From NCBI GenBank assembly GCA_944389075.1, contig CALXLA010000057.1, positions 1 to 64,000 on the forward strand: a stretch of DNA of 64,000 nt. Direction: 5' to 3'. The position numbers and the translations under genes are program-made. Shown here one piece after another: positions 1 through 64,000 of this stretch. Origin of the DNA: an uncultured Spirochaetaceae bacterium. GTDB taxonomy: Bacteria > Spirochaetota > Spirochaetia > Sphaerochaetales > Sphaerochaetaceae. How positions within the stretch are numbered: position 1 is the stretch's first letter; each line of letters starts with the position of its first letter. The notes under the pieces are model-generated. The model worked only from the letters and a program-made list of their open reading frames with translations, searched no databases and was not told the origin of the DNA.

Positions 1-1
1 C

Positions 2-115
2 CAGCAATCCGGGCAGGCTGCAGTCAATCAGCCGTATGGATGGGGTGCCACAGGTAAACCGGAGACGGAGCCTATGGGCAAAACGCTCACGTCCAAGCCT
101 TCAGGCTTGTCCTGA
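2..115 (+). CDS. C-terminal fragment of an unidentified protein
   Basis: An open frame enters from the left edge and ends at TGA at 113-115, giving about 37 residues rich in Gly, Gln, Pro and Thr. No family is recognisable in so short a piece. It is called a gene tail because the frame is open from the edge and the next gene is convergent. A hairpin (98-118) overlaps the stop codon and a second, longer one (147-175) follows it. It could also be non-coding. Confidence 0.35.
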   Translation, partial: QQSGQAAVNQPYGWGATGKPETEPMGKTLTSKPSGLS

Positions 116-146
116 AGGTCGTTGACACAAACTTCAACAAAATGCA

Positions 147-175
147 AAGTTTGACTGAAAATTCATGTCAAACTT
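147..175. terminator. Likely bidirectional terminator hairpin
   Basis: Nine-base arms AAGTTTGAC (147-155) and GTCAAACTT (167-175) are perfect inverted repeats, and the loop contains a further TGAA/TTCA pairing. The hairpin lies between the convergent gene tail on the left and the response regulator on the right. T-tracts are weak on both sides, so termination is inferred. A smaller hairpin, CCTTCAGG/CCTGAAGG, sits at 98-118. Confidence 0.5.
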
Positions 176-205
176 CATTAAATATATACCCTATACTGGC
201 GAAAA

Positions 206-1534
206 TCACAAATCTATCCCATATTCCTGTATCTTGCTAATCAATGTACGCCTTGATATCCCAAGTTCCTCGGCTGTACGCGTCCTGTTTCCTTCCCATC
301 TGTGAAGCGCACGGATTATCGCATTGCGCTCAACATCCCTTAGGGAAAGGCCTTCATCACTGGGAACAGAGGTCTGTGATATCTCCCGGGGAATCGCAGT
401 TCCAAGATCAAGGTCCGGAAAATCAATGACATCTGATGATGCGAATATCATGGCTCTTTCTATGATGTTCTCAAGCTCCCTGACATTGCCATGGAAAGGA
501 TGTGCCTTAAGAGCATTCAGAGCCTCTGGAGTCAGCCCCATGATTCTCATGCCCATGATGAGGTTATACTTCTGGATTATGCGTCCGGCAAGAATAGGAA
601 TATCATCGACTCTTTCCCTGAGGGGTGGTATCGAGATCCTGACGACATTGAGCCTGTAGAAAAGATCTTCGCGGAAAGTTCCCTCCGCAACCATCTTCTC
701 AAGATCCTTGTTGGTAGCAGCTATTATGCGTGCATCAATTGGCATGGAAGATGTCCCTCCAAGCCTTGTGATGCGTCTGTCCTGAAGCACGCGGAGTATC
801 TTGACTTGCAATGAAAGCGGCATATCGCCGATTTCATCGAGGAACAGCGTGCCTCCTGATGCAAGCTCAAAGAGCCCGGGTTTCCTCTGATCGGCTCCTG
901 TGAATGCACCTCTCTCATAGCCGAAAAGCTCTGACTCGATGAGATTTTCGGGGACTCCTCCTATATTGATAGCCATGAAAGGGCCATCTGAGACAGAAGA
1001 AAGACGATGGATATCACGTGCGGCAACCTCTTTGCCGGTTCCTGATTCCCCTGTTATAAGCACATTGGCCTGGGAAGGGGCGATCTTCTCTATCACAGCC
1101 CTGATTCTCTGTATCTCGTGGCTTTCGCCGGCAAGTCCTGATGAGGAAGACCTGTTCTCAGCGACATTCCTCACGCTGTCTGCTTCCACGATACTCTTGA
1201 TTTTCTCAACCAGGTCTTCTGGCTCAAAAGGCTTTTCGATATAATCCTCCGCCCCATACTTCATGGCATGGACGGCATCCTTTATATCGCCATGTGCGCT
1301 GATCATGATCGTAGGGATGTGGATCCCCTTCTCTCTCACCCACCGGATAAGCGACAGTCCATCCATTCCTGGCATCTTCAGATCGACAATCAGAGCATCA
1401 TAATGTCCGCTCTCAAGCAGGCGCTGTGCGGAAAGCCCGTTCTCCGCGCCATCTGAATCTATCTTCTCAATCGCAAGGAAACGCTTCATCAGATTCCTGA
1501 TATTCGCTTCATCATCACATATCAAAACCTTCAC
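206..1534 (-). CDS. Sigma-54-dependent NtrC/AtoC-family response regulator
   Basis: This 442-residue protein is a three-domain transcription activator. The N-terminal receiver domain has the acidic pair D7/D8, phospho-acceptor D51 and K101. The central AAA+ domain has Walker A GESGTGKE (162-169), the sigma-54 contact loop GAFTGA (209-214) and Walker B LFLDEIGD near 230. A C-terminal Fis-type helix-turn-helix covers about 395-440. By family it opens sigma-54 promoters after phosphorylation. Its start overlaps the stop of the upstream histidine kinase by 4 bases (ATGA), so the two are co-translated. It resembles the AtoC-type protein of treponemes. Target genes cannot be told from the window. 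Confidence 0.95.
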
Positions 1535-2796
1535 TGGATACTCCTTCCTGTATTGTCGGCTGCGGGAATCACGATCTCGGCAACCGTACCGCCGCCGATG
1601 CGTGGATAAAGCGATATGCTTCCCCCTGCGGCTTCCACGAACTGCCTGGTGATGGCAAGGCCTATTCCGGAACCATTGATCTTAGTCGTATAGAACGGAT
1701 CGAATATCTTCCTGATCTCCCCGGCATCTATACCGATTCCCCTGTCCCTGACATAAACATGATACTGCTTTCTTTTATCAATAGTAATCTCGCATTCCAC
1801 AGGACTGCCATCTTCCGTGGCCTCAACAGCATTCTTCAGGAGATTCTCAAGAACGGAACGGAGCCTGTCAGCATCAAAATAAACGACAGCCGGCTCTATA
1901 TCCGCAACGAGCTCAATCTGGTGGGAAAAGACCTGCACAAGCTTTCTCATCGTCTCCACGAGATCTGCATTCGCAGGATTGCCACGCGGATTGCGCAGGA
2001 AATCCGAGACTTTGTCAGTCAAAGCTACAAGTCGTCTCGTCTCGCTGTCGATAAGCGCAATATCGTCCATAAGCTCCGGTGGAGATTCTCTTTTAAGAAG
2101 CGCAAGCTGAAGCTTTATTGCAGAAAGCGGATTCTTGATCTCATGGGTGAGCGTCCTCGCTGCCTGCCCCATGCTTACCAGATTCTCCTGCCTTCTGAGC
2201 GTCTCCCTGTACTCTGCATTCTGCCTGAAAGACATCATCGCGACTATGTAGAGCACGGAAAGCACAGCTATGGCCGCAGCGATTGTGATGACAATCAGCC
2301 TCATGGCAGCTTCCGCAGATGATGAATCGAACGATATGTATATGATATCGGGAAAGACCAGAGGCCCTTCGCCGCTTCTCAGGAATCTGTCAGGATCGAC
2401 TCCTGGAGGATATATATATCTTACGCTTTCGATCACTTCACGTTCTTCATTATATGATGATATATATGAACCACGTCCTGAAGACTCGGGAAAAGAAGTC
2501 AGAGGAAGGCGCTGATAGGCATTGCCCCACACATAGTATGGATAGCCTGAATTCGAATAATAGCCAAAGCCAAGCACTCCCTCATCCTCAAGTGTGCGGA
2601 TCAGCTGTGTCTCGCCCTGATTCATTGCCATTATGAGGTTGCTATATGTACGCTCCACGTAGTTCTCAAGATGAAGGCGCTCTGTCGATACAAGCAAAGC
2701 GGAAAGAATCAGCACAAGCATCAGCAATGCAGCAAAACACAGCGTTATGACTACATTCCCGAACAACTGACCTTTGTCATCTGCTTTTCCCTTCAT
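1531..2796 (-). CDS. Membrane sensor histidine kinase, partner of the NtrC regulator
   Basis: The 421-residue protein has two membrane segments (about 12-36 and 166-189) flanking an extracytoplasmic sensor region of about 130 residues rich in Tyr, Ser and Gly. The cytoplasmic part has a HisKA H-box THEIKNPLSA with H218, an N-box LENLLKNAVEA, and ATP-lid motifs DRGIGI and GSGIGLA. By family it autophosphorylates on His and passes phosphate to D51 of the downstream regulator. The gene is divergent from ftsH, with about 95 bases between the preferred starts. No clear Shine-Dalgarno precedes the ATG. The signal sensed is unknown. Confidence 0.93.
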   Translation of the reverse strand: MKGKADDKGQLFGNVVITLCFAALLMLVLILSALLVSTERLHLENYVERTYSNLIMAMNQGETQLIRTLEDEGVLGFGYYSNSGYPYYVWGNAYQRLPLTSFPESSGRGSYISSYNEEREVIESVRYIYPPGVDPDRFLRSGEGPLVFPDIIYISFDSSSAEAAMRLIVITIAAAIAVLSVLYIVAMMSFRQNAEYRETLRRQENLVSMGQAARTLTHEIKNPLSAIKLQLALLKRESPPELMDDIALIDSETRRLVALTDKVSDFLRNPRGNPANADLVETMRKLVQVFSHQIELVADIEPAVVYFDADRLRSVLENLLKNAVEATEDGSPVECEITIDKRKQYHVYVRDRGIGIDAGEIRKIFDPFYTTKINGSGIGLAITRQFVEAAGGSISLYPRIGGGTVAEIVIPAADNTGRSIQ

Positions 2797-2831
2797 ATAT
2801 AAAGTCTAACAGGAATCGGGGCTTTGTGGGT

Positions 2832-2874
2832 ATTGGATGAAGTTCAATATCCCATGCTTTCCTTTTCATCCAAT
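2832..2874. promoter_or_regulatory. Inverted repeat in the ftsH / histidine kinase intergenic region
   Basis: Perfect 10-base arms ATTGGATGAA (2832-2841) and TTCATCCAAT (2865-2874) lie just upstream of the preferred ftsH start at 2893 and beside the divergent kinase gene. A -10-like TATCTT (2880-2885) ends 7 bases before that ATG. It could be an operator or a leader hairpin. It is not the CIRCE/HrcA sequence. Confidence 0.5.
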
Positions 2875-2892
2875 GGGGATATCTTAAGAGGT

Positions 2893-4866
2893 ATGGAAAA
2901 TGCAAATGAAAACAGGATGCTACAGGCATCCGACAGCAGGAAAGGCAGGAATACGGAACCTGGTCTGCATACAGATAGCAAAGGAAATGATGATGGCCGG
3001 AGAAAATGGACATACTCAATCTGGATATTCATCATAGCCCTGTTCATCATGGCATTCATCAATATGATGGCCTACCGGTCTGATATCTCCGTGGTGAATG
3101 TGGACTACAGCAGATTCAAATCTCTTATATCCGATGGCACCATAGTACAGGTCGCATTCGATGGCGACCAATACATCGGATATGCGATGACGAAAGAGGA
3201 TGCGGCTGCGACTCTCCGGCAGATTGCCGAGACAAGACAGATCCCGCAGTCTCTTGATTCGACATCGATCACCGCATACCAGACATATACGATAGATGAT
3301 CCCAGTTTCGTGCCTCTGCTGGATGAAAAGGGAGTCGAATACTATGCGACGGAACCTCCGAGGCCATCTGTAATCGGAAGCCTCATCTCGATACTGCTCC
3401 CTGTCATCATATTCATGGCCTTCTACTGGTGGCTATCGAAGAGGATAGCAGGTCAGGCACAGGGTGTGATGTCATTCAATCAGAACAAAAGCAAACTTGT
3501 TGCAGAAGGCGACACAGGCGTCAAGTTCGCAGATGTAGCAGGTGAAGATGAGGCTAAAGCAGAGCTGGAAGAAGTAGTCGACTTCCTGAAGAGGCCTGAG
3601 AAATACACATCCATGGGTGCGCATATCCCTAAGGGAATACTGCTTGTCGGTCCTCCGGGAACAGGAAAGACACTGCTTGCGAAAGCTGTCGCTGGGGAAG
3701 CTGGTGTTCCGTTCTTCCGCATGAGCGGCGCTGATTTCGTGGAGATGTTTGTAGGCGTCGGTGCTGCACGTGTCCGCGATCTCTTCAAGCAGGCCAAAGA
3801 AAAAAGCCCTTGTATAATCTTCATCGATGAAATTGATGCGATAGGACGTCAGCGCTCATCCGCAGGAATCGGCGGAAATGATGAACGTGAGCAGACTCTC
3901 AATCAGTTACTTGTCGAGATGGATGGATTCGACTCAAGAACAGGCGTAATAATCCTTGCAGCGACAAACAGACCTGAGATACTCGATCCTGCGCTTCTGA
4001 GACCAGGAAGATTCGACAGGCAGGTCCTTGTCGATAAACCAGACCTTGATGGCAGGGAACAGATACTGAAGATCCATACAAAGGAAATGAAACTCGACAG
4101 CAATGTCGATCTCAGGAAGATTGCTCAGGCTTCTGCTGGACTTGCAGGTGCGGATCTTGCGAATATTGCAAATGAAGCGGCACTGCTTGCAGTCAGAAGC
4201 GGCAGGAGCGAGATAACGCAGATTGACTTCGAAAATGCGATAGAGAAATCAATTGCAGGACTTGAACGCAAATCCAGAGTGCTCAATGAGAGCGAGAGAA
4301 CACGTGTAGCCTATCATGAGACGGGCCATGCCCTTACCGCCTATCTGACGCCAGGCTCCTCTCCCGTTTCGAAGATTTCCATCATACCAAGAGGATATGG
4401 CGCACTTGGCTATACGCTGCAGTACCCTACCGAAGACAGATTCCTGCTTTCAGAGAATGAGCTTCTCGGAAGCGTCGATGTCATGCTTGGAGGAAGAGCT
4501 GCAGAACAGATCATCTTCGGCGATATCTCGACAGGAGCCTCAAATGACATCTCCAGAGCATCTGATACTGTACGCCAGATGATCACAGAGTATGGAATGT
4601 CCGAGAAGTTCAGGAACATGACACTTCCGAAGACAAACTCTGGAATAGAAGGCGTCTCAGGAGCAAAGGAATACTCAGAAGCAACGCAGGAATACATAGA
4701 CAATGAAACTGAACGCATACTCACTGCAAGATATGAGCATGTCCTTGAGAACCTTGAGAAGAACAAGGACGCCCTTGAGAAGATAGCAAGATTCCTTCTC
4801 GAAAAGGAAGTAGTCGAGGAAGGCGAATTCAAGGAACTCGCAGACAAATACACAGGTAAAAACTGA
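2893..4866 (+). CDS. ftsH: ATP-dependent zinc metalloprotease FtsH
   Basis: This is the membrane-anchored AAA+ protease that degrades misfolded membrane proteins and short-lived regulators. Counting from the ATG at 2893 (657 residues): first membrane segment about 39-59, periplasmic domain, second segment about 159-180, Walker A GPPGTGKT (253-260), Walker B FIDEIDAI (310-317), a second-region-of-homology stretch RPGRFDRQ, and the zinc site HETGH (475-479). An in-frame TTG at 2824 would add 23 residues, but it reads through the inverted repeat at 2832-2874 and leaves only 27 bases for two divergent promoters. I therefore prefer the ATG, which has AAGAGGT directly before it. hslO follows after 16 bases. 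Confidence 0.97.
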
Positions 4867-4882
4867 ATTACGGCTGCTTTGG

Positions 4883-5887
4883 ATGGCTATGCATCCGGAG
4901 CAGCTCTCTATTGCCTTTGACTGCAACAGTATATTTCTCTATGATTCAAATCACATGATACTTAAGGAAATTGAAGATAAGGAGCTGGCAGAGCATATCA
5001 CGGCATTGCCGGCAGACAGAAGAGAAGTATACCTGCTTGCAGATGGGAAGCTGCGCCTCAGCGGAGTCTCTGCAACAACAATGGTCAACAACATGAGGGC
5101 AAATCATAATACAGGCATTATGGAGACATATGTCCTCGGGCAGGGCTATATCGCAGGGGCTCTGCTGCAGTCTACTGTCAAAGGCAATGACAGAGTTCGC
5201 CTCGATATCGAATGCGGTGGCCCTATAAAAGGCATGTCAGTCGAATCATGGGCAACAGGAGCTGTAAGAGGCAGGCTTTTCGCCAACCCGATTCCTCTCA
5301 GCAAGCCAGTGGATTCATTCGACACTTCCCTGCTCTATGGGCCAGGATTCCTTTCAATCACAAAGATACTGGAAGGAAGCAGGACCCCTTTCACAGGACA
5401 GATAATGATGGAGAATGGCAATCTTGCGAATGATCTTGCCATATACTTCAGCAAATCAGAACAGACTCCTACCCTATTCTACTTATCAATCCGCTTTGAC
5501 AAGCTTGGACGCGTAGTCGGTGCAGGCGGCTTGTTCATACAGGCTCTTCCAGGATGCCCGGATAATATACTTGACAAGGCAACAGAGCTCTCTTCTCATC
5601 TGAGTCCCCTTGGACAGGCAATCTCAGAAGGCACTTCAATAAGGAAATACATCGAATCGGAATTCAGCTCAATGGATCCTGTCTATCAGGAAGGCTTCCC
5701 TATCGGCTTCTCCTGCCCTTGTTCCAAGCGGCACTATTCATCATATCTGAAGGCACTCCCGGAAGACGAGAAGAAAGCACTGCTTGAAAAAGAAGATGAT
5801 ACTGTGATTGAATGCTTAAACTGCGCAACAGAATATACGTTTACGCATGAAGAACTTGAATCGCTATTCCAGGAGGAATCCAGATGA
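4883..5887 (+). CDS. hslO: Redox-regulated chaperone Hsp33
   Basis: The 334-residue protein matches Hsp33, a cytosolic holdase that is activated when oxidation releases zinc from four C-terminal cysteines. These are visible as C278-x-C280 and C311-x2-C314 with the usual spacing of about 30 residues between pairs. The N-terminal fold contains the family-like stretch NNMRANHNTGIMETYVLGQG. The gene sits 16 bases after ftsH and its stop overlaps the rlmKL start by 4 bases, forming a protein-quality and ribosome operon. No good Shine-Dalgarno precedes the ATG, so expression may depend on coupling to ftsH. Confidence 0.94.
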   Translation: MAMHPEQLSIAFDCNSIFLYDSNHMILKEIEDKELAEHITALPADRREVYLLADGKLRLSGVSATTMVNNMRANHNTGIMETYVLGQGYIAGALLQSTVKGNDRVRLDIECGGPIKGMSVESWATGAVRGRLFANPIPLSKPVDSFDTSLLYGPGFLSITKILEGSRTPFTGQIMMENGNLANDLAIYFSKSEQTPTLFYLSIRFDKLGRVVGAGGLFIQALPGCPDNILDKATELSSHLSPLGQAISEGTSIRKYIESEFSSMDPVYQEGFPIGFSCPCSKRHYSSYLKALPEDEKKALLEKEDDTVIECLNCATEYTFTHEELESLFQEESR

Positions 5888-8103
5888 TATTCTTTGCACA
5901 ATGTGCTGCAAACCAGAATGACCTTGTTGCTGAGGAAGCAAGACGTGCGGGCTCTGAGGATGTAAGGCTCACAGCCTCCGGCGTTGAATTCGAAGGCACA
6001 TTCGAGACAGGCATGCGCTTCTGCCTCAATGCGCGCGTGGCCTCCCGTCTGCTTCTGGCTCTTTATATCGATGAGGATACAAGAAGCGATGAAGAGCTGT
6101 TCGAGTCCACGATGCAGCTTCCATGGGAAGAATGGATCACTCCTGACAAGACAATAAAAGTCACTTGCACAACCCAGAACTGCTCATGGATCCGCAATAC
6201 CCATTTCGCGGCGCTCAGAGTCAAGGATGGGATCTGCGATCACCTCAAGGAGAAATTCGAAGGCGAAAGGCCAGATGTAGACACTGAGAATCCCGATGTG
6301 ACAATACATGTCCATGTCCATGGAGATACTGTGAAATGGTATGCGGATTTCTCAGGAGAAGCGCTCCACATGAGAGGCTACCGATATGGTGAACAGACAG
6401 ATGCACTTCTGAAGGAGCATCTTGCCGCAGCCCTCATACTCAGAAGCGAATGGAAGAAGACACTTTCGGAGGATGAGCCAGGGATTTTCCTGGATCCATT
6501 CTGCGGTACTGGCACAATCGCTATAGAAGCAGCTCTGATGGCAACAGACACAGCTCCCGGACTTATAAGGAAGAGACCTTATGGCTTCGAGCGCCTGCCT
6601 CAGTTCGATCCTGAGCTGTGGGCAAAGCTCAAAGAAGAAGCTGCGGAGAAGAGACAGAAGGCCCTAGATGAGAAAGATATAAGGATTTACGCATCCGATG
6701 TCTCCAAGAGAGCGATAAAGATCGCTAAGCGCTGTGCAGAGGAAGCTGGCGTCGATGGTCTCATTGATTTCCAGGTAAAGGACGTAAGGGACTATACAGA
6801 GGAAAACAGGCCGGGAGATCATGGCTATATAGTTACAGATCCACCATATGGTGAGAGAATGCATATCGATGACCTTGCCCAGCTTTACACAGACCTCGGC
6901 AATACGCTGCAGACTGCATTCAAAGGCTGGAAAGCCACGATACTCACGGGCGCAAGCGATATGCTTCAGAATATCGACATGAAGCCAGACAGGACCAACA
7001 CTCTCTACAATGGAGGGATTCTGTGCCAGGCTGCTCACTACATCATCTATACCGATGAAGAGCGTGAGGCGATGATCCAGAGAGCAATCGAGAAGAAGCA
7101 GCAGAGGCTCTCTCAGCCGCTTTCGCAAGGAGCCCAGATTGTCTACGACAAGATCATGAAGAACCTTGCAGAGCTCAAACCGAAGATGGAAGCTGAGGGC
7201 GTCACTTGCTATCGCGTATATGATGCGGATATCCCGGAATATGCTGCCGCAATAGATATCTACGAAGGCAGATGGGTCAATCTCGCAGAATATGCGGCAC
7301 CTCCTACAGTAGATCCAGCTCTTGCTGAATCAAGGCTGAATGAGATCATCTATGCAACAGAGAGAGCTCTCTCAGTTGATCTTGAGAACATCTATGTGAA
7401 GCAAAGGAAGGAGCAGAAAGGAAAGAACCAGTACACGAAACTTGCATCCAAGAACAGATTCAACATCGTGCGCGAGAATGGTCTCAAACTCCTTGTGAAC
7501 TTCCAGGACTATCTGGATACAGGACTGTTCCTTGACCACAGGCCTGTCAGGAAGATGATTCAGGAGATGGCTGAAGGAAAGAGATTCCTCAATCTCTTCT
7601 GCTATACAGCATCCGCTACGCTCAATGCGATCAAAGGAGGCGCTCTCTCAACAGTCTCTGTAGATGCATCTTCAACATACCTTGACTGGGCAATCGCGAA
7701 CCTGAGGATGAATGGATACCCTACTGATATCGAGAACTTCTTCTACAGGGATGATGTAATCAACTGGCTCTGGGCAACGTATGACCGCTACGATCTTATA
7801 TTCTGCGATCCTCCTACGTTCTCCAACAGCAAGGGACGTTCGACTTTCGATGTGCAGAGAGACCACTATGCACTGATAAAAGCCGCGACGATGCATCTTG
7901 CTCCGGGAGGTGTCCTGATTTTCTCAACGAACTTCAGGAAGTTCAGGCTTGAGGATTCGATAAGGGAGAAGTATCTCGTTGAGGATATCACTGACAAGAC
8001 CATCGGGGAGGACTTCAAAAACGATCCGAATGTACATAAGTGCTATCTTATCCGCAATAAGGTCAAAGTCACTCTGAACAAAAAGAGGAACGTCCAGCGC
8101 TGA
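5884..8103 (+). CDS. rlmL: Bifunctional 23S rRNA methyltransferase RlmKL
   Basis: This 739-residue protein fuses two rRNA methyltransferases. The N-terminal half has a THUMP-like RNA-binding region (about 50-160), the SAM-binding stretch DPFCGTGTI (about 203-212) and the catalytic motif DPPYGERM (319-326), typical of the m2G2445-type enzyme RlmL. The C-terminal half has a second Rossmann domain with FLNLFCYTASAT and FCDPPTFSNSK (about 640), typical of the m7G2069-type enzyme RlmK. Length and order match the fused gamma-proteobacterial enzyme. It is last in the ftsH-hslO-rlmKL operon, before a terminator hairpin. Confidence 0.94.
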   Translation: MIFFAQCAANQNDLVAEEARRAGSEDVRLTASGVEFEGTFETGMRFCLNARVASRLLLALYIDEDTRSDEELFESTMQLPWEEWITPDKTIKVTCTTQNCSWIRNTHFAALRVKDGICDHLKEKFEGERPDVDTENPDVTIHVHVHGDTVKWYADFSGEALHMRGYRYGEQTDALLKEHLAAALILRSEWKKTLSEDEPGIFLDPFCGTGTIAIEAALMATDTAPGLIRKRPYGFERLPQFDPELWAKLKEEAAEKRQKALDEKDIRIYASDVSKRAIKIAKRCAEEAGVDGLIDFQVKDVRDYTEENRPGDHGYIVTDPPYGERMHIDDLAQLYTDLGNTLQTAFKGWKATILTGASDMLQNIDMKPDRTNTLYNGGILCQAAHYIIYTDEEREAMIQRAIEKKQQRLSQPLSQGAQIVYDKIMKNLAELKPKMEAEGVTCYRVYDADIPEYAAAIDIYEGRWVNLAEYAAPPTVDPALAESRLNEIIYATERALSVDLENIYVKQRKEQKGKNQYTKLASKNRFNIVRENGLKLLVNFQDYLDTGLFLDHRPVRKMIQEMAEGKRFLNLFCYTASATLNAIKGGALSTVSVDASSTYLDWAIANLRMNGYPTDIENFFYRDDVINWLWATYDRYDLIFCDPPTFSNSKGRSTFDVQRDHYALIKAATMHLAPGGVLIFSTNFRKFRLEDSIREKYLVEDITDKTIGEDFKNDPNVHKCYLIRNKVKVTLNKKRNVQR

Positions 8104-8115
8104 CACTTAGCTTAA

Positions 8116-8150
8116 GGAGGCATCTTCTGATAACGGAGGATGCCTCTTTC
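8116..8150 (+). terminator. Rho-independent terminator after rlmKL
   Basis: GAGGCATC (8117-8124) pairs with GATGCCTC (8139-8146) around a 14-base loop and is followed by TTTC. It starts about 12 bases after the rlmKL stop codon and probably ends the ftsH operon. Confidence 0.75.
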
Positions 8151-8178
8151 ATTGCCAAAACATTGTCTGACGATCAAA

Positions 8179-8224
8179 TTTCATGAAATATGACATTTCA
8201 AAAGTTGATTTTCATGAAATATGA
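8179..8224. promoter_or_regulatory. Tandem operator-like direct repeat upstream of the lactonase
   Basis: The 15-base word TTTCATGAAATATGA occurs exactly at 8179-8193 and again at 8210-8224. The copies are 31 bases apart start to start, close to three DNA turns. Each contains the palindrome TTTCATGAAA. The pair lies about 100 bases before the lactonase gene and probably binds a dimeric or AraC-like regulator. The regulator is not identified. Confidence 0.55.
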
Positions 8225-8320
8225 TTAGCATGATTTTACCTGCCAATATAATCCGCTCATTTTCTCGATGGCAATTCATAATGAGAAACATGTATTACTT
8301 CTAACAGAATATTTTACAAC

Positions 8321-9313
8321 ATGGAGAGATATTTGCTGAACTATAATTACCATATGAATCAGAATGTTATATACATTGCATGTTGTACTGCCGATGGAAG
8401 TATCATGAGATGTGATCTAAGCGAAAATGGGACCCTTTCAGTTATTAATATGCTAAAAGCTGACAGGCCAATGTACCTAGCACATAATGATAAAAAGCTG
8501 TATGCCCTTCTGAGAGCACCCTTCAAAGACAATAGCTGCAGCGGGGTCCTCGAAATTGCAATTGACGAACATGATGGATTTTTGCCTGCGGATGGATGCA
8601 TATCAACAGGAGGTATAGTCTCTGCACATATATGCTTATTCAGCAATGGAATATATACCGCAAATTATCTTTCTGGAAGCATTACAAAACTAAATGAAAA
8701 AATAGTAGAACATGAAGGCTGTGGACCAGTTCAAGATCGACAATCATCACCACATCCACATCAGATTATCCCTACCCCAGATGGGAAGTTCCTTACTGTC
8801 GCTGATTTAGGCAACGATTCAATATATACATACGACGCAAACCTTGAAGAGATATCAAGAATAAAGCTTCCGGAAGGATGCGGTCCGAGGCATACAGCAT
8901 TCTCCAATGATGGCAAATATGCATACACAATATGTGAGCTTTCTTCTGAAATCGCAATATCACGCTATGACAATGGCATATTCAGCCTTGTTAGGATGGT
9001 ACCGACACTTCCACCTGATTTTCAGGGAGAAAACACTGCGGCTGCAATAAGGATCAGAGACAATGAGCTATTCGTTTCGCAAAGAGGCTATGATGCAATA
9101 AGTCATTTCAATATCAACGGGGAATCTATCATGAAAATAGCTGATACATCATGTGGTGGACACTGGCCACGTGACTTCATCATAATCGGTGATTTCCTTA
9201 TCGTAGCCAACGAAAGAAGCAATAATATTGCTATATTCAGACGTAACAAAGGAATATTCTCAGAAATGGTATCCAGTATAAACTGTCCTGCTCCCTTATG
9301 CATTGTAACATGA
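8321..9313 (+). CDS. Beta-propeller lactonase, 6-phosphogluconolactonase (Pgl/YbhE) family
   Basis: The 330-residue protein has repeated blade-like segments such as PHPHQIIPTPDGKFLTVADL and RHTAFSNDGKYAYTICEL, typical of the seven-bladed lactonase family. By family it hydrolyses a sugar-acid lactone to the open acid. It faces the sugar-acid operon tail to tail, with a terminator hairpin between them, and fits as its first catabolic step. The start is uncertain: the ATG at 8321 has no Shine-Dalgarno but a -10-like TATTTT at 8310-8315, an in-frame TTG at 8333 has GGAGAG before it, and an ATG at 8354 begins the conserved part. The exact substrate is unknown. Confidence 0.82.
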   Translation: MERYLLNYNYHMNQNVIYIACCTADGSIMRCDLSENGTLSVINMLKADRPMYLAHNDKKLYALLRAPFKDNSCSGVLEIAIDEHDGFLPADGCISTGGIVSAHICLFSNGIYTANYLSGSITKLNEKIVEHEGCGPVQDRQSSPHPHQIIPTPDGKFLTVADLGNDSIYTYDANLEEISRIKLPEGCGPRHTAFSNDGKYAYTICELSSEIAISRYDNGIFSLVRMVPTLPPDFQGENTAAAIRIRDNELFVSQRGYDAISHFNINGESIMKIADTSCGGHWPRDFIIIGDFLIVANERSNNIAIFRRNKGIFSEMVSSINCPAPLCIVT

Positions 9314-9365
9314 ACGAAAGCCAAGGGCTGCCATCTCGATTTGCTCAAAACAAATTCAATTGAAA

Positions 9366-9405
9366 ATCCCCATCTTACATCGATTTCAAATAATAAGATG
9401 GGGAT
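9366..9405. terminator. Bidirectional terminator between lactonase and SDR genes
   Basis: Perfect 12-base arms ATCCCCATCTTA (9366-9377) and TAAGATGGGGAT (9394-9405) enclose a 16-base loop between two convergent genes. The A-rich and T-rich flanks are modest on both sides. Confidence 0.8.
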
Positions 9406-9412
9406 ACTTAAA

Positions 9413-10156
9413 TCAAAGACTCTTGCCTCCATCAACGAAAATGTCCTGACCCGTGATATATCGTCCTTCTTCTGAGCATAAAAGTCTTACAATACCTGCT
9501 AGATCTTCTTTTTCACCATAATATCCAAGTGGTATGCTTTTCCTGACTGATTTGGCATATTCCTCATCAGCAAAGGCTTCCTTGTTGCGGTCTGTATAAA
9601 TTACTCCAGGAGCAACATTGTTCACAGTTATCCCATATCCAGCAAGCTGCGATGCTAAGGATCTCGCCATACCAGCCTGTGCACATTTAGAAGATGAATA
9701 CACAAGCATATCCGGATGTGGCTTGAGTTCCTGAACACTTCCGATTGTAACAATCCTTCCCCACTTTCTTTCCTGCATATATCCTGCGCAATGCTGAATC
9801 AGCAGAAGAGACGCAAGGAAATTACAGTTCATCTGCGTTGTATATTCTTCTATGGTGATATCCCTCCAGGGCTTTCTTATCTGTATTGATGCATTAAGTA
9901 CAAGGATATCAATTTCAGGCAGATCTCTTTTCATGGAAACCACTTCTTCGGGCTTGCTTAAATCTGCCGCAATAACTGCCTGCAGCTTACCAAGAGCATT
10001 TATCTTTGCAGCCATATCATCAGCTACAGCACTTGGCTTAGAAGAATGCACTATTACAGAAGCTCCTGCATTGGCTAGTTCCAATGCAATAGCACTTCCT
10101 ATACCACGGCTCGAACCAGTAACAAGGGCTGTATGTCCTGACAAATCAAATGTCAT
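9413..10156 (-). CDS. Short-chain dehydrogenase/reductase (SDR), sugar-acid cluster
   Basis: This 247-residue classical SDR has the cofactor motif TGSSRGIG (13-20), NAS at 88-90 in place of the usual NAG, and catalytic S140, Y153 and K157 (YSSSK). By family it oxidises or reduces a hydroxyl/keto pair with NAD(P)H. It is the last gene of the leftward operon, 18 bases after the RraA-like gene. A reasonable role is oxidation of a 2-keto-3-deoxy acid or reduction of a keto-uronate. Sequence alone cannot settle the substrate. Confidence 0.88.
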   Translation of the reverse strand: MTFDLSGHTALVTGSSRGIGSAIALELANAGASVIVHSSKPSAVADDMAAKINALGKLQAVIAADLSKPEEVVSMKRDLPEIDILVLNASIQIRKPWRDITIEEYTTQMNCNFLASLLLIQHCAGYMQERKWGRIVTIGSVQELKPHPDMLVYSSSKCAQAGMARSLASQLAGYGITVNNVAPGVIYTDRNKEAFADEEYAKSVRKSIPLGYYGEKEDLAGIVRLLCSEEGRYITGQDIFVDGGKSL

Positions 10157-10174
10157 ATGCCTATCTCCTTTTCA

Positions 10175-11107
10175 TTACAAAGCTGACTGGGTATCTGAGG
10201 GATCTCCGTTTCTTGCAAGATCGTATTCATGGCTCCAATCCAAGTCACGGAACTCAGCAGCTTCCTCATTTGTACGTATGAACTCCATCAGCATATCAAG
10301 CATCTCTTCGCTCCAGGTATTCTTATCAATCTGAGCAGTCGTGAAAATATTCTCAGATATCATCTTGAATCCGAACATATCTTTGGCTTTTGTCTTTGCA
10401 CCGCCTTCAACAACATCCACAACAAGTGATGGTGGAATGAAAAGAACACCTCCACTGCATCCATAGACAACATCACCTGGAAGACATATCGCAGCTTCAC
10501 GCCCTGAGCCAAGCCTTGCAGGTGTATTGAAACCCACCATCGCGAAATCCCTTATAGGAGTCGGATCGATACCTCTGTAATACACCTGAACACCCTTTAC
10601 ACTGTGCATCTGCTCTACATCTCTTATGCCTCCCCAGATCACCGCCCCTCCAGTATGAGTCTTTGCAGCAAGAGCAGTCGTAAGATTTCCTCCGATGAAA
10701 GTTCCCTTGTATACTTTATCGTACATATCAACTACAAGGACATCACGATCTGTAAGACTATCCAAGACCCATTGATTAGGAGTACCATGCCAGCCCTGCG
10801 CAGAAGCTATGGCACATGATGCAGCATAATAGTCTGGGCGAGTCGGTGCATAAACAGCCGTAACTGCTCTGCCAACCATCTTATTCATCACAGTACCATC
10901 TTCACGGAATTCCGGATAAAGAGATTTCATTGCAATGAACTGATTCTCATATCCTTGGACGAAAATCGGTTTCCATATCTCTTCCAATGTCATACCATAA
11001 AGTGCATCAAGATACTTATCAGCAACCTTTGGACGACCATCAGGGAATCTCTCACCCTTCCAATCAGGTGTTATCGAAATAATATAATCTCTATCATTGA
11101 ATTTCAT
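10175..11107 (-). CDS. RraA-family (HMG/CHA aldolase-like) protein
   Basis: The 310-residue protein contains the RraA-type core about 120-240, with VVDMYDKVYKGTFIGGNL, the substrate/metal motif GGIRDVE (R162, D163) and CLPGDVVYG. Catalytically competent relatives cleave 4-hydroxy-2-oxo acids and carry the same Arg/Asp pair, whereas RraA proper inhibits RNase E. It is longer than the roughly 160-230-residue family norm, with extra N- and C-terminal segments. Its place between a sugar-acid dehydratase and an SDR argues for an aldolase or lyase role, which is inference. Confidence 0.82.
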   Translation of the reverse strand: MKFNDRDYIISITPDWKGERFPDGRPKVADKYLDALYGMTLEEIWKPIFVQGYENQFIAMKSLYPEFREDGTVMNKMVGRAVTAVYAPTRPDYYAASCAIASAQGWHGTPNQWVLDSLTDRDVLVVDMYDKVYKGTFIGGNLTTALAAKTHTGGAVIWGGIRDVEQMHSVKGVQVYYRGIDPTPIRDFAMVGFNTPARLGSGREAAICLPGDVVYGCSGGVLFIPPSLVVDVVEGGAKTKAKDMFGFKMISENIFTTAQIDKNTWSEEMLDMLMEFIRTNEEAAEFRDLDWSHEYDLARNGDPSDTQSAL

Positions 11108-11110
11108 TTG

Positions 11111-12448
11111 TCAGCTCCATATCCTGTCATTTGCAAATTCCATATTCCATTCATCTGTAGGTTCCCAGATCCCAGGAATATCCTTATTGATATTCAATCT
11201 AATGACATCATCATTAAGATTCTCTATGCCAAGCCCGGGCCTGTCAGGGACTGAAATGAATCCATCCCTGACCAATGGCTTCTCAAGTCCGACTGCGATA
11301 TCCTGCCACCATGGAACATCAACAGAATGAAGTTCCATTGCAAGAACATTATGCATTGATGCCGCAGCATGCACCGCGGCCATGCAGGCAACAGGGCTTT
11401 CTGCCATATGGATCGCAACTGCCACACCATTCTCATCGGCAATATCAGCAATTTTCTTCAGCTCCATAGCTCCACCGCATGTCAATATGTCTGGATGTAT
11501 GACAGAAACACATCCACCCTCGATAAGTGAACGGAATCCCTCTTTCAGGTAGATATCCTCTCCTGTACAGACAGGTATTGTGGTGGATTCCCTAAGCCGC
11601 TTATATTGATCTGGATAAATCCATGGAATCATGTCCTCTATCCATGCTAGGCCATATTTTTCCATTCTCTTTGCAAAACGCATACAATCCTCAACACAGA
11701 CATGTCCGAAATGATCAATTGCCAGAGGAATCTCATAACCTATGACTTCCCGGACTTCTCTTACATATTCCTCAAGAATATCAAGGCCTTTATCTGTTAT
11801 ATGGATACCAGTAAAAGGATGTGCTGTGGTGACAATCTCATAACTTTTCTTCTGCTTTACCATATCAGCAGTGACAGAACCACCCTGGACATTCAATAGA
11901 TGTGAAGCATACTTCTTCATATCATCAAGTACCCCTATAGGAGCACATAAAGTGCCTGGGATATCCATAAGCAAGCCTATGCCGAGATCCATCTTAAGGA
12001 ACGTGAATCCCATTTCCATGCGTTTTTTCAACGCAAGTCCCATAGCATGCCCACTATTATCCATACCATCGGCATCAGTATCGCAATAGACTCTTATGGA
12101 ATCACGGAACTTTCCCCCAAGAAGCTGATATACGGGAACATTCCATGCCTTACCCGCCAGATCCCATAAAGCGATTTCTATACCGGAAACACCTCCTCCC
12201 TGACGGGATGGCCCTCCAAATTGCTTTATCTTGTGAAAAATCCTATCGACACAGCATGGATTTTCACCAATAATCCGGCTTTTGAGCATTAATGCATATG
12301 TTTTACTGGATGCATCCCTGACCTCTCCAAAGCCAACAAGCCCCTGATTTGTATAGAGTTTCAAAAGCGTACATCGCTTTGGCGCTCCATCGATATCCGC
12401 AAAACGCATATCGGTAATCTTCAGCGTTCTAGGATCTATTTTACTCAT
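11111..12448 (-). CDS. Enolase-superfamily (mandelate racemase/muconate lactonizing) sugar-acid dehydratase
   Basis: This 445-residue protein has the enolase-superfamily layout: an N-terminal capping domain and a TIM barrel with metal ligands D245, E271 and E297, LKMD near 151-154, and H347 as likely general base. Members of this group dehydrate aldonates or uronates to 2-keto-3-deoxy acids. It carries a longer stretch than usual (about 157-225) after the LKMD motif, which may form a specificity loop. Only 3 bases separate it from the RraA-like gene and 14 from the AraC gene. The sugar acid is unknown. Confidence 0.88.
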   Translation of the reverse strand: MSKIDPRTLKITDMRFADIDGAPKRCTLLKLYTNQGLVGFGEVRDASSKTYALMLKSRIIGENPCCVDRIFHKIKQFGGPSRQGGGVSGIEIALWDLAGKAWNVPVYQLLGGKFRDSIRVYCDTDADGMDNSGHAMGLALKKRMEMGFTFLKMDLGIGLLMDIPGTLCAPIGVLDDMKKYASHLLNVQGGSVTADMVKQKKSYEIVTTAHPFTGIHITDKGLDILEEYVREVREVIGYEIPLAIDHFGHVCVEDCMRFAKRMEKYGLAWIEDMIPWIYPDQYKRLRESTTIPVCTGEDIYLKEGFRSLIEGGCVSVIHPDILTCGGAMELKKIADIADENGVAVAIHMAESPVACMAAVHAAASMHNVLAMELHSVDVPWWQDIAVGLEKPLVRDGFISVPDRPGLGIENLNDDVIRLNINKDIPGIWEPTDEWNMEFANDRIWS

Positions 12449-12462
12449 TGCCCGTTTCCTCC

Positions 12463-13380
12463 TTATCTATCTTTTGCCTCCAGGCAGTTCGGACGGATAT
12501 ACTTACGATAATCACGCGGTGTCTTGCCAGTGATTTTCTTGAATGCCCTGTTGAAATTCGCAATGTTGTTGTACCCGCAATACTCACATATCTCGATGAT
12601 CGGAAGCGTAGTTGATTCAAGAAGATGCTGTGCTTTGTTTATTCTCTGCGCAGTGATGTATCCCCACACGGATACCCCATTAAGCTTCCGAAATGTTGAA
12701 GAGTAATAGCTCTTGCTCATATGCGCTTCGTTTGCAATATCATCGAGAGATAAGTGCGATGAAAGATTACAGAGTATATAATCCATGGATCTTTCGATAT
12801 GATTTATATTCCTGAAATCAATATCCGTATCCTTCTGCGGGAAATAGTCATAATAATAGCGGATGAGGATTGAGAGCATAAGCAGGATCTTCGCTTTCAC
12901 GACCATCTCATAAGCTGGCAGATGCTTGCAGCATTCGTCAAAACATTCTTCGATAAGCGATGCAATCCTCTTGGCTTCAGGTTCCGTATTTGACATATGC
13001 CGGCTATTGAGATTATTGCCAGTGAAAAGCTGAAGATATCTTGGATTGAACCATTCACCACCCTGTGTCCAGATAAGTCGTGAATCGAATTGTATGACAA
13101 GCATTGATAACCGTTCATGCGGATTGATATATTTAAAGCAATGAACATCATTCCCACAGTGCAGGAAGATATCACCTGGCTTGAAGTCATAATCAATTCC
13201 GCTACATGAATATATTCCCTGTCCTGTTGTTATCGCGGATATCTCAAGCTCAGAATGCCTATGTTCAGTATTTGAATGTTCCTCACACCCTGAATTCTGC
13301 TTGTAAACAGCCCTGAATACCTTAAACAGAACATGGTTATCAGTACTGGACCTGACGACTATCCTATCTGCAATGCTCAT
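12463..13380 (-). CDS. AraC-family transcriptional regulator
   Basis: The 305-residue protein has an N-terminal cupin-like ligand domain (CEEHSNTEHRHSELEIS, PGDIFLHCG) and a C-terminal pair of helix-turn-helix motifs with the AraC signature IANFNRAFKKITGKTPRDYR. The ATG at 13380 is preferred over one 30 bases upstream because AAGGAAGG lies at the right distance. It is encoded inside the operon, between dctM and the dehydratase gene, and most likely activates it in response to the transported acid or a pathway intermediate. Confidence 0.9.
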   Translation of the reverse strand: MSIADRIVVRSSTDNHVLFKVFRAVYKQNSGCEEHSNTEHRHSELEISAITTGQGIYSCSGIDYDFKPGDIFLHCGNDVHCFKYINPHERLSMLVIQFDSRLIWTQGGEWFNPRYLQLFTGNNLNSRHMSNTEPEAKRIASLIEECFDECCKHLPAYEMVVKAKILLMLSILIRYYYDYFPQKDTDIDFRNINHIERSMDYILCNLSSHLSLDDIANEAHMSKSYYSSTFRKLNGVSVWGYITAQRINKAQHLLESTTLPIIEICEYCGYNNIANFNRAFKKITGKTPRDYRKYIRPNCLEAKDR

Positions 13381-13436
13381 AATCCTTCCTTTTGGGGATA
13401 TCAAGTACATTTACCCAATATCCCCTTTATCTTCAA

Positions 13437-14726
13437 TCAAACACTACCATACAGAAGTTTCGGGACAATCGTTACAAGCCATGGCACATATGTGCAGATT
13501 ATAAGTACTACTATACATATGAATATATAAGGAACTATCTCCTTTACAAGCTTGGTCAGACTGCAATGAAGAGTACCGGAAACAAGGAACAGATAATTCC
13601 CAAATGGTGGTGTAATAGCTCCAATTGCGCAATTCAGACACATAATAAGACCAAAGTGAATCATATTGACGCCAAGCATCTGGGCAACAGGAGCAAGAAG
13701 TGGTGCAATAATGATCATTGCGGCCATTCCATCCATGAACATTCCCATGACAAGAAGGAGGAGCATGGTAAGAGCAAGGAACAGATTCTTGCTTGGAGCA
13801 AGTCCTATGATAAGCTCTGTAAGCATATATGGGATTCTTTCCCAGCTCATGTAATGGCTAAGGACTCCAGCAGCTGCCATAATAAGCATGACGCTAGCTG
13901 TATTCAAAGCACCATCGAGCATAATGCTTGGAAGATTCTTGAGCTCAAGCTTCTTGTAGATAAACTTACCGACTATGAGCGAATACAGTGCCATAAGAGC
14001 GCCTCCTTCAGTAGGTGTACACACTCCTGCCCTAAGGGCAAGAAGGAATCCAAATGGAAGGAGCAGTGCCCACAGAGAACTCAAAGCGAGCCTGACGATG
14101 TCCTTCAATGGCACCATGTGATCACGATTGGCTTTATATCCGCGCTTCTTCGATATTATATAGTTGCATATGAGCATACCTATACACATCATAAGTCCAG
14201 GGATATATCCTGAGCTCAGAAGCTTTCCTACAGATACCTCCATTATGCATGCATAGACAATAAGGCCTACTCCTGGTGGAATGATTGGCGTTATGCAAGC
14301 TGAAGCTGCTGTAACTGCAGCAGAATACTCAACAGAATAGCCGTGCTTTGTCATTTCGGGGACAAGTATCTTACAATCTACAGCGGCATCTGCGGCTCCA
14401 GAACCTGAAATTCCTCCCATCATGGTAGACAGCAGTATGTTCACATGACCAAGGCCACCTGTAAAATGCCCAACGAGAGCATCTGCAAGTGACATGAGCT
14501 TCTCGGTGATACCAGAATAATTCATTATGGAACCGGCTACTATGAAGAATGGAATCGCAGCAAGGGAAAAGCTCTCTGCTCCACTTATCAGCTGCTGTAT
14601 GACCATCAGTCCGGAGGCATACTGATCATTCATGAAATATGGTATGCAGCTCAGTATCATGGCAAAAGCAACCGGCATACCGAGCGCAAATGTAATTACG
14701 ACTATGATTATCGGATAAATTATCAT
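13437..14726 (-). CDS. dctM: TRAP transporter large permease (DctM family)
   Basis: The 429-residue, highly hydrophobic protein has about 12 membrane segments and family stretches including GGISGSGAADAA and ITPIIPPGVG. It is the ion-coupled translocation subunit of a TRAP carrier that imports carboxylates or sugar acids using a periplasmic binding protein. Its start overlaps the dctQ stop by 4 bases. The usual dctP-dctQ-dctM order and the surrounding enzymes point to a sugar-acid substrate. Confidence 0.94.
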   Translation of the reverse strand: MIIYPIIIVVITFALGMPVAFAMILSCIPYFMNDQYASGLMVIQQLISGAESFSLAAIPFFIVAGSIMNYSGITEKLMSLADALVGHFTGGLGHVNILLSTMMGGISGSGAADAAVDCKILVPEMTKHGYSVEYSAAVTAASACITPIIPPGVGLIVYACIMEVSVGKLLSSGYIPGLMMCIGMLICNYIISKKRGYKANRDHMVPLKDIVRLALSSLWALLLPFGFLLALRAGVCTPTEGGALMALYSLIVGKFIYKKLELKNLPSIMLDGALNTASVMLIMAAAGVLSHYMSWERIPYMLTELIIGLAPSKNLFLALTMLLLLVMGMFMDGMAAMIIIAPLLAPVAQMLGVNMIHFGLIMCLNCAIGAITPPFGNYLFLVSGTLHCSLTKLVKEIVPYIFICIVVLIICTYVPWLVTIVPKLLYGSV

Positions 14727-15244
14727 TCGCTGACCCCCTCGCTTGACAGATACCGCTTCTTATAATCTGCTGGTTTCCTGATACCTTCGATGAAGAAAAT
14801 GACGGAATATATCGTCATGCTGGCAAATCCTAGAACAGCAGCAAAGTCTATATATTTGTAATGGATCATCGAAATCGGCAGAGTCTTGCGGGCCGCAGCT
14901 GTATATTGCCAGCTGAAAACAGTGAGAACAGCAAAAAGACCGATAAGGATGAAGTTTATTATCATCTTGATTACAAAATGAACATTCTCTGGCAGATGAG
15001 ATACTATGAAATCCATGCCATAGTGCTGATTGCGCTTATATGCAGCAGCACTTCCAACAAATGTTACATAAACAAGGCAGATCGTGCAGAACTCCTGCCC
15101 CCATACAATTGAATATGTGAATATATATCTGGCAAGGACATATGTACAGCAGACAACAAGCATTGCAGCCATGGCTACAGCGCATACGATTTCTTCCCAG
15201 TTTCGTATTACCCAGATTAAAGGTTTCTTGATTTTGGTATCCAA
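14723..15244 (-). CDS. dctQ: TRAP transporter small permease (DctQ family)
   Basis: The 173-residue protein has four predicted membrane segments (about 16-34, 50-68, 88-108, 130-150) and the DctQ-like stretch VWGQEFCTICLVYVTFVGSA. It pairs with DctM in the membrane. GGAGG lies before the start. A strong hairpin (15260-15283) separates it from dctP upstream. Confidence 0.9.
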   Translation of the reverse strand: MDTKIKKPLIWVIRNWEEIVCAVAMAAMLVVCCTYVLARYIFTYSIVWGQEFCTICLVYVTFVGSAAAYKRNQHYGMDFIVSHLPENVHFVIKMIINFILIGLFAVLTVFSWQYTAAARKTLPISMIHYKYIDFAAVLGFASMTIYSVIFFIEGIRKPADYKKRYLSSEGVSE

Positions 15245-15259
15245 AGCATACCTCCGGTT

Positions 15260-15283
15260 ACCGGCCTCATTTCTGAGGCCGGT
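15260..15283 (-). promoter_or_regulatory. Intra-operon hairpin between dctP and dctQ
   Basis: Ten-base perfect arms ACCGGCCTCA/TGAGGCCGGT close on a 4-base loop, just upstream of the dctQ ribosome-binding site. It has no T-tract. The likely role is partial termination or protection of the dctP mRNA 3' end, giving more binding protein than permease. Equivalent hairpins occur in the other two transporter operons. Confidence 0.7.
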
Positions 15284-15291
15284 GATATAAC

Positions 15292-16308
15292 TCAGCGTCC
15301 AAGAGCTTCTTCGACTTTCTCAATGATTCCATCACTGAGACCAGGGAAATCTTCTGCCGAAGCAACAGCGGCAGCATCCATAACAGCAATATCCTCAGCT
15401 GATGGTTCAACGAAAATCACTCCATTCTCCTCAAGCTTCTGGCGATCTGCTGCAAGAGAATCGAGATTCTTCTGGGAGAAACGTCTGCCAGCTGCAGCAA
15501 ATTCCTCAATCATGATCTGCTGATCTTCCGGGGAAAGTGAGTTGAAGAGATCAGCATTCATGCACCACATGCAAGGAGCATAAGTATGTTCTGAAAGGTA
15601 ACAATACTTACCAACCTCGTAGAGAGAGTTTGTATAAAGCGTACCAAGCGGGAACTCGCATGCATCAGCAGATCCCTGCTGCATTGCAGTATATGTATCA
15701 GCCATGCTCATCGAAACCGTTGAAGCTCCAAGCCTCTTAAAGAATGCTACATAACTTGCGGTCGGTACTCTTATTATAAGACCATTGATATCCTCAACCG
15801 AATTGATAGGCTTTGTTGAAAGTATACATCTTGGCTGCATCGGCCAGTTCACTGCAAGAACCTTTATATTGGAGGCTTCTTCTAGCTGTGCACAGAGATC
15901 TTTGAATAACTGAGAATCATTAAGCTTTTCAGCTTCTTCCGGACTTCGGATCATTCTCATCAGATCAAGTGCCATCATGTCATAACATCCATAATCAGCA
16001 TAAGCTGACGGAGATGTTCCATCTATGATGTTTCCTCCCTGTGTGATAGTCTCAATTGATTCCTGGAATGTACCAAGTTCTCCATTGCAGTAGATTTCAA
16101 GAATTACGCGGCCCTCTGTCCTCCTTTCTACAGCCTCCTTAACCTCGAACATGGCAACAGACTTATTATCTGTAGCAGATTCAGGAATACTTACCCTCAG
16201 CACGAGAGGTTTTGATCCATCAGTTGCGGTTCCTTCCTTGCTTCCACCTGCAAATGCCATAGATAGAACAAGTACAGCAATCAGCAATAACGATATCAAC
16301 TTCTTCAT
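15292..16308 (-). CDS. dctP: TRAP transporter substrate-binding protein (DctP family)
   Basis: The 338-residue protein starts with a signal sequence MKKLISLLLIAVLVLSMAFA followed by GGSKEG, so it is exported; no lipobox Cys is present. The mature part has DctP-family features, including RVPTASYVAFFKRLGASTVSM and the QQGSADACEFP region near the substrate-binding Arg. It captures the acid and delivers it to DctQM. The ATG at 16308 follows AAGGAGG at good spacing and is preferred over the ATG 30 bases upstream. It lies downstream of the FAD oxidoreductase gene. Confidence 0.94.
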   Translation of the reverse strand: MKKLISLLLIAVLVLSMAFAGGSKEGTATDGSKPLVLRVSIPESATDNKSVAMFEVKEAVERRTEGRVILEIYCNGELGTFQESIETITQGGNIIDGTSPSAYADYGCYDMMALDLMRMIRSPEEAEKLNDSQLFKDLCAQLEEASNIKVLAVNWPMQPRCILSTKPINSVEDINGLIIRVPTASYVAFFKRLGASTVSMSMADTYTAMQQGSADACEFPLGTLYTNSLYEVGKYCYLSEHTYAPCMWCMNADLFNSLSPEDQQIMIEEFAAAGRRFSQKNLDSLAADRQKLEENGVIFVEPSAEDIAVMDAAAVASAEDFPGLSDGIIEKVEEALGR

Positions 16309-16345
16309 ATATAATTCCTCCTTTCTATGAAAAAGCAATCAAAAG

Positions 16346-17554
16346 CTAATCTAGGTCTTCAATATGAAAAGGAATTCCATTTGTCCTGAGATGCACCTGT
16401 AATTTTGCGACATCAAGACAGCGGACATCGGAACCATATGCAGCAGCGATTCCCGCAGCTTCTCCGGTCACAGCTGCCGCAGGTATCACTCTCGTAATAT
16501 CCCACATATCATCGGTAACTGATATACATCGTCCTGCAGCAAGCATATTGCGTATCTGCTGAGAATATAATGTCCTGAAAGGTATCTCAAAAACAGGACC
16601 TCTCTTTCGCCAATCACCGACAAGCCCTACCGAATCATAAAATGGAACATGATCCTCCTTCTCATCCAGTACATATGCCCCGGCAATCCTGCGTGTCATC
16701 CGAAGCTGGGGTATCGAGGCTATAGCCGAAAGGCTATGGGTTTCTGAAACATCTCCATTTGCAAGAAATTTCTCCAGCAGCAATCCATGGCATCTTATGA
16801 CAGCATCTGAGTTCTCTTTCGCATCCAGGCCTGAAATCCTTGAGGAAGTGATTTCATCAGGAATAACAGCATCATCATCGGAAGATACTATATCTGCGGC
16901 ACCAAGCATATGAAGCATATTCTTTCCATCTACAGTCTCATAGAACCAGGCCGCGGGTATATTGCCACGCTTATATATCGCAGTATCAGCTCCTGCCATC
17001 TCAAAAAGATCGGCATCTCCTGTAGCATCTACAAAACAGGTCGCTGGTATTGCGTTTCTGCCATCTTTGTTCTCCACTACTATAGCTTCAATGGAATCAC
17101 CAGAGCGAAGTACAGAACATATCTGTGTACCATAAAGGATATCAACACCTGATTTGCGCACAAGCTGCTCCGCGAGAATCGCGAATACCTGTGCATTAAA
17201 CCTCACTTGATAGCGTTCCTTGCCATGATCAGAAGAACTATCAAGCCATGTAGAAGGATAATCCCTCTCCCAGCCTCTGCTTATTGAAAGTCTCAGAAGT
17301 TCTTCTGCTAATCCGAAACTTACCTGATGCCCCTTACCGTCACAAAGCGGAAGATAAATCGTAACAAGACCAGCTGTAGCCAAGCCACCAAGCATATACA
17401 TACGTTCGATCAAAAGCACATGCTTATTGCATCTTGCTGCAGAAATCGCCGCCGCGATACCAGCGATACCACCACCAGCAATAACAACATCATAATCACC
17501 GTAGATGTCTCTAAGCTGTTTTTGATCTTCCGAGAATACCACTTTTATCTCCAT
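16346..17554 (-). CDS. FAD-dependent oxidoreductase, sugar-acid operon
   Basis: The 402-residue protein has an N-terminal dinucleotide fold VVIAGGGIAGIAAAISAA (24-41) with acidic IER at the end of the second strand, and a C-terminal FAD-contact region AAGRCISVTDDMW. This matches the FAD_oxidored group (PF12831-type), often seen in carbohydrate clusters with unproven substrates. It is first in the leftward TRAP operon. A 7-base inverted repeat (17555-17580) directly abuts its start codon. It ends in TAG, showing that TAG is a normal stop here. The substrate is unknown; oxidation of a sugar acid is inference. Confidence 0.82.
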   Translation of the reverse strand: MEIKVVFSEDQKQLRDIYGDYDVVIAGGGIAGIAAAISAARCNKHVLLIERMYMLGGLATAGLVTIYLPLCDGKGHQVSFGLAEELLRLSISRGWERDYPSTWLDSSSDHGKERYQVRFNAQVFAILAEQLVRKSGVDILYGTQICSVLRSGDSIEAIVVENKDGRNAIPATCFVDATGDADLFEMAGADTAIYKRGNIPAAWFYETVDGKNMLHMLGAADIVSSDDDAVIPDEITSSRISGLDAKENSDAVIRCHGLLLEKFLANGDVSETHSLSAIASIPQLRMTRRIAGAYVLDEKEDHVPFYDSVGLVGDWRKRGPVFEIPFRTLYSQQIRNMLAAGRCISVTDDMWDITRVIPAAAVTGEAAGIAAAYGSDVRCLDVAKLQVHLRTNGIPFHIEDLD

Positions 17555-17580
17555 AAACCTGCTGGTCTAAAATCAGGTTT
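17555..17580 (-). promoter_or_regulatory. Inverted repeat abutting the start of the FAD oxidoreductase operon
   Basis: AAACCTG (17555-17561) and CAGGTTT (17574-17580) are perfect 7-base arms. The arm nearest the start contains the AGG that would serve as ribosome-binding site, so the repeat may act as an operator or as a hairpin that hides that site. Confidence 0.45.
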
Positions 17581-17910
17581 TTCTAGAGATAATTTTAGGT
17601 TGGCATTCTCACAATTCTTGTATGATGTTACGAAAAATATATACTATATTCTTCTGAGCAGGTAAACAAAACTATAAAATAAATAACATATGCAATATTA
17701 ATATTATATTTAATAAAGAATTAGTTCCGTAGAAAAGAATAAAGTACAATATATGAAGATAAACAATATTCCATTCCAATCACTTTCCGATACTGGATAT
17801 ATAATGAAAAGAGAAAATCCCCTGATAAGGCTTCCATATCCTGTATGCCGACATATTGGATTGAAACTCTTAAAAGGGAATCCTGTGCAAAACATGAAAA
17901 GAAATGGAAA
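17581..17910. other. AT-rich intergenic region upstream of the sugar-acid operon
   Basis: About 330 bases between uxuA and the FAD oxidoreductase gene. It is AT-rich around 17630-17740, where the operon promoter probably lies. Short frames exist on both strands but show no family pattern or ribosome-binding site, and I call no gene. Confidence 0.5.
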
Positions 17911-18876
17911 TCAATCAATATCAAGTGCTTCCATCAAACCTCTCAGATACCCAATCGTAAAGAGATTGCCAAGTACTGCATATCCCGGAACATCATTCCT
18001 CTCACCATACATAGTTGGGGTATGATCAGGACGTATAACACCTTTAAAACCGATTTCCTTGTAGGCCTTCATAGCTTCTGTCATATCTGTGGAGCCATTA
18101 TCTGGGAATGTTTCGAAGAAAGCTTTTGGCGTACCTTTGATATCTCTCATGTGAGCAAAATGTATACGTTCTCCAAACCTTCGTATTTCAGCAGGGACGT
18201 CAGCGCCCATTGTCCTGAATGTTCCCTGACACATTGCAATGCCATTGTTAGGACTAGGAACGAGATCTATGGCCCGCATCATATCATCTGGGGTTATGAG
18301 AATTCGGCTTATTCCGCAAATATTGTCAACTGGAGGATCGTCCGGATGAAGCGCAAGATTTACCCCGCTCTCTTCAGCTACAGGTACCACTTTTCTCATA
18401 AAGTACTCAAGATTGCTCCAGAGTTCATCAGCGCTTATATTGCCTGCATTTGCAGCGGAATCCAGATCCTTTGCATAAAATGCTGTCGAAATGCTGCCAC
18501 CTTCGAGGATATTGCGTTTCCTCGTCCTGAACCATCCGAATACAGGCATCCAATTATAGCAGACTGTCTTGATTCCAAGTCTGCTCATATTCCTGATGAG
18601 ACAGCAGAAATCCTCTATGGCTTTGTCTTTTCCTTCTGTACCAAGTTTTGCTGAATCTATGAACTTTATTCCCTCAAGAACAGATATATCCATTCCGAAT
18701 GCCGCAATCTCCTCTTGCAGCAATCTGAGTGGGACTTCATCCCATGGATTGAGGTATGATGGCGCAACATCCGAAACAGCTGCTACTGTACATACACAAT
18801 GCCTAATACCAAGTTCCTGCGCATAATGAAGCAAATCAGAATGATGGGAGCCAAAATAATTAACTGCTATTTCCAT
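17911..18876 (-). CDS. uxuA: Mannonate dehydratase UxuA
   Basis: The 321-residue TIM-barrel protein carries UxuA signatures: CYNWMPVFGWFRTRK, LALHPDDPP, CQGTFRTMG, HFAHMRDIKG and RPDHTPTMYGE, which hold the metal and substrate ligands. It dehydrates D-mannonate to 2-keto-3-deoxygluconate in uronate breakdown. It is shorter than E. coli UxuA (about 394) but has the motifs in order. The ATG at 18876 has AAAGGAGG upstream; a longer frame to 18969 has no such site. It sits 330 bases upstream of the TRAP operon, on the same strand. No uxuB or kdgK/kdgA is in the window. Confidence 0.93.
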   Translation of the reverse strand: MEIAVNYFGSHHSDLLHYAQELGIRHCVCTVAAVSDVAPSYLNPWDEVPLRLLQEEIAAFGMDISVLEGIKFIDSAKLGTEGKDKAIEDFCCLIRNMSRLGIKTVCYNWMPVFGWFRTRKRNILEGGSISTAFYAKDLDSAANAGNISADELWSNLEYFMRKVVPVAEESGVNLALHPDDPPVDNICGISRILITPDDMMRAIDLVPSPNNGIAMCQGTFRTMGADVPAEIRRFGERIHFAHMRDIKGTPKAFFETFPDNGSTDMTEAMKAYKEIGFKGVIRPDHTPTMYGERNDVPGYAVLGNLFTIGYLRGLMEALDID

Positions 18877-19042
18877 AAGCAGACCTCCTTTCAGGAAATA
18901 CCAAGAATAGACATTGATGATTCTAGATACCAGACCTATGAATACCTGTATTATTATCCGAATTAACAATACTATATTCCAAAACTTTTCATTATTGCAG
19001 CTTGTACATTCCCTGCAGCATTTTTGATGCTATCATATAGCA

Positions 19043-19627
19043 ATGCGGATAAAGGGATCTATGCAGCACTCTGCAGAAACAATACAAAGACTTTCAAAAA
19101 TGCAATATGACACATTCCAGATGGGGAAAAAAATTGCACAGATAACCTGTGGCATAATCCTGATATACCTTGGATTGACCATGTCATCATCATTGCCAAT
19201 CGCTGCAATATGCATGCTTTTCGGATGTATTCTTTTCACAGGAACTAATATGCCTGCAAAGCACAGAGCTGATAAAATCATAAAGGCAATGGATGGGAAA
19301 TACCCTAAAACATCCTATATCTTCATGGATAATGCTTTTGAGATCTGTGCCGAAGAGCATGCAATCATCAGATATTCTGACCTTATTCACCTAGGGGAAG
19401 ATGCCGGATATCTATACCTGTATATAAGCAGAACAGCTGCTTATATGATTGATAAATCCACAATAAGCAGCCTTGAGGAAGTAATGGATAGAATCGCAAA
19501 TGCAACTGGCAAGGAATGGCTAAAAGCGAAAACTCTATCCTACTATAGCATCCCTGCCCTTATGAAACGTAAATTCGGAAACAGACGAAAACAGAATAGC
19601 TTATCCCTAGGAAATCACGACCGATAG
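19043..19627 (+). CDS. YcxB-like membrane protein
   Basis: The 194-residue protein has two adjacent membrane segments (about 30-48 and 52-70) followed by a YcxB-like domain (about 95-160) with AIIRYSDLIHLGEDAGYLYLYISRTAAYMIDK. The function of the family is unknown. Two starts are possible: ATG 19043, which lies 6 bases after an extended -10 (TGCTATCAT, 19028-19036), and ATG 19061, preceded by AAAGGG. It ends in TAG and overlaps the convergent lacM 3' end by 21 bases. Confidence 0.75.
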   Translation: MRIKGSMQHSAETIQRLSKMQYDTFQMGKKIAQITCGIILIYLGLTMSSSLPIAAICMLFGCILFTGTNMPAKHRADKIIKAMDGKYPKTSYIFMDNAFEICAEEHAIIRYSDLIHLGEDAGYLYLYISRTAAYMIDKSTISSLEEVMDRIANATGKEWLKAKTLSYYSIPALMKRKFGNRRKQNSLSLGNHDR

Positions 19628-20506
19628 CTCATAATTCCTTCCGGCATCAATCTGGCAGTCTTCCCTCACATCTGCGCCCCAGCTGTTTATGCCACCGACA
19701 CCACGGACTGCAGCAAAAAGCGAAAGAACTGATTTCTCTGAATACGGAAGCTCATCATGATGCCATGCGCTCTCAAGCTCCAAAGCTGTATATGGAAGAG
19801 CTGAGAATGCGAAATCGCTTCCTTTGATCTCAAGCAGAGACTCTCCTTTTCTGAGAATCACATCCTTTGTATGTATGTGCATGCCACATTCCTGGGGAAC
19901 CACATACTGAGGAACAGGAAGGCCATCCACGGAATAACGCCCTTCCGCAGCGTGGCATCTGTCAGGATATGTCTCCCCTTTCAGCCCTTCATACTCATAG
20001 CCATCAAGCGTGAACGGTATGATGAACCTGATTCCAAGAGCAGGAACAGACGGAAGGCTCTCATCCCCATGATAATAGTAGTCTGTCCTCATTCCGCTTT
20101 CAGTGACTGTATAGGAAATGATGGTTCTTGCTGCATCAGAGAATGATACCCTGTATTCAAAGATTATAGTCACTGACTTGGCATTCCTGTAATGAGAATC
20201 AATCAGCTTGTTGTTCGCAGGCGCTATTATCTCATCCTGACAGAACCCATGACCATCCACAGAGACGCTTATCCCACTGCATTCTGTAAACAGATCAGCT
20301 CCCATCCATACGCTTGATTTGTATGAGAAGCCGTTGCCTCTGTCATTGCATGTAGTCGCACGCCAGAAAAGAGGACGTACAGGCTTTGATATCCATTCAG
20401 TACCGTTCTTGCTAAGCGACTCAAGGCCGCCTTTTGCGTAAGAGAAGATATAAGATGCATCCTTTGCATGGACACCAAGGGTATAATCACCGAATACGAC
20501 GTTCAT
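19607..20506 (-). CDS. lacM: Beta-galactosidase small subunit (LacM type)
   Basis: The 299-residue protein corresponds to the C-terminal domain 5 of GH2 beta-galactosidases, with YIFSYAKGGLESL, PLFWRATTCNDRGNGF and a terminal region with AVRGVGGINSWG. In heterodimeric LacLM enzymes this small chain completes the active site of LacL. The gene starts inside the 3' end of lacL with a 20-base overlap, as is known for LacLM genes of lactic acid bacteria. It is the last gene of the feo-lac string. Confidence 0.92.
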   Translation of the reverse strand: MNVVFGDYTLGVHAKDASYIFSYAKGGLESLSKNGTEWISKPVRPLFWRATTCNDRGNGFSYKSSVWMGADLFTECSGISVSVDGHGFCQDEIIAPANNKLIDSHYRNAKSVTIIFEYRVSFSDAARTIISYTVTESGMRTDYYYHGDESLPSVPALGIRFIIPFTLDGYEYEGLKGETYPDRCHAAEGRYSVDGLPVPQYVVPQECGMHIHTKDVILRKGESLLEIKGSDFAFSALPYTALELESAWHHDELPYSEKSVLSLFAAVRGVGGINSWGADVREDCQIDAGRNYELSVVIS

Positions 20507-22448
20507 AGAAATATCTCACCTCCTCAAGTCCTGGCTTCTCGGTCCTGTCCGCAAACAATATGCCATCGCATGAGAACTCATAATCCGACGGCTTCTCGGA
20601 GAAATCGCCGCCATAGCGGAGGACTTCCTTGCCATCTGCTCTCTTTGTATAAAGGGCCTGATCTATGAAATCCCAGATCCATCCACCCTGATAGCCATCA
20701 AACTCATCTATAAGTGCATCGTAATCCTCAAAACCGCCAAGGCTGTTGCCCATCGAGTGCATATACTCACAGAGCAAAAACGGCTTTGAGCCATCCTGAT
20801 GGAAATATTCGCGTATCTCATCAGGAGATGCATACATCCTTGATTCCACATCACTGATCGAGGCCTTCAGTTCAGGACGATGGAACACACCCTCATAATG
20901 TACGAGTCTAGATGGATCCCTTTCCTTGAAGAAAGCATCCATCTCCCTTATGCACTCACCTGCATAGCTCTCATTGCCGAGTGACCAGAAGATGATGCTC
21001 GGATGGTTCTTGAATGTCTCATAGTTGCTTCTTGCTCTGTCCAGGACAATATCCTTCCAAGCAGGATCATCACCGGGGACATTCCAGCTTGGCTCCACTG
21101 CGCCCATCTTCTGCCACGAGCCATGCGATTCAAGATTGGTCTCAGCCATCACATAAATGCCTGCTTCATCGCACATGAAATAGAATGGGATGCTGTCAGG
21201 ATAATGGCATGTGCGTACGCTGTTGATATAGTTGCGCTTCATTATGCTGATATCCTCTTCCATCTCACGGAGGCTTATCGCGCGACCTGTATATGGGGAC
21301 CACTCATGGCGGTTCACGCCATTGATGATCAGCCTTTCGCCATTGAGATATATGACCTTATCTATGATTTCTATTCTCCTGAACCCTACTGGATACTCAA
21401 CAGTCTCGACTGTCTTATCATTCCTGAGTACCTCAAGCCGCAGCGTATAAAGATATGGATCCTTATTTGAATATGGCCTTACATCAAAGTCCTCTTCATC
21501 GAAGGCAATACCAGAATCTGCACCGCATCTCTTCTCATAAAGCACATTGCCTTCAGCATCAGATAATGATGCACTAACCTCATAAAGCTGGAAGCTATCG
21601 GTTGCGGAAAGCTTGAGGGAGAGCGAGAATCTGCCATTGCCGGATGCAGAAACCTTGACATCTTTCCTATCCTTATGACCAGAGAACATGGATTTAAGCT
21701 TGTTCAGGAAGCCTTTCTTCTCTTCATGAGCAGGTTCCTCAGCCTGCTTTTCAGGAAGGAGCGTGCTTCTGATATCAATATCATCGATATGGCATTCAGG
21801 CTTTGCATAGATATATACGGGACGGAAGATGCCTGAGAACCTGAAGAAGTCCTGATCCTCGATATAAGCGGCCTTCGTCCTCTTGAAGACCTCGACCGCA
21901 AGCCTGTTGCCTGTATCCCTCACATAGTTTGTGATATCGAACTCAGCCGATGTGAATGAATCCTCGGAGTATCCTATGAATTCACCATTCAGGTAGAGAT
22001 TCATTGCCTGCTCAACACCCTCAAAGACGATGAACAGCCTGTTGCCTCTCAGACGCTCATCAATATCGAAATACCTGACATATGAGATGACTGCATTCGT
22101 CTTCACGGGAACCATAGGCGGCCTGAGCATCTCTATTCCTTCCCATGGATACTGCGTGTTTATGTACTGGATCTTCCCAAGCCCCTGAAGCTCTGCATGC
22201 CCGGGGACCTTGAGCTTATGGAACTCATCAGATCTGAAATCCAGCCTATAGAAGTCCCTTTCCCTATTCTCTATGTCCTCTGTGTACAAAGCATCCCATA
22301 CACCGCAGAGGTCCTGATAGAAGCTGCTTTCCTTTTCCGCGAAACCGCGCTTATGCCTGTGATCTGAATGGGCAGGCATCCTGTTAATCTGGAAAACCGA
22401 TGGATCCGAAAGATAGCTATCCACTCTCCTCTCCTTCTCTTCATTCAT
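20487..22448 (-). CDS. lacL: Beta-galactosidase large subunit (LacL type, GH2)
   Basis: From the ATG at 22448 the protein has 653 residues. It shows the GH2 order of sugar-binding, immunoglobulin-like and TIM-barrel domains. The acid/base Glu lies in WSLGNESYAG (E493) and the nucleophile in LLCEYMHSMGN (E561). It hydrolyses terminal beta-galactosides with LacM. The ATG at 22448 shares its A with the TGA of the upstream Cys-rich gene (TGATG); an ATG 21 bases upstream is an alternative. An unusual charged insert of about 35 residues (QAEEPAHEEKKGFLNKLKSM and on) interrupts the domain after the first sandwich. No signal peptide, so cytoplasmic. Confidence 0.93.
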   Translation of the reverse strand: MNEEKERRVDSYLSDPSVFQINRMPAHSDHRHKRGFAEKESSFYQDLCGVWDALYTEDIENRERDFYRLDFRSDEFHKLKVPGHAELQGLGKIQYINTQYPWEGIEMLRPPMVPVKTNAVISYVRYFDIDERLRGNRLFIVFEGVEQAMNLYLNGEFIGYSEDSFTSAEFDITNYVRDTGNRLAVEVFKRTKAAYIEDQDFFRFSGIFRPVYIYAKPECHIDDIDIRSTLLPEKQAEEPAHEEKKGFLNKLKSMFSGHKDRKDVKVSASGNGRFSLSLKLSATDSFQLYEVSASLSDAEGNVLYEKRCGADSGIAFDEEDFDVRPYSNKDPYLYTLRLEVLRNDKTVETVEYPVGFRRIEIIDKVIYLNGERLIINGVNRHEWSPYTGRAISLREMEEDISIMKRNYINSVRTCHYPDSIPFYFMCDEAGIYVMAETNLESHGSWQKMGAVEPSWNVPGDDPAWKDIVLDRARSNYETFKNHPSIIFWSLGNESYAGECIREMDAFFKERDPSRLVHYEGVFHRPELKASISDVESRMYASPDEIREYFHQDGSKPFLLCEYMHSMGNSLGGFEDYDALIDEFDGYQGGWIWDFIDQALYTKRADGKEVLRYGGDFSEKPSDYEFSCDGILFADRTEKPGLEEVRYFYERRIR

Positions 22449-22579
22449 CAATGAGAGCACTTGCCGCATCCGCCTCTGAGAGGACAGGATGTACAGTGAT
22501 TCCGTCTTTTTAGAACACTCCTTACAGCTAAGGCAGAAGCAATGACAAGAATTGTAATCAGTACTGCTGTAGCAATCAT
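22448..22579 (-). CDS. FeoB-associated Cys-rich membrane protein
   Basis: A 43-residue protein with one N-terminal membrane helix (about 2-21), a basic KRR stop-transfer, and a C-terminal cluster of cysteines (CTSCPLRGGCGKC). This is the pattern of the small FeoB-associated Cys-rich family that follows feoB in many anaerobes; its role in Fe(II) uptake is not settled. Its ATG overlaps the feoB stop by 4 bases (ATGA), which fixes the start despite a longer upstream frame. Its stop is coupled to lacL. Confidence 0.85.
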   Translation of the reverse strand: MIATAVLITILVIASALAVRSVLKRRNHCTSCPLRGGCGKCSH

Positions 22580-24621
22580 ACGAAAAGCATCGCCACCTGA
22601 TAGACTGCGAATGTGACTATCCACGCAACCGCAAGCTGGAAGAATGCCGCACCCGCCATCCATTTCCAGCTTCCCGACTCCTTCTTCATTGTAGCAAGAG
22701 CAGCTGCACAAGGGATATAGAGAAGGCAGAATACCATCAGGCAGAATGCATTGAGAGGACCGAAGCCTATCGATGCAAGGGATGATGAGAATGCTGACAT
22801 TCCTTCAGGAGATGCTGTATTGACTATCCCGAAAAGGATCGCACAGCTCGATACGACGACCTCCTTTGCTGAAATACCGGCAATCAATGCTACAGCTATC
22901 TGCCAGAATCCAAGTCCGATAGGAGCGAAGAACGGTGCAAGGACCTTTCCGATATATGCCCCGAAGCTTTCCGACATATCACTGACAAGGCCATCAGGTC
23001 CGAAGTTCAGCACAGCCCAGATGATTATAGTCGCGAGGAATATGGTGGTACCTGCTTTACCAAGATAATCCTTGACCTTCTCCCATACATAGATTGCCAC
23101 TGTATGGGCATCAGGCATCTTGTATTCCGGAAGCTCTATCATGAGGTAGTTGACGCTTGTCTTTCTATCCGCGATATGAAGAAGCGCTGTTATCGCGATG
23201 GCGACGGCAATACCGATCAGATACATCGAGTATGCGACAATCATCGCATTATCAGGAAAGAACATCTCCGAGAAAAGTATGTAGATCGTAAGACGGGCAT
23301 TGCAGCTCATGAACGGAGTCACGAGCATGACCTTGAGCCTGTCCCTGCGGTTCTCAAGCGCTCGAGATGCCATGATTGCAGGTACAGTGCATCCAAAACC
23401 AAGAAGCATCGGGATGAATGCCTTGCCGGAAAGTCCCAGCCTGCTCATGATTCCTTCCATGACATAAGCTACCCTTGCCATATATCCGCTGTCTTCCAGA
23501 AGCGCAAGGCAGAGAAAGAGTATCAGGATATTCGGCAGGAATGTGATTATCGTCCCCACTCCAGCAATGACCCCATCAACAGCAAGGGATGCAAGGACAG
23601 GATCTGCCCCCGCTTTGCCAAGGCCTGATGATGCTGCATTGGAAATCCAGTCGATTCCCAGCTCCAGGAAACCCTTGATCCAGTCACCTACTGTGAATGT
23701 GAGGAAGAATGTGATGGCCATTATGCCAAGGAAGACAGGTATGCCCCAGATTTTATCAGTAAGGACCTTGTCGACTTTATCGGTAAACACATCCCTGCTT
23801 TCCTTGTGCAGCAGTACCTCGTGGATTATCTCCTCGATGAAATCATATTTCTGATTGATGATCTCTGATTCGAAATCGGAGCCATCTGAGCGCAATGGGA
23901 CATCGAGAGGATACTTTTCCTTGATCTCATTATCGCCTTCAAGAAGTTTCAGCGCATGCCATCTGTAATTACGGATATCAGGATATTTCTCCTTCAGCGC
24001 CTTGATTACGATATCGATCCTGTCTTCCATCTCATCGGAATACACCATTGCGAATTCGCTGTGATGGTTATGCTGATGATGCGAGACCCCATCGTGCTGA
24101 TGGATAAGAGCATCAGGATGCATGCTGTCCTTGTGATGGATTGCCGCATGGAGAAGGACATCAAGCCCCCTTCTCTTCCTTGCTGATACCGGGATGACAG
24201 GGATGCCAAGCATTTCCGGAAGTCGGTGGAGGTCTATCTCCATTCCTCTCTTCTCCACGATATCCATCATATTAAGCGCCATCACCACAGGCTTGCCAAG
24301 CTCAAGAAGCTGCAGCGTGAGATACAACCCCCGCTCAAGAGCAGAAGCATCGACGACATTGATTATCACATCAACTTCATCACTGAGTATGAAGTTCCTG
24401 GAAACAGTTTCCTCCATTGTATATGAAGTAAGGCTGTAAGTTCCCGGAAGATCCACGAGATGAATCAGCATATCATGCCTTTTGATTGCTCCCTCTACCT
24501 TCTCCACAGTCACGCCAGGCCAGTTCGCGACCTTGAGATTCGCTCCTGTGAATGCATTGAAAAGCGTTGTCTTTCCGCAGTTTGGATTGCCAATGAATCC
24601 GATGGTCATCTCAGAGGACAT
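22576..24621 (-). CDS. feoB: Ferrous iron transporter FeoB
   Basis: The 681-residue inner-membrane Fe(II) transporter has an N-terminal G domain with G1 GNPNCGKT (11-18), G3 DLPGTYSL and G4 NMMD, followed by the membrane core with two Gate-like repeats (LGFGCTVPAIMASRA; GISAKEVVVSS). The start is ATG 24621, preceded by AAGGAGG at 7 bases and overlapping the feoA stop (TGATG). A His-rich loop HQHDGVSHHQHNHH (about 165-180) lies between the G domain and the membrane part, unusual for the family and possibly metal-binding. Confidence 0.96.
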   Translation of the reverse strand: MSSEMTIGFIGNPNCGKTTLFNAFTGANLKVANWPGVTVEKVEGAIKRHDMLIHLVDLPGTYSLTSYTMEETVSRNFILSDEVDVIINVVDASALERGLYLTLQLLELGKPVVMALNMMDIVEKRGMEIDLHRLPEMLGIPVIPVSARKRRGLDVLLHAAIHHKDSMHPDALIHQHDGVSHHQHNHHSEFAMVYSDEMEDRIDIVIKALKEKYPDIRNYRWHALKLLEGDNEIKEKYPLDVPLRSDGSDFESEIINQKYDFIEEIIHEVLLHKESRDVFTDKVDKVLTDKIWGIPVFLGIMAITFFLTFTVGDWIKGFLELGIDWISNAASSGLGKAGADPVLASLAVDGVIAGVGTIITFLPNILILFLCLALLEDSGYMARVAYVMEGIMSRLGLSGKAFIPMLLGFGCTVPAIMASRALENRRDRLKVMLVTPFMSCNARLTIYILFSEMFFPDNAMIVAYSMYLIGIAVAIAITALLHIADRKTSVNYLMIELPEYKMPDAHTVAIYVWEKVKDYLGKAGTTIFLATIIIWAVLNFGPDGLVSDMSESFGAYIGKVLAPFFAPIGLGFWQIAVALIAGISAKEVVVSSCAILFGIVNTASPEGMSAFSSSLASIGFGPLNAFCLMVFCLLYIPCAAALATMKKESGSWKWMAGAAFFQLAVAWIVTFAVYQVAMLFV

Positions 24622-24848
24622 CAGGCAGCCTCCTTCGATATATCGATATTCGCCGTGATATTGCACCCAAGTGCGAACCTCGTTCCCCTCAGCCTGATGA
24701 TCATGATTCCCTTTCCTTTGCGGTTTATTATCTCTATCGAAGTGCCTTCCGTCATTCCCAGAGCCTCAAGCCTGCGCTCAAGCTGGAATGGAAGGCTGAT
24801 GGCTTTCACGATATATGACTTACCAATCTCTGCATCCTTCAGTTTCAT
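24621..24848 (-). CDS. feoA: Ferrous iron transport accessory protein FeoA
   Basis: The 75-residue SH3-like protein matches FeoA in length and pattern (LERRLEALGMTEGT, IMIIRLRGTRFALG). It is a small cytoplasmic partner needed for FeoB activity. It is first in the string feoA-feoB-Cys-rich-lacL-lacM. GGGG lies about 6 bases before the ATG. I could not identify a convincing Fur or DtxR box in the 209 bases upstream. Confidence 0.94.
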   Translation of the reverse strand: MKLKDAEIGKSYIVKAISLPFQLERRLEALGMTEGTSIEIINRKGKGIMIIRLRGTRFALGCNITANIDISKEAA

Positions 24849-25023
24849 ACTATACCCCTGCTACGGCATTCTATCGCTTTCTTCCGAATATTTCACTAGT
24901 GATAGTCAGCAGAGCTTCAGCCTCAAACGTCGATACCCGTTGGAGAAAGGCTAAAGGCATCAGCAAGATTATCGTTAATCCATAATATTCCATTGTAATT
25001 CTTGCAGCAAATATATTTTTCAG

Positions 25024-25060
25024 TTGTCAGCATCCCATTTGATGTTAACATTAATCTATG
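25024..25060 (+). promoter_or_regulatory. Promoter of the LacI-type regulator gene, likely leaderless
   Basis: TTGTCA (25024-25029), a 16-base spacer, and an extended -10 TGTTAACAT (25043-25051) place the transcription start at or next to the ATG at 25058. There is no Shine-Dalgarno sequence. The 10-base palindrome ATGTTAACAT (25042-25051) covers the -10 and could be an autoregulatory operator. Confidence 0.6.
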
Positions 25061-25960
25061 AGGGCTAAGCTTAAGACCATTGCAGAAGCAACAGGTTTCT
25101 CGATAAATACAGTATCGAGAGTCCTCAGGAATGACCGCCGGATCAGCGAGAAAACGAGCAGGATCATAAAAAGCAAAGCTGATGAGCTCGGCTATATTCC
25201 CGATGCGATCGCATCAAGCATGCGCAGCCCGAATACGAGAACAATTGGTGTTGTCAGCGCAGATTCTTCGAATCCTTTCTTCAGCGAAGTCATAAAGGGA
25301 ATAAGCGAGAAAGCCGACGAGCTCGGCTATCAGATGCTGATTGGCAACACAGAGGAAAGCTTTGAGAAAGAAGAGCATCTGATCAAGCTGTTCCTGTCAC
25401 GCAAGGTCGATGGACTGATAATAATGCCTGCATACAATACTTCGGAACATCATATTGCATTCTATGCATCCCTTCCCGTTCCCTTTGTATTCGCGGGCAG
25501 ATACATCGACGGCTTTGCCAGCCACAGCATTCTGCACTGTGACGAAGATGGAGAGAGGGATGTGTTCAGATATCTTATAGGACAGGGACATCGCAGCATA
25601 CTCTACCTTTCAGGTCCTGAATGCATCAGCAATACGATAGAACGCGACAAAGGGATGATGGAAGCTTACAGGGAAGCCGGCCTCGATATCGACCAGAGGC
25701 TGATTTTCCATCTTCCAGGCCATATGGAGGATGGATATCAGGCAGTCAACAACGCAATAAACAAGAGCCTGGAATTCTCAGCAGTCGCATGTTTCAACGA
25801 TATTGTCGCAATGGGAGTCATGAAAAGCCTTTCGGAGAATGACCTTTCGATACCGGATGATGTCGAAGTCATCGGATATGACAACCTGATGTTCTCCCAG
25901 TTCATGAATCCTTCCCTTTCCACAGTCGATGTGCCAAAGCATAAATTGGGATATGCATAG
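25058..25960 (+). CDS. LacI-family transcriptional regulator, truncated by in-frame TAG
   Basis: The 300-residue product has an N-terminal LacI helix-turn-helix (MRAKLKTIAEATGFSINTVSRV) and a periplasmic-binding-like sensor domain (TIGVVSADSSNPFFSEV; VEVIGYDNLMFSQFMNPSLSTV). The family norm is about 330-340. Reading stops at TAG (25958-25960), but the same frame continues with 33 residues of typical LacI C-terminus up to TAA at 26060-26062. The gene is either a recent nonsense mutant or read through. It sits 23 bases (from the TAA) before an ABC sugar transporter and is its likely repressor. Confidence 0.85.
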   Translation: MRAKLKTIAEATGFSINTVSRVLRNDRRISEKTSRIIKSKADELGYIPDAIASSMRSPNTRTIGVVSADSSNPFFSEVIKGISEKADELGYQMLIGNTEESFEKEEHLIKLFLSRKVDGLIIMPAYNTSEHHIAFYASLPVPFVFAGRYIDGFASHSILHCDEDGERDVFRYLIGQGHRSILYLSGPECISNTIERDKGMMEAYREAGLDIDQRLIFHLPGHMEDGYQAVNNAINKSLEFSAVACFNDIVAMGVMKSLSENDLSIPDDVEVIGYDNLMFSQFMNPSLSTVDVPKHKLGYA

Positions 25961-26062
25961 ATGGAAATACTTGAGAAGCATATTTCGGATCCGGATATGG
26001 AGTACAGGATGGAGAATCTTCCGGTCAGGCTGATTTTCCGCGACAGTACCCTTAGAAGATAA
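25961..26062 (+). pseudogene. Severed C-terminus of the LacI regulator
   Basis: In the same frame as the upstream regulator, after its TAG, 33 codons read MEILEKHISDPDMEY then an ENLPVRLIFRDST ending. This is the expected last helix and strand of a LacI core domain. It has no ribosome-binding site of its own that would suggest a separate gene. Confidence 0.8.
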
Positions 26063-26085
26063 ATTCATCAAAAGGAGGAAAAAAG

Positions 26086-27348
26086 ATGAAGAGAAAACTC
26101 ATGGCAATCATAGCCTTGATCGCAGTCGGAACACTGCTATTCGCATCAGCTCCACAGGAAGCAAGTACAGGAGAAGGACCTGTAGAACTGAAGTTCTGGT
26201 CACTCTTCACAGGAGGTGACGGCGCATTCTTCGATGCGATGATAGAAGAGTTCAACGCATCGCAGGATGAAATCCACATGACCAATGATATGGTCAAGTT
26301 CGATGACTACTATACGAAGCTCACAACTGCCCTTGCAGCCGGAAATGCTCCAGACGTCATCGTCCTTCATCAGGCAAGACTTATAAACTATGTGCCTTCA
26401 GGAGTGCTTCTGCCTCTTGATGAATATGTGTCTGATGAGATGCTTTCCGATTTCCAGACAGCACCTCTCGAAGCTTGCCGGATGGATGGGAAGCTGTACG
26501 CAATACCATTCGATGTCCATCCGATAGTCATGTATACCAACACTTCTCTTCTTGAGGAAGCCGGTATAGATAAGATTCCGGAGACTGCAGAGGAATTCAC
26601 AGCAGCGGCAAAAGCTGTCAAGGAGGCAACCGGACAGTGGGGATCGCTGATTGACAATACGACAGGAACCTACAAAGCCTACACGCTGACGCGTCTGTTC
26701 GTCTCTCTTGTAAACCAGCAAGGCGGTTCGATGCTGACAGAGGACATGAGCGCAGCAGCATTCAATAATGAATATGGCTACAATGCCCTTGTGTGGCTGC
26801 AGAGTCTTGTCAATGAAGAAGCTGTGAATCCAAATGAGCTTGACTATGATGCTGCCATGAATATGTTCAAGCTGGGTGAAGGCGCATTCTATTTCAATGG
26901 CGTATGGGCAACTGGCACTCTTGAGCAGACAGAAGGTCTTGAATTCGCCGCAAGTCCGCTTCCTGCCTTCATGGGAGAAAGCGCTGCATGGACTGATTCC
27001 CACACATTCGCAATACCTGTGCAGAAAAACCAGGATCCAGCGAAAGTGGAAGCTGCGATAAAGTTCATCGACTGGATGACCGGGAATGCACATCTCTGGG
27101 CGAAGGCCGGCAACATCCCGACAAGGAACAGCGTACTTGAGGGAGAGGAATTCAATGCACTTCCATACAGAGCAGATTATGCGGCAGCTGTATCATCTGT
27201 CGTAGCGAATCCTCCGACAGCGGCATGGGGAGAGATCTATGAGACTCTCAGCGACCTTCTTGAGGCAGCTGTGACAAAGAATCTCGATCCTCAGACATCC
27301 CTCGACGGAATGGAAGCTACAGTAAATGAGATAATCAGCCGCTATTGA
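26086..27348 (+). CDS. ABC sugar transporter substrate-binding protein (family 1)
   Basis: The 420-residue protein has a signal peptide (MKRKLMAIIALIAVGTLLFA) and a mature MalE/UgpB-like fold: VELKFWSLFTGGDG, a TALAAGNAPDVIVLH motif and AWTDSHTFAIPVQKNQDPAK. It binds an oligosaccharide or glycan fragment in the periplasm. AAAAGGAGGAAAAAAG before the ATG is a strong ribosome-binding site. A hairpin (27354-27373) directly follows its stop and separates it from the permease genes. The substrate is probably that of the neighbouring glycosidases. Confidence 0.93.
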   Translation: MKRKLMAIIALIAVGTLLFASAPQEASTGEGPVELKFWSLFTGGDGAFFDAMIEEFNASQDEIHMTNDMVKFDDYYTKLTTALAAGNAPDVIVLHQARLINYVPSGVLLPLDEYVSDEMLSDFQTAPLEACRMDGKLYAIPFDVHPIVMYTNTSLLEEAGIDKIPETAEEFTAAAKAVKEATGQWGSLIDNTTGTYKAYTLTRLFVSLVNQQGGSMLTEDMSAAAFNNEYGYNALVWLQSLVNEEAVNPNELDYDAAMNMFKLGEGAFYFNGVWATGTLEQTEGLEFAASPLPAFMGESAAWTDSHTFAIPVQKNQDPAKVEAAIKFIDWMTGNAHLWAKAGNIPTRNSVLEGEEFNALPYRADYAAAVSSVVANPPTAAWGEIYETLSDLLEAAVTKNLDPQTSLDGMEATVNEIISRY

Positions 27349-27353
27349 CTGAA

Positions 27354-27373
27354 GCTCCCCCTTAGCGGGGAGC
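27354..27373 (+). promoter_or_regulatory. Intra-operon hairpin between binding-protein and permease genes
   Basis: GCTCCCC (27354-27360) and GGGGAGC (27367-27373) form a GC-rich stem with a 6-base loop, 6 bases after the binding-protein stop codon. No T-tract follows. It is likely a stabiliser or attenuator giving higher levels of the binding protein. Confidence 0.65.
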
Positions 27374-27419
27374 GATGCTCAGAGTCCCTGCGGGGATTGT
27401 GGGGATCAGAGGAGGTTAT

Positions 27420-28289
27420 ATGATACCTGGCAACAGAGACACAAGAGACGGAATCCTTTTCTCTCTCCCATTCATGATCGTATTCGCGCTGTTCATGGTC
27501 TACCCTCTGGTATTTGGCTTCTATATCAGCTTCTTCAAATGGAATATCCTGGGAACTCCTTCGTTTCTCGGGATTCAGAACTATGTTGATATAATGCATG
27601 ATGAGAAGTTCTGGTCATCTCTCTGGCATACTGTGCAGTTCGTACTCATGACAACTCCCGTGCTGATCGTAATGGGCTTCCTTATGGCGCTCCTCGCGAC
27701 AAGTCATTCACCTCTCAAAGGTGTGATGGAGACAGTATTCTTCATTCCATACATCCTTTCCATGACAGTCGCCGCAACACTCTGGGCATGGATAATGCAG
27801 AAGGATTTCGGCATTATCAACCAGGTGATCAGGCTCATGGGAGGCGAAGGCGTCAGCTGGCTCACAAGCGAAAAGAATGCGATGTGGTCCATATCAATCG
27901 CGACATACTGGTGGACCGCAGGTTTCAACATGGTCCTCTACACAGCAGGCATCAAGCAGATATCAAAGGAAGTATTTGAGAGTGCTACAGTTGATGGCGC
28001 GAATGCCCTGCAGAGAATAATCCACATAACAATTCCTCTTGTGAAACCGACCACGATACTGTGCCTGATTCTTCAGGTGATCGCCTCCTTCAATGTCTTC
28101 GGACAGGTATATGTCATGACAGGCGGCGGTCCCGCAGGATCCACAAGGGTACTGATCCAGTATATCTATGAAACCGGGTTCAGCTACTTCAGGATGGGCT
28201 ACAGCGCAGCGATGAGCTACATACTCTTCGTGATAATCATGGCCATATCCGTCATCCAGTACATAACGCTGGGAAGGAGGGACAGCTGA
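27420..28289 (+). CDS. ABC sugar transporter permease (MalF/UgpA-like)
   Basis: From the ATG at 27420, which has GAGGAGG upstream, the protein has 289 residues and six predicted membrane helices. It carries the EAA loop that contacts the ATPase, ESATVDGANALQRIIHITIPLV. A longer frame from 27375 lacks a ribosome-binding site. It forms the channel with the next gene. No ATPase gene is in the locus, as is common where a shared MsmK/UgpC-type ATPase serves several transporters. Confidence 0.93.
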   Translation: MIPGNRDTRDGILFSLPFMIVFALFMVYPLVFGFYISFFKWNILGTPSFLGIQNYVDIMHDEKFWSSLWHTVQFVLMTTPVLIVMGFLMALLATSHSPLKGVMETVFFIPYILSMTVAATLWAWIMQKDFGIINQVIRLMGGEGVSWLTSEKNAMWSISIATYWWTAGFNMVLYTAGIKQISKEVFESATVDGANALQRIIHITIPLVKPTTILCLILQVIASFNVFGQVYVMTGGGPAGSTRVLIQYIYETGFSYFRMGYSAAMSYILFVIIMAISVIQYITLGRRDS

Positions 28290-29104
28290 TGAACGCAAGG
28301 AAAATCCTGGCTCGCGCATTCGAGGTTGCACTCATACTCATCTGGCTATTCCCTCTCGCATGGATGGTCATAACATCGCTGAAATATGAAAGTGAAGTCG
28401 TTACGAGATCATTCACATTCCTTCCGGAAAATCCGACACTGTACAATTATCTGCACGCATTCAGCTCCACATACATACTGCAATGGCTTTGCAACTCCCT
28501 GGCAATCAGCATCGTGACGATGATTGCGACTTTCATTCTTGATGCACCGATTGCGTATGCATTCGCAAAAATCAGATTCCCTGGAAGAAACATCCTGTTC
28601 TGGATTGTAATGGCAGGTATGATGGTGCCATTCCAGGTCCTTATAGTTCCGTTATACCTGCAGTTCAACTCATATGGAATAATCAATACCCTGTCTTCCG
28701 CAATACTGCCGAGACTCGCAATGCCTATTGGCATATTCATACTCAGGCAGTTCTATGAGGGAATACCTGATGCACTTGAGGAAGCTGCGTTCATAGATGG
28801 AGCAGGCAGATTCAGGACATTCGCAAGGATAATCCTTCCACTTGGGAAATCTGCGGCAACTACCGTGATCATACTTTCATTCATCAATGCATGGAATGAC
28901 TTCCTGTGGCCGCTTATCGCAATCAATGATTCGGTAAAATATACAATCACCGTGGGAATCGCGAATTTCCAGGGTACGCATGGGACAGAATATGCCCTGA
29001 TAATGGCTGGAGCTGTAATAGCATCGATTCCTGAACTTGTCTTCTTCCTCATATTCAGGAGAAAGATAATAGATGGAATCGCCATGACGGGAATAAAGGG
29101 ATAG
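28289..29104 (+). CDS. ABC sugar transporter permease (MalG/UgpE-like)
   Basis: The 271-residue protein has six membrane segments and the EAA loop EEAAFIDGAGRFRTFARIILPL. It is the second channel subunit. Its ATG shares one base with the preceding stop (TGATG), so the two permeases are translationally coupled. The typical MalG C-terminal end is seen (FLIFRRKIIDGIAMTGIKG). Confidence 0.93.
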   Translation: MNARKILARAFEVALILIWLFPLAWMVITSLKYESEVVTRSFTFLPENPTLYNYLHAFSSTYILQWLCNSLAISIVTMIATFILDAPIAYAFAKIRFPGRNILFWIVMAGMMVPFQVLIVPLYLQFNSYGIINTLSSAILPRLAMPIGIFILRQFYEGIPDALEEAAFIDGAGRFRTFARIILPLGKSAATTVIILSFINAWNDFLWPLIAINDSVKYTITVGIANFQGTHGTEYALIMAGAVIASIPELVFFLIFRRKIIDGIAMTGIKG

Positions 29105-29107
29105 CTT

Positions 29108-30988
29108 ATGTATGCGGCAATACAGATAAAACCAGATATCGGAATCAAAGCAGAGCTCGCCAGATATGATGATGGCTTCATCCTAAATGCATATGCAGAG
29201 GAAGACTTCTGCGGGACAATCTGCGTACGCTTCAGACATGATGGACTATCAGGAGAGAACATACTGATTCCCGCCGTTTGGTATCAGGGGAATATGGATG
29301 GAGAAGGAGCCTTCCCTTCTCTTAGAAAGGCACCTTGCTGGTCATTTACGGAGACGAGAATGCCTCTTCCAGGGATTATCGGAGCACTCACCGATAAATA
29401 CTGGTCATTCATCTGGCTGGATGACTGCGGGGACAAATCCATGCTTGCATCATGTGGATGGGATGATGAGGATATAATATTCCGTTTTCCATCTCATGAG
29501 TCGCCCTACAGCTACAGAGGGAAGACAAAACTCGAAAAAGAGGAGCCTAAGGATCTCCGTCTGGAGAAAGGTTCATCCATAAGAAGGATTTTCCATGTCT
29601 TCCATTCCCGGGAAAAAGACCCTTTCAAAGCCTACAGGAAACTCATATCAATATGTTTCCCAGAACACGTGGCCCTCAAAGCGGGCTGGAATGAATACGC
29701 AAGTTCAAAGCTCCTGCATCTTCTCAGCATGATAGCAAGAACAGATGACGGGAATGCGGCACTTATCATGGGCAGAGGAAACGGAAGACATCAGAGGGTC
29801 TACGAATTCACTGCAGGTTCTTTCCTTGTGAAGTCGCTTGAGGCTGCAGCATCTTTTCTTCATACATCAGAAAATCTCACCAGTGATGTAAAAAGGAAGA
29901 TCGCTGAGCTTTCTGGCATATTCAATGATGAAGCGCTTTTCCCGAATGGGCTGGCAAACAGGATCGGACAGTACTTTCTGTCATCGGAAACGGCCGATGG
30001 CTTCTATCAGGATTCAATCGATCTGCAAACAGGTGAACGAGGAGGATATCTGGGAATCGGAGAGCATCCTGAATACAGATACCTGATGAATTCAAGATGC
30101 GCAGGAGAAGCGATGGCTGCCTATATAGAGCTCTACAGGATGACAGGAAGGAATGAGTATCTGTCAATCGCGAAGCGCGTGCTTTCGTTCTTTGCAGAAC
30201 ATCAGCTGGAAGACGGCTCATTCGGACGCTGGTGGGACAGAGATGGCAGTGCCATAGACAGGAAAGGCACGAACGGCGCATATATCGGAGTTGCGATGGC
30301 AAAGCTGACCCCGGTTCTGGATACTGGCAATGAGATATTCCTGGCTTCGGTGGAAAAAGCAATGGACTACTACTCTGGACTCTCTCTCAGCGGAAGTTTT
30401 CATGGAGATACGCTCGATGCTGATTCTGTAGATAAGGAAGCGGGGGTCAGCATACTCTCCTTCATGCTTGAATGCATAGAGGGCGGATATGGTGGAGGAC
30501 GTGAGATTGAAGCTGCGGAGGAGGCTGCATCATTCATACTCACCTGGATATGGCAGGGAAAGGCATATCTTCCTGAGGAATCGCCGCTTGGAAGGATGAA
30601 TTTCTCGACAGAGGGAATGACCAGCGTATCTGCTGCACATCATCATCTGGATTTCTACGGCATGCTGATTGCATATCTGTTCTTCAGGCTGGAACGGATA
30701 GATGGCGATAAGCTCTGGGGCAACCAGGGCCGGAAGATGATGAATGCATGTCTATCTCTCATAGGAACAGAAAGAAATGATTATCTTGGAAGGGACCGCA
30801 GCTTCAACGGATGGCAACCTGAGCAGATCAATCACACATCATGGGATTACTTCTCAGATGAGGGGAACATGAATGGGACTTGGTCAATAGACATCGCCTG
30901 GGTCAACGTACTTGGCTACAGCTCATTCCTTGCAATAAAGAGGGATTTCCCGGAGCTCTTCAGCCATGGAAACCCAGAGGAAGATTGA
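29108..30988 (+). CDS. Unclassified alpha/alpha-barrel glycosidase-like protein
   Basis: This 626-residue protein is not assigned to a family. The N-terminal third is beta-rich with many Trp and acidic residues (FIWLDDCGDKSML, CGWDDEDIIF). From about 190 it turns helical, with repeats reminiscent of (alpha/alpha)6-barrel glycoside hydrolases or lyases (NSRCAGEAMAAYIELYRMTG, GSFGRWWDRDGS, STEGMTSVSAAHHHLDFYG). No signal peptide, so it acts inside the cell. It begins 3 bases after the permease gene and probably processes the imported oligosaccharide. Its end overlaps the convergent GH43 gene by 29 bases. Enzyme class and catalytic residues are not established. Confidence 0.7.
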   Translation: MYAAIQIKPDIGIKAELARYDDGFILNAYAEEDFCGTICVRFRHDGLSGENILIPAVWYQGNMDGEGAFPSLRKAPCWSFTETRMPLPGIIGALTDKYWSFIWLDDCGDKSMLASCGWDDEDIIFRFPSHESPYSYRGKTKLEKEEPKDLRLEKGSSIRRIFHVFHSREKDPFKAYRKLISICFPEHVALKAGWNEYASSKLLHLLSMIARTDDGNAALIMGRGNGRHQRVYEFTAGSFLVKSLEAAASFLHTSENLTSDVKRKIAELSGIFNDEALFPNGLANRIGQYFLSSETADGFYQDSIDLQTGERGGYLGIGEHPEYRYLMNSRCAGEAMAAYIELYRMTGRNEYLSIAKRVLSFFAEHQLEDGSFGRWWDRDGSAIDRKGTNGAYIGVAMAKLTPVLDTGNEIFLASVEKAMDYYSGLSLSGSFHGDTLDADSVDKEAGVSILSFMLECIEGGYGGGREIEAAEEAASFILTWIWQGKAYLPEESPLGRMNFSTEGMTSVSAAHHHLDFYGMLIAYLFFRLERIDGDKLWGNQGRKMMNACLSLIGTERNDYLGRDRSFNGWQPEQINHTSWDYFSDEGNMNGTWSIDIAWVNVLGYSSFLAIKRDFPELFSHGNPEED

Positions 30989-32414
30989 ATACAGCATCAC
31001 CTTCCTCACAGAATATCCCAATCAGCGTTCCTGTGAATGTCATGTACATCGTTCCCTCAGTTGAGAATGATGCCGTCGATGCCTGCCCCAGGAGACTGCC
31101 ATCTATGTAAAATGAGTAGGAGCTGCTGTCGGCTTTCACAGACAATGAGACAGAATCCTTCAGTGGCATCGATATTCTTCCAGCCACGGTCTCAAGATCA
31201 TGTATACGGCGACGCAAAGATACCTCAATGCCTTCTTCGGTACGATTCACTGCGATATCCGCATGATAGTCACTGTTATAGAATACCGTTATCCCTGCAA
31301 TACCTGTCAGAGACAGGTCTGTACGCAACGTCGCGGAAAACGAGATGACAGGTTCTGTCTGTCTCAGAAGCAGAGCAGAAGGCTCACCATAAGATTCAGA
31401 GAGCGGACATCTCCCATGAATGGCAAGTTGTCCATCGGTGACTGAATAGTCCGATGAGTGCGGGGCCCGCACCCTGAGTATCGGAAGCGCAGCGATATCT
31501 TCAGGGGATGAGATTGAGACAATGTCCTGTCTCCTGGTTTCTATATCAGATGGTAAATCCAGTTCCACACGCCCATCATCGCCTATTACAGGCCAGTCAT
31601 TCTTCCAATTGACTTCTGCCATGAACGTCTCTCTGCCGAGATGATGGAGAAGCGGCTTCCCGAAGACACGTATTGCGAGGAATACAGCTATCCATCTGCC
31701 ATCTTCCGTCTGGATAAGATCCGCATGACCGGTAGCTTGTATGATATGTCCCTTTCTCTCAGTATGAGACAAAACAGGCTTTGTCCTGAGCTCATATGGT
31801 CCATACACGGAATCCGAGCGTCCTGCTATCTCATGATGTCCATACTCTGTTCCCCCTTCAGCGAAAAGAAGGTAGAACATACCATCCTTCTGATAGATGT
31901 GCGGTGCTTCTGTCGCATATCCTGAAAGTCCTGGCGATATAAGGCGGAGTTCTTCAAGCAGTCTTCCAGAATCAGGATCAATGAATGCACCATAGATGCC
32001 ACCCTTCCCGTTCTGCGTGTAGAAACACCTTCCATCATCAAGGAACATGATACTTGGATCGATTCCTTCAGGATGAATCCATTTCGCATTGCTCCATGGG
32101 CCTGAAACAGATCTGGAGCTTATGATGAAATTCCCTTTCCCGTTCTTATCAGTGGATGTGATGTAATACAGACCATCATGGAATCTTATCGCAGGTGCAT
32201 ATATCCCGCTGCTGTTCCGGCAGCCTGAGAATGAGAACCCGTTCTCTTCCGTCAGGGCAGAACCTGCATACTCCCATGATGAGAGGTCCGGAGACGTGTA
32301 CAAGGCAATTCCCGGATAGTATTCGAATGTCGAGACTGCGATGACATACCTCTCCCCATCGTATGTTATCGATGGATCTGGATTGAAGCCCCTGATAATT
32401 GGATTATGTATCAT
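30960..32414 (-). CDS. GH43 beta-xylosidase / alpha-L-arabinofuranosidase
   Basis: The 484-residue protein has a five-bladed GH43 domain starting NPIIRGFNPDPSI (general base D13), pKa modulator D119 in GIDPSIMFLDDG and general acid E169 in ATEAPHIYQK. A C-terminal beta-sandwich (about 310-484) is typical of the beta-xylosidase subgroup. It releases xylose or arabinose from short substituted xylans. No signal peptide is seen, so it acts on imported oligosaccharides. It is last in the MATE-manA-mscS-GH43 string, 1 base after mscS, but functionally fits the adjacent ABC locus. Confidence 0.92.
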   Translation of the reverse strand: MIHNPIIRGFNPDPSITYDGERYVIAVSTFEYYPGIALYTSPDLSSWEYAGSALTEENGFSFSGCRNSSGIYAPAIRFHDGLYYITSTDKNGKGNFIISSRSVSGPWSNAKWIHPEGIDPSIMFLDDGRCFYTQNGKGGIYGAFIDPDSGRLLEELRLISPGLSGYATEAPHIYQKDGMFYLLFAEGGTEYGHHEIAGRSDSVYGPYELRTKPVLSHTERKGHIIQATGHADLIQTEDGRWIAVFLAIRVFGKPLLHHLGRETFMAEVNWKNDWPVIGDDGRVELDLPSDIETRRQDIVSISSPEDIAALPILRVRAPHSSDYSVTDGQLAIHGRCPLSESYGEPSALLLRQTEPVISFSATLRTDLSLTGIAGITVFYNSDYHADIAVNRTEEGIEVSLRRRIHDLETVAGRISMPLKDSVSLSVKADSSSYSFYIDGSLLGQASTASFSTEGTMYMTFTGTLIGIFCEEGDAVFNLPLGFHG

Positions 32415-32415
32415 G

Positions 32416-33270
32416 TCAGTCCTTCACGATGTGGACATCGAGCTGGTTGTATGGCATATCGATACCGCGAGACTGAAGTGCCTTGAGGATATCTGAGTTG
32501 AAGCGCCATGCAACAGGCCAGTAATCAGAAGGAGCAACCCATGGCCTCACATATATGGTGATTGAAGAATCGTTATAGGACCCGACTTCCACAAGAGGCG
32601 CAGGATCCGGAAGGATCTCAGGATAGCTGCCTAAAAGATCCCTGATTGCGCTCTTTGCAACTTCAAGATCATCTGTATAGCGTACGGATACTGCCATATC
32701 CAGCCTGCGCTTATCGATATATGAGTAATTGACGATCGTATTGCCCCATACGCTCTTGTTGTTCATCGTAATTTTCTTGTTATCACCGGATGCAAGAGTG
32801 ACGCACATCAGATCCATTGACTTCACAGTTCCTGATATATCCCCGATATCGACCCAGTCACCTACCCTGAATGGAGAGTTGATTGCTATCATGATTCCGC
32901 TGAAAAGGGAACTGATTGATTCCTGAAGCGCAAATCCTAGGACAACACCAGTGATTCCGAGACCTGCGAGCACCGGCGTGAGGTCTATGCCGAAAACGCC
33001 GAGGATGGCAACGACTGCCACTATCCATATCAAGGTGGCACATAGCTTCCATACAAGCTGCGCCATTATGAAGGTGAACTTCTCGCTATGCCTTGAGAAG
33101 TTAAGCACAGTACGCTTGATGATCGCTATTATGATCTTCGCGACTATCACGATGATGGCGGCGAAGAGCAGATGCGTCAGGAAAGGCGGTATGTGAAATC
33201 CCTTTGCAAGATCTGATGAAATGCTGTCCACGGCTTCGGCAAATGCCTTGCCATCTGTTTCTGGATCCAT
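32416..33270 (-). CDS. mscS: Small-conductance mechanosensitive channel (MscS family)
   Basis: The 284-residue protein has three membrane helices (about 20-45, 60-80, 90-115). The last is the pore helix, rich in Gly and Ala (LAGLGITGVVLGFALQESIS), followed by the beta domain INSPFRVGDWVDI. It opens under membrane tension to relieve osmotic shock. The ATG at 33270 has AAAGGAG upstream; the frame extends 93 bases further without one. It sits 11 bases after manA. Confidence 0.93.
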   Translation of the reverse strand: MDPETDGKAFAEAVDSISSDLAKGFHIPPFLTHLLFAAIIVIVAKIIIAIIKRTVLNFSRHSEKFTFIMAQLVWKLCATLIWIVAVVAILGVFGIDLTPVLAGLGITGVVLGFALQESISSLFSGIMIAINSPFRVGDWVDIGDISGTVKSMDLMCVTLASGDNKKITMNNKSVWGNTIVNYSYIDKRRLDMAVSVRYTDDLEVAKSAIRDLLGSYPEILPDPAPLVEVGSYNDSSITIYVRPWVAPSDYWPVAWRFNSDILKALQSRGIDMPYNQLDVHIVKD

Positions 33271-33281
33271 AGATGACTCCT

Positions 33282-34445
33282 TTATACAGGTACTTCTGCA
33301 AAGAAGATCCTGCCTCTTACGCTCATACCATATGGAGCGACAGATGCAGGAATCATCGCGCATTCACCTTTATTGAGAATGAGGCTCTCCCCTTTATACG
33401 AGAAACGCACGATTCCTTCCGTAACGAGCGCGAATGCGAACCTGCCGCCTCTGACTTCATAACTTCCGCTTCCGGCAGAGCGCAGCACAAATGAATCTGA
33501 AGGGGTCTCGTATGATGTGCGGCCTGAACCTGTTTTGGAGATTTTCGCCTTCTTCGGATTCTCCTGTCCGAATGACATGATTCTTTCAAGTTCTGCAAGA
33601 TCTATCCGTTTCCTGGTCAGCCCGCCACGAAGGACATTGTCAGATGCATCCATCAGCTCGATTCCATTGCCATAGACATATGCATGAAGCGTTCCGGGCT
33701 TGAGATACAGGGCTTCCCCCACTTGAAGCCACAGGACATTCATGAGATACGGGAACAATGCACCTATATCCCCCGGATACTCTTTCAGGCATCTGGCCGC
33801 AATTCCTTTGCGGGTCATGAAGTTTCCTTTCCAATCCGCTTCTGATGAAGCATCCAGGGATGCTGAGAACTCAGAGAGTATTTTCGCCTTCTCATCATCG
33901 GCAAGGCCATAAAGTCCCATGAAAAGATTTTCGATCGATGAGCATATGGGCATCACGACAGGAACAAATGAAACGGGAAGAAGCGTCGCAAGATCCGCCT
34001 TTGAAAGCTCTATATCCCTGAATCCGCACAGGGCGGTTATCGGGGAAAGCGCCGCGATTATCTCGGCTTTCTGATTATCATCCTGATAGTTATATGGCTT
34101 CCCTTCCTTTCTGAGGCTTTCCTCTCTCTTCCAGCCTTCTTCAGCCTGCACCTTATCAGGATGGCATTGCAGCGACAAAGGTTTCGCTATGGCAAGAACC
34201 TTGAAAAGAAGCGGAAGCTTTCCTGAGAATCTGCCATAGGCCTCTTCTCCGAGTATGCTTCTGTCTTCAGCTATGAGCTTCGAGAGCGGGATACCATCCT
34301 CAGTACAGCTTTCGCCTGAAGGATGCGTTCCGAACCACAGTTCTGCCTGCGGCTTTCCTGTGAAACCCCCGATCAAAGAGGGAATGAAATCATCATTCCC
34401 CCATGCATAATCCTTGACCTTTCCTTTGATCTTCCTGATGTCCAT
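33282..34445 (-). CDS. manA: Mannose-6-phosphate isomerase, class I
   Basis: The 387-residue cupin enzyme interconverts mannose-6-phosphate and fructose-6-phosphate. It has the signatures KDYAWGNDD, the zinc-binding LQCHPDKVQAEEG with Gln and His ligands, and PGTLHAYVYGNGIELMDASDNVLRGGLT, which includes the catalytic Arg. Length matches class I enzymes. It follows the MATE gene after 4 bases. Confidence 0.95.
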   Translation of the reverse strand: MDIRKIKGKVKDYAWGNDDFIPSLIGGFTGKPQAELWFGTHPSGESCTEDGIPLSKLIAEDRSILGEEAYGRFSGKLPLLFKVLAIAKPLSLQCHPDKVQAEEGWKREESLRKEGKPYNYQDDNQKAEIIAALSPITALCGFRDIELSKADLATLLPVSFVPVVMPICSSIENLFMGLYGLADDEKAKILSEFSASLDASSEADWKGNFMTRKGIAARCLKEYPGDIGALFPYLMNVLWLQVGEALYLKPGTLHAYVYGNGIELMDASDNVLRGGLTRKRIDLAELERIMSFGQENPKKAKISKTGSGRTSYETPSDSFVLRSAGSGSYEVRGGRFAFALVTEGIVRFSYKGESLILNKGECAMIPASVAPYGMSVRGRIFFAEVPV

Positions 34446-34449
34446 GTGC

Positions 34450-35817
34450 CTATTCTATCACATTCGGGAGCTTTTTCAGCTTCGCAATGAAGTGAGTCAT
34501 GAAGAAAATGGAAAGAATGAATGTGATAAGATCGCTTAATGGCTGTGCAAGCTCGACACCTCTGATGCCGATTAGTCCGGGAAGCACCAGCACGAGCGGT
34601 ATGAAGCATATTCCCTGACGGCATGATGCGAGAATAGTCGCCTCTGCAGCCTGTCCGGTGCTCTGAAGTCCCATGTTTGCCGTTGTCGTGATACCGGTAA
34701 GCGGTAGAACAGCAGCCTGGAAGCGCAGAGCCGCTGTTCCTATTTCAAGGACAACGGGGTCAGAAGACTGGAAAAGTGAGATGATCTCAGGCGCGAATAT
34801 AAAGCAGACAGAAGATGTAGCAAGCATAAGCAGAGTACCTACGGATGCTGTGAACTTCGTTGCCTGAAGGACCCTGTCGTAGCGTTTTGCGCCATAATTG
34901 AAAGATGCGACCGGCTGATAGCCCTGACCAAAACCAAGCATCACGGAAAAAGCGAACATGGTCACCTTCGTAGAGATTGTCATTGATGCGACAGCTGCAT
35001 CGCCGAAAGCTGCCGCTGATACATTTAGAGCTATCATCGCTATGCTTGAGAGGCCCTGACGCGCAAGTGTCGGAAGGCCTATGCGGATAATCGAAAGATA
35101 TACCTTGATATTCCTTGCAGCTTTCCCGGCGGAAATCCTCACACTGCTCTTCCCCATCATGAAGAACGCAAGAAGTATTATGAAACTGATGCATTGACTT
35201 ATAGCTGTAGCCATCGCAGCTCCGGCAGTCCCGAAGCCAAGGACAAAGATGAATATTGGGTCGAGCACGATATTCAGCAGCCCGCCAGTCGTTATGCCGA
35301 TCATTCCGAAAAGCGCTTTGCCCTCTGACCTGAGATAGTTGTTCATGACAAAGGAAAGGCACATGACAGGACAGCCATAGAATATGTATTCCGCATAAGC
35401 TGAGGCATATGGGAGAATCGTATCGGTTGCTCCCAGGAGAACCATGAGTTCATCTGTGAATGCGATACCAAGTACAGAGAGTGACAATGAGAGAATGAGA
35501 GCAAGGAAGAAGCCAGAAGAAGCTGTTACTGTCGCCGCCTCGTCTTCCTTGGCACCAAGCTGTCGAGACAGGATGTTGCCCCCTCCCATGCCGATCGTGA
35601 ACCCGATTGCCTGTATGATGGCCATTATCGAGAAAACGATGCCGACAGCACCGGCAGCACTCGTTCCAAGCTTGGCGACGAAATATGTATCAGCTGTATT
35701 ATAGATAGCTGAGACAAGCATCGTTATGATCGTGGGAACTGCAAGTCTGCCGATAAGAGAATGAACTGGTGTTTCCGTCATTTTCCTGTAATGCTGCGCT
35801 CTCTGTATATCATCCAT
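34450..35817 (-). CDS. MATE-family multidrug/cation efflux protein
   Basis: The 455-residue protein has about 12 membrane segments and typical MATE features (FVAKLGTSAAGAVGIVFSIMAI; GGGNILSRQLGAKEDEAA; FGQGYQPVASFNYGAKRYDR). It exports organic cations or drugs using a Na+ or H+ gradient. The ATG at 35817 is preferred over a TTG at 35826. An extended -10 (TGGTATAAT, 35834-35826 on the minus strand) ends 8 bases before it and no Shine-Dalgarno is present. It ends in TAG and is first in the MATE-manA-mscS-GH43 operon. Confidence 0.92.
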   Translation of the reverse strand: MDDIQRAQHYRKMTETPVHSLIGRLAVPTIITMLVSAIYNTADTYFVAKLGTSAAGAVGIVFSIMAIIQAIGFTIGMGGGNILSRQLGAKEDEAATVTASSGFFLALILSLSLSVLGIAFTDELMVLLGATDTILPYASAYAEYIFYGCPVMCLSFVMNNYLRSEGKALFGMIGITTGGLLNIVLDPIFIFVLGFGTAGAAMATAISQCISFIILLAFFMMGKSSVRISAGKAARNIKVYLSIIRIGLPTLARQGLSSIAMIALNVSAAAFGDAAVASMTISTKVTMFAFSVMLGFGQGYQPVASFNYGAKRYDRVLQATKFTASVGTLLMLATSSVCFIFAPEIISLFQSSDPVVLEIGTAALRFQAAVLPLTGITTTANMGLQSTGQAAEATILASCRQGICFIPLVLVLPGLIGIRGVELAQPLSDLITFILSIFFMTHFIAKLKKLPNVIE

Positions 35818-35819
35818 AG

Positions 35820-35848
35820 TTGCCAATTATACCACTTTCGGCTATCAT
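35820..35848 (+). promoter_or_regulatory. tRNA-Gly promoter, overlapping the divergent MATE promoter
   Basis: TTGCCA (35820-35825), a 17-base spacer and TATCAT (35843-35848) lie 10 bases before the tRNA. On the opposite strand an extended TATAAT (35831-35826) serves the MATE operon, so the two promoters share the same roughly 30 bases. Confidence 0.7.
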
Positions 35849-35858
35849 CATCACAAGC

Positions 35859-35930
35859 GCGACCGTCATATAGTGGCTATTACCTCAGCTTCCCAAGCTG
35901 AAGATGCGGGTTCGATTCCCGTCGGTCGCT
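35859..35930 (+). tRNA. tRNA-Gly, anticodon CCC
   Basis: The cloverleaf folds fully. The acceptor arm is GCGACCG with CGGTCGC. The anticodon stem TCAGC/GCTGA encloses loop TTCCCAA, giving anticodon CCC. The T arm is GCGGG-TTCGATT-CCCGT, followed by discriminator T at 35930. CCA is not encoded; the following bases are TTTTCT and then an rfbB-like start codon at 35937. Confidence 0.95.
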
Positions 35931-35936
35931 TTTTCT

Positions 35937-36887
35937 ATGCCAAGAACAATCGCGATAGCAGGCGGTGCCGGATTCATCGGTATCGCTTTCACATATGAAG
36001 CGCTGAGGCACTATCCGGATGACCGGATCATCGTCTTCGACAAACTGACATATGCATCTGACAGGAATGCGCTTCTGGAAGCGGAGAAGGATAGCAGATT
36101 CAGATTCATCCTCGGAGATATATCTTCATCAGAGGACGTTAACAGCCTCTTCAAAGAAGAGCATCCGGACATAATCGTGAACTTCGCGGCGGAAAGCCAT
36201 GTTGACAGATCCATAGAAAGCCCTGCGCTGTTCATGAGAACAAATGCAGAAGGGCCAGCCGTGCTTATGGCAGCTGCTGTGAAATATGGACTTGAACGTT
36301 TTCATCAGATCTCAACAGATGAGGTCTATGGTGACCTTCCTATAGATAGCAATGAATCATTCACGGAAGACTCACCTATCCGGCCAAGCTCTCCATATGC
36401 CGCATCGAAAGCTGCAGCGGATCATCTTGCGCTTGCATTCATGCGTACATATGGATTGAATGTCACGATAACACGCTGCTGCAACAATTACGGGACTCAT
36501 CAGCATAGCGAGAAATTCATACCGACAGTCATACGCAATGCCATCGCAGGCAATCCAATACCTATCTACGGAACTGGAAAGAACATAAGGGAATGGATTA
36601 CGGCAGAAGACCATGCAAAGGCAGTGCTTGCCGTAATTGACAGAGGAAAGCCGGGGGAAATCTACAACATCGGATCCGGCATCAGGATAAGCAATCTTGA
36701 ACTCGCAAGAACCATTCTCTCACTTCTGGGGAAAGATGATAGTCTTATAAGCTTCACAACAGACAGGAAAGGCCATGACAGAAGATACAGCATATCGTCT
36801 GATAAGATAAGGAACGAACTTGGCTGGGCACCTGAAGATGATTTCCTCAGCTCCCTTTGGAAGACTGTCAGATGGTATGCCGGTTGA
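35937..36887 (+). CDS. rfbB: dTDP-glucose 4,6-dehydratase-like NAD-dependent sugar epimerase/dehydratase
   Basis: The 316-residue extended SDR has the NAD motif GGAGFIG (9-15), the RmlB-type triad T127-D128-E129 in STDEVYG, Y154 and K158 in YAASK, and CCNNYG and HQHSEKFIP stretches that bind the nucleotide sugar. It converts dTDP-glucose to the 4-keto-6-deoxy sugar used in surface glycans. Its ATG is only 6 bases after the tRNA-Gly 3' end and has no Shine-Dalgarno. The upstream in-frame ATG at 35904 lies inside the tRNA. No rmlA, C or D genes are nearby. Confidence 0.92.
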   Translation: MPRTIAIAGGAGFIGIAFTYEALRHYPDDRIIVFDKLTYASDRNALLEAEKDSRFRFILGDISSSEDVNSLFKEEHPDIIVNFAAESHVDRSIESPALFMRTNAEGPAVLMAAAVKYGLERFHQISTDEVYGDLPIDSNESFTEDSPIRPSSPYAASKAAADHLALAFMRTYGLNVTITRCCNNYGTHQHSEKFIPTVIRNAIAGNPIPIYGTGKNIREWITAEDHAKAVLAVIDRGKPGEIYNIGSGIRISNLELARTILSLLGKDDSLISFTTDRKGHDRRYSISSDKIRNELGWAPEDDFLSSLWKTVRWYAG

Positions 36888-36914
36888 CTCTGACTCGCTC
36901 TTTCGTGATATATT
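36884..36914 (+). promoter_or_regulatory. Possible promoter for the queuosine-precursor transporter gene
   Basis: TTGACT (36884-36889), overlapping the end of the rfbB-like gene, followed after 17 bases by GATATA (36907-36912). The predicted start is within a few bases of the ATG at 36924, leaving no room for a Shine-Dalgarno sequence. Confidence 0.45.
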
Positions 36915-36923
36915 CTCACCGCT

Positions 36924-37592
36924 ATGAATAAGGTACCGGAAAACCCTTCAAAAAACCGGATCGGGGATTTCTCTCCCCTGACGGTTGTATCATCACTTAT
37001 CGTCACGATGTATCTGATAGCCAATCTGATGGCTGTGAAGATCATCTCGATCGGCCCCTTCACGCTCTTCGATGCGGGGACTATCACATTCCCTATCGCA
37101 TACATGCTCTCTGATGTGCTTGCGGAGATATGGGGATACAAGACTGCAAGGAAAGTGATCTTCCTTACATTTGCCTGCAATGCCCTGCTTGTCATATTCA
37201 CATCGATAGGGACGATTCTTCCCTATCCTGACTATATGGAAGGAATACAGCAAGCGTATAGTACCATCTACACATATGTGCCGCGCATCGTAGGGGCTTC
37301 GCTTATTTCATTCCTTGCAGGAGATCTTATCAATGCGAAGATACTTGTCGCTATGAGAGACAGATCAGCAGACGGGAAGATGCTCTGGCTGAGGACAATA
37401 GGCTCTTCTGTTGCAGGATATCTCATCGATTCCGTGCTTTTCGTGCTTATCGCATTCACGGGAACAAGCCCTGCATCTGACCTTTTGTCGATGATTCTCG
37501 CTCAGTACATCGCGAAGATAGCCCTTGAGGCACTGTTCGGCACCCCGCTTGCCTATGCTGCGATAAGATACATAAGAAGGAGGTGGGGATGA
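36924..37592 (+). CDS. yhhQ: Queuosine precursor transporter (YhhQ/VUT family)
   Basis: The 222-residue protein has about six membrane helices and the family pattern seen in TMYLIANLMAVKII, DAGTITFPIAYMLSDVLAEIWGYK and LIDSVLFVLIAFTG. Members take up preQ0, preQ1 or queuine for tRNA queuosine. Its stop overlaps the next gene (TGATG), and that gene looks like the queuine-lyase group of radical SAM proteins, which supports a queuine-salvage unit. Confidence 0.9.
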   Translation: MNKVPENPSKNRIGDFSPLTVVSSLIVTMYLIANLMAVKIISIGPFTLFDAGTITFPIAYMLSDVLAEIWGYKTARKVIFLTFACNALLVIFTSIGTILPYPDYMEGIQQAYSTIYTYVPRIVGASLISFLAGDLINAKILVAMRDRSADGKMLWLRTIGSSVAGYLIDSVLFVLIAFTGTSPASDLLSMILAQYIAKIALEALFGTPLAYAAIRYIRRRWG

Positions 37593-38275
37593 TGGAAAGA
37601 TACAGCCTGATAACCACTGGAATGAAGCGCGAGTTCATACTTCTTCAGGGAACCGGATGCAGATGGAGGAAGTGTACATTCTGCGATTACTATGAGGATG
37701 TCTCTGAGAATCCATTTGAGATAAACAAGCAGGTTCTGGGTAATGTGACAGGTATCTATGGGGTTCTGGATATCATAAACTCCGGTTCCTGCCAGGAATA
37801 TGACGAAGAGACCATCAGGCTCATCCAGAAGACAACAGCGGAAAAGAACATATCATCGCTCTGGTTCGAATCCCACTGGATGTACAGTAATACTCTTGAA
37901 AGCTTCAGGAAGCTCTTTCCTTCAGCTGATGTCCATTTCAGGTGTGGTGCTGAGACTTTCAATCCAAAGCTCAGGACATCATGGAACAAAGGTATTGCAG
38001 AGGATGTCACTCCAGAGGATATAAGGAAGTATTTCGATGGTGTATGCCTTCTTGTTGGCATCAAAGGGCAGACCAGGGAAGATATCATGAAGGATGTGGA
38101 GATTGCGGAAAGGCTTTTCGATTACTACTCCGTGAATCTCTTCTGCCCGAATTCGACGGCGACAGAGCGTGATGATGAGCTTGCAGAAATCTTCATTAGG
38201 GAAATTGCCCCTATCATCCGCAGAAGCCCCAAGGCTGAAGTGCTTATAGAGAACACGGATCTGGGAGTCGGCTGA
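37592..38275 (+). CDS. Radical SAM protein, candidate queuine lyase (QueL-like)
   Basis: The 227-residue protein has cysteines C23, C28 and C31 in CRWRKCTFC, a C-x4-C-x2-C spacing instead of the usual C-x3-C-x2-C, for an iron-sulfur cluster. This agrees with the non-canonical radical SAM subgroup that converts queuine to preQ1 in gut Clostridia. The coupling to the queuosine-precursor transporter through a TGATG overlap strengthens the assignment, which remains inference. GGAGG lies 8 bases before the ATG at 37592; an ATG at 37589 is also possible. No tgt or nucleosidase gene is nearby. Confidence 0.65.
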   Translation: MERYSLITTGMKREFILLQGTGCRWRKCTFCDYYEDVSENPFEINKQVLGNVTGIYGVLDIINSGSCQEYDEETIRLIQKTTAEKNISSLWFESHWMYSNTLESFRKLFPSADVHFRCGAETFNPKLRTSWNKGIAEDVTPEDIRKYFDGVCLLVGIKGQTREDIMKDVEIAERLFDYYSVNLFCPNSTATERDDELAEIFIREIAPIIRRSPKAEVLIENTDLGVG

Positions 38276-38387
38276 GGATGGAAGAATCCCCAGCCGCTAT
38301 CGGTTCATTCCAGCTTCAATTATCCCATCGCCATATACGCCATCTATAGTGCTGCTGTAATCGCTTAGATGTCCTGCCTATGGAATC

Positions 38388-38855
38388 TCAGGCACTTGAC
38401 TTAGATATGCGCAGTTTAAGTCCAATGACTTTACATATCTTCCCCAATGTTTCAATCGTAGGATTTGCAACTCCTCCTTCAATTCTTGAAATATCACATT
38501 GCGTAACACCTGAAAGCTGGGAAAGCTGCTTCTGGCTTAAACCTTTTTCTTCCCTTACGGAAGAAATCGCATAAGCTATCTCATATTTTGGTTCCACGGC
38601 AACTTTGCCGACAGTCACCCCATATTTCCATATTTCCTCAACAGTCAGATCCAGATCATCATTGAAATATACTCCGTTTCCCTGAGGCAGTAATTCTGCA
38701 TTTTCCCATAAACCAGTATCCTGTTTCAGGACTTTGTACTCAGGATGTTTCTCAAAAAGCAATGAAACATCAAAATCTTTCACAATACCGTTGAAGAATA
38801 CTGCCTCAACTATCAGATTATCCTTCATCCTGATTTCCCTGATATTCTGATTCAT
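38388..38855 (-). CDS. DUF2442 / XRE-family regulator
   Basis: The 155-residue protein joins an N-terminal DUF2442-like domain (about 10-85) to a C-terminal XRE helix-turn-helix (about 95-150: SQKQLSQLSGVTQCDISRIE). Such proteins often act as self-regulating repressors or antitoxin-like factors. AGGAGGTGATGAG precedes the ATG. A palindrome (38895-38912) lies 40 bases upstream. No toxin-like partner is adjacent, so it appears to be an orphan. Confidence 0.85.
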   Translation of the reverse strand: MNQNIREIRMKDNLIVEAVFFNGIVKDFDVSLLFEKHPEYKVLKQDTGLWENAELLPQGNGVYFNDDLDLTVEEIWKYGVTVGKVAVEPKYEIAYAISSVREEKGLSQKQLSQLSGVTQCDISRIEGGVANPTIETLGKICKVIGLKLRISKSSA

Positions 38856-38894
38856 CTCATCACCTCCTGATAGTTGGCATCTACTCCTCCCGTT

Positions 38895-38912
38895 TATATG
38901 TTAAAACATATA
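38895..38912 (-). promoter_or_regulatory. Palindromic operator upstream of the XRE gene
   Basis: TATATGT-TAAA-ACATATA has perfect 7-base arms and lies about 40 bases before the XRE start codon, in its presumed promoter. Autorepression by the XRE protein is the simplest reading. Confidence 0.55.
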
Positions 38913-39023
38913 CAGAGATTAGCAAAAAGGTAAAAGCAGGAATATCCCATAGGAGAGCATGAACGTCTTCTTAGACAATATTGGTGGATTATACATGCAC
39001 GGAAATTATCAACAACCATGAAG

Positions 39024-39055
39024 AAAGCCCCTTTGCTTCTCGGCAGAGGGGCTTA
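39024..39055 (-). terminator. Terminator of the PPIase gene
   Basis: On the minus strand AAGCCCCT pairs with AGGGGCTT (arms at 39047-39054 and 39025-39032) around a 14-base loop and is followed by TCTTC. It lies about 22 bases after the stop codon. Confidence 0.75.
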
Positions 39056-39075
39056 TCCATCATTTATATGAGCTA

Positions 39076-40560
39076 TCAGTTGCCTGTATTCGAGAAATAG
39101 ACTTCGAAGAAGTTATTCTCGAAGAGATCTGAACCAAGGACTGCATTCTGCAGGTCGTTGGAGACAAGCTGAGGCATGAATGATGTATAGAATGAATCAA
39201 GGTATGATGTCAGGATACCGTTATCTGCTGTGGATGCTACAGGACGTGCGATGACATAAGTGTTGGTGCCAGCTGCATGCGGCTCAAGGACAGTGCCTTC
39301 TTCTGCACTGTACAGGAGACTGTAGTAATCACGGTCGCCAGCTGTCGCAGCTCTGAGGCCGCCATTCGCATCAGACATCTCAAGACCGATTACGAACTGT
39401 GACATGGCAGGGTTCGGAGAAGCAGGTCCTACTGTATAGACTTCAAGGCCGTTTGCTTCTGCAGCGCCTGCGAAATCGGAAGATGCCGCCTGATATACTT
39501 CCTCAGCCTTTGACTGAACATATGCATTCATTGTTTCGCTGTCATTTGCCGAGATATATGACTTAACGCGCTGGAGGATCTCCGGATTCTCGAGATCTGC
39601 TGCATGGGATGCTGAATCAATGCGGAATACGGACCAGCCATACCATGTCTGATAAGGACCTGCGAATGAACCTTCCTCTGCAGCGAAGAGAGCATCTCCA
39701 TCAGCTGCATTTCTCAGATAACCTGAGATCTCGTTGTAGAAGACATCGCCAAGAGAACCTGTATTCGATGAATATGGATCAATTGAAGATGCAGCTGCAT
39801 CTTCGAATGTCGTTGTTCCTGCATTCAGTCCATCAAGAATAGTCTGAGCTTCTTCCTGAGTTGCTGCAGTAACCATTGAAAGACCTACTGTCTCGAAAAG
39901 CGTTGGGTTCGCCTCAGCGTATGCAATGGCATCAGCATCAGGATATGATGTGTAGTCAACAGAGATGTATTCGAAATCGCGGACTGTGTCATTGATTGAA
40001 AGCGAATACTCTTTCTCTGCATCAGATACCTTCACAGAAGAGATATCGCTGAGGACTGCCTGAGCCGGAAGAGTATCTTCTATGCCCTGACGTACAGCTG
40101 CCTTCTCAACATCGGAAAGCGCTACATAAAGTGAGCTGTCATACTGCCCTGAATCATTGACGAAGAGACCACCATTGACGATTGCATTATCGATAGCATG
40201 ATCTGTAGTTCTGTATCCGACCTGCTCAGCCATCTGATCAAGCGCAGTCTTGAAGACTGTGGCATTGAATGCCTGCATATATACACCAAGCGGATTCTGA
40301 GGATTGGAAGAAAGCAGCGAGTTCACCTGATTGAAGAAATAGTTGCCATATGAAAGCTCTATGTTCTCTCCATTATATGAACCGAAGACAACTGAGGAGT
40401 TGCCGCTGAAAGCAGTTACAGGAAGAACAAGAAGCAGGGAAAGGACGATGAGGATGATAACTCCGAGAATCCAGCCGATGCTTTTGCCTTTCTTCTTATG
40501 CTTCTTTGCATCGTTGATGTTTATTGCGGAACCTTTGTCTTTATCTGAAGGCATTTTCAT
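39076..40560 (-). CDS. Membrane-anchored SurA/PpiD-like peptidyl-prolyl isomerase
   Basis: The 494-residue protein has a short basic cytoplasmic N-terminus (KKHKKKGKS), one membrane helix (about 28-50) and a large periplasmic part. An N-terminal SurA-like chaperone region with NYFFNQVNSLLSS precedes a parvulin-like domain about 225-320 (ETVGLSMVTAATQEEAQTIL). It probably helps fold outer-membrane or periplasmic proteins. The start at 40560 has AAAAAGGGG upstream; the frame extends 87 bases further without one. Parvulin catalytic residues are not all obvious, so it may be mainly a chaperone. Confidence 0.8.
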   Translation of the reverse strand: MKMPSDKDKGSAININDAKKHKKKGKSIGWILGVIILIVLSLLLVLPVTAFSGNSSVVFGSYNGENIELSYGNYFFNQVNSLLSSNPQNPLGVYMQAFNATVFKTALDQMAEQVGYRTTDHAIDNAIVNGGLFVNDSGQYDSSLYVALSDVEKAAVRQGIEDTLPAQAVLSDISSVKVSDAEKEYSLSINDTVRDFEYISVDYTSYPDADAIAYAEANPTLFETVGLSMVTAATQEEAQTILDGLNAGTTTFEDAAASSIDPYSSNTGSLGDVFYNEISGYLRNAADGDALFAAEEGSFAGPYQTWYGWSVFRIDSASHAADLENPEILQRVKSYISANDSETMNAYVQSKAEEVYQAASSDFAGAAEANGLEVYTVGPASPNPAMSQFVIGLEMSDANGGLRAATAGDRDYYSLLYSAEEGTVLEPHAAGTNTYVIARPVASTADNGILTSYLDSFYTSFMPQLVSNDLQNAVLGSDLFENNFFEVYFSNTGN

Positions 40561-40712
40561 AACCCCTTTTTCCGAATTTTCATCTGCTGTGAAGAAAACA
40601 GCTCTTCTGAAATTAGCATTGTGATGCCCATATGTCAATTGAAACACCTATTCAGATACAGAAATCCTCAATCTGTCTGGAAAGGCTGTCAAACTAGTAG
40701 TACACTCACTCT

Positions 40713-41537
40713 ATGAACGCCGAAAAGCCCAGCCGCCTAAATCAGAGATGGAATACATATATACTCAGCAGCCACAGCTATGGCTTCATGATGGAAGCAA
40801 CATTCATCAATATAGGAATCGGCAGGCGATTTTCGCTTTCAATCGGTGACTTCATCAGGCATGATGCCGCCGTTCTCGATGCTTTCAGCCCAATTGCGGT
40901 GAAGGAAGATATCGATACATCAAGCTTCTACAATGATGAGATGACAATGTCTTTCATCAGAAAAGATGGACAGCATCGGCTGATCATTACAGCTCCATAT
41001 CTAATACTGCCTTCAGGGGAGAAAGGACTGAAAGCAGATCTATGCTTCAAGGAAAAAAAAGAAAATGTATCGATCAGCGTACGGGACGGAATCGGGCTCA
41101 AGCTGATTCCTGCCATGACGGCAGATGGTGTGATTTTCACAAACCATGAAAGACATGATATAAAGGATGGAACCGGTAATCTCATATCCATAAATGGCAA
41201 GGGTGTTCTGCAGCAATCCTGGGAAAGCGCTTTCATATCAGGAGAAAATGGCCTGGCTCTTGAAATTTCCGATGGCAAAGGAAGGCTGATCAGCAACGGA
41301 TGCCAGACAGAGTACAGAGATATTTCGATATCAGGATCTTCGATAAGGGATTCTGAGGGGAGGCTTGACCTGAGGATTGAGACAATAGCAGCAAAGGAAA
41401 AGGATGAGCGCCTTCTGCTGAGGAAATTCAGCATCAGTCGTGTATTCGCTCTTTTCTCTGGTACGGCTTACACATCTGATGGCAAAAGCCTCACGATAGA
41501 TTCTGCTCATGGAGTTATCAGGAATGTTCAAAGATAA
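40713..41537 (+). CDS. Conserved-looking hypothetical protein, beta-rich
   Basis: The 274-residue protein is not recognised. It has no signal peptide or membrane helix and is predicted mainly beta-stranded, with alternating hydrophobic residues. It shows a loose resemblance in its first half to DUF2804-type proteins, too weak to assign. Its 3' end overlaps the start of the next gene by 14 bases, so the two probably work together. A -10-like TACACT lies about 6 bases before the ATG and no Shine-Dalgarno is seen. Confidence 0.65.
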   Translation: MNAEKPSRLNQRWNTYILSSHSYGFMMEATFINIGIGRRFSLSIGDFIRHDAAVLDAFSPIAVKEDIDTSSFYNDEMTMSFIRKDGQHRLIITAPYLILPSGEKGLKADLCFKEKKENVSISVRDGIGLKLIPAMTADGVIFTNHERHDIKDGTGNLISINGKGVLQQSWESAFISGENGLALEISDGKGRLISNGCQTEYRDISISGSSIRDSEGRLDLRIETIAAKEKDERLLLRKFSISRVFALFSGTAYTSDGKSLTIDSAHGVIRNVQR

Positions 41538-42408
41538 ATATTATCGTCTCGTCAGCAGATTCTTCCAGTTCGCATTCTCCAAATTCAGAGGCATCAAGGT
41601 CTTCGCCCTTGTCGGCAGGTCGGGGACGGGCAAAAGCTATCACTCGAAGCTGGTGGCCGCAAAATACAGAATCGACCTGATCATCGATGATGGGCTCCTG
41701 ATAAAAGGGAACAGGATACTTGCCGGACATAGCGCAAAGCGTGATGCGGACTTCCTGGCCGCTGTCAGGACTGCAGTCTTTGATGACGACGAGCACAAAG
41801 ATGCCGTAGTCAATGCCCTTCTGAAGGAAAGATACAAGAGGATCCTCATCATCGGAACATCCGAGAAGATGGTGAAGAAGATCGCGAAGAGGCTTGAGCT
41901 GCCTGAACCGGAGAAGATCATCCATATAGAAGATATAGCGACACCTGAAGAGATAGAGACTGCCATGCGCATACGATATACTGAGGGAAAGCACGTCATT
42001 CCGGTTCCATCTATCGAGATAACCCGGTCAGCTCCTCAGATCGTGATTGATTCGATGAAGGTGTTCTCAGGGAAGAAAAGATCCCTGAAGAAGAATCAGT
42101 CATTCGAGAAGACGATAGTCCGTCCAGAATTCTCAAAGCCAGATAAGGAGGAGATCTCGGAAAGCGCCCTGACACAGATGGTCAAGCATGCAATCGGCGA
42201 ATATGATCCTGTAATGAAAGTGAAGAAAGTCAGAGGAACGAAGAATCCGGACGCGACCTACTCTCTTTCGATAACGCTGATGCTGCCTGTGAAGCACTAT
42301 ATATCGACCACCATATCTGATCTGCAGGAATACATAACAGAATGCATAGAGAAATATGGTGGCATAATGGTCAAGGGAATAAGCATCGAAATAGAGGAAT
42401 GGGGTTAG
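41524..42408 (+). CDS. P-loop ATP-binding protein with C-terminal Asp23-like domain
   Basis: The 294-residue protein has Walker A GRSGTGKS (31-38) and a short ATPase-like half with LIIDDGLLIKG and RILIIGTSEKM. The C-terminal part (about 215-294) has the strand-helix pattern of Asp23/Gls24-type domains (TYSLSITLMLPVKHYISTTI; YGGIMVKGISIEIEEWG). That fusion is my inference. GGAG lies 9 bases before the ATG at 41524, which is preferred over 41509. It overlaps the upstream unknown gene by 14 bases and the convergent pcnB gene by 4. The function is unknown. Confidence 0.7.
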   Translation: MFKDKYYRLVSRFFQFAFSKFRGIKVFALVGRSGTGKSYHSKLVAAKYRIDLIIDDGLLIKGNRILAGHSAKRDADFLAAVRTAVFDDDEHKDAVVNALLKERYKRILIIGTSEKMVKKIAKRLELPEPEKIIHIEDIATPEEIETAMRIRYTEGKHVIPVPSIEITRSAPQIVIDSMKVFSGKKRSLKKNQSFEKTIVRPEFSKPDKEEISESALTQMVKHAIGEYDPVMKVKKVRGTKNPDATYSLSITLMLPVKHYISTTISDLQEYITECIEKYGGIMVKGISIEIEEWG

Positions 42409-43631
42409 TCATCATGGGCTTCAGCAAGAGATGCATGCTTATTCTCAAGCTGTGCTGCCTTGACCTTCTTCCTCTTTTTCTTCCTTCTTTCCGATGGCGC
42501 TGATGAGAGCTCTTCCTCTGCAGCCCTCTTTCTTCCCATTGTATTCGGCTTCTTATGAGGCGCACGTGCCTCTGCCGATTTGCGGGAACGCCTTATACCC
42601 ATCTCCTGAAGAATGATATCCACAGCTTTCTCAAGTTCGTAATTCGGCGGTGTCATTGGAGAAATGAGTATCTTTGCCTGCCTGAAGCCTTCATGGAACA
42701 TCTCATCAGGAGTCATTGACTGTGTATCGGGGAAGATTATCAGAGGTTTCAGGATAACCGCAAGAACTGCATCCTTTCCCAGGGGAGTGCCATTTCTCTT
42801 CCCTTCATTGACCTTCTCATCTGCCTCCTGAAGCGCCTTCGCGATTTCGCCATACTCCATGTACATCGAAAAGCAAGGAAGGATGAACTGCAGGAGACCA
42901 TATTCCGCAAGATTGGAGAAGATAGGAAAAGAAGAGCCACTCAGCAGGATCTTAGAGACTTCCTCTGTAAGGCGGGATGTGGAAACAGACTGGATCCTGT
43001 CTGCATTCTTCTTTATCGCCTTCTTCACATCCTTCTCAAGCGAGAAGCCAGTAGTGGCCTGATACTTCAGCGCACGGATCATACGGACAGGATCTTCCGA
43101 AAAGGAATATGAAAGCGGAATCAGGGACCTTATCGTTCTCTTGCGGAAATCCTTCATTGCATCCGTATAATCGAGAAGCTGTCCATTCGACGGATTGTAA
43201 TAAAGGCTGTTGATCGAGAAATCACGTCGATGGGCATCCTGCTCTATCGTCCCGAAGACATTGTTCTTCCCATCCTCGAAATTCTCCTCATCGGAGCGGA
43301 ATGTCGTCACTTCTATGATTTTCTGGCCATAGAAGAGATGGACTATGCGGAATCGGCGGCCTATTATCCTAGCATTCCAGAAAAGCCTCTGGACCTGACG
43401 CGGTGACAGAGACGTAGCGATATCGAAATCCTTTGGCGTACGCCCCAGGATCATATCGCGTATAGCACCTCCGACTATATAAGCCTCACCGCCGGCATTC
43501 TGGATTTTCCTGATAGCCTTCAGGGCATCCTTGTCTATATCTGCATTCCTTATTGGATGCTCTTTCTGCGAATATATGCTTGCGACAGGAAGGCTTCTGC
43601 CTTTCCCATCAGTCTTATACCTTTTGAACAC
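42405..43631 (-). CDS. pcnB: Poly(A) polymerase / tRNA nucleotidyltransferase (PcnB family)
   Basis: The 408-residue class II nucleotidyltransferase has the catalytic stretch VGGAIRDMILGRTPKDFDIAT with the two metal-binding Asp residues, and RNARIIGRRFRIVHLFYG and DPVRMIRALKYQATTGF, typical of PcnB and CCA enzymes. The extended N-terminus and very basic C-terminal tail (KKRKKVKAAQ) favour PcnB. It adds A residues, or CCA, to RNA 3' ends. The start is GTG. A TTGCAC-N17-TATTGT promoter ends 6 bases before it and there is no Shine-Dalgarno. Confidence 0.87.
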   Translation of the reverse strand: MFKRYKTDGKGRSLPVASIYSQKEHPIRNADIDKDALKAIRKIQNAGGEAYIVGGAIRDMILGRTPKDFDIATSLSPRQVQRLFWNARIIGRRFRIVHLFYGQKIIEVTTFRSDEENFEDGKNNVFGTIEQDAHRRDFSINSLYYNPSNGQLLDYTDAMKDFRKRTIRSLIPLSYSFSEDPVRMIRALKYQATTGFSLEKDVKKAIKKNADRIQSVSTSRLTEEVSKILLSGSSFPIFSNLAEYGLLQFILPCFSMYMEYGEIAKALQEADEKVNEGKRNGTPLGKDAVLAVILKPLIIFPDTQSMTPDEMFHEGFRQAKILISPMTPPNYELEKAVDIILQEMGIRRSRKSAEARAPHKKPNTMGRKRAAEEELSSAPSERRKKKRKKVKAAQLENKHASLAEAHDD

Positions 43632-43637
43632 AATCTA

Positions 43638-43666
43638 ACAATAACCTGTAGATTGAAGGTGTGCAA
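43638..43666 (-). promoter_or_regulatory. Likely pcnB promoter close to the start codon
   Basis: On the minus strand TTGCAC (43666-43661), a 17-base spacer and TATTGT (43643-43638) end 6 bases before the GTG start at 43631. Confidence 0.45.
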
Positions 43667-43686
43667 GAAGCATGAGATACGTCATA

Positions 43687-43715
43687 TGGACTGCAAAGCA
43701 TTCTGATGGTATCAT
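43687..43715 (+). promoter_or_regulatory. Likely hisS promoter, probably leaderless
   Basis: TGGACT (43687-43692), a 17-base spacer and TATCAT (43710-43715), then CAGCAC and the ATG at 43722. Transcription would begin at or within a base or two of the start codon. There is no Shine-Dalgarno sequence. Confidence 0.55.
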
Positions 43716-43721
43716 CAGCAC

Positions 43722-45008
43722 ATGATAGAACCAGCAGTCCTCAAAGGATTCAGGGACAGTCTGCCAAAAGAAGAGATCCCTAAGAAAAGGATAATCAGGA
43801 AGCTTGAGGATGTATTCTCATCCTATGGCTTTGTACCAATAGACACACCTGTACTCGAATATACAGAAGTGCTTCTCGGGAAAGGCGGCGGAGAGACCGA
43901 TAAGCAGATTTTCCGCTTCAGCGACAATGGCGGAAGGGATGTGGCGATGCGCTTTGACCTTACTGTGCCTTTCGCACGCTTCCTTGCCCAGCATCAGGCT
44001 GAGCTCGGCACGCCTTTCAAGAGATACCATATAAACAAGGTATGGAGAGGAGAGAATCCGCAGAAAGGACGTTACAGGGAGTTCATCCAGTGCGATTTCG
44101 ATATCGTAGGCCCGGATAACGCAGAAAGTGATGCAGAGATCCTGATGATGATGAACCGCTCCTTCTCTTCCCTTGGAATTGACGGATACACATTCCATCT
44201 TTCGCACAGAGGCATGTTCAATACATTCCTGCAGTCAATCGATGAGACTGGGCACAGCGTAGATATCCTCCGCACTGTGGATAAGCTCAGGAAGATCGGC
44301 AAGGATGAGACAAGGAAGCTGCTCGCGGAAATAACAGGCGATGAGGGCAAAGCTGACAGGATCCTCTCGTTCATCTCCGCAGATGAAGGCTCATTCATGA
44401 AGACTCTTGAGAAGCTTGAGGATATTTCCGGAGGAAGATCAGAAGCTTCAGAGAGGATGAGAGCCATATACTCAATCCTCGAAAGTACAGGCATTGCATC
44501 ATCTTTCGTATTCGATCCTTCAATCACAAGGGGCCTCGATTACTATACAGGACTTGTATATGAGACATTCCTGGACAAGCTCCCCTCCCTTGGCTCTGTC
44601 TGCTCAGGCGGACGCTATAACGACCTCGCATCGCTTTATACCAAGGAAAAGCTGCCAGGTGTTGGCTCTTCTATCGGGCTTGACAGACTGATGGCAGGGC
44701 TTGAGGAGCTCAGAAGTCCGCTTCTCGCTTCATCTTCTTCCGCAGATATCCTGATTGTCCACAGAACAGGTGATGAAGGACTCGCAATCAGATATGCAGA
44801 GAAGATCCGCAGCTGTGGCATCAGGTGCGATGTTTATCTTCTACCGGAAGCAAAAATGAAGAAAATATATGCATACGCTGAAAACAGGGCTATACCATAT
44901 CTTCTCACATTCTCAGACGATGGCTTCACGCTCAAGGATCTGCGTACAAGGGATGAGAAGAAAGCAGAGGACCTTGACAGCCTGCTGAAAGGATTTGCCA
45001 TTGACTGA
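43722..45008 (+). CDS. hisS: Histidyl-tRNA synthetase
   Basis: The 428-residue class II synthetase attaches His to tRNA-His. It has the motif 2 region MRFDLTVPFARF, the histidine-binding QCDFDIVGPDN, and the HisA motif RGLDYYTGLVYE, with SIGLDRLMAGL as motif 3 and a C-terminal anticodon-binding domain (about 340-428). Its stop overlaps the start of the helicase gene by 8 bases. Confidence 0.96.
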   Translation: MIEPAVLKGFRDSLPKEEIPKKRIIRKLEDVFSSYGFVPIDTPVLEYTEVLLGKGGGETDKQIFRFSDNGGRDVAMRFDLTVPFARFLAQHQAELGTPFKRYHINKVWRGENPQKGRYREFIQCDFDIVGPDNAESDAEILMMMNRSFSSLGIDGYTFHLSHRGMFNTFLQSIDETGHSVDILRTVDKLRKIGKDETRKLLAEITGDEGKADRILSFISADEGSFMKTLEKLEDISGGRSEASERMRAIYSILESTGIASSFVFDPSITRGLDYYTGLVYETFLDKLPSLGSVCSGGRYNDLASLYTKEKLPGVGSSIGLDRLMAGLEELRSPLLASSSSADILIVHRTGDEGLAIRYAEKIRSCGIRCDVYLLPEAKMKKIYAYAENRAIPYLLTFSDDGFTLKDLRTRDEKKAEDLDSLLKGFAID

Positions 45009-47466
45009 TTTCTCATCTCTTCCGGTATATCGTCATAGAAAGGACATCCTGGATGCTCTGGAAAAGAACCAGACGATAATCGTTGAAAGCCCTACAGGTT
45101 CGGGAAAGACCACGCAGATTCCTCTGATCCTGAAGGAAGCCGGATACGATTCAAGCGGCATTATCGGGATAACCCAGCCAAGGCGCATCGCGGCCATGTC
45201 AGTCTGCGAGTTCATCAGAAAGCAGATTGATGATGCAGGCGCATACTGCGGCTACAAGATGCGCTTTGCGGATACTACCGGACCTGATACACGAATCAAG
45301 ATCATGACAGATGGCATCCTCCTGCAGGAAGTGAAACTTGATAAGACGCTCTCGCGCTATTCTGTGATAATGGTCGATGAGGCACATGAGAGAAGCCTTA
45401 ATATCGATTTCATACTTGGCCTACTGAAGGAAATCGCGGAAGAGCGCCCGGATCTGAAGATCATAATCTCAAGCGCGACCATAAATGCTGAATCATTCTC
45501 TGAATTCTTCTCAGGCGCCCCGATAATATCAATCGACAGCAGGCCGTATGATGTCGAAGTCCGCTATGAGCCTGCGATACTTTCAAGAGATACCGAGTTC
45601 ATATACTGGGCAAAAGTATCTGAAATTGTCAGGAAGACAGTCGATGAGAACAATGGCGATATCCTCATATTCCTTCCCGGGGAAGCTGAGATAAAGGCAT
45701 GCATAGCAGAACTTGAAATCACCCCATTCTCCGGTCTTCTCCAGATATATCCACTATATGGAAGGCTTTCGAAAGAGGAACAGGAACGGGTATTCACACC
45801 TACTCTTCCAGGAAAATGCAAGGTCGTTGTCTCGACGAATATAGCAGAGACATCGCTCACGATAGATGGGATACGCACAGTAATTGACTCAGGAATGGCG
45901 AAAGTGAACTTCTATAACCAGAGAAACTTCACATCGGCACTCCTGCCTCTGCCTATATCGAAAGCATCCGCAGACCAGAGAAAAGGAAGGGCCGGACGTA
46001 CGGCTCCTGGCATCTGCTACAGGCTATATACCGAGACAAGCTACGATGTGCGGCCACAATACTCCGAGGAGGAGATTCTTCACTCGGATCTTGCGGAAGT
46101 TGTGCTGAGAATGAGTGAGCTTGAGATATACAATACCGACTCATTCCCTTTCATAACACCTCCAAAGAAGAGCGCGATGAAAAGCGCAGAGGAAACTCTT
46201 CTTGCGATCAACGCAATAGAGAAGAACCATCATCTGACGAGCATTGGTGACATGATGATCCAGTTCCCTCTTCTTCCAAGGCTTTCCAGAGTGATTGTCG
46301 AGTCGATAATCAATTTCCCGGATGTGATGGATCAGGTCCTCATAGCCGTTGCGACAATGTCTGCGAAAACCCCATATGTGCTTCCACCAGGGGAAGAGCT
46401 CGATGCACGGGATGCACACAGATCTCTCAGGGATCCTGTCTATGGGGACTTCATGTCGATGATCAGGCTATTCAGACACTATGAAGCAATTACGGACAGA
46501 AAGGAAAGGAAGAGCTACTGCAAATCAAAATACCTTGATTTCGAGACTATGGAGGAAATCCAGCATATAAAGCATCAGCTGGAAGCGATAGTCTCAGACA
46601 TGGGCATTCCAATTTCCTCTGCGAAGGAAACGAAGAGCAAGGTAGCTGAGTACTTTGCATGTCTTATGTCAGGACTGAAGCAATACGTCTGCATGAAAAT
46701 CGACAGATTCTCATACAGGTCCCTAACTGCTGACAAGATCATGATACATCCTGGTTCCGCATGGTTCTCAGAGCCACCCCAGTTCATACTTGCAGGCGAG
46801 ATTGTACAGACAAGCAAGATGTACGCACGTACAGTCTCCCCTATACAGAAAAGCTGGGTTGAGGAGATTGTCCCGGAGCTTCTTGAAAAGAGAAAGCAGC
46901 AGAAAGGCGAAAGCAGGAAGGAAAGCGAAAAATCAGAAAAGGAGAATCTCGACCGTTACAGGACAACAATCCGCGGCAAGGAGACATTCATCATTCCTCT
47001 CAAGGATCTGCAGTCCATGGCAAGGCCTTCCAGATCTTTCAAGTTCTATATCTCAATCAATGGCTCGCTTTCGAAAAATATAGTCTCATCGAAATGCATA
47101 GGCCGCGAGATATCCCTGATACCTAAGAATGCTTCTGTATCGAGAGCGAAAATCAAAGGAAAGTTCAGCACTGATGCAAAACAGTTCGGAGAACTTGATT
47201 CTATGCTCAATATGGTTCTCATACCATTTGAATCAGGAAAGAAGACATTCTCATTCCTGATGCTGCATATGAAGAAGAACACATACTCCCTTATTCCTCA
47301 TCCGTCTATCAGCTATGCAGCAAAGGAAACGCTCTATTCTCTCTCATGCCTGATAGAGACAGTGCCCAAGAAGCAGGCAAAGCTCAGACAGAAAATCCTC
47401 AGACTGATTGAGGCATATGCGAAGGCAATGGATCTTGAGGATGAGATTCCTTCAGGACAAATCTAA
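45001..47466 (+). CDS. DEAH-box ATP-dependent RNA helicase (HrpA/HrpB-like)
   Basis: The 821-residue protein has the superfamily 2 order: Walker A GSGKTTQ (33-39), DEAH (about 126), SAT (in SSATINAE), STNIAETSLTIDGI and QRKGRAGRT, followed by winged-helix, ratchet and OB-like regions. It resembles HrpA but is shorter than the 1300-residue E. coli protein and lacks its long C-terminal extension. The start is probably TTG 45001, with AAAGG 8 bases upstream and inside the hisS end; TTG 44995 is the alternative. It is likely involved in mRNA or rRNA handling. Confidence 0.9.
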   Translation: MTDFSSLPVYRHRKDILDALEKNQTIIVESPTGSGKTTQIPLILKEAGYDSSGIIGITQPRRIAAMSVCEFIRKQIDDAGAYCGYKMRFADTTGPDTRIKIMTDGILLQEVKLDKTLSRYSVIMVDEAHERSLNIDFILGLLKEIAEERPDLKIIISSATINAESFSEFFSGAPIISIDSRPYDVEVRYEPAILSRDTEFIYWAKVSEIVRKTVDENNGDILIFLPGEAEIKACIAELEITPFSGLLQIYPLYGRLSKEEQERVFTPTLPGKCKVVVSTNIAETSLTIDGIRTVIDSGMAKVNFYNQRNFTSALLPLPISKASADQRKGRAGRTAPGICYRLYTETSYDVRPQYSEEEILHSDLAEVVLRMSELEIYNTDSFPFITPPKKSAMKSAEETLLAINAIEKNHHLTSIGDMMIQFPLLPRLSRVIVESIINFPDVMDQVLIAVATMSAKTPYVLPPGEELDARDAHRSLRDPVYGDFMSMIRLFRHYEAITDRKERKSYCKSKYLDFETMEEIQHIKHQLEAIVSDMGIPISSAKETKSKVAEYFACLMSGLKQYVCMKIDRFSYRSLTADKIMIHPGSAWFSEPPQFILAGEIVQTSKMYARTVSPIQKSWVEEIVPELLEKRKQQKGESRKESEKSEKENLDRYRTTIRGKETFIIPLKDLQSMARPSRSFKFYISINGSLSKNIVSSKCIGREISLIPKNASVSRAKIKGKFSTDAKQFGELDSMLNMVLIPFESGKKTFSFLMLHMKKNTYSLIPHPSISYAAKETLYSLSCLIETVPKKQAKLRQKILRLIEAYAKAMDLEDEIPSGQI

Positions 47467-47478
47467 AATATCCTTAAA

Positions 47479-47510
47479 TGACAAAAGTGCGGAATTCTGC
47501 ATTTTTGTCA
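47479..47510 (+). terminator. Hairpin after the DEAH helicase gene
   Basis: TGACAAAAGTGC (47479-47490) pairs with GCATTTTTGTCA (47499-47510) with one mismatch, 12 bases after the stop codon. The T-run lies in the right arm. Probable terminator of hisS-helicase. Confidence 0.55.
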
Positions 47511-47592
47511 GACAGAATCAGCCTTCACAGATTTCTGTTGTGATCTCCACATACCTGTAACATAATCATACGTACACAACGGAGGATTTCTG

Positions 47593-48201
47593 ATGAAGAA
47601 GCTGCTTATTTTTGCCCTTGTCTTTATTGTCTCCATGTCTGCTCTTTCTGCACATGAAGGCCAGATTGGTATTTCTTTCGCACCGCAATGGTCATGGATA
47701 ACTTATAGCCCGGATGAGGATATTCCTTTGAACGAGACAACAGCACCTGATTTGCTGCTCACACTTGATGGTGCTAACTATTTTGGGCGAAATGGCGGAG
47801 GCTTTGGAATCGAATATGGCCTTGGTGTGGCATTCCCTGCAGATTCGCAAGATGAATTTGGTCCAGGATTCGTATTCAGAGCTGGCATCGGATACAGGTT
47901 TGAATTCTCAAGACTATTTGGCCTTTCTCTAGGTTTTGGACTCAATGGTGCTTATCTATCAGGAAGTTACTCTTTGATAAATAGTACTGAGACAGTTTCT
48001 ACTTTTATGCTGGGACTATATGGAAAAATAGCCGCAGATCTTACATTGATTGATTGCATAAGAATCAACCTTGGTATAGCAGTTGGAGGCCCTGTATATA
48101 ACTTAAATACATTCTCAATGCCTTCTGTAAATATATCCGGAAGCACAAATATCAAGGGTGTATATGTAGCTCCATTTATCGGAGTTTCCTTCGTATACTA
48201 A
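47593..48201 (+). CDS. Outer-membrane beta-barrel-like protein
   Basis: The 202-residue protein has a signal peptide (MKKLLIFALVFIVSMSALSA, then HEGQIG) and amphipathic strands rich in Gly, Tyr and Phe (GFGIEYGLGVAF; AGIGYRFEFS), ending in SFVY with a terminal aromatic as in barrel proteins. The barrel is probably eight-stranded. A good ribosome-binding site (CGGAGG) precedes it. A decayed full-length relative lies at about 56429-56880. Its role is unknown; spirochaete outer membranes hold many small barrels of this kind. Confidence 0.78.
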   Translation: MKKLLIFALVFIVSMSALSAHEGQIGISFAPQWSWITYSPDEDIPLNETTAPDLLLTLDGANYFGRNGGGFGIEYGLGVAFPADSQDEFGPGFVFRAGIGYRFEFSRLFGLSLGFGLNGAYLSGSYSLINSTETVSTFMLGLYGKIAADLTLIDCIRINLGIAVGGPVYNLNTFSMPSVNISGSTNIKGVYVAPFIGVSFVY

Positions 48202-48304
48202 GCAATTCATTTCTTGATGCTGAATGCGCAGATGGTAGCCCATTTGTGCTTTTTTATCATAGTTAGCTTCTGCCTTTTCCAATCTATAATTGATTTTTAT
48301 ATAC

Positions 48305-48340
48305 TACAAAATATAAAAATCATGATTTTTGTATTTTATA
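48305..48340 (+). promoter_or_regulatory. 36-base near-perfect palindrome upstream of the AAA ATPase
   Basis: Two 18-base arms centred on CATG (48321-48324) match at 16 of 18 positions. A -10 TATAAT lies at 48357-48362, and the position for a -35 box falls at the right edge of the palindrome, suggesting an operator that blocks RNA polymerase. It could also end transcription of the upstream gene. Confidence 0.6.
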
Positions 48341-48378
48341 AAATATAAAACTCAGATATAATACATACGAGGCGTACC

Positions 48379-49644
48379 ATGAATAATGAGATTCTGAAGA
48401 CCATCATCCTAGAACAGCATGAGGTAATAAAAGCTTCTGAAATAATCTTAAGAGATGTCTGCCTAGACAAGAATGACAATCGCATACTTGTTGGGATCCG
48501 ACGCTCAGGGAAAACAACACTGCTGTACCGGCTGGTAAAAGAGCTTATATCAGAAGGAATCGACTGGAAGCAGATAATCTACATCAATTTTGAAGATGAG
48601 CGTCTCGTTGATTTCACATCGGACAATTTCAATTCGATACTATCTGTAAAATCAGAACTTACAGACAAGGAAGGCTGGTATTTCTTTGATGAAATACAGA
48701 ACATAGCCAACTGGGAGAAATTCTGCCGTCGTATGGCTGATGCAAAACACCATGTATTTATCACAGGAAGCAATGCAAAGATGCTCAGCAGGGAGATGGA
48801 AAGCACATTGGGAGGACGTTATCTGTCAACACTTATATTCCCATACTCATTTACAGAATTTCTTAAAGCAAAAAACATCAGACATGACAAAGATAGCATT
48901 CTTATAACATCACAAACTGGCAGAATCCTGAATGCATTCGATGAATATCTGCATTTCGGGGGGTTCCCTGAGAATACAAACAGAAACAATAAAAGGGAAT
49001 ATTTATCATCTGTTTACAATAAAGTACTTGAGGGCGATATAATATCGCGTCACGACATAAGAAATGCAGCCTCTCTTAGATTCATGGTTAAGAAAATTGC
49101 GGAATCAGTAAAAGATCCTATTTCATTCAATCGGTTGTCATCAATCCTCAAAGGCATCGGGATAAATATCAACACACCAACAGTAATAGACTATATATCG
49201 TATATGGAAGATGCTTATCTCATATTCCCTATCCGCAACTGGTTTGCAGCCTTTGCTGAAAAGGAATCAGCAATGAAGCATTACTTCACAGATACAGGCA
49301 TACTTTCGCTGTTCCTTATTGATAAACCCACGCTTCTGCTTGAAAACATAGTCGCTACCGTACTTTACCGTATGTATAAAGATAACGTCTTCTTCATAAA
49401 AAGCGCACGTACTGGTCTTGATATTGATTTCTATTTACCTGATAGCCAAACACTTATCCAAGTAGCATATAGCCTCGATGAAAACTCGAAGGAAAGAGAA
49501 GTCAATGCACTACTGAAAGCTAAAAAACTCATGGAGGAGATCAAGAGCATGGTTATCCTTACCTATGATGAAAAAGATGTCATAACAATCGGAGATTCAA
49601 GAATAGAAGCCATCCCTGTATGGAAATGGCTTCTTAAAATATAA
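48379..49644 (+). CDS. AAA ATPase with DUF4143 domain
   Basis: The 421-residue protein has Walker A GIRRSGKTTLL (about 38-48), a Walker B-like GWYFFDEIQN, sensor-like HVFITGSNAKMLS, and a C-terminal DUF4143 region (about 205-370) with a nuclease-like GLDIDFYLPD stretch. The family is widespread and often mobile; its function is unknown. Codon use looks more AT-rich than the housekeeping neighbours. GAGG lies 5 bases before the ATG. It stands alone between a palindrome and a terminator, which fits acquired single-gene cargo. Confidence 0.88.
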   Translation: MNNEILKTIILEQHEVIKASEIILRDVCLDKNDNRILVGIRRSGKTTLLYRLVKELISEGIDWKQIIYINFEDERLVDFTSDNFNSILSVKSELTDKEGWYFFDEIQNIANWEKFCRRMADAKHHVFITGSNAKMLSREMESTLGGRYLSTLIFPYSFTEFLKAKNIRHDKDSILITSQTGRILNAFDEYLHFGGFPENTNRNNKREYLSSVYNKVLEGDIISRHDIRNAASLRFMVKKIAESVKDPISFNRLSSILKGIGININTPTVIDYISYMEDAYLIFPIRNWFAAFAEKESAMKHYFTDTGILSLFLIDKPTLLLENIVATVLYRMYKDNVFFIKSARTGLDIDFYLPDSQTLIQVAYSLDENSKEREVNALLKAKKLMEEIKSMVILTYDEKDVITIGDSRIEAIPVWKWLLKI

Positions 49645-49651
49645 TAAGATA

Positions 49652-49695
49652 CTGGCTGTGCACTTTTATATCTATCATTGAATAAGCACAGCCAG
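49652..49695. terminator. Bidirectional terminator between AAA ATPase and FAH genes
   Basis: CTGGCTGTGC (49652-49661) and GCACAGCCAG (49686-49695) are perfect 10-base arms between convergent genes. AT-rich sequence with short T-runs follows on both sides. Confidence 0.8.
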
Positions 49696-49708
49696 AAATA
49701 ACTTTTAT

Positions 49709-50461
49709 TTATACTACGTGATTTTTCAGCGTTCCGATTCCTTCAATAACAACTTCAACTGAATCACCTCTTTTCAATTCACCAATACCTTCAGGAGTAC
49801 CTGTTATAATTACATCTCCAGGATTTAATGTCATGACTTTTGATAAAAAGCTGACAAGATAAGCAGGACTGAATATCAATTGATTTATATTTGAAGATTG
49901 AACGATTTTCCCATTCAGTACACACTGAATACTTGCACTAGTCGGATTAAAATCATCCACAATAAACGGGCCTAGTGGCAAGAACGTATCAAATCCCTTT
50001 CCTATTGTCCATTGCCCATTATGTGGCTGATAATCTCGAGCTGATACATCATTGGCACAAGTATAGCCAAAAATAAAATCATTGGCTTCTGTCTCTTCTA
50101 TATTGCGACATCTCCTACCAATAACAACAGCCAACTCTGCTTCATAATCTACTTTTTTACTGATGGAAGGATAAACAATTTCATCATCAGGACCTATTAC
50201 TGTAGTAGAAGGTTTCATAAAAACAACAGGCATTACAGGAATTTCATGCCCTGTTTCCTTTATATGATCCCTATAATTCAAGCCAATACATAATATTTTA
50301 CCAGGCATTACAGGCGACACTAGTTTTATTGATTCAAGTGAATATATTCCTTCCTTGGATTCTGTATTTCCAAACGGATCAGGAATAATTTTTACAAAAT
50401 TGCCTTCAATCTTCCCATATGAAATATTTCCATCTGGATCAATAAATCGACAGATTCTCAT
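49709..50461 (-). CDS. Fumarylacetoacetate hydrolase (FAH) family enzyme
   Basis: The 250-residue protein has the FAH core: LCIGLNYRDHIKETG, FMKPSTTVIGPDDEI, KVDYEAELAVVIG with the metal-binding Glu residues, and PGDVIITGTPEGIG. Family members split or decarboxylate beta-diketo acids such as 2,4-diketo-3-deoxy sugar acids or oxaloacetate. It is the last gene of the second TRAP operon, 18 bases after the epimerase gene, with AAAGGAGG before the ATG. Its substrate likely derives from the acid brought in by that TRAP system. Confidence 0.9.
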   Translation of the reverse strand: MRICRFIDPDGNISYGKIEGNFVKIIPDPFGNTESKEGIYSLESIKLVSPVMPGKILCIGLNYRDHIKETGHEIPVMPVVFMKPSTTVIGPDDEIVYPSISKKVDYEAELAVVIGRRCRNIEETEANDFIFGYTCANDVSARDYQPHNGQWTIGKGFDTFLPLGPFIVDDFNPTSASIQCVLNGKIVQSSNINQLIFSPAYLVSFLSKVMTLNPGDVIITGTPEGIGELKRGDSVEVVIEGIGTLKNHVV

Positions 50462-50479
50462 TCTACTTCCTCCTTTCCA

Positions 50480-51187
50480 TTAATATGCACATTCAAGGAA
50501 ACCATTCGCAAATGCATCCTTCACTTCACAGTCAAATTTATGACACGCTGATTCAATACCTTCTGGTTGCTTAAATATAGTATATATACCTGTAACTATA
50601 ACATTTGCACCACATCTAATACAAGGCTTCAGATTTTTATAATTAATTGCACCATCAATATTTATAAGAAAATTAAGATTCCTCTGTTTTCTCATTTTCG
50701 CAATTTCATATACACGTGCAACTGATGTTTCCATGAATTTCTGTCCTGCAAAACCCGGTTCGACAGCCATTACTGTAACCATATCCAATAAATCAATATA
50801 TGGTTCAATAATATCAATACGCTGTGATGGATTTATTGCGATTCCAGCTTTCATACCATAGGAATGAATCCTTTCAATAGTCCTGATAACAAAAGCGGTA
50901 CTATCAGCATGAAAACTAACATAATCAACATGTGATAATGATAGTTGTTCAAGATAATCTATCGGATTATCAACCATGATATGAGTATCTAGGACAATTG
51001 ATGGATATCTGTTGCGCAAATCTGAGAGAATTCGCAAAGGAAAGCAGAGATTCGGAACATAATGTCCATCCATTAAATCAATATGAAACCATCTTACACC
51101 AGATTCATATAAAGTCCTGATGTCATCACCAAGTTGCAACAGATCCGAATTAGCGAGAGATGGCGAATTATAAACAACAGGCTTCAT
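50480..51187 (-). CDS. Ribulose-phosphate 3-epimerase-like protein
   Basis: The 235-residue TIM-barrel protein keeps the metal and catalytic positions of the RPE family (FHIDLMDGHYVPN, DTHIMVDNP, VEPGFAGQKF, INIDGAI). It is divergent enough that it may act on another phosphorylated ketose, as allulose-6-phosphate epimerase does. It overlaps the upstream isomerase gene by 4 bases (ATGA); the ATG at 51187 has GGAGGG upstream. As part of the second TRAP operon it should serve the same sugar-acid pathway. Confidence 0.85.
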   Translation of the reverse strand: MKPVVYNSPSLANSDLLQLGDDIRTLYESGVRWFHIDLMDGHYVPNLCFPLRILSDLRNRYPSIVLDTHIMVDNPIDYLEQLSLSHVDYVSFHADSTAFVIRTIERIHSYGMKAGIAINPSQRIDIIEPYIDLLDMVTVMAVEPGFAGQKFMETSVARVYEIAKMRKQRNLNFLINIDGAINYKNLKPCIRCGANVIVTGIYTIFKQPEGIESACHKFDCEVKDAFANGFLECAY

Positions 51188-52068
51188 AAAATCCCTCCGA
51201 TACATCCATTTCTCTTCATGACTTCGTAAGTAGTATTAAATGCATTCTCAATAACCCACTCAGGTTCTTTCTCCCAGTGAGACGGCCTGAATGTTTCTAT
51301 TGATACCATCCCTTCATACCCAATACTTTTCAGTGCAGAAAGAAAACCATCAACATCTACAACACCCTTATTCGGGAAACAACGCTTATCCTGGCCCCTT
51401 TCACGTTCAGGTACATCGTCTGCACTATTCATATGAATAGAGAAAATTTTATCAGTAGGAAGTTTTCTTATTTCATCAAAATCATTCTGCCCTTTATTCA
51501 GATAAATATTATACGCATCAAGGACTAATCCTACATTATCAGCATCAACGGCAGAAACAATACGATTTGCGAATTCAATTGAACGAACACTCGATCTAGG
51601 GAATCCAACTAGTTCAAAACTCATGCGAATCCCATAATCATTTGCAATTGGGGCTAACTTTTTCAACATTCGAACACAATCGTCAAATACTTCATCTTCT
51701 TGCGATGGATAAGGTATATAATTTGGGCCATCAAAAAATGGAGGAACAACAATCATATCATGATCGCCAATGATTTCTCCGACATGACAAGCAAGCAAAA
51801 ACTCGGATAAGAGAAATGTTGCCCTTTTCTTATCATCGTTTACTCCAAGAAATCCTTCGTACAGATAAATAGCATTAAATGCATGTGGCTTAATATGGCT
51901 CGATGCAAAAAAGGATTTCAGCTCATCGACACGATGCGATTCCATATATTCAGTAAGCATATCAAGCCGAATTTCAATATAATCAAATCCGGCTTTCTCA
52001 CATAATTCCAGATCCTTTATCAAGGAAGAACATCCCAGCGCACATGCTTCATTATATCCTATTTTCAT
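51184..52068 (-). CDS. Sugar phosphate isomerase/epimerase (xylose isomerase-like TIM barrel)
   Basis: The 294-residue protein belongs to the AP endonuclease 2/xylose isomerase-like group (as in IolE, IolI and OtnI). Likely metal ligands lie in RMSFELVGF, LVLDAYNIYL, IFSIHMNSADDVP and GMVSIETFRPS. It isomerises or epimerises a sugar or sugar-acid derivative. The ATG at 52068 overlaps the upstream stop (ATGA) and AAGGAGG sits 6 bases before it. Confidence 0.87.
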   Translation of the reverse strand: MKIGYNEACALGCSSLIKDLELCEKAGFDYIEIRLDMLTEYMESHRVDELKSFFASSHIKPHAFNAIYLYEGFLGVNDDKKRATFLLSEFLLACHVGEIIGDHDMIVVPPFFDGPNYIPYPSQEDEVFDDCVRMLKKLAPIANDYGIRMSFELVGFPRSSVRSIEFANRIVSAVDADNVGLVLDAYNIYLNKGQNDFDEIRKLPTDKIFSIHMNSADDVPERERGQDKRCFPNKGVVDVDGFLSALKSIGYEGMVSIETFRPSHWEKEPEWVIENAFNTTYEVMKRNGCIGGIL

Positions 52069-52820
52069 AAACATCCTCCTTCAATTTGCTTATAGTTTAT
52101 TGGAACACCATTGCTCTTAAGTCTTTGCGTCCACATTATATATCCACGACATCCAGGTATCGTTACCTGTGAATGAAGGACACCTCCGGGAATGCACATC
52201 GTATCCAAATTGCATACTTTATAAGCACTGGCACCATACTCGCTGAATCCATACCCAGAAGATGAACTAAAGCGATAATGATAAATTTCAGGCTCGTCGT
52301 GAAGATGTGGAGGATAACAAGCCCAGCTACCTGGGAAATTAACTATCTCCCCGCAAAAGAGACAGCTTTCTGGATGTGTAGTCCAATCGTAGAAAACCCT
52401 CTTATATCTCACTGTCCTTCCATTCAAAACATCCTTATCAACAATTTCAGATGACAACAGATGTCCAGGGGTAATAAACAGAGGGTTGAATACCATATCA
52501 TTCTGGGTACATGCATAATTAAGTTCTGCATATTCAGAAAGACATTTGATTCTGACAGAACATCCTGCTGGAAGACTCAGCACATAGGGTTCTTCATCAA
52601 AACAGTTTTCCCTCTCCGCAACACAAGATTTATCTTCAAATGATAATTCTACCCTACCATTTACAAGACAGAACAGATACTCCTGATCCGTTTCCGTTTG
52701 ATAAATCATATCTAATGATAGATACAAAATACCGAATTCGGTATTCTTTGAATCAATATCATCTTTTGAAACTAAAATATTTCTTCCAATGCTTATCGAA
52801 CCTTTATATAAACCACCCAT
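52065..52820 (-). CDS. IolB-like (5-deoxy-glucuronate isomerase / KduI family) cupin
   Basis: The 251-residue bicupin protein has the IolB-type metal site CYPPHLHDEPEIYHYRF and the late MCIPGGVLHSQVTIPG. In the myo-inositol pathway IolB converts 5-deoxy-glucuronate to 5-dehydro-2-deoxygluconate. No other inositol genes lie here, so it may isomerise a different uronate-type aldehyde. It is 7 bases after the GntR gene and overlaps the next gene by 4 bases. Confidence 0.82.
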   Translation of the reverse strand: MGGLYKGSISIGRNILVSKDDIDSKNTEFGILYLSLDMIYQTETDQEYLFCLVNGRVELSFEDKSCVAERENCFDEEPYVLSLPAGCSVRIKCLSEYAELNYACTQNDMVFNPLFITPGHLLSSEIVDKDVLNGRTVRYKRVFYDWTTHPESCLFCGEIVNFPGSWACYPPHLHDEPEIYHYRFSSSSGYGFSEYGASAYKVCNLDTMCIPGGVLHSQVTIPGCRGYIMWTQRLKSNGVPINYKQIEGGCL

Positions 52821-52827
52821 AACAAAC

Positions 52828-53520
52828 CTAAATGAAGTATTCTGGATACTTCTCCTTAATCGCCGACATATCGTCTGTAATAAGCTCTATCGATACATGA
52901 TGACCAAGAATATTACTGATGTTTTCTATATCTCCGGTGACATATGATGCGACAAGCTCTTTGTGTTCAGAGATAATTCTATCCAGATCCCTATCTTTGT
53001 AGATAAGCATCCTCAAACGGTTGAAATTAACCATTTGATCCTGAATTATCCTATATGAACCCAACCTGCCAGTAGCTACAAACAGCAGTTCATGAATCTC
53101 ATTATCAATCTCGAATAGAGTCCAATAATCCTTTCTAAACGCAGCATCATCCTGAATCTCAAGACAAACTCGTAAACGAGTTGCTATATCATAATCAGTT
53201 TTGAGATGCGCCAACATCTGAAGGTTATCCATCTCTAGAGCACGTCGCAACAAGCATATAGAAGTTATCAAATCCTCTTCCAAGAATCTTACCCTTGTTC
53301 CTCTCTGAGGTATTATCTCAAGCAAATTCTTATAGGAAAGAATCAGAAATGCACTACGGACAGGAGATCGGCTGCAACCGATTTCCTTGCAGATTTCCGT
53401 CTCACTAATCATCTCTCCAGGTTTGATATTCATTTTGACGATATTGTATTCAATCAAAGAAAGTACATTATCATCTCGTTTACGAGTACTACGCAGATAT
53501 GGGATATCCTTCTCAAACAT
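52828..53520 (-). CDS. GntR-family (FadR/FCD) transcriptional regulator
   Basis: The 230-residue protein has an N-terminal winged helix (ETEICKEIGCSRSPVRSAFL) and a helical FCD ligand-binding domain with acidic and His metal ligands (NEIHELLF, SEHKELVASY). Regulators of this type control uronate and sugar-acid operons. It lies inside the second TRAP operon, after dctM. A perfect inverted repeat of FadR style (56371-56390) in front of the operon is its likely binding site. The ATG at 53520 has AAAGGAG upstream. Confidence 0.92.
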   Translation of the reverse strand: MFEKDIPYLRSTRKRDDNVLSLIEYNIVKMNIKPGEMISETEICKEIGCSRSPVRSAFLILSYKNLLEIIPQRGTRVRFLEEDLITSICLLRRALEMDNLQMLAHLKTDYDIATRLRVCLEIQDDAAFRKDYWTLFEIDNEIHELLFVATGRLGSYRIIQDQMVNFNRLRMLIYKDRDLDRIISEHKELVASYVTGDIENISNILGHHVSIELITDDMSAIKEKYPEYFI

Positions 53521-53530
53521 CAATTCTCCT

Positions 53531-54820
53531 TTAGCCTAGCAATGTTGGCAACCATGTCCCAATTGGAGGGAATACTGATAATAATATCAACATACCAAAC
53601 AAAGGAACATAGAACGGAAGCATTGCTTTGACCATCCTCTTGAAGCTTATTCCTGCAATATCTGCAGATATAAACAATGTAACACCAAAAGGAGGAGTAT
53701 TGAGACCTATCATAAGATTCAGGACCATTACAAGACCAAAATACAATGGATCTATCCCTATAGCGCTACTAGCTTGAAGAAGTACTGGGCCAAAAACCAT
53801 AATTGCAGCAATAGACTCCATGAAGCAACCAACAAGCAACAAGAAGATATTTACAACAAACATGAAAACTACTGGGTTATCAGTGAATGTCATAAGGAAG
53901 TGTGATATCTGATTATTCACTCCGCTTCTGGCAAGTACCCATCCATAAAACGCCGCAGCTGCAGTAATGAATCCAATGGAAGCAGTGTCTCTGGCCGTTT
54001 CTCTCAAGATTTCACCGAATCTGCTTAAAGGCAAATCTCTATAAATGAATACTGCAATGAATAAAGCATAAACAGTAGCAACAACAGCAGCTTCTGTAGC
54101 TGTAAAAAGCCCTGTCCAAATTCCTACAAGCAGAATAACTGGTGTAAGAAGAGGTATAAATGCTTTTATAAATGCATTACTGAATTCCTTCAGCGTCGGG
54201 AATGGCATCCTTGGATAATTCCTTTTCCGGGAATAAACAATAACCATAACCATCATGGCTAACGTCATAAGAACACCAGGAAGGACACCTCCCATAAAAA
54301 GAGCTCCAACGGATACACCACTTATCGTTGAGTACATGACCATTGGTACTGATGGAGGGAAAATAGGACCAATTGTTGAGGACGCAGCTGTTGCAGCAGC
54401 GGAAAAATCCGGATCATATCCAGCATCAACCATTGCCTTTATTTCAATCTGTCCAAGTCCTGCTGCATCTGATACAGCAGTACCAGACATTCCTGCAAAA
54501 AGCAAAGATGCGAAAATATTAGTATGCCCTAATCCTCCTGGCAACCAACCTACTGCTACATTTGCAAAATCGAATATTCGTTTCGTTATTGTCGAACCAT
54601 TCATTATCTTTGCAGCAAGTATAAATAAAGGAATTGATAGCAACAGGAAATTCTGAAGGCTACTAGACATCTTCATCGGCATGGAAAAAAGCTGAAACCA
54701 TGCATTAATATCGCCCATATTGACTATGTATCCCACGCATCCAACAACACAAAGTGATATTCCAACGGGAATTCCCAATGCAAGAAGAATAACAAGGCCA
54801 ACTGTCAGTATAAATGTCAT
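53531..54820 (-). CDS. dctM: TRAP transporter large permease (DctM family), second system
   Basis: The 429-residue protein has about 12 membrane segments and DctM stretches such as FAGMSGTAVSDAAGLG and GPIFPPSVPMVMY. It is the translocation subunit of the second TRAP carrier. Its start overlaps dctQ by 4 bases. It differs clearly from the first DctM at 13.4-14.7 kb, so the two islands probably serve different acids. Confidence 0.94.
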   Translation of the reverse strand: MTFILTVGLVILLALGIPVGISLCVVGCVGYIVNMGDINAWFQLFSMPMKMSSSLQNFLLLSIPLFILAAKIMNGSTITKRIFDFANVAVGWLPGGLGHTNIFASLLFAGMSGTAVSDAAGLGQIEIKAMVDAGYDPDFSAAATAASSTIGPIFPPSVPMVMYSTISGVSVGALFMGGVLPGVLMTLAMMVMVIVYSRKRNYPRMPFPTLKEFSNAFIKAFIPLLTPVILLVGIWTGLFTATEAAVVATVYALFIAVFIYRDLPLSRFGEILRETARDTASIGFITAAAAFYGWVLARSGVNNQISHFLMTFTDNPVVFMFVVNIFLLLVGCFMESIAAIMVFGPVLLQASSAIGIDPLYFGLVMVLNLMIGLNTPPFGVTLFISADIAGISFKRMVKAMLPFYVPLFGMLILLSVFPPIGTWLPTLLG

Positions 54821-55296
54821 TTTTCACCTCCATTATTTTCCTTTGTTATACGATTCTTTGTTTTTACTATTGAGCAATAAAGAAGGAATAGCGAACCTAT
54901 AAACATAATCAGATAAATATATCCATAGGTCATAAATTCTACAGTTGGTATAACAACATCCCACTCAGATATGGTTCTGTTATAACAACCATAAGCAAGT
55001 GTAATGTCAAAGAAGTAAATGCAAATATCGCAGAATATATCTACTACCTTTGCAAATCTCGTTTTATCAATCATTTCCTTTACAAATTCAATTTTCATCA
55101 AAGAATCGTTAAGCACACAAATCGGTGTACCAAGGAAAACGATTGAAATAAAAGCTGCTCTACCAATTTCAGTAGACCATGTAGCTGGAATATGAAATAT
55201 TGTTCGAGCTAAAATCTGGAATAAAACAGAAAAGGCCAAAATAATAACAAGCGCAGAATTGACCATCTCTATTATCTTCACCAGTTTCTTTGTCAT
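54817..55296 (-). CDS. dctQ: TRAP transporter small permease (DctQ family), second system
   Basis: The 159-residue protein has four membrane segments and the family-like stretch TWSTEIGRAAFISIVFLGTP. It is the small membrane partner of the adjacent DctM. The ATG at 55296 has GAGGA about 9 bases upstream. The longer frame to 55344 would read through the hairpin at 55313-55353. Confidence 0.88.
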   Translation of the reverse strand: MTKKLVKIIEMVNSALVIILAFSVLFQILARTIFHIPATWSTEIGRAAFISIVFLGTPICVLNDSLMKIEFVKEMIDKTRFAKVVDIFCDICIYFFDITLAYGCYNRTISEWDVVIPTVEFMTYGYIYLIMFIGSLFLLYCSIVKTKNRITKENNGGEK

Positions 55297-55312
55297 ATGC
55301 AGAATCCTCATT

Positions 55313-55353
55313 AGAGGGTGATTGCAAAAGCAAACCACCTGCAATTACCCTCT
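55313..55353 (-). promoter_or_regulatory. Intra-operon hairpin between dctP and dctQ, second system
   Basis: Fourteen-base arms (55313-55326 and 55340-55353) match at 13 positions, with the remaining pair able to form G-U. The hairpin lies right after the dctP stop and before the dctQ start. It probably stabilises or ends part of the dctP message. Confidence 0.7.
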
Positions 55354-55366
55354 TGTTATCTAACAA

Positions 55367-56353
55367 CTACAGATTAATAATCTGCTCCATAAGACCTGGT
55401 TTCCAATTAGCTTCATTGAACTCAGCAATTACAGGAGCTGCTATTTCAATAAACTCTTCATTGGCTGGCTCAACAATTTCCATTCCTGCTTCCTGAAGCA
55501 TATCAATATATACAGCATCAGGATCTGGATATTCTTCTGTAACAGAAGCCGCCGCATCCTCCCAAGCCCTTGAAATCATTGCCTGATCTTCTGCTGAAAG
55601 CGTATTGAACCAAGCTTCAGATGTCATATATCTAGCAAGTGTATGAATATGTGAAGTAAGCATAAGATACTTCTGTGTCTCATAATACTTATATGAGTAT
55701 ATCGTTTCCGGTGGATTTTCCTGAGCATCTACAGTTCCTGTCTTCATAGCCATATACAACTCAGCAAAATCAACAATTGTCGGACTTGCACCAAGAGCTT
55801 CGAAAACAGCAATCCTATCAGGAATAGATGGAAGCCTGAACTTAAGGCCCTGCAAATCAGCCGGATGAACTATTGGCTTATTTGCGGTAACCATTCTTGC
55901 CCCACGATAGAACCAAGCAGATGTTATAATTCCAGACTTCTCCTGAGCACCCCCAAAAATCTCATCTCCGAGTTCTTCAAGAACACGAAGATAATGCTCT
56001 TTATCCCTAAAAAGATATGGGGCTTCCAAAATAGAATATTCAGGGGCATAGTATGTCAAATCCTCCATACCAATTGCTCCCATCTCGATTGTTCCAGCCT
56101 TCAGACCTTCACAAACCTCCCTCACACTGCCAAGTGCTCCGCTTGGATGAATTACGACTTCGAATCTACCTTCAGAAGCTGTTTCAAGATTTTCTTTGAA
56201 CTCAACCATCACCTGATGAACTGGTCCCTCAGGGGCAAATGTCGAAGCTACATTAACAACATAATGTCTTGCAGTACCTTCCCCACTACCAGAAGCAAAT
56301 AATGATGAACAGATGGTAACTAAAACCAATAAGCATATGAAGAACCGCTTCAT
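55367..56353 (-). CDS. dctP: TRAP transporter substrate-binding protein (DctP family), second system
   Basis: The 328-residue protein has a signal peptide (MKRFFICLLVLVTICSSLFA) followed by SGSGEG, and mature DctP features (LKFRLPSIPDRIAVFEALGASPTIVDF; MKTGTVDAQENPPETIYSYK). It binds the acid in the periplasm for DctQM. AAGGAGG lies before the ATG at 56353. It is first in the operon; a GntR-type inverted repeat sits about 18 bases upstream. Confidence 0.94.
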   Translation of the reverse strand: MKRFFICLLVLVTICSSLFASGSGEGTARHYVVNVASTFAPEGPVHQVMVEFKENLETASEGRFEVVIHPSGALGSVREVCEGLKAGTIEMGAIGMEDLTYYAPEYSILEAPYLFRDKEHYLRVLEELGDEIFGGAQEKSGIITSAWFYRGARMVTANKPIVHPADLQGLKFRLPSIPDRIAVFEALGASPTIVDFAELYMAMKTGTVDAQENPPETIYSYKYYETQKYLMLTSHIHTLARYMTSEAWFNTLSAEDQAMISRAWEDAAASVTEEYPDPDAVYIDMLQEAGMEIVEPANEEFIEIAAPVIAEFNEANWKPGLMEQIINL

Positions 56354-56370
56354 AGTACTCCTCCTTTTTG

Positions 56371-56390
56371 CTTGTATTCTAGCATACAAG
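56371..56390 (-). promoter_or_regulatory. GntR/FadR-type operator before the second TRAP operon
   Basis: CTTGTAT-TCTAGC-ATACAAG is a perfect inverted repeat with 7-base arms, 18 bases upstream of the dctP start, where it would overlap the transcription start or leader. The TTGTAT/ATACAA pattern suits FadR-subfamily regulators such as the one encoded in this operon. Confidence 0.6.
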
Positions 56391-56428
56391 TATCCTAGTG
56401 CAAGTTTTTTCTACAATTTAAAATTACC

Positions 56429-56880
56429 AGCATGAAAGAAGCAAAGCTGGAGAACTGTATTGGAAACATGATTTGATGCTCACTTGGATGGTGTAAACTA
56501 TTCCAATGGGAAGGAAGGGGAATTGTCATTGAATATGGCCTAGTATAGTCTCCCCTATAAAATATGTGGAACAGTGGCGCCATATCAAAACAGACTCAAT
56601 TAGCCTTGTACTCAAAGTTAGCATAGGTTATAGATACGAATTTTCGGAATGTCTTTCTTACAGCATGATTTTGCCTTGATGGTTCCTGTTTTTTCACAAA
56701 ACGCAAATGTAGAAAATATCCAAGTATCAACATCTCAATTCAAACTGAGAACTTATGACAGAATAACAGTGTGGTTCACATTTCTCGATTGGCTTATAAT
56801 CAATCATGTATGGCAGTAGATGATTCTGTTTATCATCTCATGCCAGAGCTATGAAGGAAAATGTATCTGGGGCATGCTTT
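56429..56880 (+). pseudogene. Decayed paralogue of the outer-membrane barrel gene
   Basis: This stretch is alignable almost end to end with the intact barrel gene at 47593-48201, but it is broken by frameshifts and stops. Matches include GATTTGATGCTCAC against GATTTGCTGCTCAC, the shared base string GAATATGGCC (56531-56540), SIGYRYEFS against GIGYRFEFS, a segment ending FTFLDWLIIN against LTLIDCIRIN, and AVDDSVYHL against AVGGPVYNL. The signal-peptide part is missing or unrecognisable. It fills most of the 650-base gap between dctP and era, which otherwise holds no gene. Confidence 0.75.
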
Positions 56881-56976
56881 TATAATAATCAAAAAAAGAA
56901 AATGAAAGAATTCCGTTAAATGTTAATTACCACTAAAAACTGTCACAGCCGATGGATGATTATACTCTCTTATACT

Positions 56977-57004
56977 TTGACAATGAATTGATGAACCATA
57001 TAAT
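56977..57004 (+). promoter_or_regulatory. Consensus era promoter ending 6 bases before the ATG
   Basis: TTGACA (56977-56982), a 16-base spacer and TATAAT (56999-57004) are both perfect consensus boxes. The start codon begins at 57011, exactly where transcription should start, and no Shine-Dalgarno is possible. Confidence 0.8.
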
Positions 57005-57010
57005 CATGGT

Positions 57011-57895
57011 ATGAAATCAGCAACAGTTTCGGTAATAGGACGCCCAAGCGCAGGAAAGTCCACACTGGTCAATACTATCACTGGAATGAAGGTTTCCATA
57101 ACCTCACCGACCCCGCAGACGACAAGGAACAAGATCCGCGGCATATACACGGATTCAAGGGGACAGCTTGTTTTCACAGACACACCGGGCTTTCATCTCT
57201 CAGATAAGGAAATCAACAAGAGAATGCAGGATGTCACTGTGTCTTCTCTTTCTGATTCCGATATGATCCTGTATCTGATTGATGGGACAAGGAAGCCAGG
57301 CAAGGAAGAAGAGACTGTTTCTGACCTGATTCTCAAGGCAGGCGTGCCTGTAGTTGCTGTGATAAACAAAAAGGATATCCTGTCAGCAGCACAGGTTGAT
57401 GAGGCGAAGTCTTTTCTTTCTGAAAGGTTTCCATCATCTCCTGTACTTCTTGCCTCAGGCAAGGATGATGATGGCGTTGATGAGATTCTCATAGAGCTCT
57501 TCAAGTATGCACCTGAAGGTGAACTGATGTATGACGAATCCATGTACACAGATCAGGATCTTGAATTCAGAATCTCGGAAATCATAAGGGAAAAGACCAT
57601 CTCATCGCTTTCTGAAGAGCTTCCTCATGCTATCTATGTAGAGATAGAGGACATGGAATACTCTGAGGAAGAAAAGCATGTATGGATACGTGCCGTGATC
57701 AATACAGAGCGTGATGGGCAGAAAGGCATCATAGTCGGAAGAGGCGGCGAGAACATAAAGAGGATAAGGAAAGAATCTTTCAGGGAAATCCGTCAGATTT
57801 TCCCGGGCTCTACCCTTACCCTTGATCTGAGAGTCAAGGCGGATCCGAAGTGGAGAACATCCAAAAAGACACTCTCCAGAATCTTCAATGGCTGA
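57011..57895 (+). CDS. era: GTPase Era
   Basis: The 294-residue protein has an N-terminal G domain with G1 GRPSAGKST (10-18), G3 DTPGFH and G4 NKKD, and a C-terminal KH domain (about 200-290) with IIVGRGGENIKRIRKES. Era binds the 3' end of 16S rRNA and checks 30S assembly. Length matches the family. The message appears leaderless. Its 3' end overlaps the convergent ABC exporter gene by 11 bases. Confidence 0.96.
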   Translation: MKSATVSVIGRPSAGKSTLVNTITGMKVSITSPTPQTTRNKIRGIYTDSRGQLVFTDTPGFHLSDKEINKRMQDVTVSSLSDSDMILYLIDGTRKPGKEEETVSDLILKAGVPVVAVINKKDILSAAQVDEAKSFLSERFPSSPVLLASGKDDDGVDEILIELFKYAPEGELMYDESMYTDQDLEFRISEIIREKTISSLSEELPHAIYVEIEDMEYSEEEKHVWIRAVINTERDGQKGIIVGRGGENIKRIRKESFREIRQIFPGSTLTLDLRVKADPKWRTSKKTLSRIFNG

Positions 57896-59618
57896 ACTGA
57901 CTGTTATAGAGTTCTGAATAGAATCCGCCTGCAGCCATAAGCTGGCTGTGGGTCCCCTTCTCTATGATATTTCCATCCTTCATTACGAGAATAAGATCTG
58001 AATTCCGGATTGTTGACAGCCTATGAGCAATCACAAATGATGTGCGGCCTTTCATTAAGGTATCGAAGGCTTCCTGTATCAGTGCTTCCGTACGTGTATC
58101 GACAGAGCTTGTAGCTTCATCGAGTATGAGCATGTCAGGCTCTGCAAGCATTGCCCTTGCAATTGAGATAAGCTGCTTCTGTCCTGCAGAGATAGCTTCG
58201 GATTCATCGCTTATCCATTCATCAAGGTCACGAGGCAGAGATGATATATATCCGTCCAGATGACATCGCCGTATTACATCCCACAGCATTTCATCATCTG
58301 CTTCAGGATTTCCCAATAGAAGATTATCCTTTATGCTGCCGCTTTTAAGCCATGTGTCCTGAAGAACCATTGCGAAGCGCTTTCTGAGTGAGTTCCTCCT
58401 GAAAAGCAGGTAGTCATGTCCATCAACTGCAATAGTTCCTGATACAGGATCATAGAAACGCATGAGAAGATTTATCATCGTGGTCTTTCCTGCTCCCGTA
58501 GGACCGACTATCGCGACTTTCATTCCAGGCTTCACAGCAATGGAGAAATCATTGATGAGGATCCTTGAGCCGGGATATCCGAACGAGATATTCCTGAATT
58601 CGACAGATCCTTCTCCTTCCGGGATATCGGGAAGCATCGAGTCATCGCTTTCCTTTTCCTCATCAAGGAAACGGAATATCCTGTCTGCGGAAGCTACGGC
58701 ATTCTGGAATTCAGTGACGACACCGCTTATCTCATTGAATGGCTTTGCATACTGAGAAGCATATACGAGTATGCAGGAAAGCCCTCCTATCGTCATGATA
58801 CCGGCAACGGCGGCAAGTCCTCCGGAAAGAGCCACTGCCATATATACAAGGCTGTTTACGAATCTTGTGACCGGGTTCGTAAGTGATGAGAAGAACGTAG
58901 CCAGAAGTGAATTATGGGCCCATCTCCTGTTTATATCATCAAAACGATCCTGATTTCCCTTCTCCATTCCGAATGCAGCGGCTGTATGGGAAGCAGAGAT
59001 CATCTCATCAACGAATGCTGTCTGCTCTCCTCTGCTTTCGCTCTGCCTGTAGAAGAATGTGAATGTCTTCTTCGCGATAAATGAAGCCGCAAAAAGAGAC
59101 AGTGGTGTAGTCAGTATCACGACAACTGTCACCTGCCAGCTGACTGTGAACATGCAGATGATAGTTCCTGCAATAGTCAGCACACCTGTGAACAGCTGCG
59201 TAAAACCAAGCAAAAGGCCATCTGACACCTGATCCACATCACCGATCATCCTCGATACGATATCACCATGAGGATGGGAATCAAGATATGAGAGAGGAAG
59301 CCTTCCGATCTGCCTGAAGACATCCTTCCTTATTTCCATTGATGCCGCATATGAAAGCCTGTTGTTCGCGATATTCATCACAAACTGGAACAAAGCCGTG
59401 GATAAAGCAACAGCGCCCATCGCTGCAATGCAGATTATGAATGATTCGCCATCGAATGCGGATATCGCATCGACAGCATAACCGGTCAGCATCGGGAAAA
59501 ACAGCGTCGAAATGACAGAAAGAAGCGCCATCGCAAGCGAAAGCACGAGATACGCTCTCGCGCCTTTCGTATATGAAAGCATCTTGGAAACTGTATGGAT
59601 ATAAGCATTTCCCTTCAT
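57885..59618 (-). CDS. ABC exporter half-transporter, second subunit
   Basis: The 577-residue protein has six membrane helices (about 20-310) and a C-terminal ATPase domain with Walker A GPTGAGKTT, Walker B LILDEAT with the catalytic Glu, and switch His in VIAHRLST. The signature is ISAGQKQ instead of LSGGQ. It overlaps the previous half-transporter by 4 bases and pairs with it as a heterodimer, similar in layout to TM287/288 and LmrCD-type exporters. The substrate is unknown; lipids, peptides or drugs are possible. Confidence 0.93.
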   Translation of the reverse strand: MKGNAYIHTVSKMLSYTKGARAYLVLSLAMALLSVISTLFFPMLTGYAVDAISAFDGESFIICIAAMGAVALSTALFQFVMNIANNRLSYAASMEIRKDVFRQIGRLPLSYLDSHPHGDIVSRMIGDVDQVSDGLLLGFTQLFTGVLTIAGTIICMFTVSWQVTVVVILTTPLSLFAASFIAKKTFTFFYRQSESRGEQTAFVDEMISASHTAAAFGMEKGNQDRFDDINRRWAHNSLLATFFSSLTNPVTRFVNSLVYMAVALSGGLAAVAGIMTIGGLSCILVYASQYAKPFNEISGVVTEFQNAVASADRIFRFLDEEKESDDSMLPDIPEGEGSVEFRNISFGYPGSRILINDFSIAVKPGMKVAIVGPTGAGKTTMINLLMRFYDPVSGTIAVDGHDYLLFRRNSLRKRFAMVLQDTWLKSGSIKDNLLLGNPEADDEMLWDVIRRCHLDGYISSLPRDLDEWISDESEAISAGQKQLISIARAMLAEPDMLILDEATSSVDTRTEALIQEAFDTLMKGRTSFVIAHRLSTIRNSDLILVMKDGNIIEKGTHSQLMAAGGFYSELYNSQFSH

Positions 59619-61327
59619 TTCCCTTCTCCTGTCTGTGAATAGAAGATTTCCTGATAGACAGGACAGTCAGAAAGAAGCTCCTGATGTGTCCCTATTCCTG
59701 CCATTGAGCCTTTATCCAGAACGATGATCTTATCTGCATGCATCACAGAGCTCACGCGCTGGGAAACAATGAAGACTGTAGAATCCTCAATGGAGGATAT
59801 ACTCTTCCTCACTTCAGCTTCTGTCTTGAAGTCGAGGGCTGATGTGCTATCGTCAAGTATCAGGATATCAGGCTGGCGAATCAGTGCCCTTGCAATTGCA
59901 AGTCTCTGCCGCTGTCCTCCTGAAAGATTCTGCCCTCTCTGCTCTATGGCAAAGCCCAGGCCACCCTTTTCCTCTACGAAAGAGTATGCGGAAGCCATCT
60001 TCAGGGCAGCTTCTATTTCTTCATCTGATGCATTCTCTTTGGCAAATAGCATATTATCGCGGACGGTCCCTTTGAAAAGAACCGCTTTCTGAGGAACGAC
60101 TCCGATCATCGATCGAAGCGATGAGAGTGTCCAGTTTTGTACATTCCTCCCGAATACTGTCACAGATCCAGCTGTTGCATCGTAAAAACGTGGAATCAGA
60201 TTGATGAGCGTAGTCTTTCCAGATCCTGTTCCTCCAATGATTCCGATGCATTCTCCTTTTCTTACGATGAAAGAGATATCCTTAAGCGAAGGTTCTGCAT
60301 CGTTGTATGAGAGAGAGACGGAATCAAAAGCGACCGCAATCTCATCATCAGCTTTCCCTGTCTCAGTCCCGTCCTTCATAGATGGCTCCCTATCGAAAAC
60401 AGCCTGTATCCTCTTTCCTGATGCAACTGCCCTTGATATCGTGACTATCAGATTCGCAAGCTTCACGAGCTCTGCAAGAATCTGGTTCATATAATTGACC
60501 AATGCCACGATGGAACCAATTTCTATCAAAGATAGCATAAAGCGTTCCCTACCGAACCATATGATTGCGGCGACGGCTCCATTTATCATTGCATATGTCA
60601 ATGGATTGAGAAGCGCCGAAATGCGTCCAGACAACATCTGCAACGAATACATCGACTGAATATCCAGGCTGAAAGCCTTCTCCTCATCTTCCGTCCTGCA
60701 GAATGCCCTGAGTACCCTAGCACCCTTGAGATTGTCCCTAGTACGCTGGGCAACTCCATCAAGCGCATTCTGTACTCTCCTGTACATCGGGACTGTTGCC
60801 ATCATGATTACCGCGACGATCATAGACAGGACAGGAATCACGATCACGAAAATCCATGCAAGCGTACTGTCTACGGTAAATGCCATTATAGCGGCACCGA
60901 AGACAACGAATGGTGAGCGCATGGCAAGACGCAAGAACATATTGATGCCATTCTGCACAAGCGTTGCATCACTTGTAAGTCTTGTGATAAGGGTGGAAGT
61001 CCCTATCTCATCCCTGTCTTTCTCAGAGAGGGACTGTATATGCATGAAAAGCGCGCTCTTCATCTTCTCGGCAAATCCTGTTGCAGCCCTTGCGGAGAAA
61101 TACTGGGCAGTAACAGAAGAAGCAAGGCCTACAGCTGCAAGAACAACAAGAAGAAGTGCCATCCTTGCAATGTATCGGGTATCGCCATTTGCAATACCTA
61201 TATCGATGAGAGAAGCAACAACAAGTGGCACCAGAAGCTCAAAGACAGCTTCAAGCAGCTTGAAAAGCGGTGCCATCACTGCCTCTGCCCTATGTCCTTT
61301 CAGAAATGAAGAAAGCCTTGTTCCCAT
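59615..61327 (-). CDS. ABC exporter half-transporter, first subunit (degenerate ATP site)
   Basis: The 570-residue protein has six membrane helices and an ATPase domain with Walker A GGTGSGKTT and a perfect signature LSGGQRQR. In Walker B the catalytic Glu is replaced by Asp (LILDDST), and the usual switch His is replaced by Gln (IVSQRVSS). This is the classic degenerate-site subunit of a heterodimeric exporter. Its start shares one base with the flavoprotein stop (TGATG). Confidence 0.93.
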   Translation of the reverse strand: MGTRLSSFLKGHRAEAVMAPLFKLLEAVFELLVPLVVASLIDIGIANGDTRYIARMALLLVVLAAVGLASSVTAQYFSARAATGFAEKMKSALFMHIQSLSEKDRDEIGTSTLITRLTSDATLVQNGINMFLRLAMRSPFVVFGAAIMAFTVDSTLAWIFVIVIPVLSMIVAVIMMATVPMYRRVQNALDGVAQRTRDNLKGARVLRAFCRTEDEEKAFSLDIQSMYSLQMLSGRISALLNPLTYAMINGAVAAIIWFGRERFMLSLIEIGSIVALVNYMNQILAELVKLANLIVTISRAVASGKRIQAVFDREPSMKDGTETGKADDEIAVAFDSVSLSYNDAEPSLKDISFIVRKGECIGIIGGTGSGKTTLINLIPRFYDATAGSVTVFGRNVQNWTLSSLRSMIGVVPQKAVLFKGTVRDNMLFAKENASDEEIEAALKMASAYSFVEEKGGLGFAIEQRGQNLSGGQRQRLAIARALIRQPDILILDDSTSALDFKTEAEVRKSISSIEDSTVFIVSQRVSSVMHADKIIVLDKGSMAGIGTHQELLSDCPVYQEIFYSQTGEGK

Positions 61328-61878
61328 CAGCGTATGAAATTCGTTCTTATCTTTGCCTCGGCCTCCGGAAGAGGAAGACCTGCCTTCTCGATAGATTTGA
61401 TGACATATGCCATATTCCTTGCAAGGATACGCATTGTCTGCATGCCTTCCTCATCCTTCAGTACCTCTTCAGGAGTATTGCCATGAACCTGATTCCAGTA
61501 GTTCGACGATACTATGAGCATTTCGGAGATGGAGAAGAATCTGTTGATATCATCAAAAGCCGCGCTTGCGCCACCACGGCGGCAAGAGACTACCGCAGAA
61601 GCAGGCTTCAGCCTCACGCTGCCACCGATTCTGTTGAAGACTTCATCAAGGAAGACCTTCAGCCTGCCAGAGAGAGATGCATAGTATACAGGAGAACCTA
61701 CGATCAGGCCATCTGCAGTCCTGATTTCATCAGCTATCGCCTTTATCTCTTCCTTGTCTTCCGGAGCCTGTACGATCTTTGCATCTATGCCATTTCTGAT
61801 CAGCTCTTCCCTTACTTCAGAAAGAGCTGTGAATGTACATCCATGCTCACGCGGAGAGCCATTTACAAGAATTACCAT
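61327..61878 (-). CDS. NADPH-dependent FMN reductase / flavodoxin-like protein
   Basis: The 183-residue protein has a flavodoxin-like fold with an FMN phosphate-binding loop NGSPREHGCT (about 5-14) and the flavin-contact stretch GLIVGSPVYYASLSGRLKVF. Family members reduce flavin, quinone or iron-sulfur partners. It is chained between lysS and the ABC exporter genes by one-base and near-zero overlaps, so all four are one transcript. Its redox partner is unknown. Confidence 0.88.
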   Translation of the reverse strand: MVILVNGSPREHGCTFTALSEVREELIRNGIDAKIVQAPEDKEEIKAIADEIRTADGLIVGSPVYYASLSGRLKVFLDEVFNRIGGSVRLKPASAVVSCRRGGASAAFDDINRFFSISEMLIVSSNYWNQVHGNTPEEVLKDEEGMQTMRILARNMAYVIKSIEKAGLPLPEAEAKIRTNFIR

Positions 61879-63464
61879 CAGTATCTCCTGAGAATCTCAT
61901 TGATTCTTTCACTGCCGCATGCCTTGAGGAATGGAGCAAGCTTCGGTCCCTTCTCCTTCCCGATAAGGACCATATAGATCAGACGGAAGAAATCAGCATT
62001 ATCCATGCCATTGTCGCTTGCTGTCTTGTAGATATATTCGGAAAATTCCTTTTCACTGAGAGTATCGAGGAACTCATCTGCATATACCCTGAAATCCCTG
62101 ATTGCCGAAAGCTCTTCATCAGTTGCCTGGTAAAGCTCATCGCCTTCCTTCGCAAGCGAGAAGCAGAATTCCTCCGGCGCATACTTCTGAAGCCAGTTCC
62201 ATGCGCATGTCATCCTGACGCGGAGTCTTTCCTTCTGGCTTTCGGTTATGCCATCAAGCCTTGCAAGGACTTTCTCCTGATCTCCTGAATAGATCTGCAG
62301 GTAATTGCACAGATGGCGGAATGGTATCTGATACCCTGGCTCTGTCGGTATTGCCTTGTCATCAACCTGGGAAAGCTCATAGATCCTTGATTCCTTCTCC
62401 TTCTTCTTCTCATTCACGTTAAGGAGCCCAAAGTAGATTCTCTCAGTGTTGTCATAGTCCTCATAAATCTTCAGGACATCGAGATCGAAGGAGATTGCGA
62501 ACTCGGAAGATGGTCTTGTCCCTACGAAAAGATAGCGGACTATCTCTGGAGGATAGATCTCAAGGACATCATAGAGGTCCGCGACATCTCCGCCGGAAGA
62601 TGAGATCTTGCCGCCTTTGCCCTTGAGGCGTACGAAATCATAGCGCATAGTGACAGGAGCCTCTGCGCCGAAGAGTTTCACAACGCTCTTTGCTGTGTCA
62701 TAGGAACCGCCTTCTGTAAGATGGTCCTTTCCGCCTGGTTCGAAATCAACGCCTTCATAGGCCCATCTCATCGGCCAGTCCACGCGCCAAGGAAGTTTTG
62801 TATATGGTGTCGTGCGGATATCGATGGTCTCTTCCTTACCAAGCTCGGTATCGACATAAGTCAGACCATACTCACCATCCCAGCCAATTACCTTCGTAGT
62901 ATCCTTATCCGTAAACGATGAGAATACGGAAACAGGCCACCAGTCATCATCAAGAGGTTCTGTCCTGAACTCATTGAGGATTGCTCTTATCTCATCTCTC
63001 ATCGAGAGAGCCTTGCGGATCTGCTCTGCATAGAGATTTGACCTGTAACGCTCTGCCTGATAAAGATACTCAGGATATACTCCGACTGTCGGAAGGACCT
63101 TCTCAACGGCAATCTCATTGCCTCTGGCATAGTTCTCTGCGCGTCCTGTCGTATCAGGAACCAGCGTAATAGGCTTTCTGAGATACTCCCTGAGCTTTTC
63201 AGGCTCCGGCATATTGGAAGGGACCTTCCTGAATACATCGTAATCGTCCCAGCTATATATGAATCTGACGTTCTTGCCTTTTTCCCTGAGAGCCCTTACG
63301 ACAAGCTCTACAGTTATGATTTCACGGAAATTCCCGATATGCACTGTGCCCGATGGAGTTATTCCCGATGCACATGTATAGATTTCCTTATCGCCTTTTT
63401 CACGGATGATCTTATCCGCCATGATATCAGCCCAATGCGTGCTCTGAATCTGTGTTTCGCTCAT
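61878..63464 (-). CDS. lysS: Lysyl-tRNA synthetase, class I
   Basis: The 528-residue protein is the archaeal-type class I LysRS, with the HIGH-like HIGN (42-45) and the KMSKS-like KISSS. It attaches lysine to tRNA-Lys. Among bacteria this form is typical of spirochaetes and a few other groups and marks ancient transfer from archaea. The ATG at 63464 is preferred over a frame to 63500. A TTGCTT-N17-CATAAT promoter ends 7 bases before it and no Shine-Dalgarno is present. It heads the lysS-flavoprotein-ABC-ABC operon. Confidence 0.95.
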   Translation of the reverse strand: MSETQIQSTHWADIMADKIIREKGDKEIYTCASGITPSGTVHIGNFREIITVELVVRALREKGKNVRFIYSWDDYDVFRKVPSNMPEPEKLREYLRKPITLVPDTTGRAENYARGNEIAVEKVLPTVGVYPEYLYQAERYRSNLYAEQIRKALSMRDEIRAILNEFRTEPLDDDWWPVSVFSSFTDKDTTKVIGWDGEYGLTYVDTELGKEETIDIRTTPYTKLPWRVDWPMRWAYEGVDFEPGGKDHLTEGGSYDTAKSVVKLFGAEAPVTMRYDFVRLKGKGGKISSSGGDVADLYDVLEIYPPEIVRYLFVGTRPSSEFAISFDLDVLKIYEDYDNTERIYFGLLNVNEKKKEKESRIYELSQVDDKAIPTEPGYQIPFRHLCNYLQIYSGDQEKVLARLDGITESQKERLRVRMTCAWNWLQKYAPEEFCFSLAKEGDELYQATDEELSAIRDFRVYADEFLDTLSEKEFSEYIYKTASDNGMDNADFFRLIYMVLIGKEKGPKLAPFLKACGSERINEILRRY

Positions 63465-63471
63465 GTTTCTG

Positions 63472-63500
63472 ATTATGGCAAAGAAGGTTATCTCAAGCAA
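63472..63500 (-). promoter_or_regulatory. Likely lysS promoter, close to the start codon
   Basis: On the minus strand TTGCTT (63500-63495), a 17-base spacer and CATAAT (63477-63472), followed by 7 bases and the ATG at 63464. No ribosome-binding site is seen. Confidence 0.5.
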
Positions 63501-63551
63501 GGCACTGAGTTTGCTGGATTATTCCTGTCCGGAGGCATTATAATCCTTTCT

Positions 63552-64000
63552 ATGAGACGTCTTCTTCCGCTTATCATCGCAATTGCATTATTGCAGCCTG
63601 TCGCTGCAGAGACAGCACAGCTTTACACACCTATGGAACCTGGATTCACAACTCAGGCCGGTACATTCTTCAGTCCAGAAGCTCTTGAGGGACTCAGCGA
63701 TGAATTCCCGATAGGTTCTGTAATCACAGTCGGGGATGAGGCTACAGGCCTGAGCGTTTCCGTGACAATAACAGGTCCTCTTCCTGAATTGCCTGGCAAC
63801 AGGGATCTTGCCCTCACGAGAAGGGCCTTCTCAGAACTTGGCGATACTGATGGCGTTGCTGAAGTCACTGTCACAGTGGTAAGAGAAGGAACAACTAGGG
63901 AAACCAATGAACAGACTGGATGGTACTCATTCGATCTCGGACTCTATTCACCGGAGAGCGCATACACACTCTATGAGAAACTTGAGGAAAACAATCTGAG
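63552..64000 (+). CDS. RlpA-like DPBB protein with SPOR domain (5' part)
   Basis: The gene runs off the right edge; about 149 residues are visible. A signal peptide (MRRLLPLIIAIALLQPVAA) is followed by a double-psi beta-barrel resembling RlpA (EALEGLSDEFPIGSVITVG; DLALTRRAFSELGDTDGVAE) and the start of a SPOR-like domain (GWYSFDLGLYSPESAYTLYE). RlpA proteins cut naked glycan strands at septa. Here the catalytic His aligns with Ser and the NDRGP Asp with Ile, so it is probably inactive. TATAAT (63539-63544) ends 7 bases before the ATG and there is no Shine-Dalgarno. Confidence 0.7.
   Translation, partial: MRRLLPLIIAIALLQPVAAETAQLYTPMEPGFTTQAGTFFSPEALEGLSDEFPIGSVITVGDEATGLSVSVTITGPLPELPGNRDLALTRRAFSELGDTDGVAEVTVTVVREGTTRETNEQTGWYSFDLGLYSPESAYTLYEKLEENNL

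Follow-up and report, generated by a model that had tools for sequence, protein, structure and literature searches.

A tRNA gene as the candidate source of the 5′ end of a near-leaderless rfbB message in a Sphaerochaetaceae bacterium

How can a protein-coding gene be expressed when its start codon follows a tRNA gene almost directly? This question is raised by an rfbB-like gene in an uncultured Spirochaetaceae bacterium, found in the window analysed here, which is the whole 64,000-nucleotide stretch of contig CALXLA010000057.1. The window belongs to a MAG of 2.23 Mb in 60 contigs (95% complete), referred to below as G000. According to the original prediction, the upstream tRNA-Gly(CCC) serves as a removable leader, and RNase Z cleavage at its 3′ end would leave an rfbB mRNA with at most six leader bases. 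The sections below examine the junction itself, its history in the genus, and the way in which such a message might be made and translated.

Anatomy of the tRNA-Gly(CCC)–rfbB junction

The proposed order of tRNA end, six-base spacer and start codon, with no Shine-Dalgarno (SD) sequence, was confirmed by ARAGORN and by the sequence (Table 1). CCA is not encoded in the tRNA gene, and the discriminator is the U at 35930; a U in this position is normal for bacterial tRNA-Gly. The rfbB product reaches 412.6 bits against TIGR01181 (cut-off 365.1), with a match that begins at residue 5. A later true start was also sought and is excluded, since the nucleotide-binding motif GGAGFIG (the Rossmann glycine motif) begins at residue 9.

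Table 1. Positions of the features discussed in the text (window coordinates unless another contig is given)
Feature	Position	Strand	Basis or remark
MATE transporter gene, divergent	34450–35817	-	ATG at 35817
tRNA promoter TTGCCA, 17-base spacer, TATCAT	35820–35848	+	promoter scan and comparison with G053
tRNA-Gly(CCC)	35859–35930	+	ARAGORN; RF00005 genus search; RNA fold
Spacer TTTTCT	35931–35936	+	whole predicted rfbB 5′ leader if cleaved at the discriminator
rfbB-like dTDP-glucose 4,6-dehydratase gene, 316 aa	35937–36887	+	TIGR01181
Queuosine precursor transporter family gene	36924–37592	+	next after rfbB
tRNA-Pro(GGG), followed by TA and the ATPase ATG	G000:C11:28942–29015	-	L222/L205

The tRNA promoter is the only good plus-strand promoter that a scan detects upstream of rfbB, which agrees with the claim that no other is visible. 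A plus-strand scan between the tRNA and rfbB yielded no terminator or terminator hairpin, and scans of the junction found neither an SD before the rfbB ATG nor a -10-like hexamer 4–9 bases in front of it. A separate promoter whose transcript would include a usable ribosome site was likewise sought, and none was found. By these scans, the two genes share a promoter with no terminator between them, as in dicistronic tRNA–mRNA units. In the predicted fold of the junction RNA, the tRNA arms and the acceptor stem are retained, and the rfbB AUG is held in a weak helix only. A plasmid search matched only the tRNA and distant rfbB sequences, and the relatives of rfbB include Candidatus Ornithospirochaeta stercoravium.

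The divergent MATE gene has a TATAAT (35826–35831) 8 bases upstream of its ATG, and is therefore probably leaderless as well. The divergent promoters overlap (35815–35848), such that the minus-strand -10 of the MATE gene sits between the -35 and the -10 of the tRNA promoter. The queuosine precursor transporter gene has its own promoter-like site, which ends 7–9 bases before the ATG, and no SD; judging from this site, it is probably independent of the tRNA transcript.

The junction in related species and its recurrence at a second gene

A search for tRNA-Gly(CCC) in 48 genomes of the genus retrieved an identical (100%) tRNA in eight, and rfbB adjoins it in seven of these. In the sister species G053, the junction is again six bases long (TTTCCT in place of TTTTCT; loci L064 and L171), the hexamers and spacing of the tRNA promoter are identical, and the two genomes are collinear across the ~16 kb compared. 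Their RfbB proteins share 70% amino acid identity, with a dN of 0.21, a saturated dS of 1.71 and a dN/dS of ~0.12, indicative of purifying selection. Because the gap is kept in G053 at a dS of ~1.7 and a low dN, the junction must have persisted for long enough to saturate synonymous change, during which the protein was constrained. Moreover, the same tRNA and six-base gap in a well diverged second species argue against a chance arrangement or a fault of assembly.

The spacing that the original prediction singled out for comparison is thus kept in the sister species but not beyond it. In the other five of the seven genomes (G052, G044, G051, G046, G018), a hairpin-T terminator comes after tRNA-Gly, and beyond it lies an extended -10 (TAATAT, TAGAAT or TAAAAT) at a distance of exactly 6 bases from the rfbB ATG; both the terminator and the separate promoter are absent from G000 and G053. 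In these five relatives, rfbB is predicted to be leaderless from its own promoter, and the position of the -10 implies that the gene was already compatible with leaderless expression. In a neighbouring clade (G049, G004, G060, G050; L291–L294), tRNA-Gly(CCC) and a terminator are followed by an ORF of ~450–470 aa in place of rfbB, which starts M..NLKGLDLTEG and resembles a membrane transporter.

A second tight junction in G000 joins tRNA-Pro(GGG) to the gene of a 308-residue ABC ATPase of the oligopeptide/dipeptide/nickel importer (Opp/Dpp) type. The pair is present in eleven species, and takes the tight form in six of them (G000, G053, G049, G004, G050 and G060, with gaps of 2, 5, 6, 6, 7 and 7 bases), none of which has an SD before the ATPase gene. 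In the remaining five (G052, G044, G051, G046, G018), the gap is 17–22 bases long and carries GGAGG. The ATPase starts align at the same Met across species, and the dN/dS between G000 and G053 is 0.17, again a sign of purifying selection. On the rpoB tree, the tight form occurs in two groups that flank the SD-led clade, which is itself the sister of G000 and G053; the tree thus allows either an ancestral tight form with a single later gain of an SD, or two separate gains of the tight form. Altogether, in none of the eight tight junctions (two of rfbB and six of the ATPase) was an SD or a -10 at 4–9 bases found, and six of the eight spacers start with U.

The original prediction had further coupled the synthesis of sugar nucleotides to the way in which the tRNA is transcribed and matured. 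This idea is unsupported, as the second gene is an unrelated transporter, and no rmlA gene scores over the curated cut-off in G000, an incomplete MAG, though an rfbB-like dehydratase is present. Given this rmlA result, RfbB is taken no further than a possible contributor to dTDP-rhamnose supply.

Tight junctions are rare within the genome, where only two of the ~44 tRNAs collected in a survey of G000 have one, and the others mostly precede ordinary terminators or SD-led genes. G000 does not display a mitochondrial-type genome-wide organisation, in which most mRNAs are flanked by tRNAs. The tight form is confined to a single clade and, within it, to two orthologous pairs of genes, and no tight junction was found among the 36 tRNAs of the outgroup G014. 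Close start codons with SD-like sites follow tRNA-Thr(GGT), tRNA-Trp, tRNA-Thr(TGT) and tRNA-Arg(CCG) in G000 (L043, L057, L060), as in ordinary tRNA–mRNA operons. Other apparent tight junctions (L031, L209, L225, L283, L295) were rejected as spurious frames, frames with a better conserved later start, or TTG-start frames. Since G000 also has isoacceptors with UCC for tRNA-Gly and UGG for tRNA-Pro, one might guess that tRNA-Gly(CCC) and tRNA-Pro(GGG) are partly redundant, and hence free for coupling to other genes.

Leaderless expression in the host and the proposed excision mechanism

Whether a message released in this manner could be translated depends on the host. In a sample of the window and twenty G000 stretches of up to 20 kb (L185–L204), comprising 372 ORFs whose first ATG could be used, 9.4% of the first ATGs have a -10-like hexamer that ends 6 bases before them, versus 2.0% of the internal ones (p 1e-11). 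None of the 49 ORFs with a -10 at 6–7 bases has an SD, as opposed to 187 of the 323 others (58%; p 3e-17); an enrichment is also seen for matches to the -35 (40–53% versus 14–17%). With a -10 at this distance, transcription is expected to start at the ATG or within one base of it. Leaderless promoters are thus apparently common in G000, and this signature is a strong though indirect sign that leaderless messages can probably be translated by the host. In a published survey, leaderless genes were reported in 6 of 18 Spirochaetes genomes, at an average of 3.9% (PMC3160421), and compared to this figure the genus is probably leaderless-rich for its phylum. Leaderless mRNAs have been defined as those with a 5′ leader shorter than 10 bases (PMC4681348); the rfbB leader would have 6 if the cut falls at the discriminator.

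The enzyme required is encoded in G000, where an RNase Z gene matches TIGR02651 over the cut-off (332 bits), and at most 4 of the 44 tRNAs encode CCA. RNase Z enzymes cut CCA-less precursors after the discriminator. In the proposed mechanism, tRNA-Gly(CCC) and rfbB would form a single transcription unit driven by the tRNA promoter, RNase P would mature the tRNA 5′ end, and a single RNase Z cut right after the discriminator would both finish the 3′ end of the tRNA and set the 5′ end of the mRNA. The freed rfbB mRNA would start with 5′-p-UUUUCUAUG, near-leaderless and monophosphorylated, and the ABC ATPase mRNA with p-UAAUG. Such a message could then enter the leaderless initiation route on which many genes of this organism seem to rely, and the tRNA would do the work of a promoter, an untranslated leader and a ribosome-binding site. 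B. subtilis RNase Z is described as being activated by uracils that lie downstream of the discriminator (Pellegrini 2012, as cited in PMC4919913), and leaderless messages of E. coli are reported in a review to need a 5′ phosphate for their translation (PMC9031893, citing Giliberti 2012 and Krishnan 2010).

Some points weigh against this mechanism. The predicted leaders of 2–7 bases are longer than the 0–1 base expected from the leaderless promoters of the host, and the same review notes that leaderless translation decreases as the start codon moves away from the 5′ end and that extra 5′ bases can reduce it (PMC9031893). In addition, transcription could stop in part at the T-run behind the GC-rich acceptor stem. 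The small number of gene pairs with the tight form, and the ordinary terminators or SD-led genes behind most tRNAs of G000, count on this side as well.

Three other explanations have to be considered. One of them is that ribosomes read rfbB on the transcript before any processing, either by SD-independent initiation at its own start codon or from an in-frame ATG at 35904 inside the tRNA, which would add 11 residues. The frame is indeed open from that ATG (327 aa), and also in G053, where the tRNA and the gap length are the same; however, the codon lacks an SD and is hidden in the stable fold of a tRNA that also needs maturation. Furthermore, the six ATPase gaps keep no frame with their tRNA, and since they are not a constant frame apart, a fusion by read-through from inside the tRNA is improbable, which leaves translation of the unprocessed transcript as an unlikely account. 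It is also unlikely that the juxtaposition is an accident that followed the loss of the terminator and the promoter, leaving rfbB barely expressed and the arrangement without function. The solitary position of rfbB and the lack of an rmlA over the cut-off would fit such decay, but dN is low against a saturated dS for both rfbB and the ATPase when G000 is compared with G053, which has both junctions in common with it, and tight gaps occur in two gene pairs and six species. Finally, a separate rfbB promoter inside the tRNA body is quite improbable: the D-arm TATAGT matches a -10 in 5 of 6 positions and its -35 in 3 of 6, yet this is a weak match in total (8/12) to what is conserved tRNA-Gly sequence, it would leave a ~55-base leader without an SD, and a -10 at 4–9 bases is seen in none of the eight tight junctions, as against one at exactly 6 bases in all five relatives that have a separate promoter.

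We therefore favour excision. The view of the tRNA as a removable leader draws support from the two-species junction, the tRNA-Pro case, the leaderless promoters of the host and its RNase Z gene; from the anatomy, conservation and recurrence of the junctions, the host signature and the RNase Z gene we infer co-transcription, cleavage at this bond and translation of the product. We consider it probable that RNase Z excision of tRNA-Gly releases a near-leaderless, 5′-phosphorylated rfbB mRNA, as a bacterial counterpart of tRNA punctuation. A broader reading, to which we give even chances, is that the lineage uses RNase Z excision of tRNAs as a recurrent and maintained maker of leaderless mRNAs, and that genes next to tRNAs in the genus switch among three modes of expression, namely an own leaderless promoter, an SD-led start after a tRNA, and release from a tRNA.

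Comparison with known systems

Leaderless mRNAs, tRNA–mRNA operons and mitochondrial punctuation are each known, and as far as the open-licence literature shows, their combination in a bacterium is the new part; no bacterial precedent for leaderless mRNAs made by tRNA excision was found in that literature, which does not prove that there is none.

Bacterial tRNA–mRNA dicistronic operons include thrU-tyrU-glyT-thrT-tufB and tRNA-Trp-secE. As in these, a protein gene behind a tRNA would share the promoter of that tRNA and be parted from it by tRNA processing, but the downstream genes of those operons carry a UTR with an SD, as do further tRNA–mRNA cases in G000 itself (tRNA-Thr, tRNA-Trp and tRNA-Arg). 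The promoter-made leaderless mRNAs of Actinobacteria, Deinococcus-Thermus and some Spirochaetes similarly lack an SD and have their start codon at the 5′ end or close to it, and the host displays the corresponding -10 signature. Their triphosphate end, however, is set by initiation, while here tRNA processing would set a monophosphate end. MazF-cleaved mRNAs of E. coli resemble the proposed message in that an endonuclease makes them leaderless post-transcriptionally, although MazF, a stress toxin, leaves 5′-OH ends and the enzyme proposed here is a housekeeping tRNA maturase. The leaderless-mRNA model for MazF is itself disputed, according to the review cited above (PMC9031893).

If the excision mechanism is true, a single housekeeping cut yields both a tRNA and a translatable message, and the gene therefore needs no promoter, UTR or ribosome-binding site of its own. 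There would then be naturally occurring messages in which RNase Z governs both the level and the 5′ monophosphate, and an ATG-started ORF 0–8 bases after a CCA-less tRNA would provide a genome signature for screens of bacteria. It would also suggest that leaderless-tolerant translation is a precondition.

There is also a close likeness to the tRNA punctuation model, which Ojala, Montoya and Attardi are said to have put forward for animal mitochondria in 1981. There, as proposed here from the sequence, tRNA excision makes the 5′ end of an mRNA that is leaderless or nearly so, and the tRNA 3′ end is processed by an RNase Z (ELAC2 in humans). The anatomy read at both G000 junctions is of this kind, in that the start codon lies within a few bases of the tRNA and the scans give the downstream gene neither its own promoter nor an SD. 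Unlike in mitochondria, the arrangement involves individual genes on a bacterial chromosome, with a promoter at each tRNA, leaders of 2–7 bases and a host that also initiates at SD sequences. If excision does take place, a bacterial chromosome thus displays a step that mitochondrial genomes took in full.
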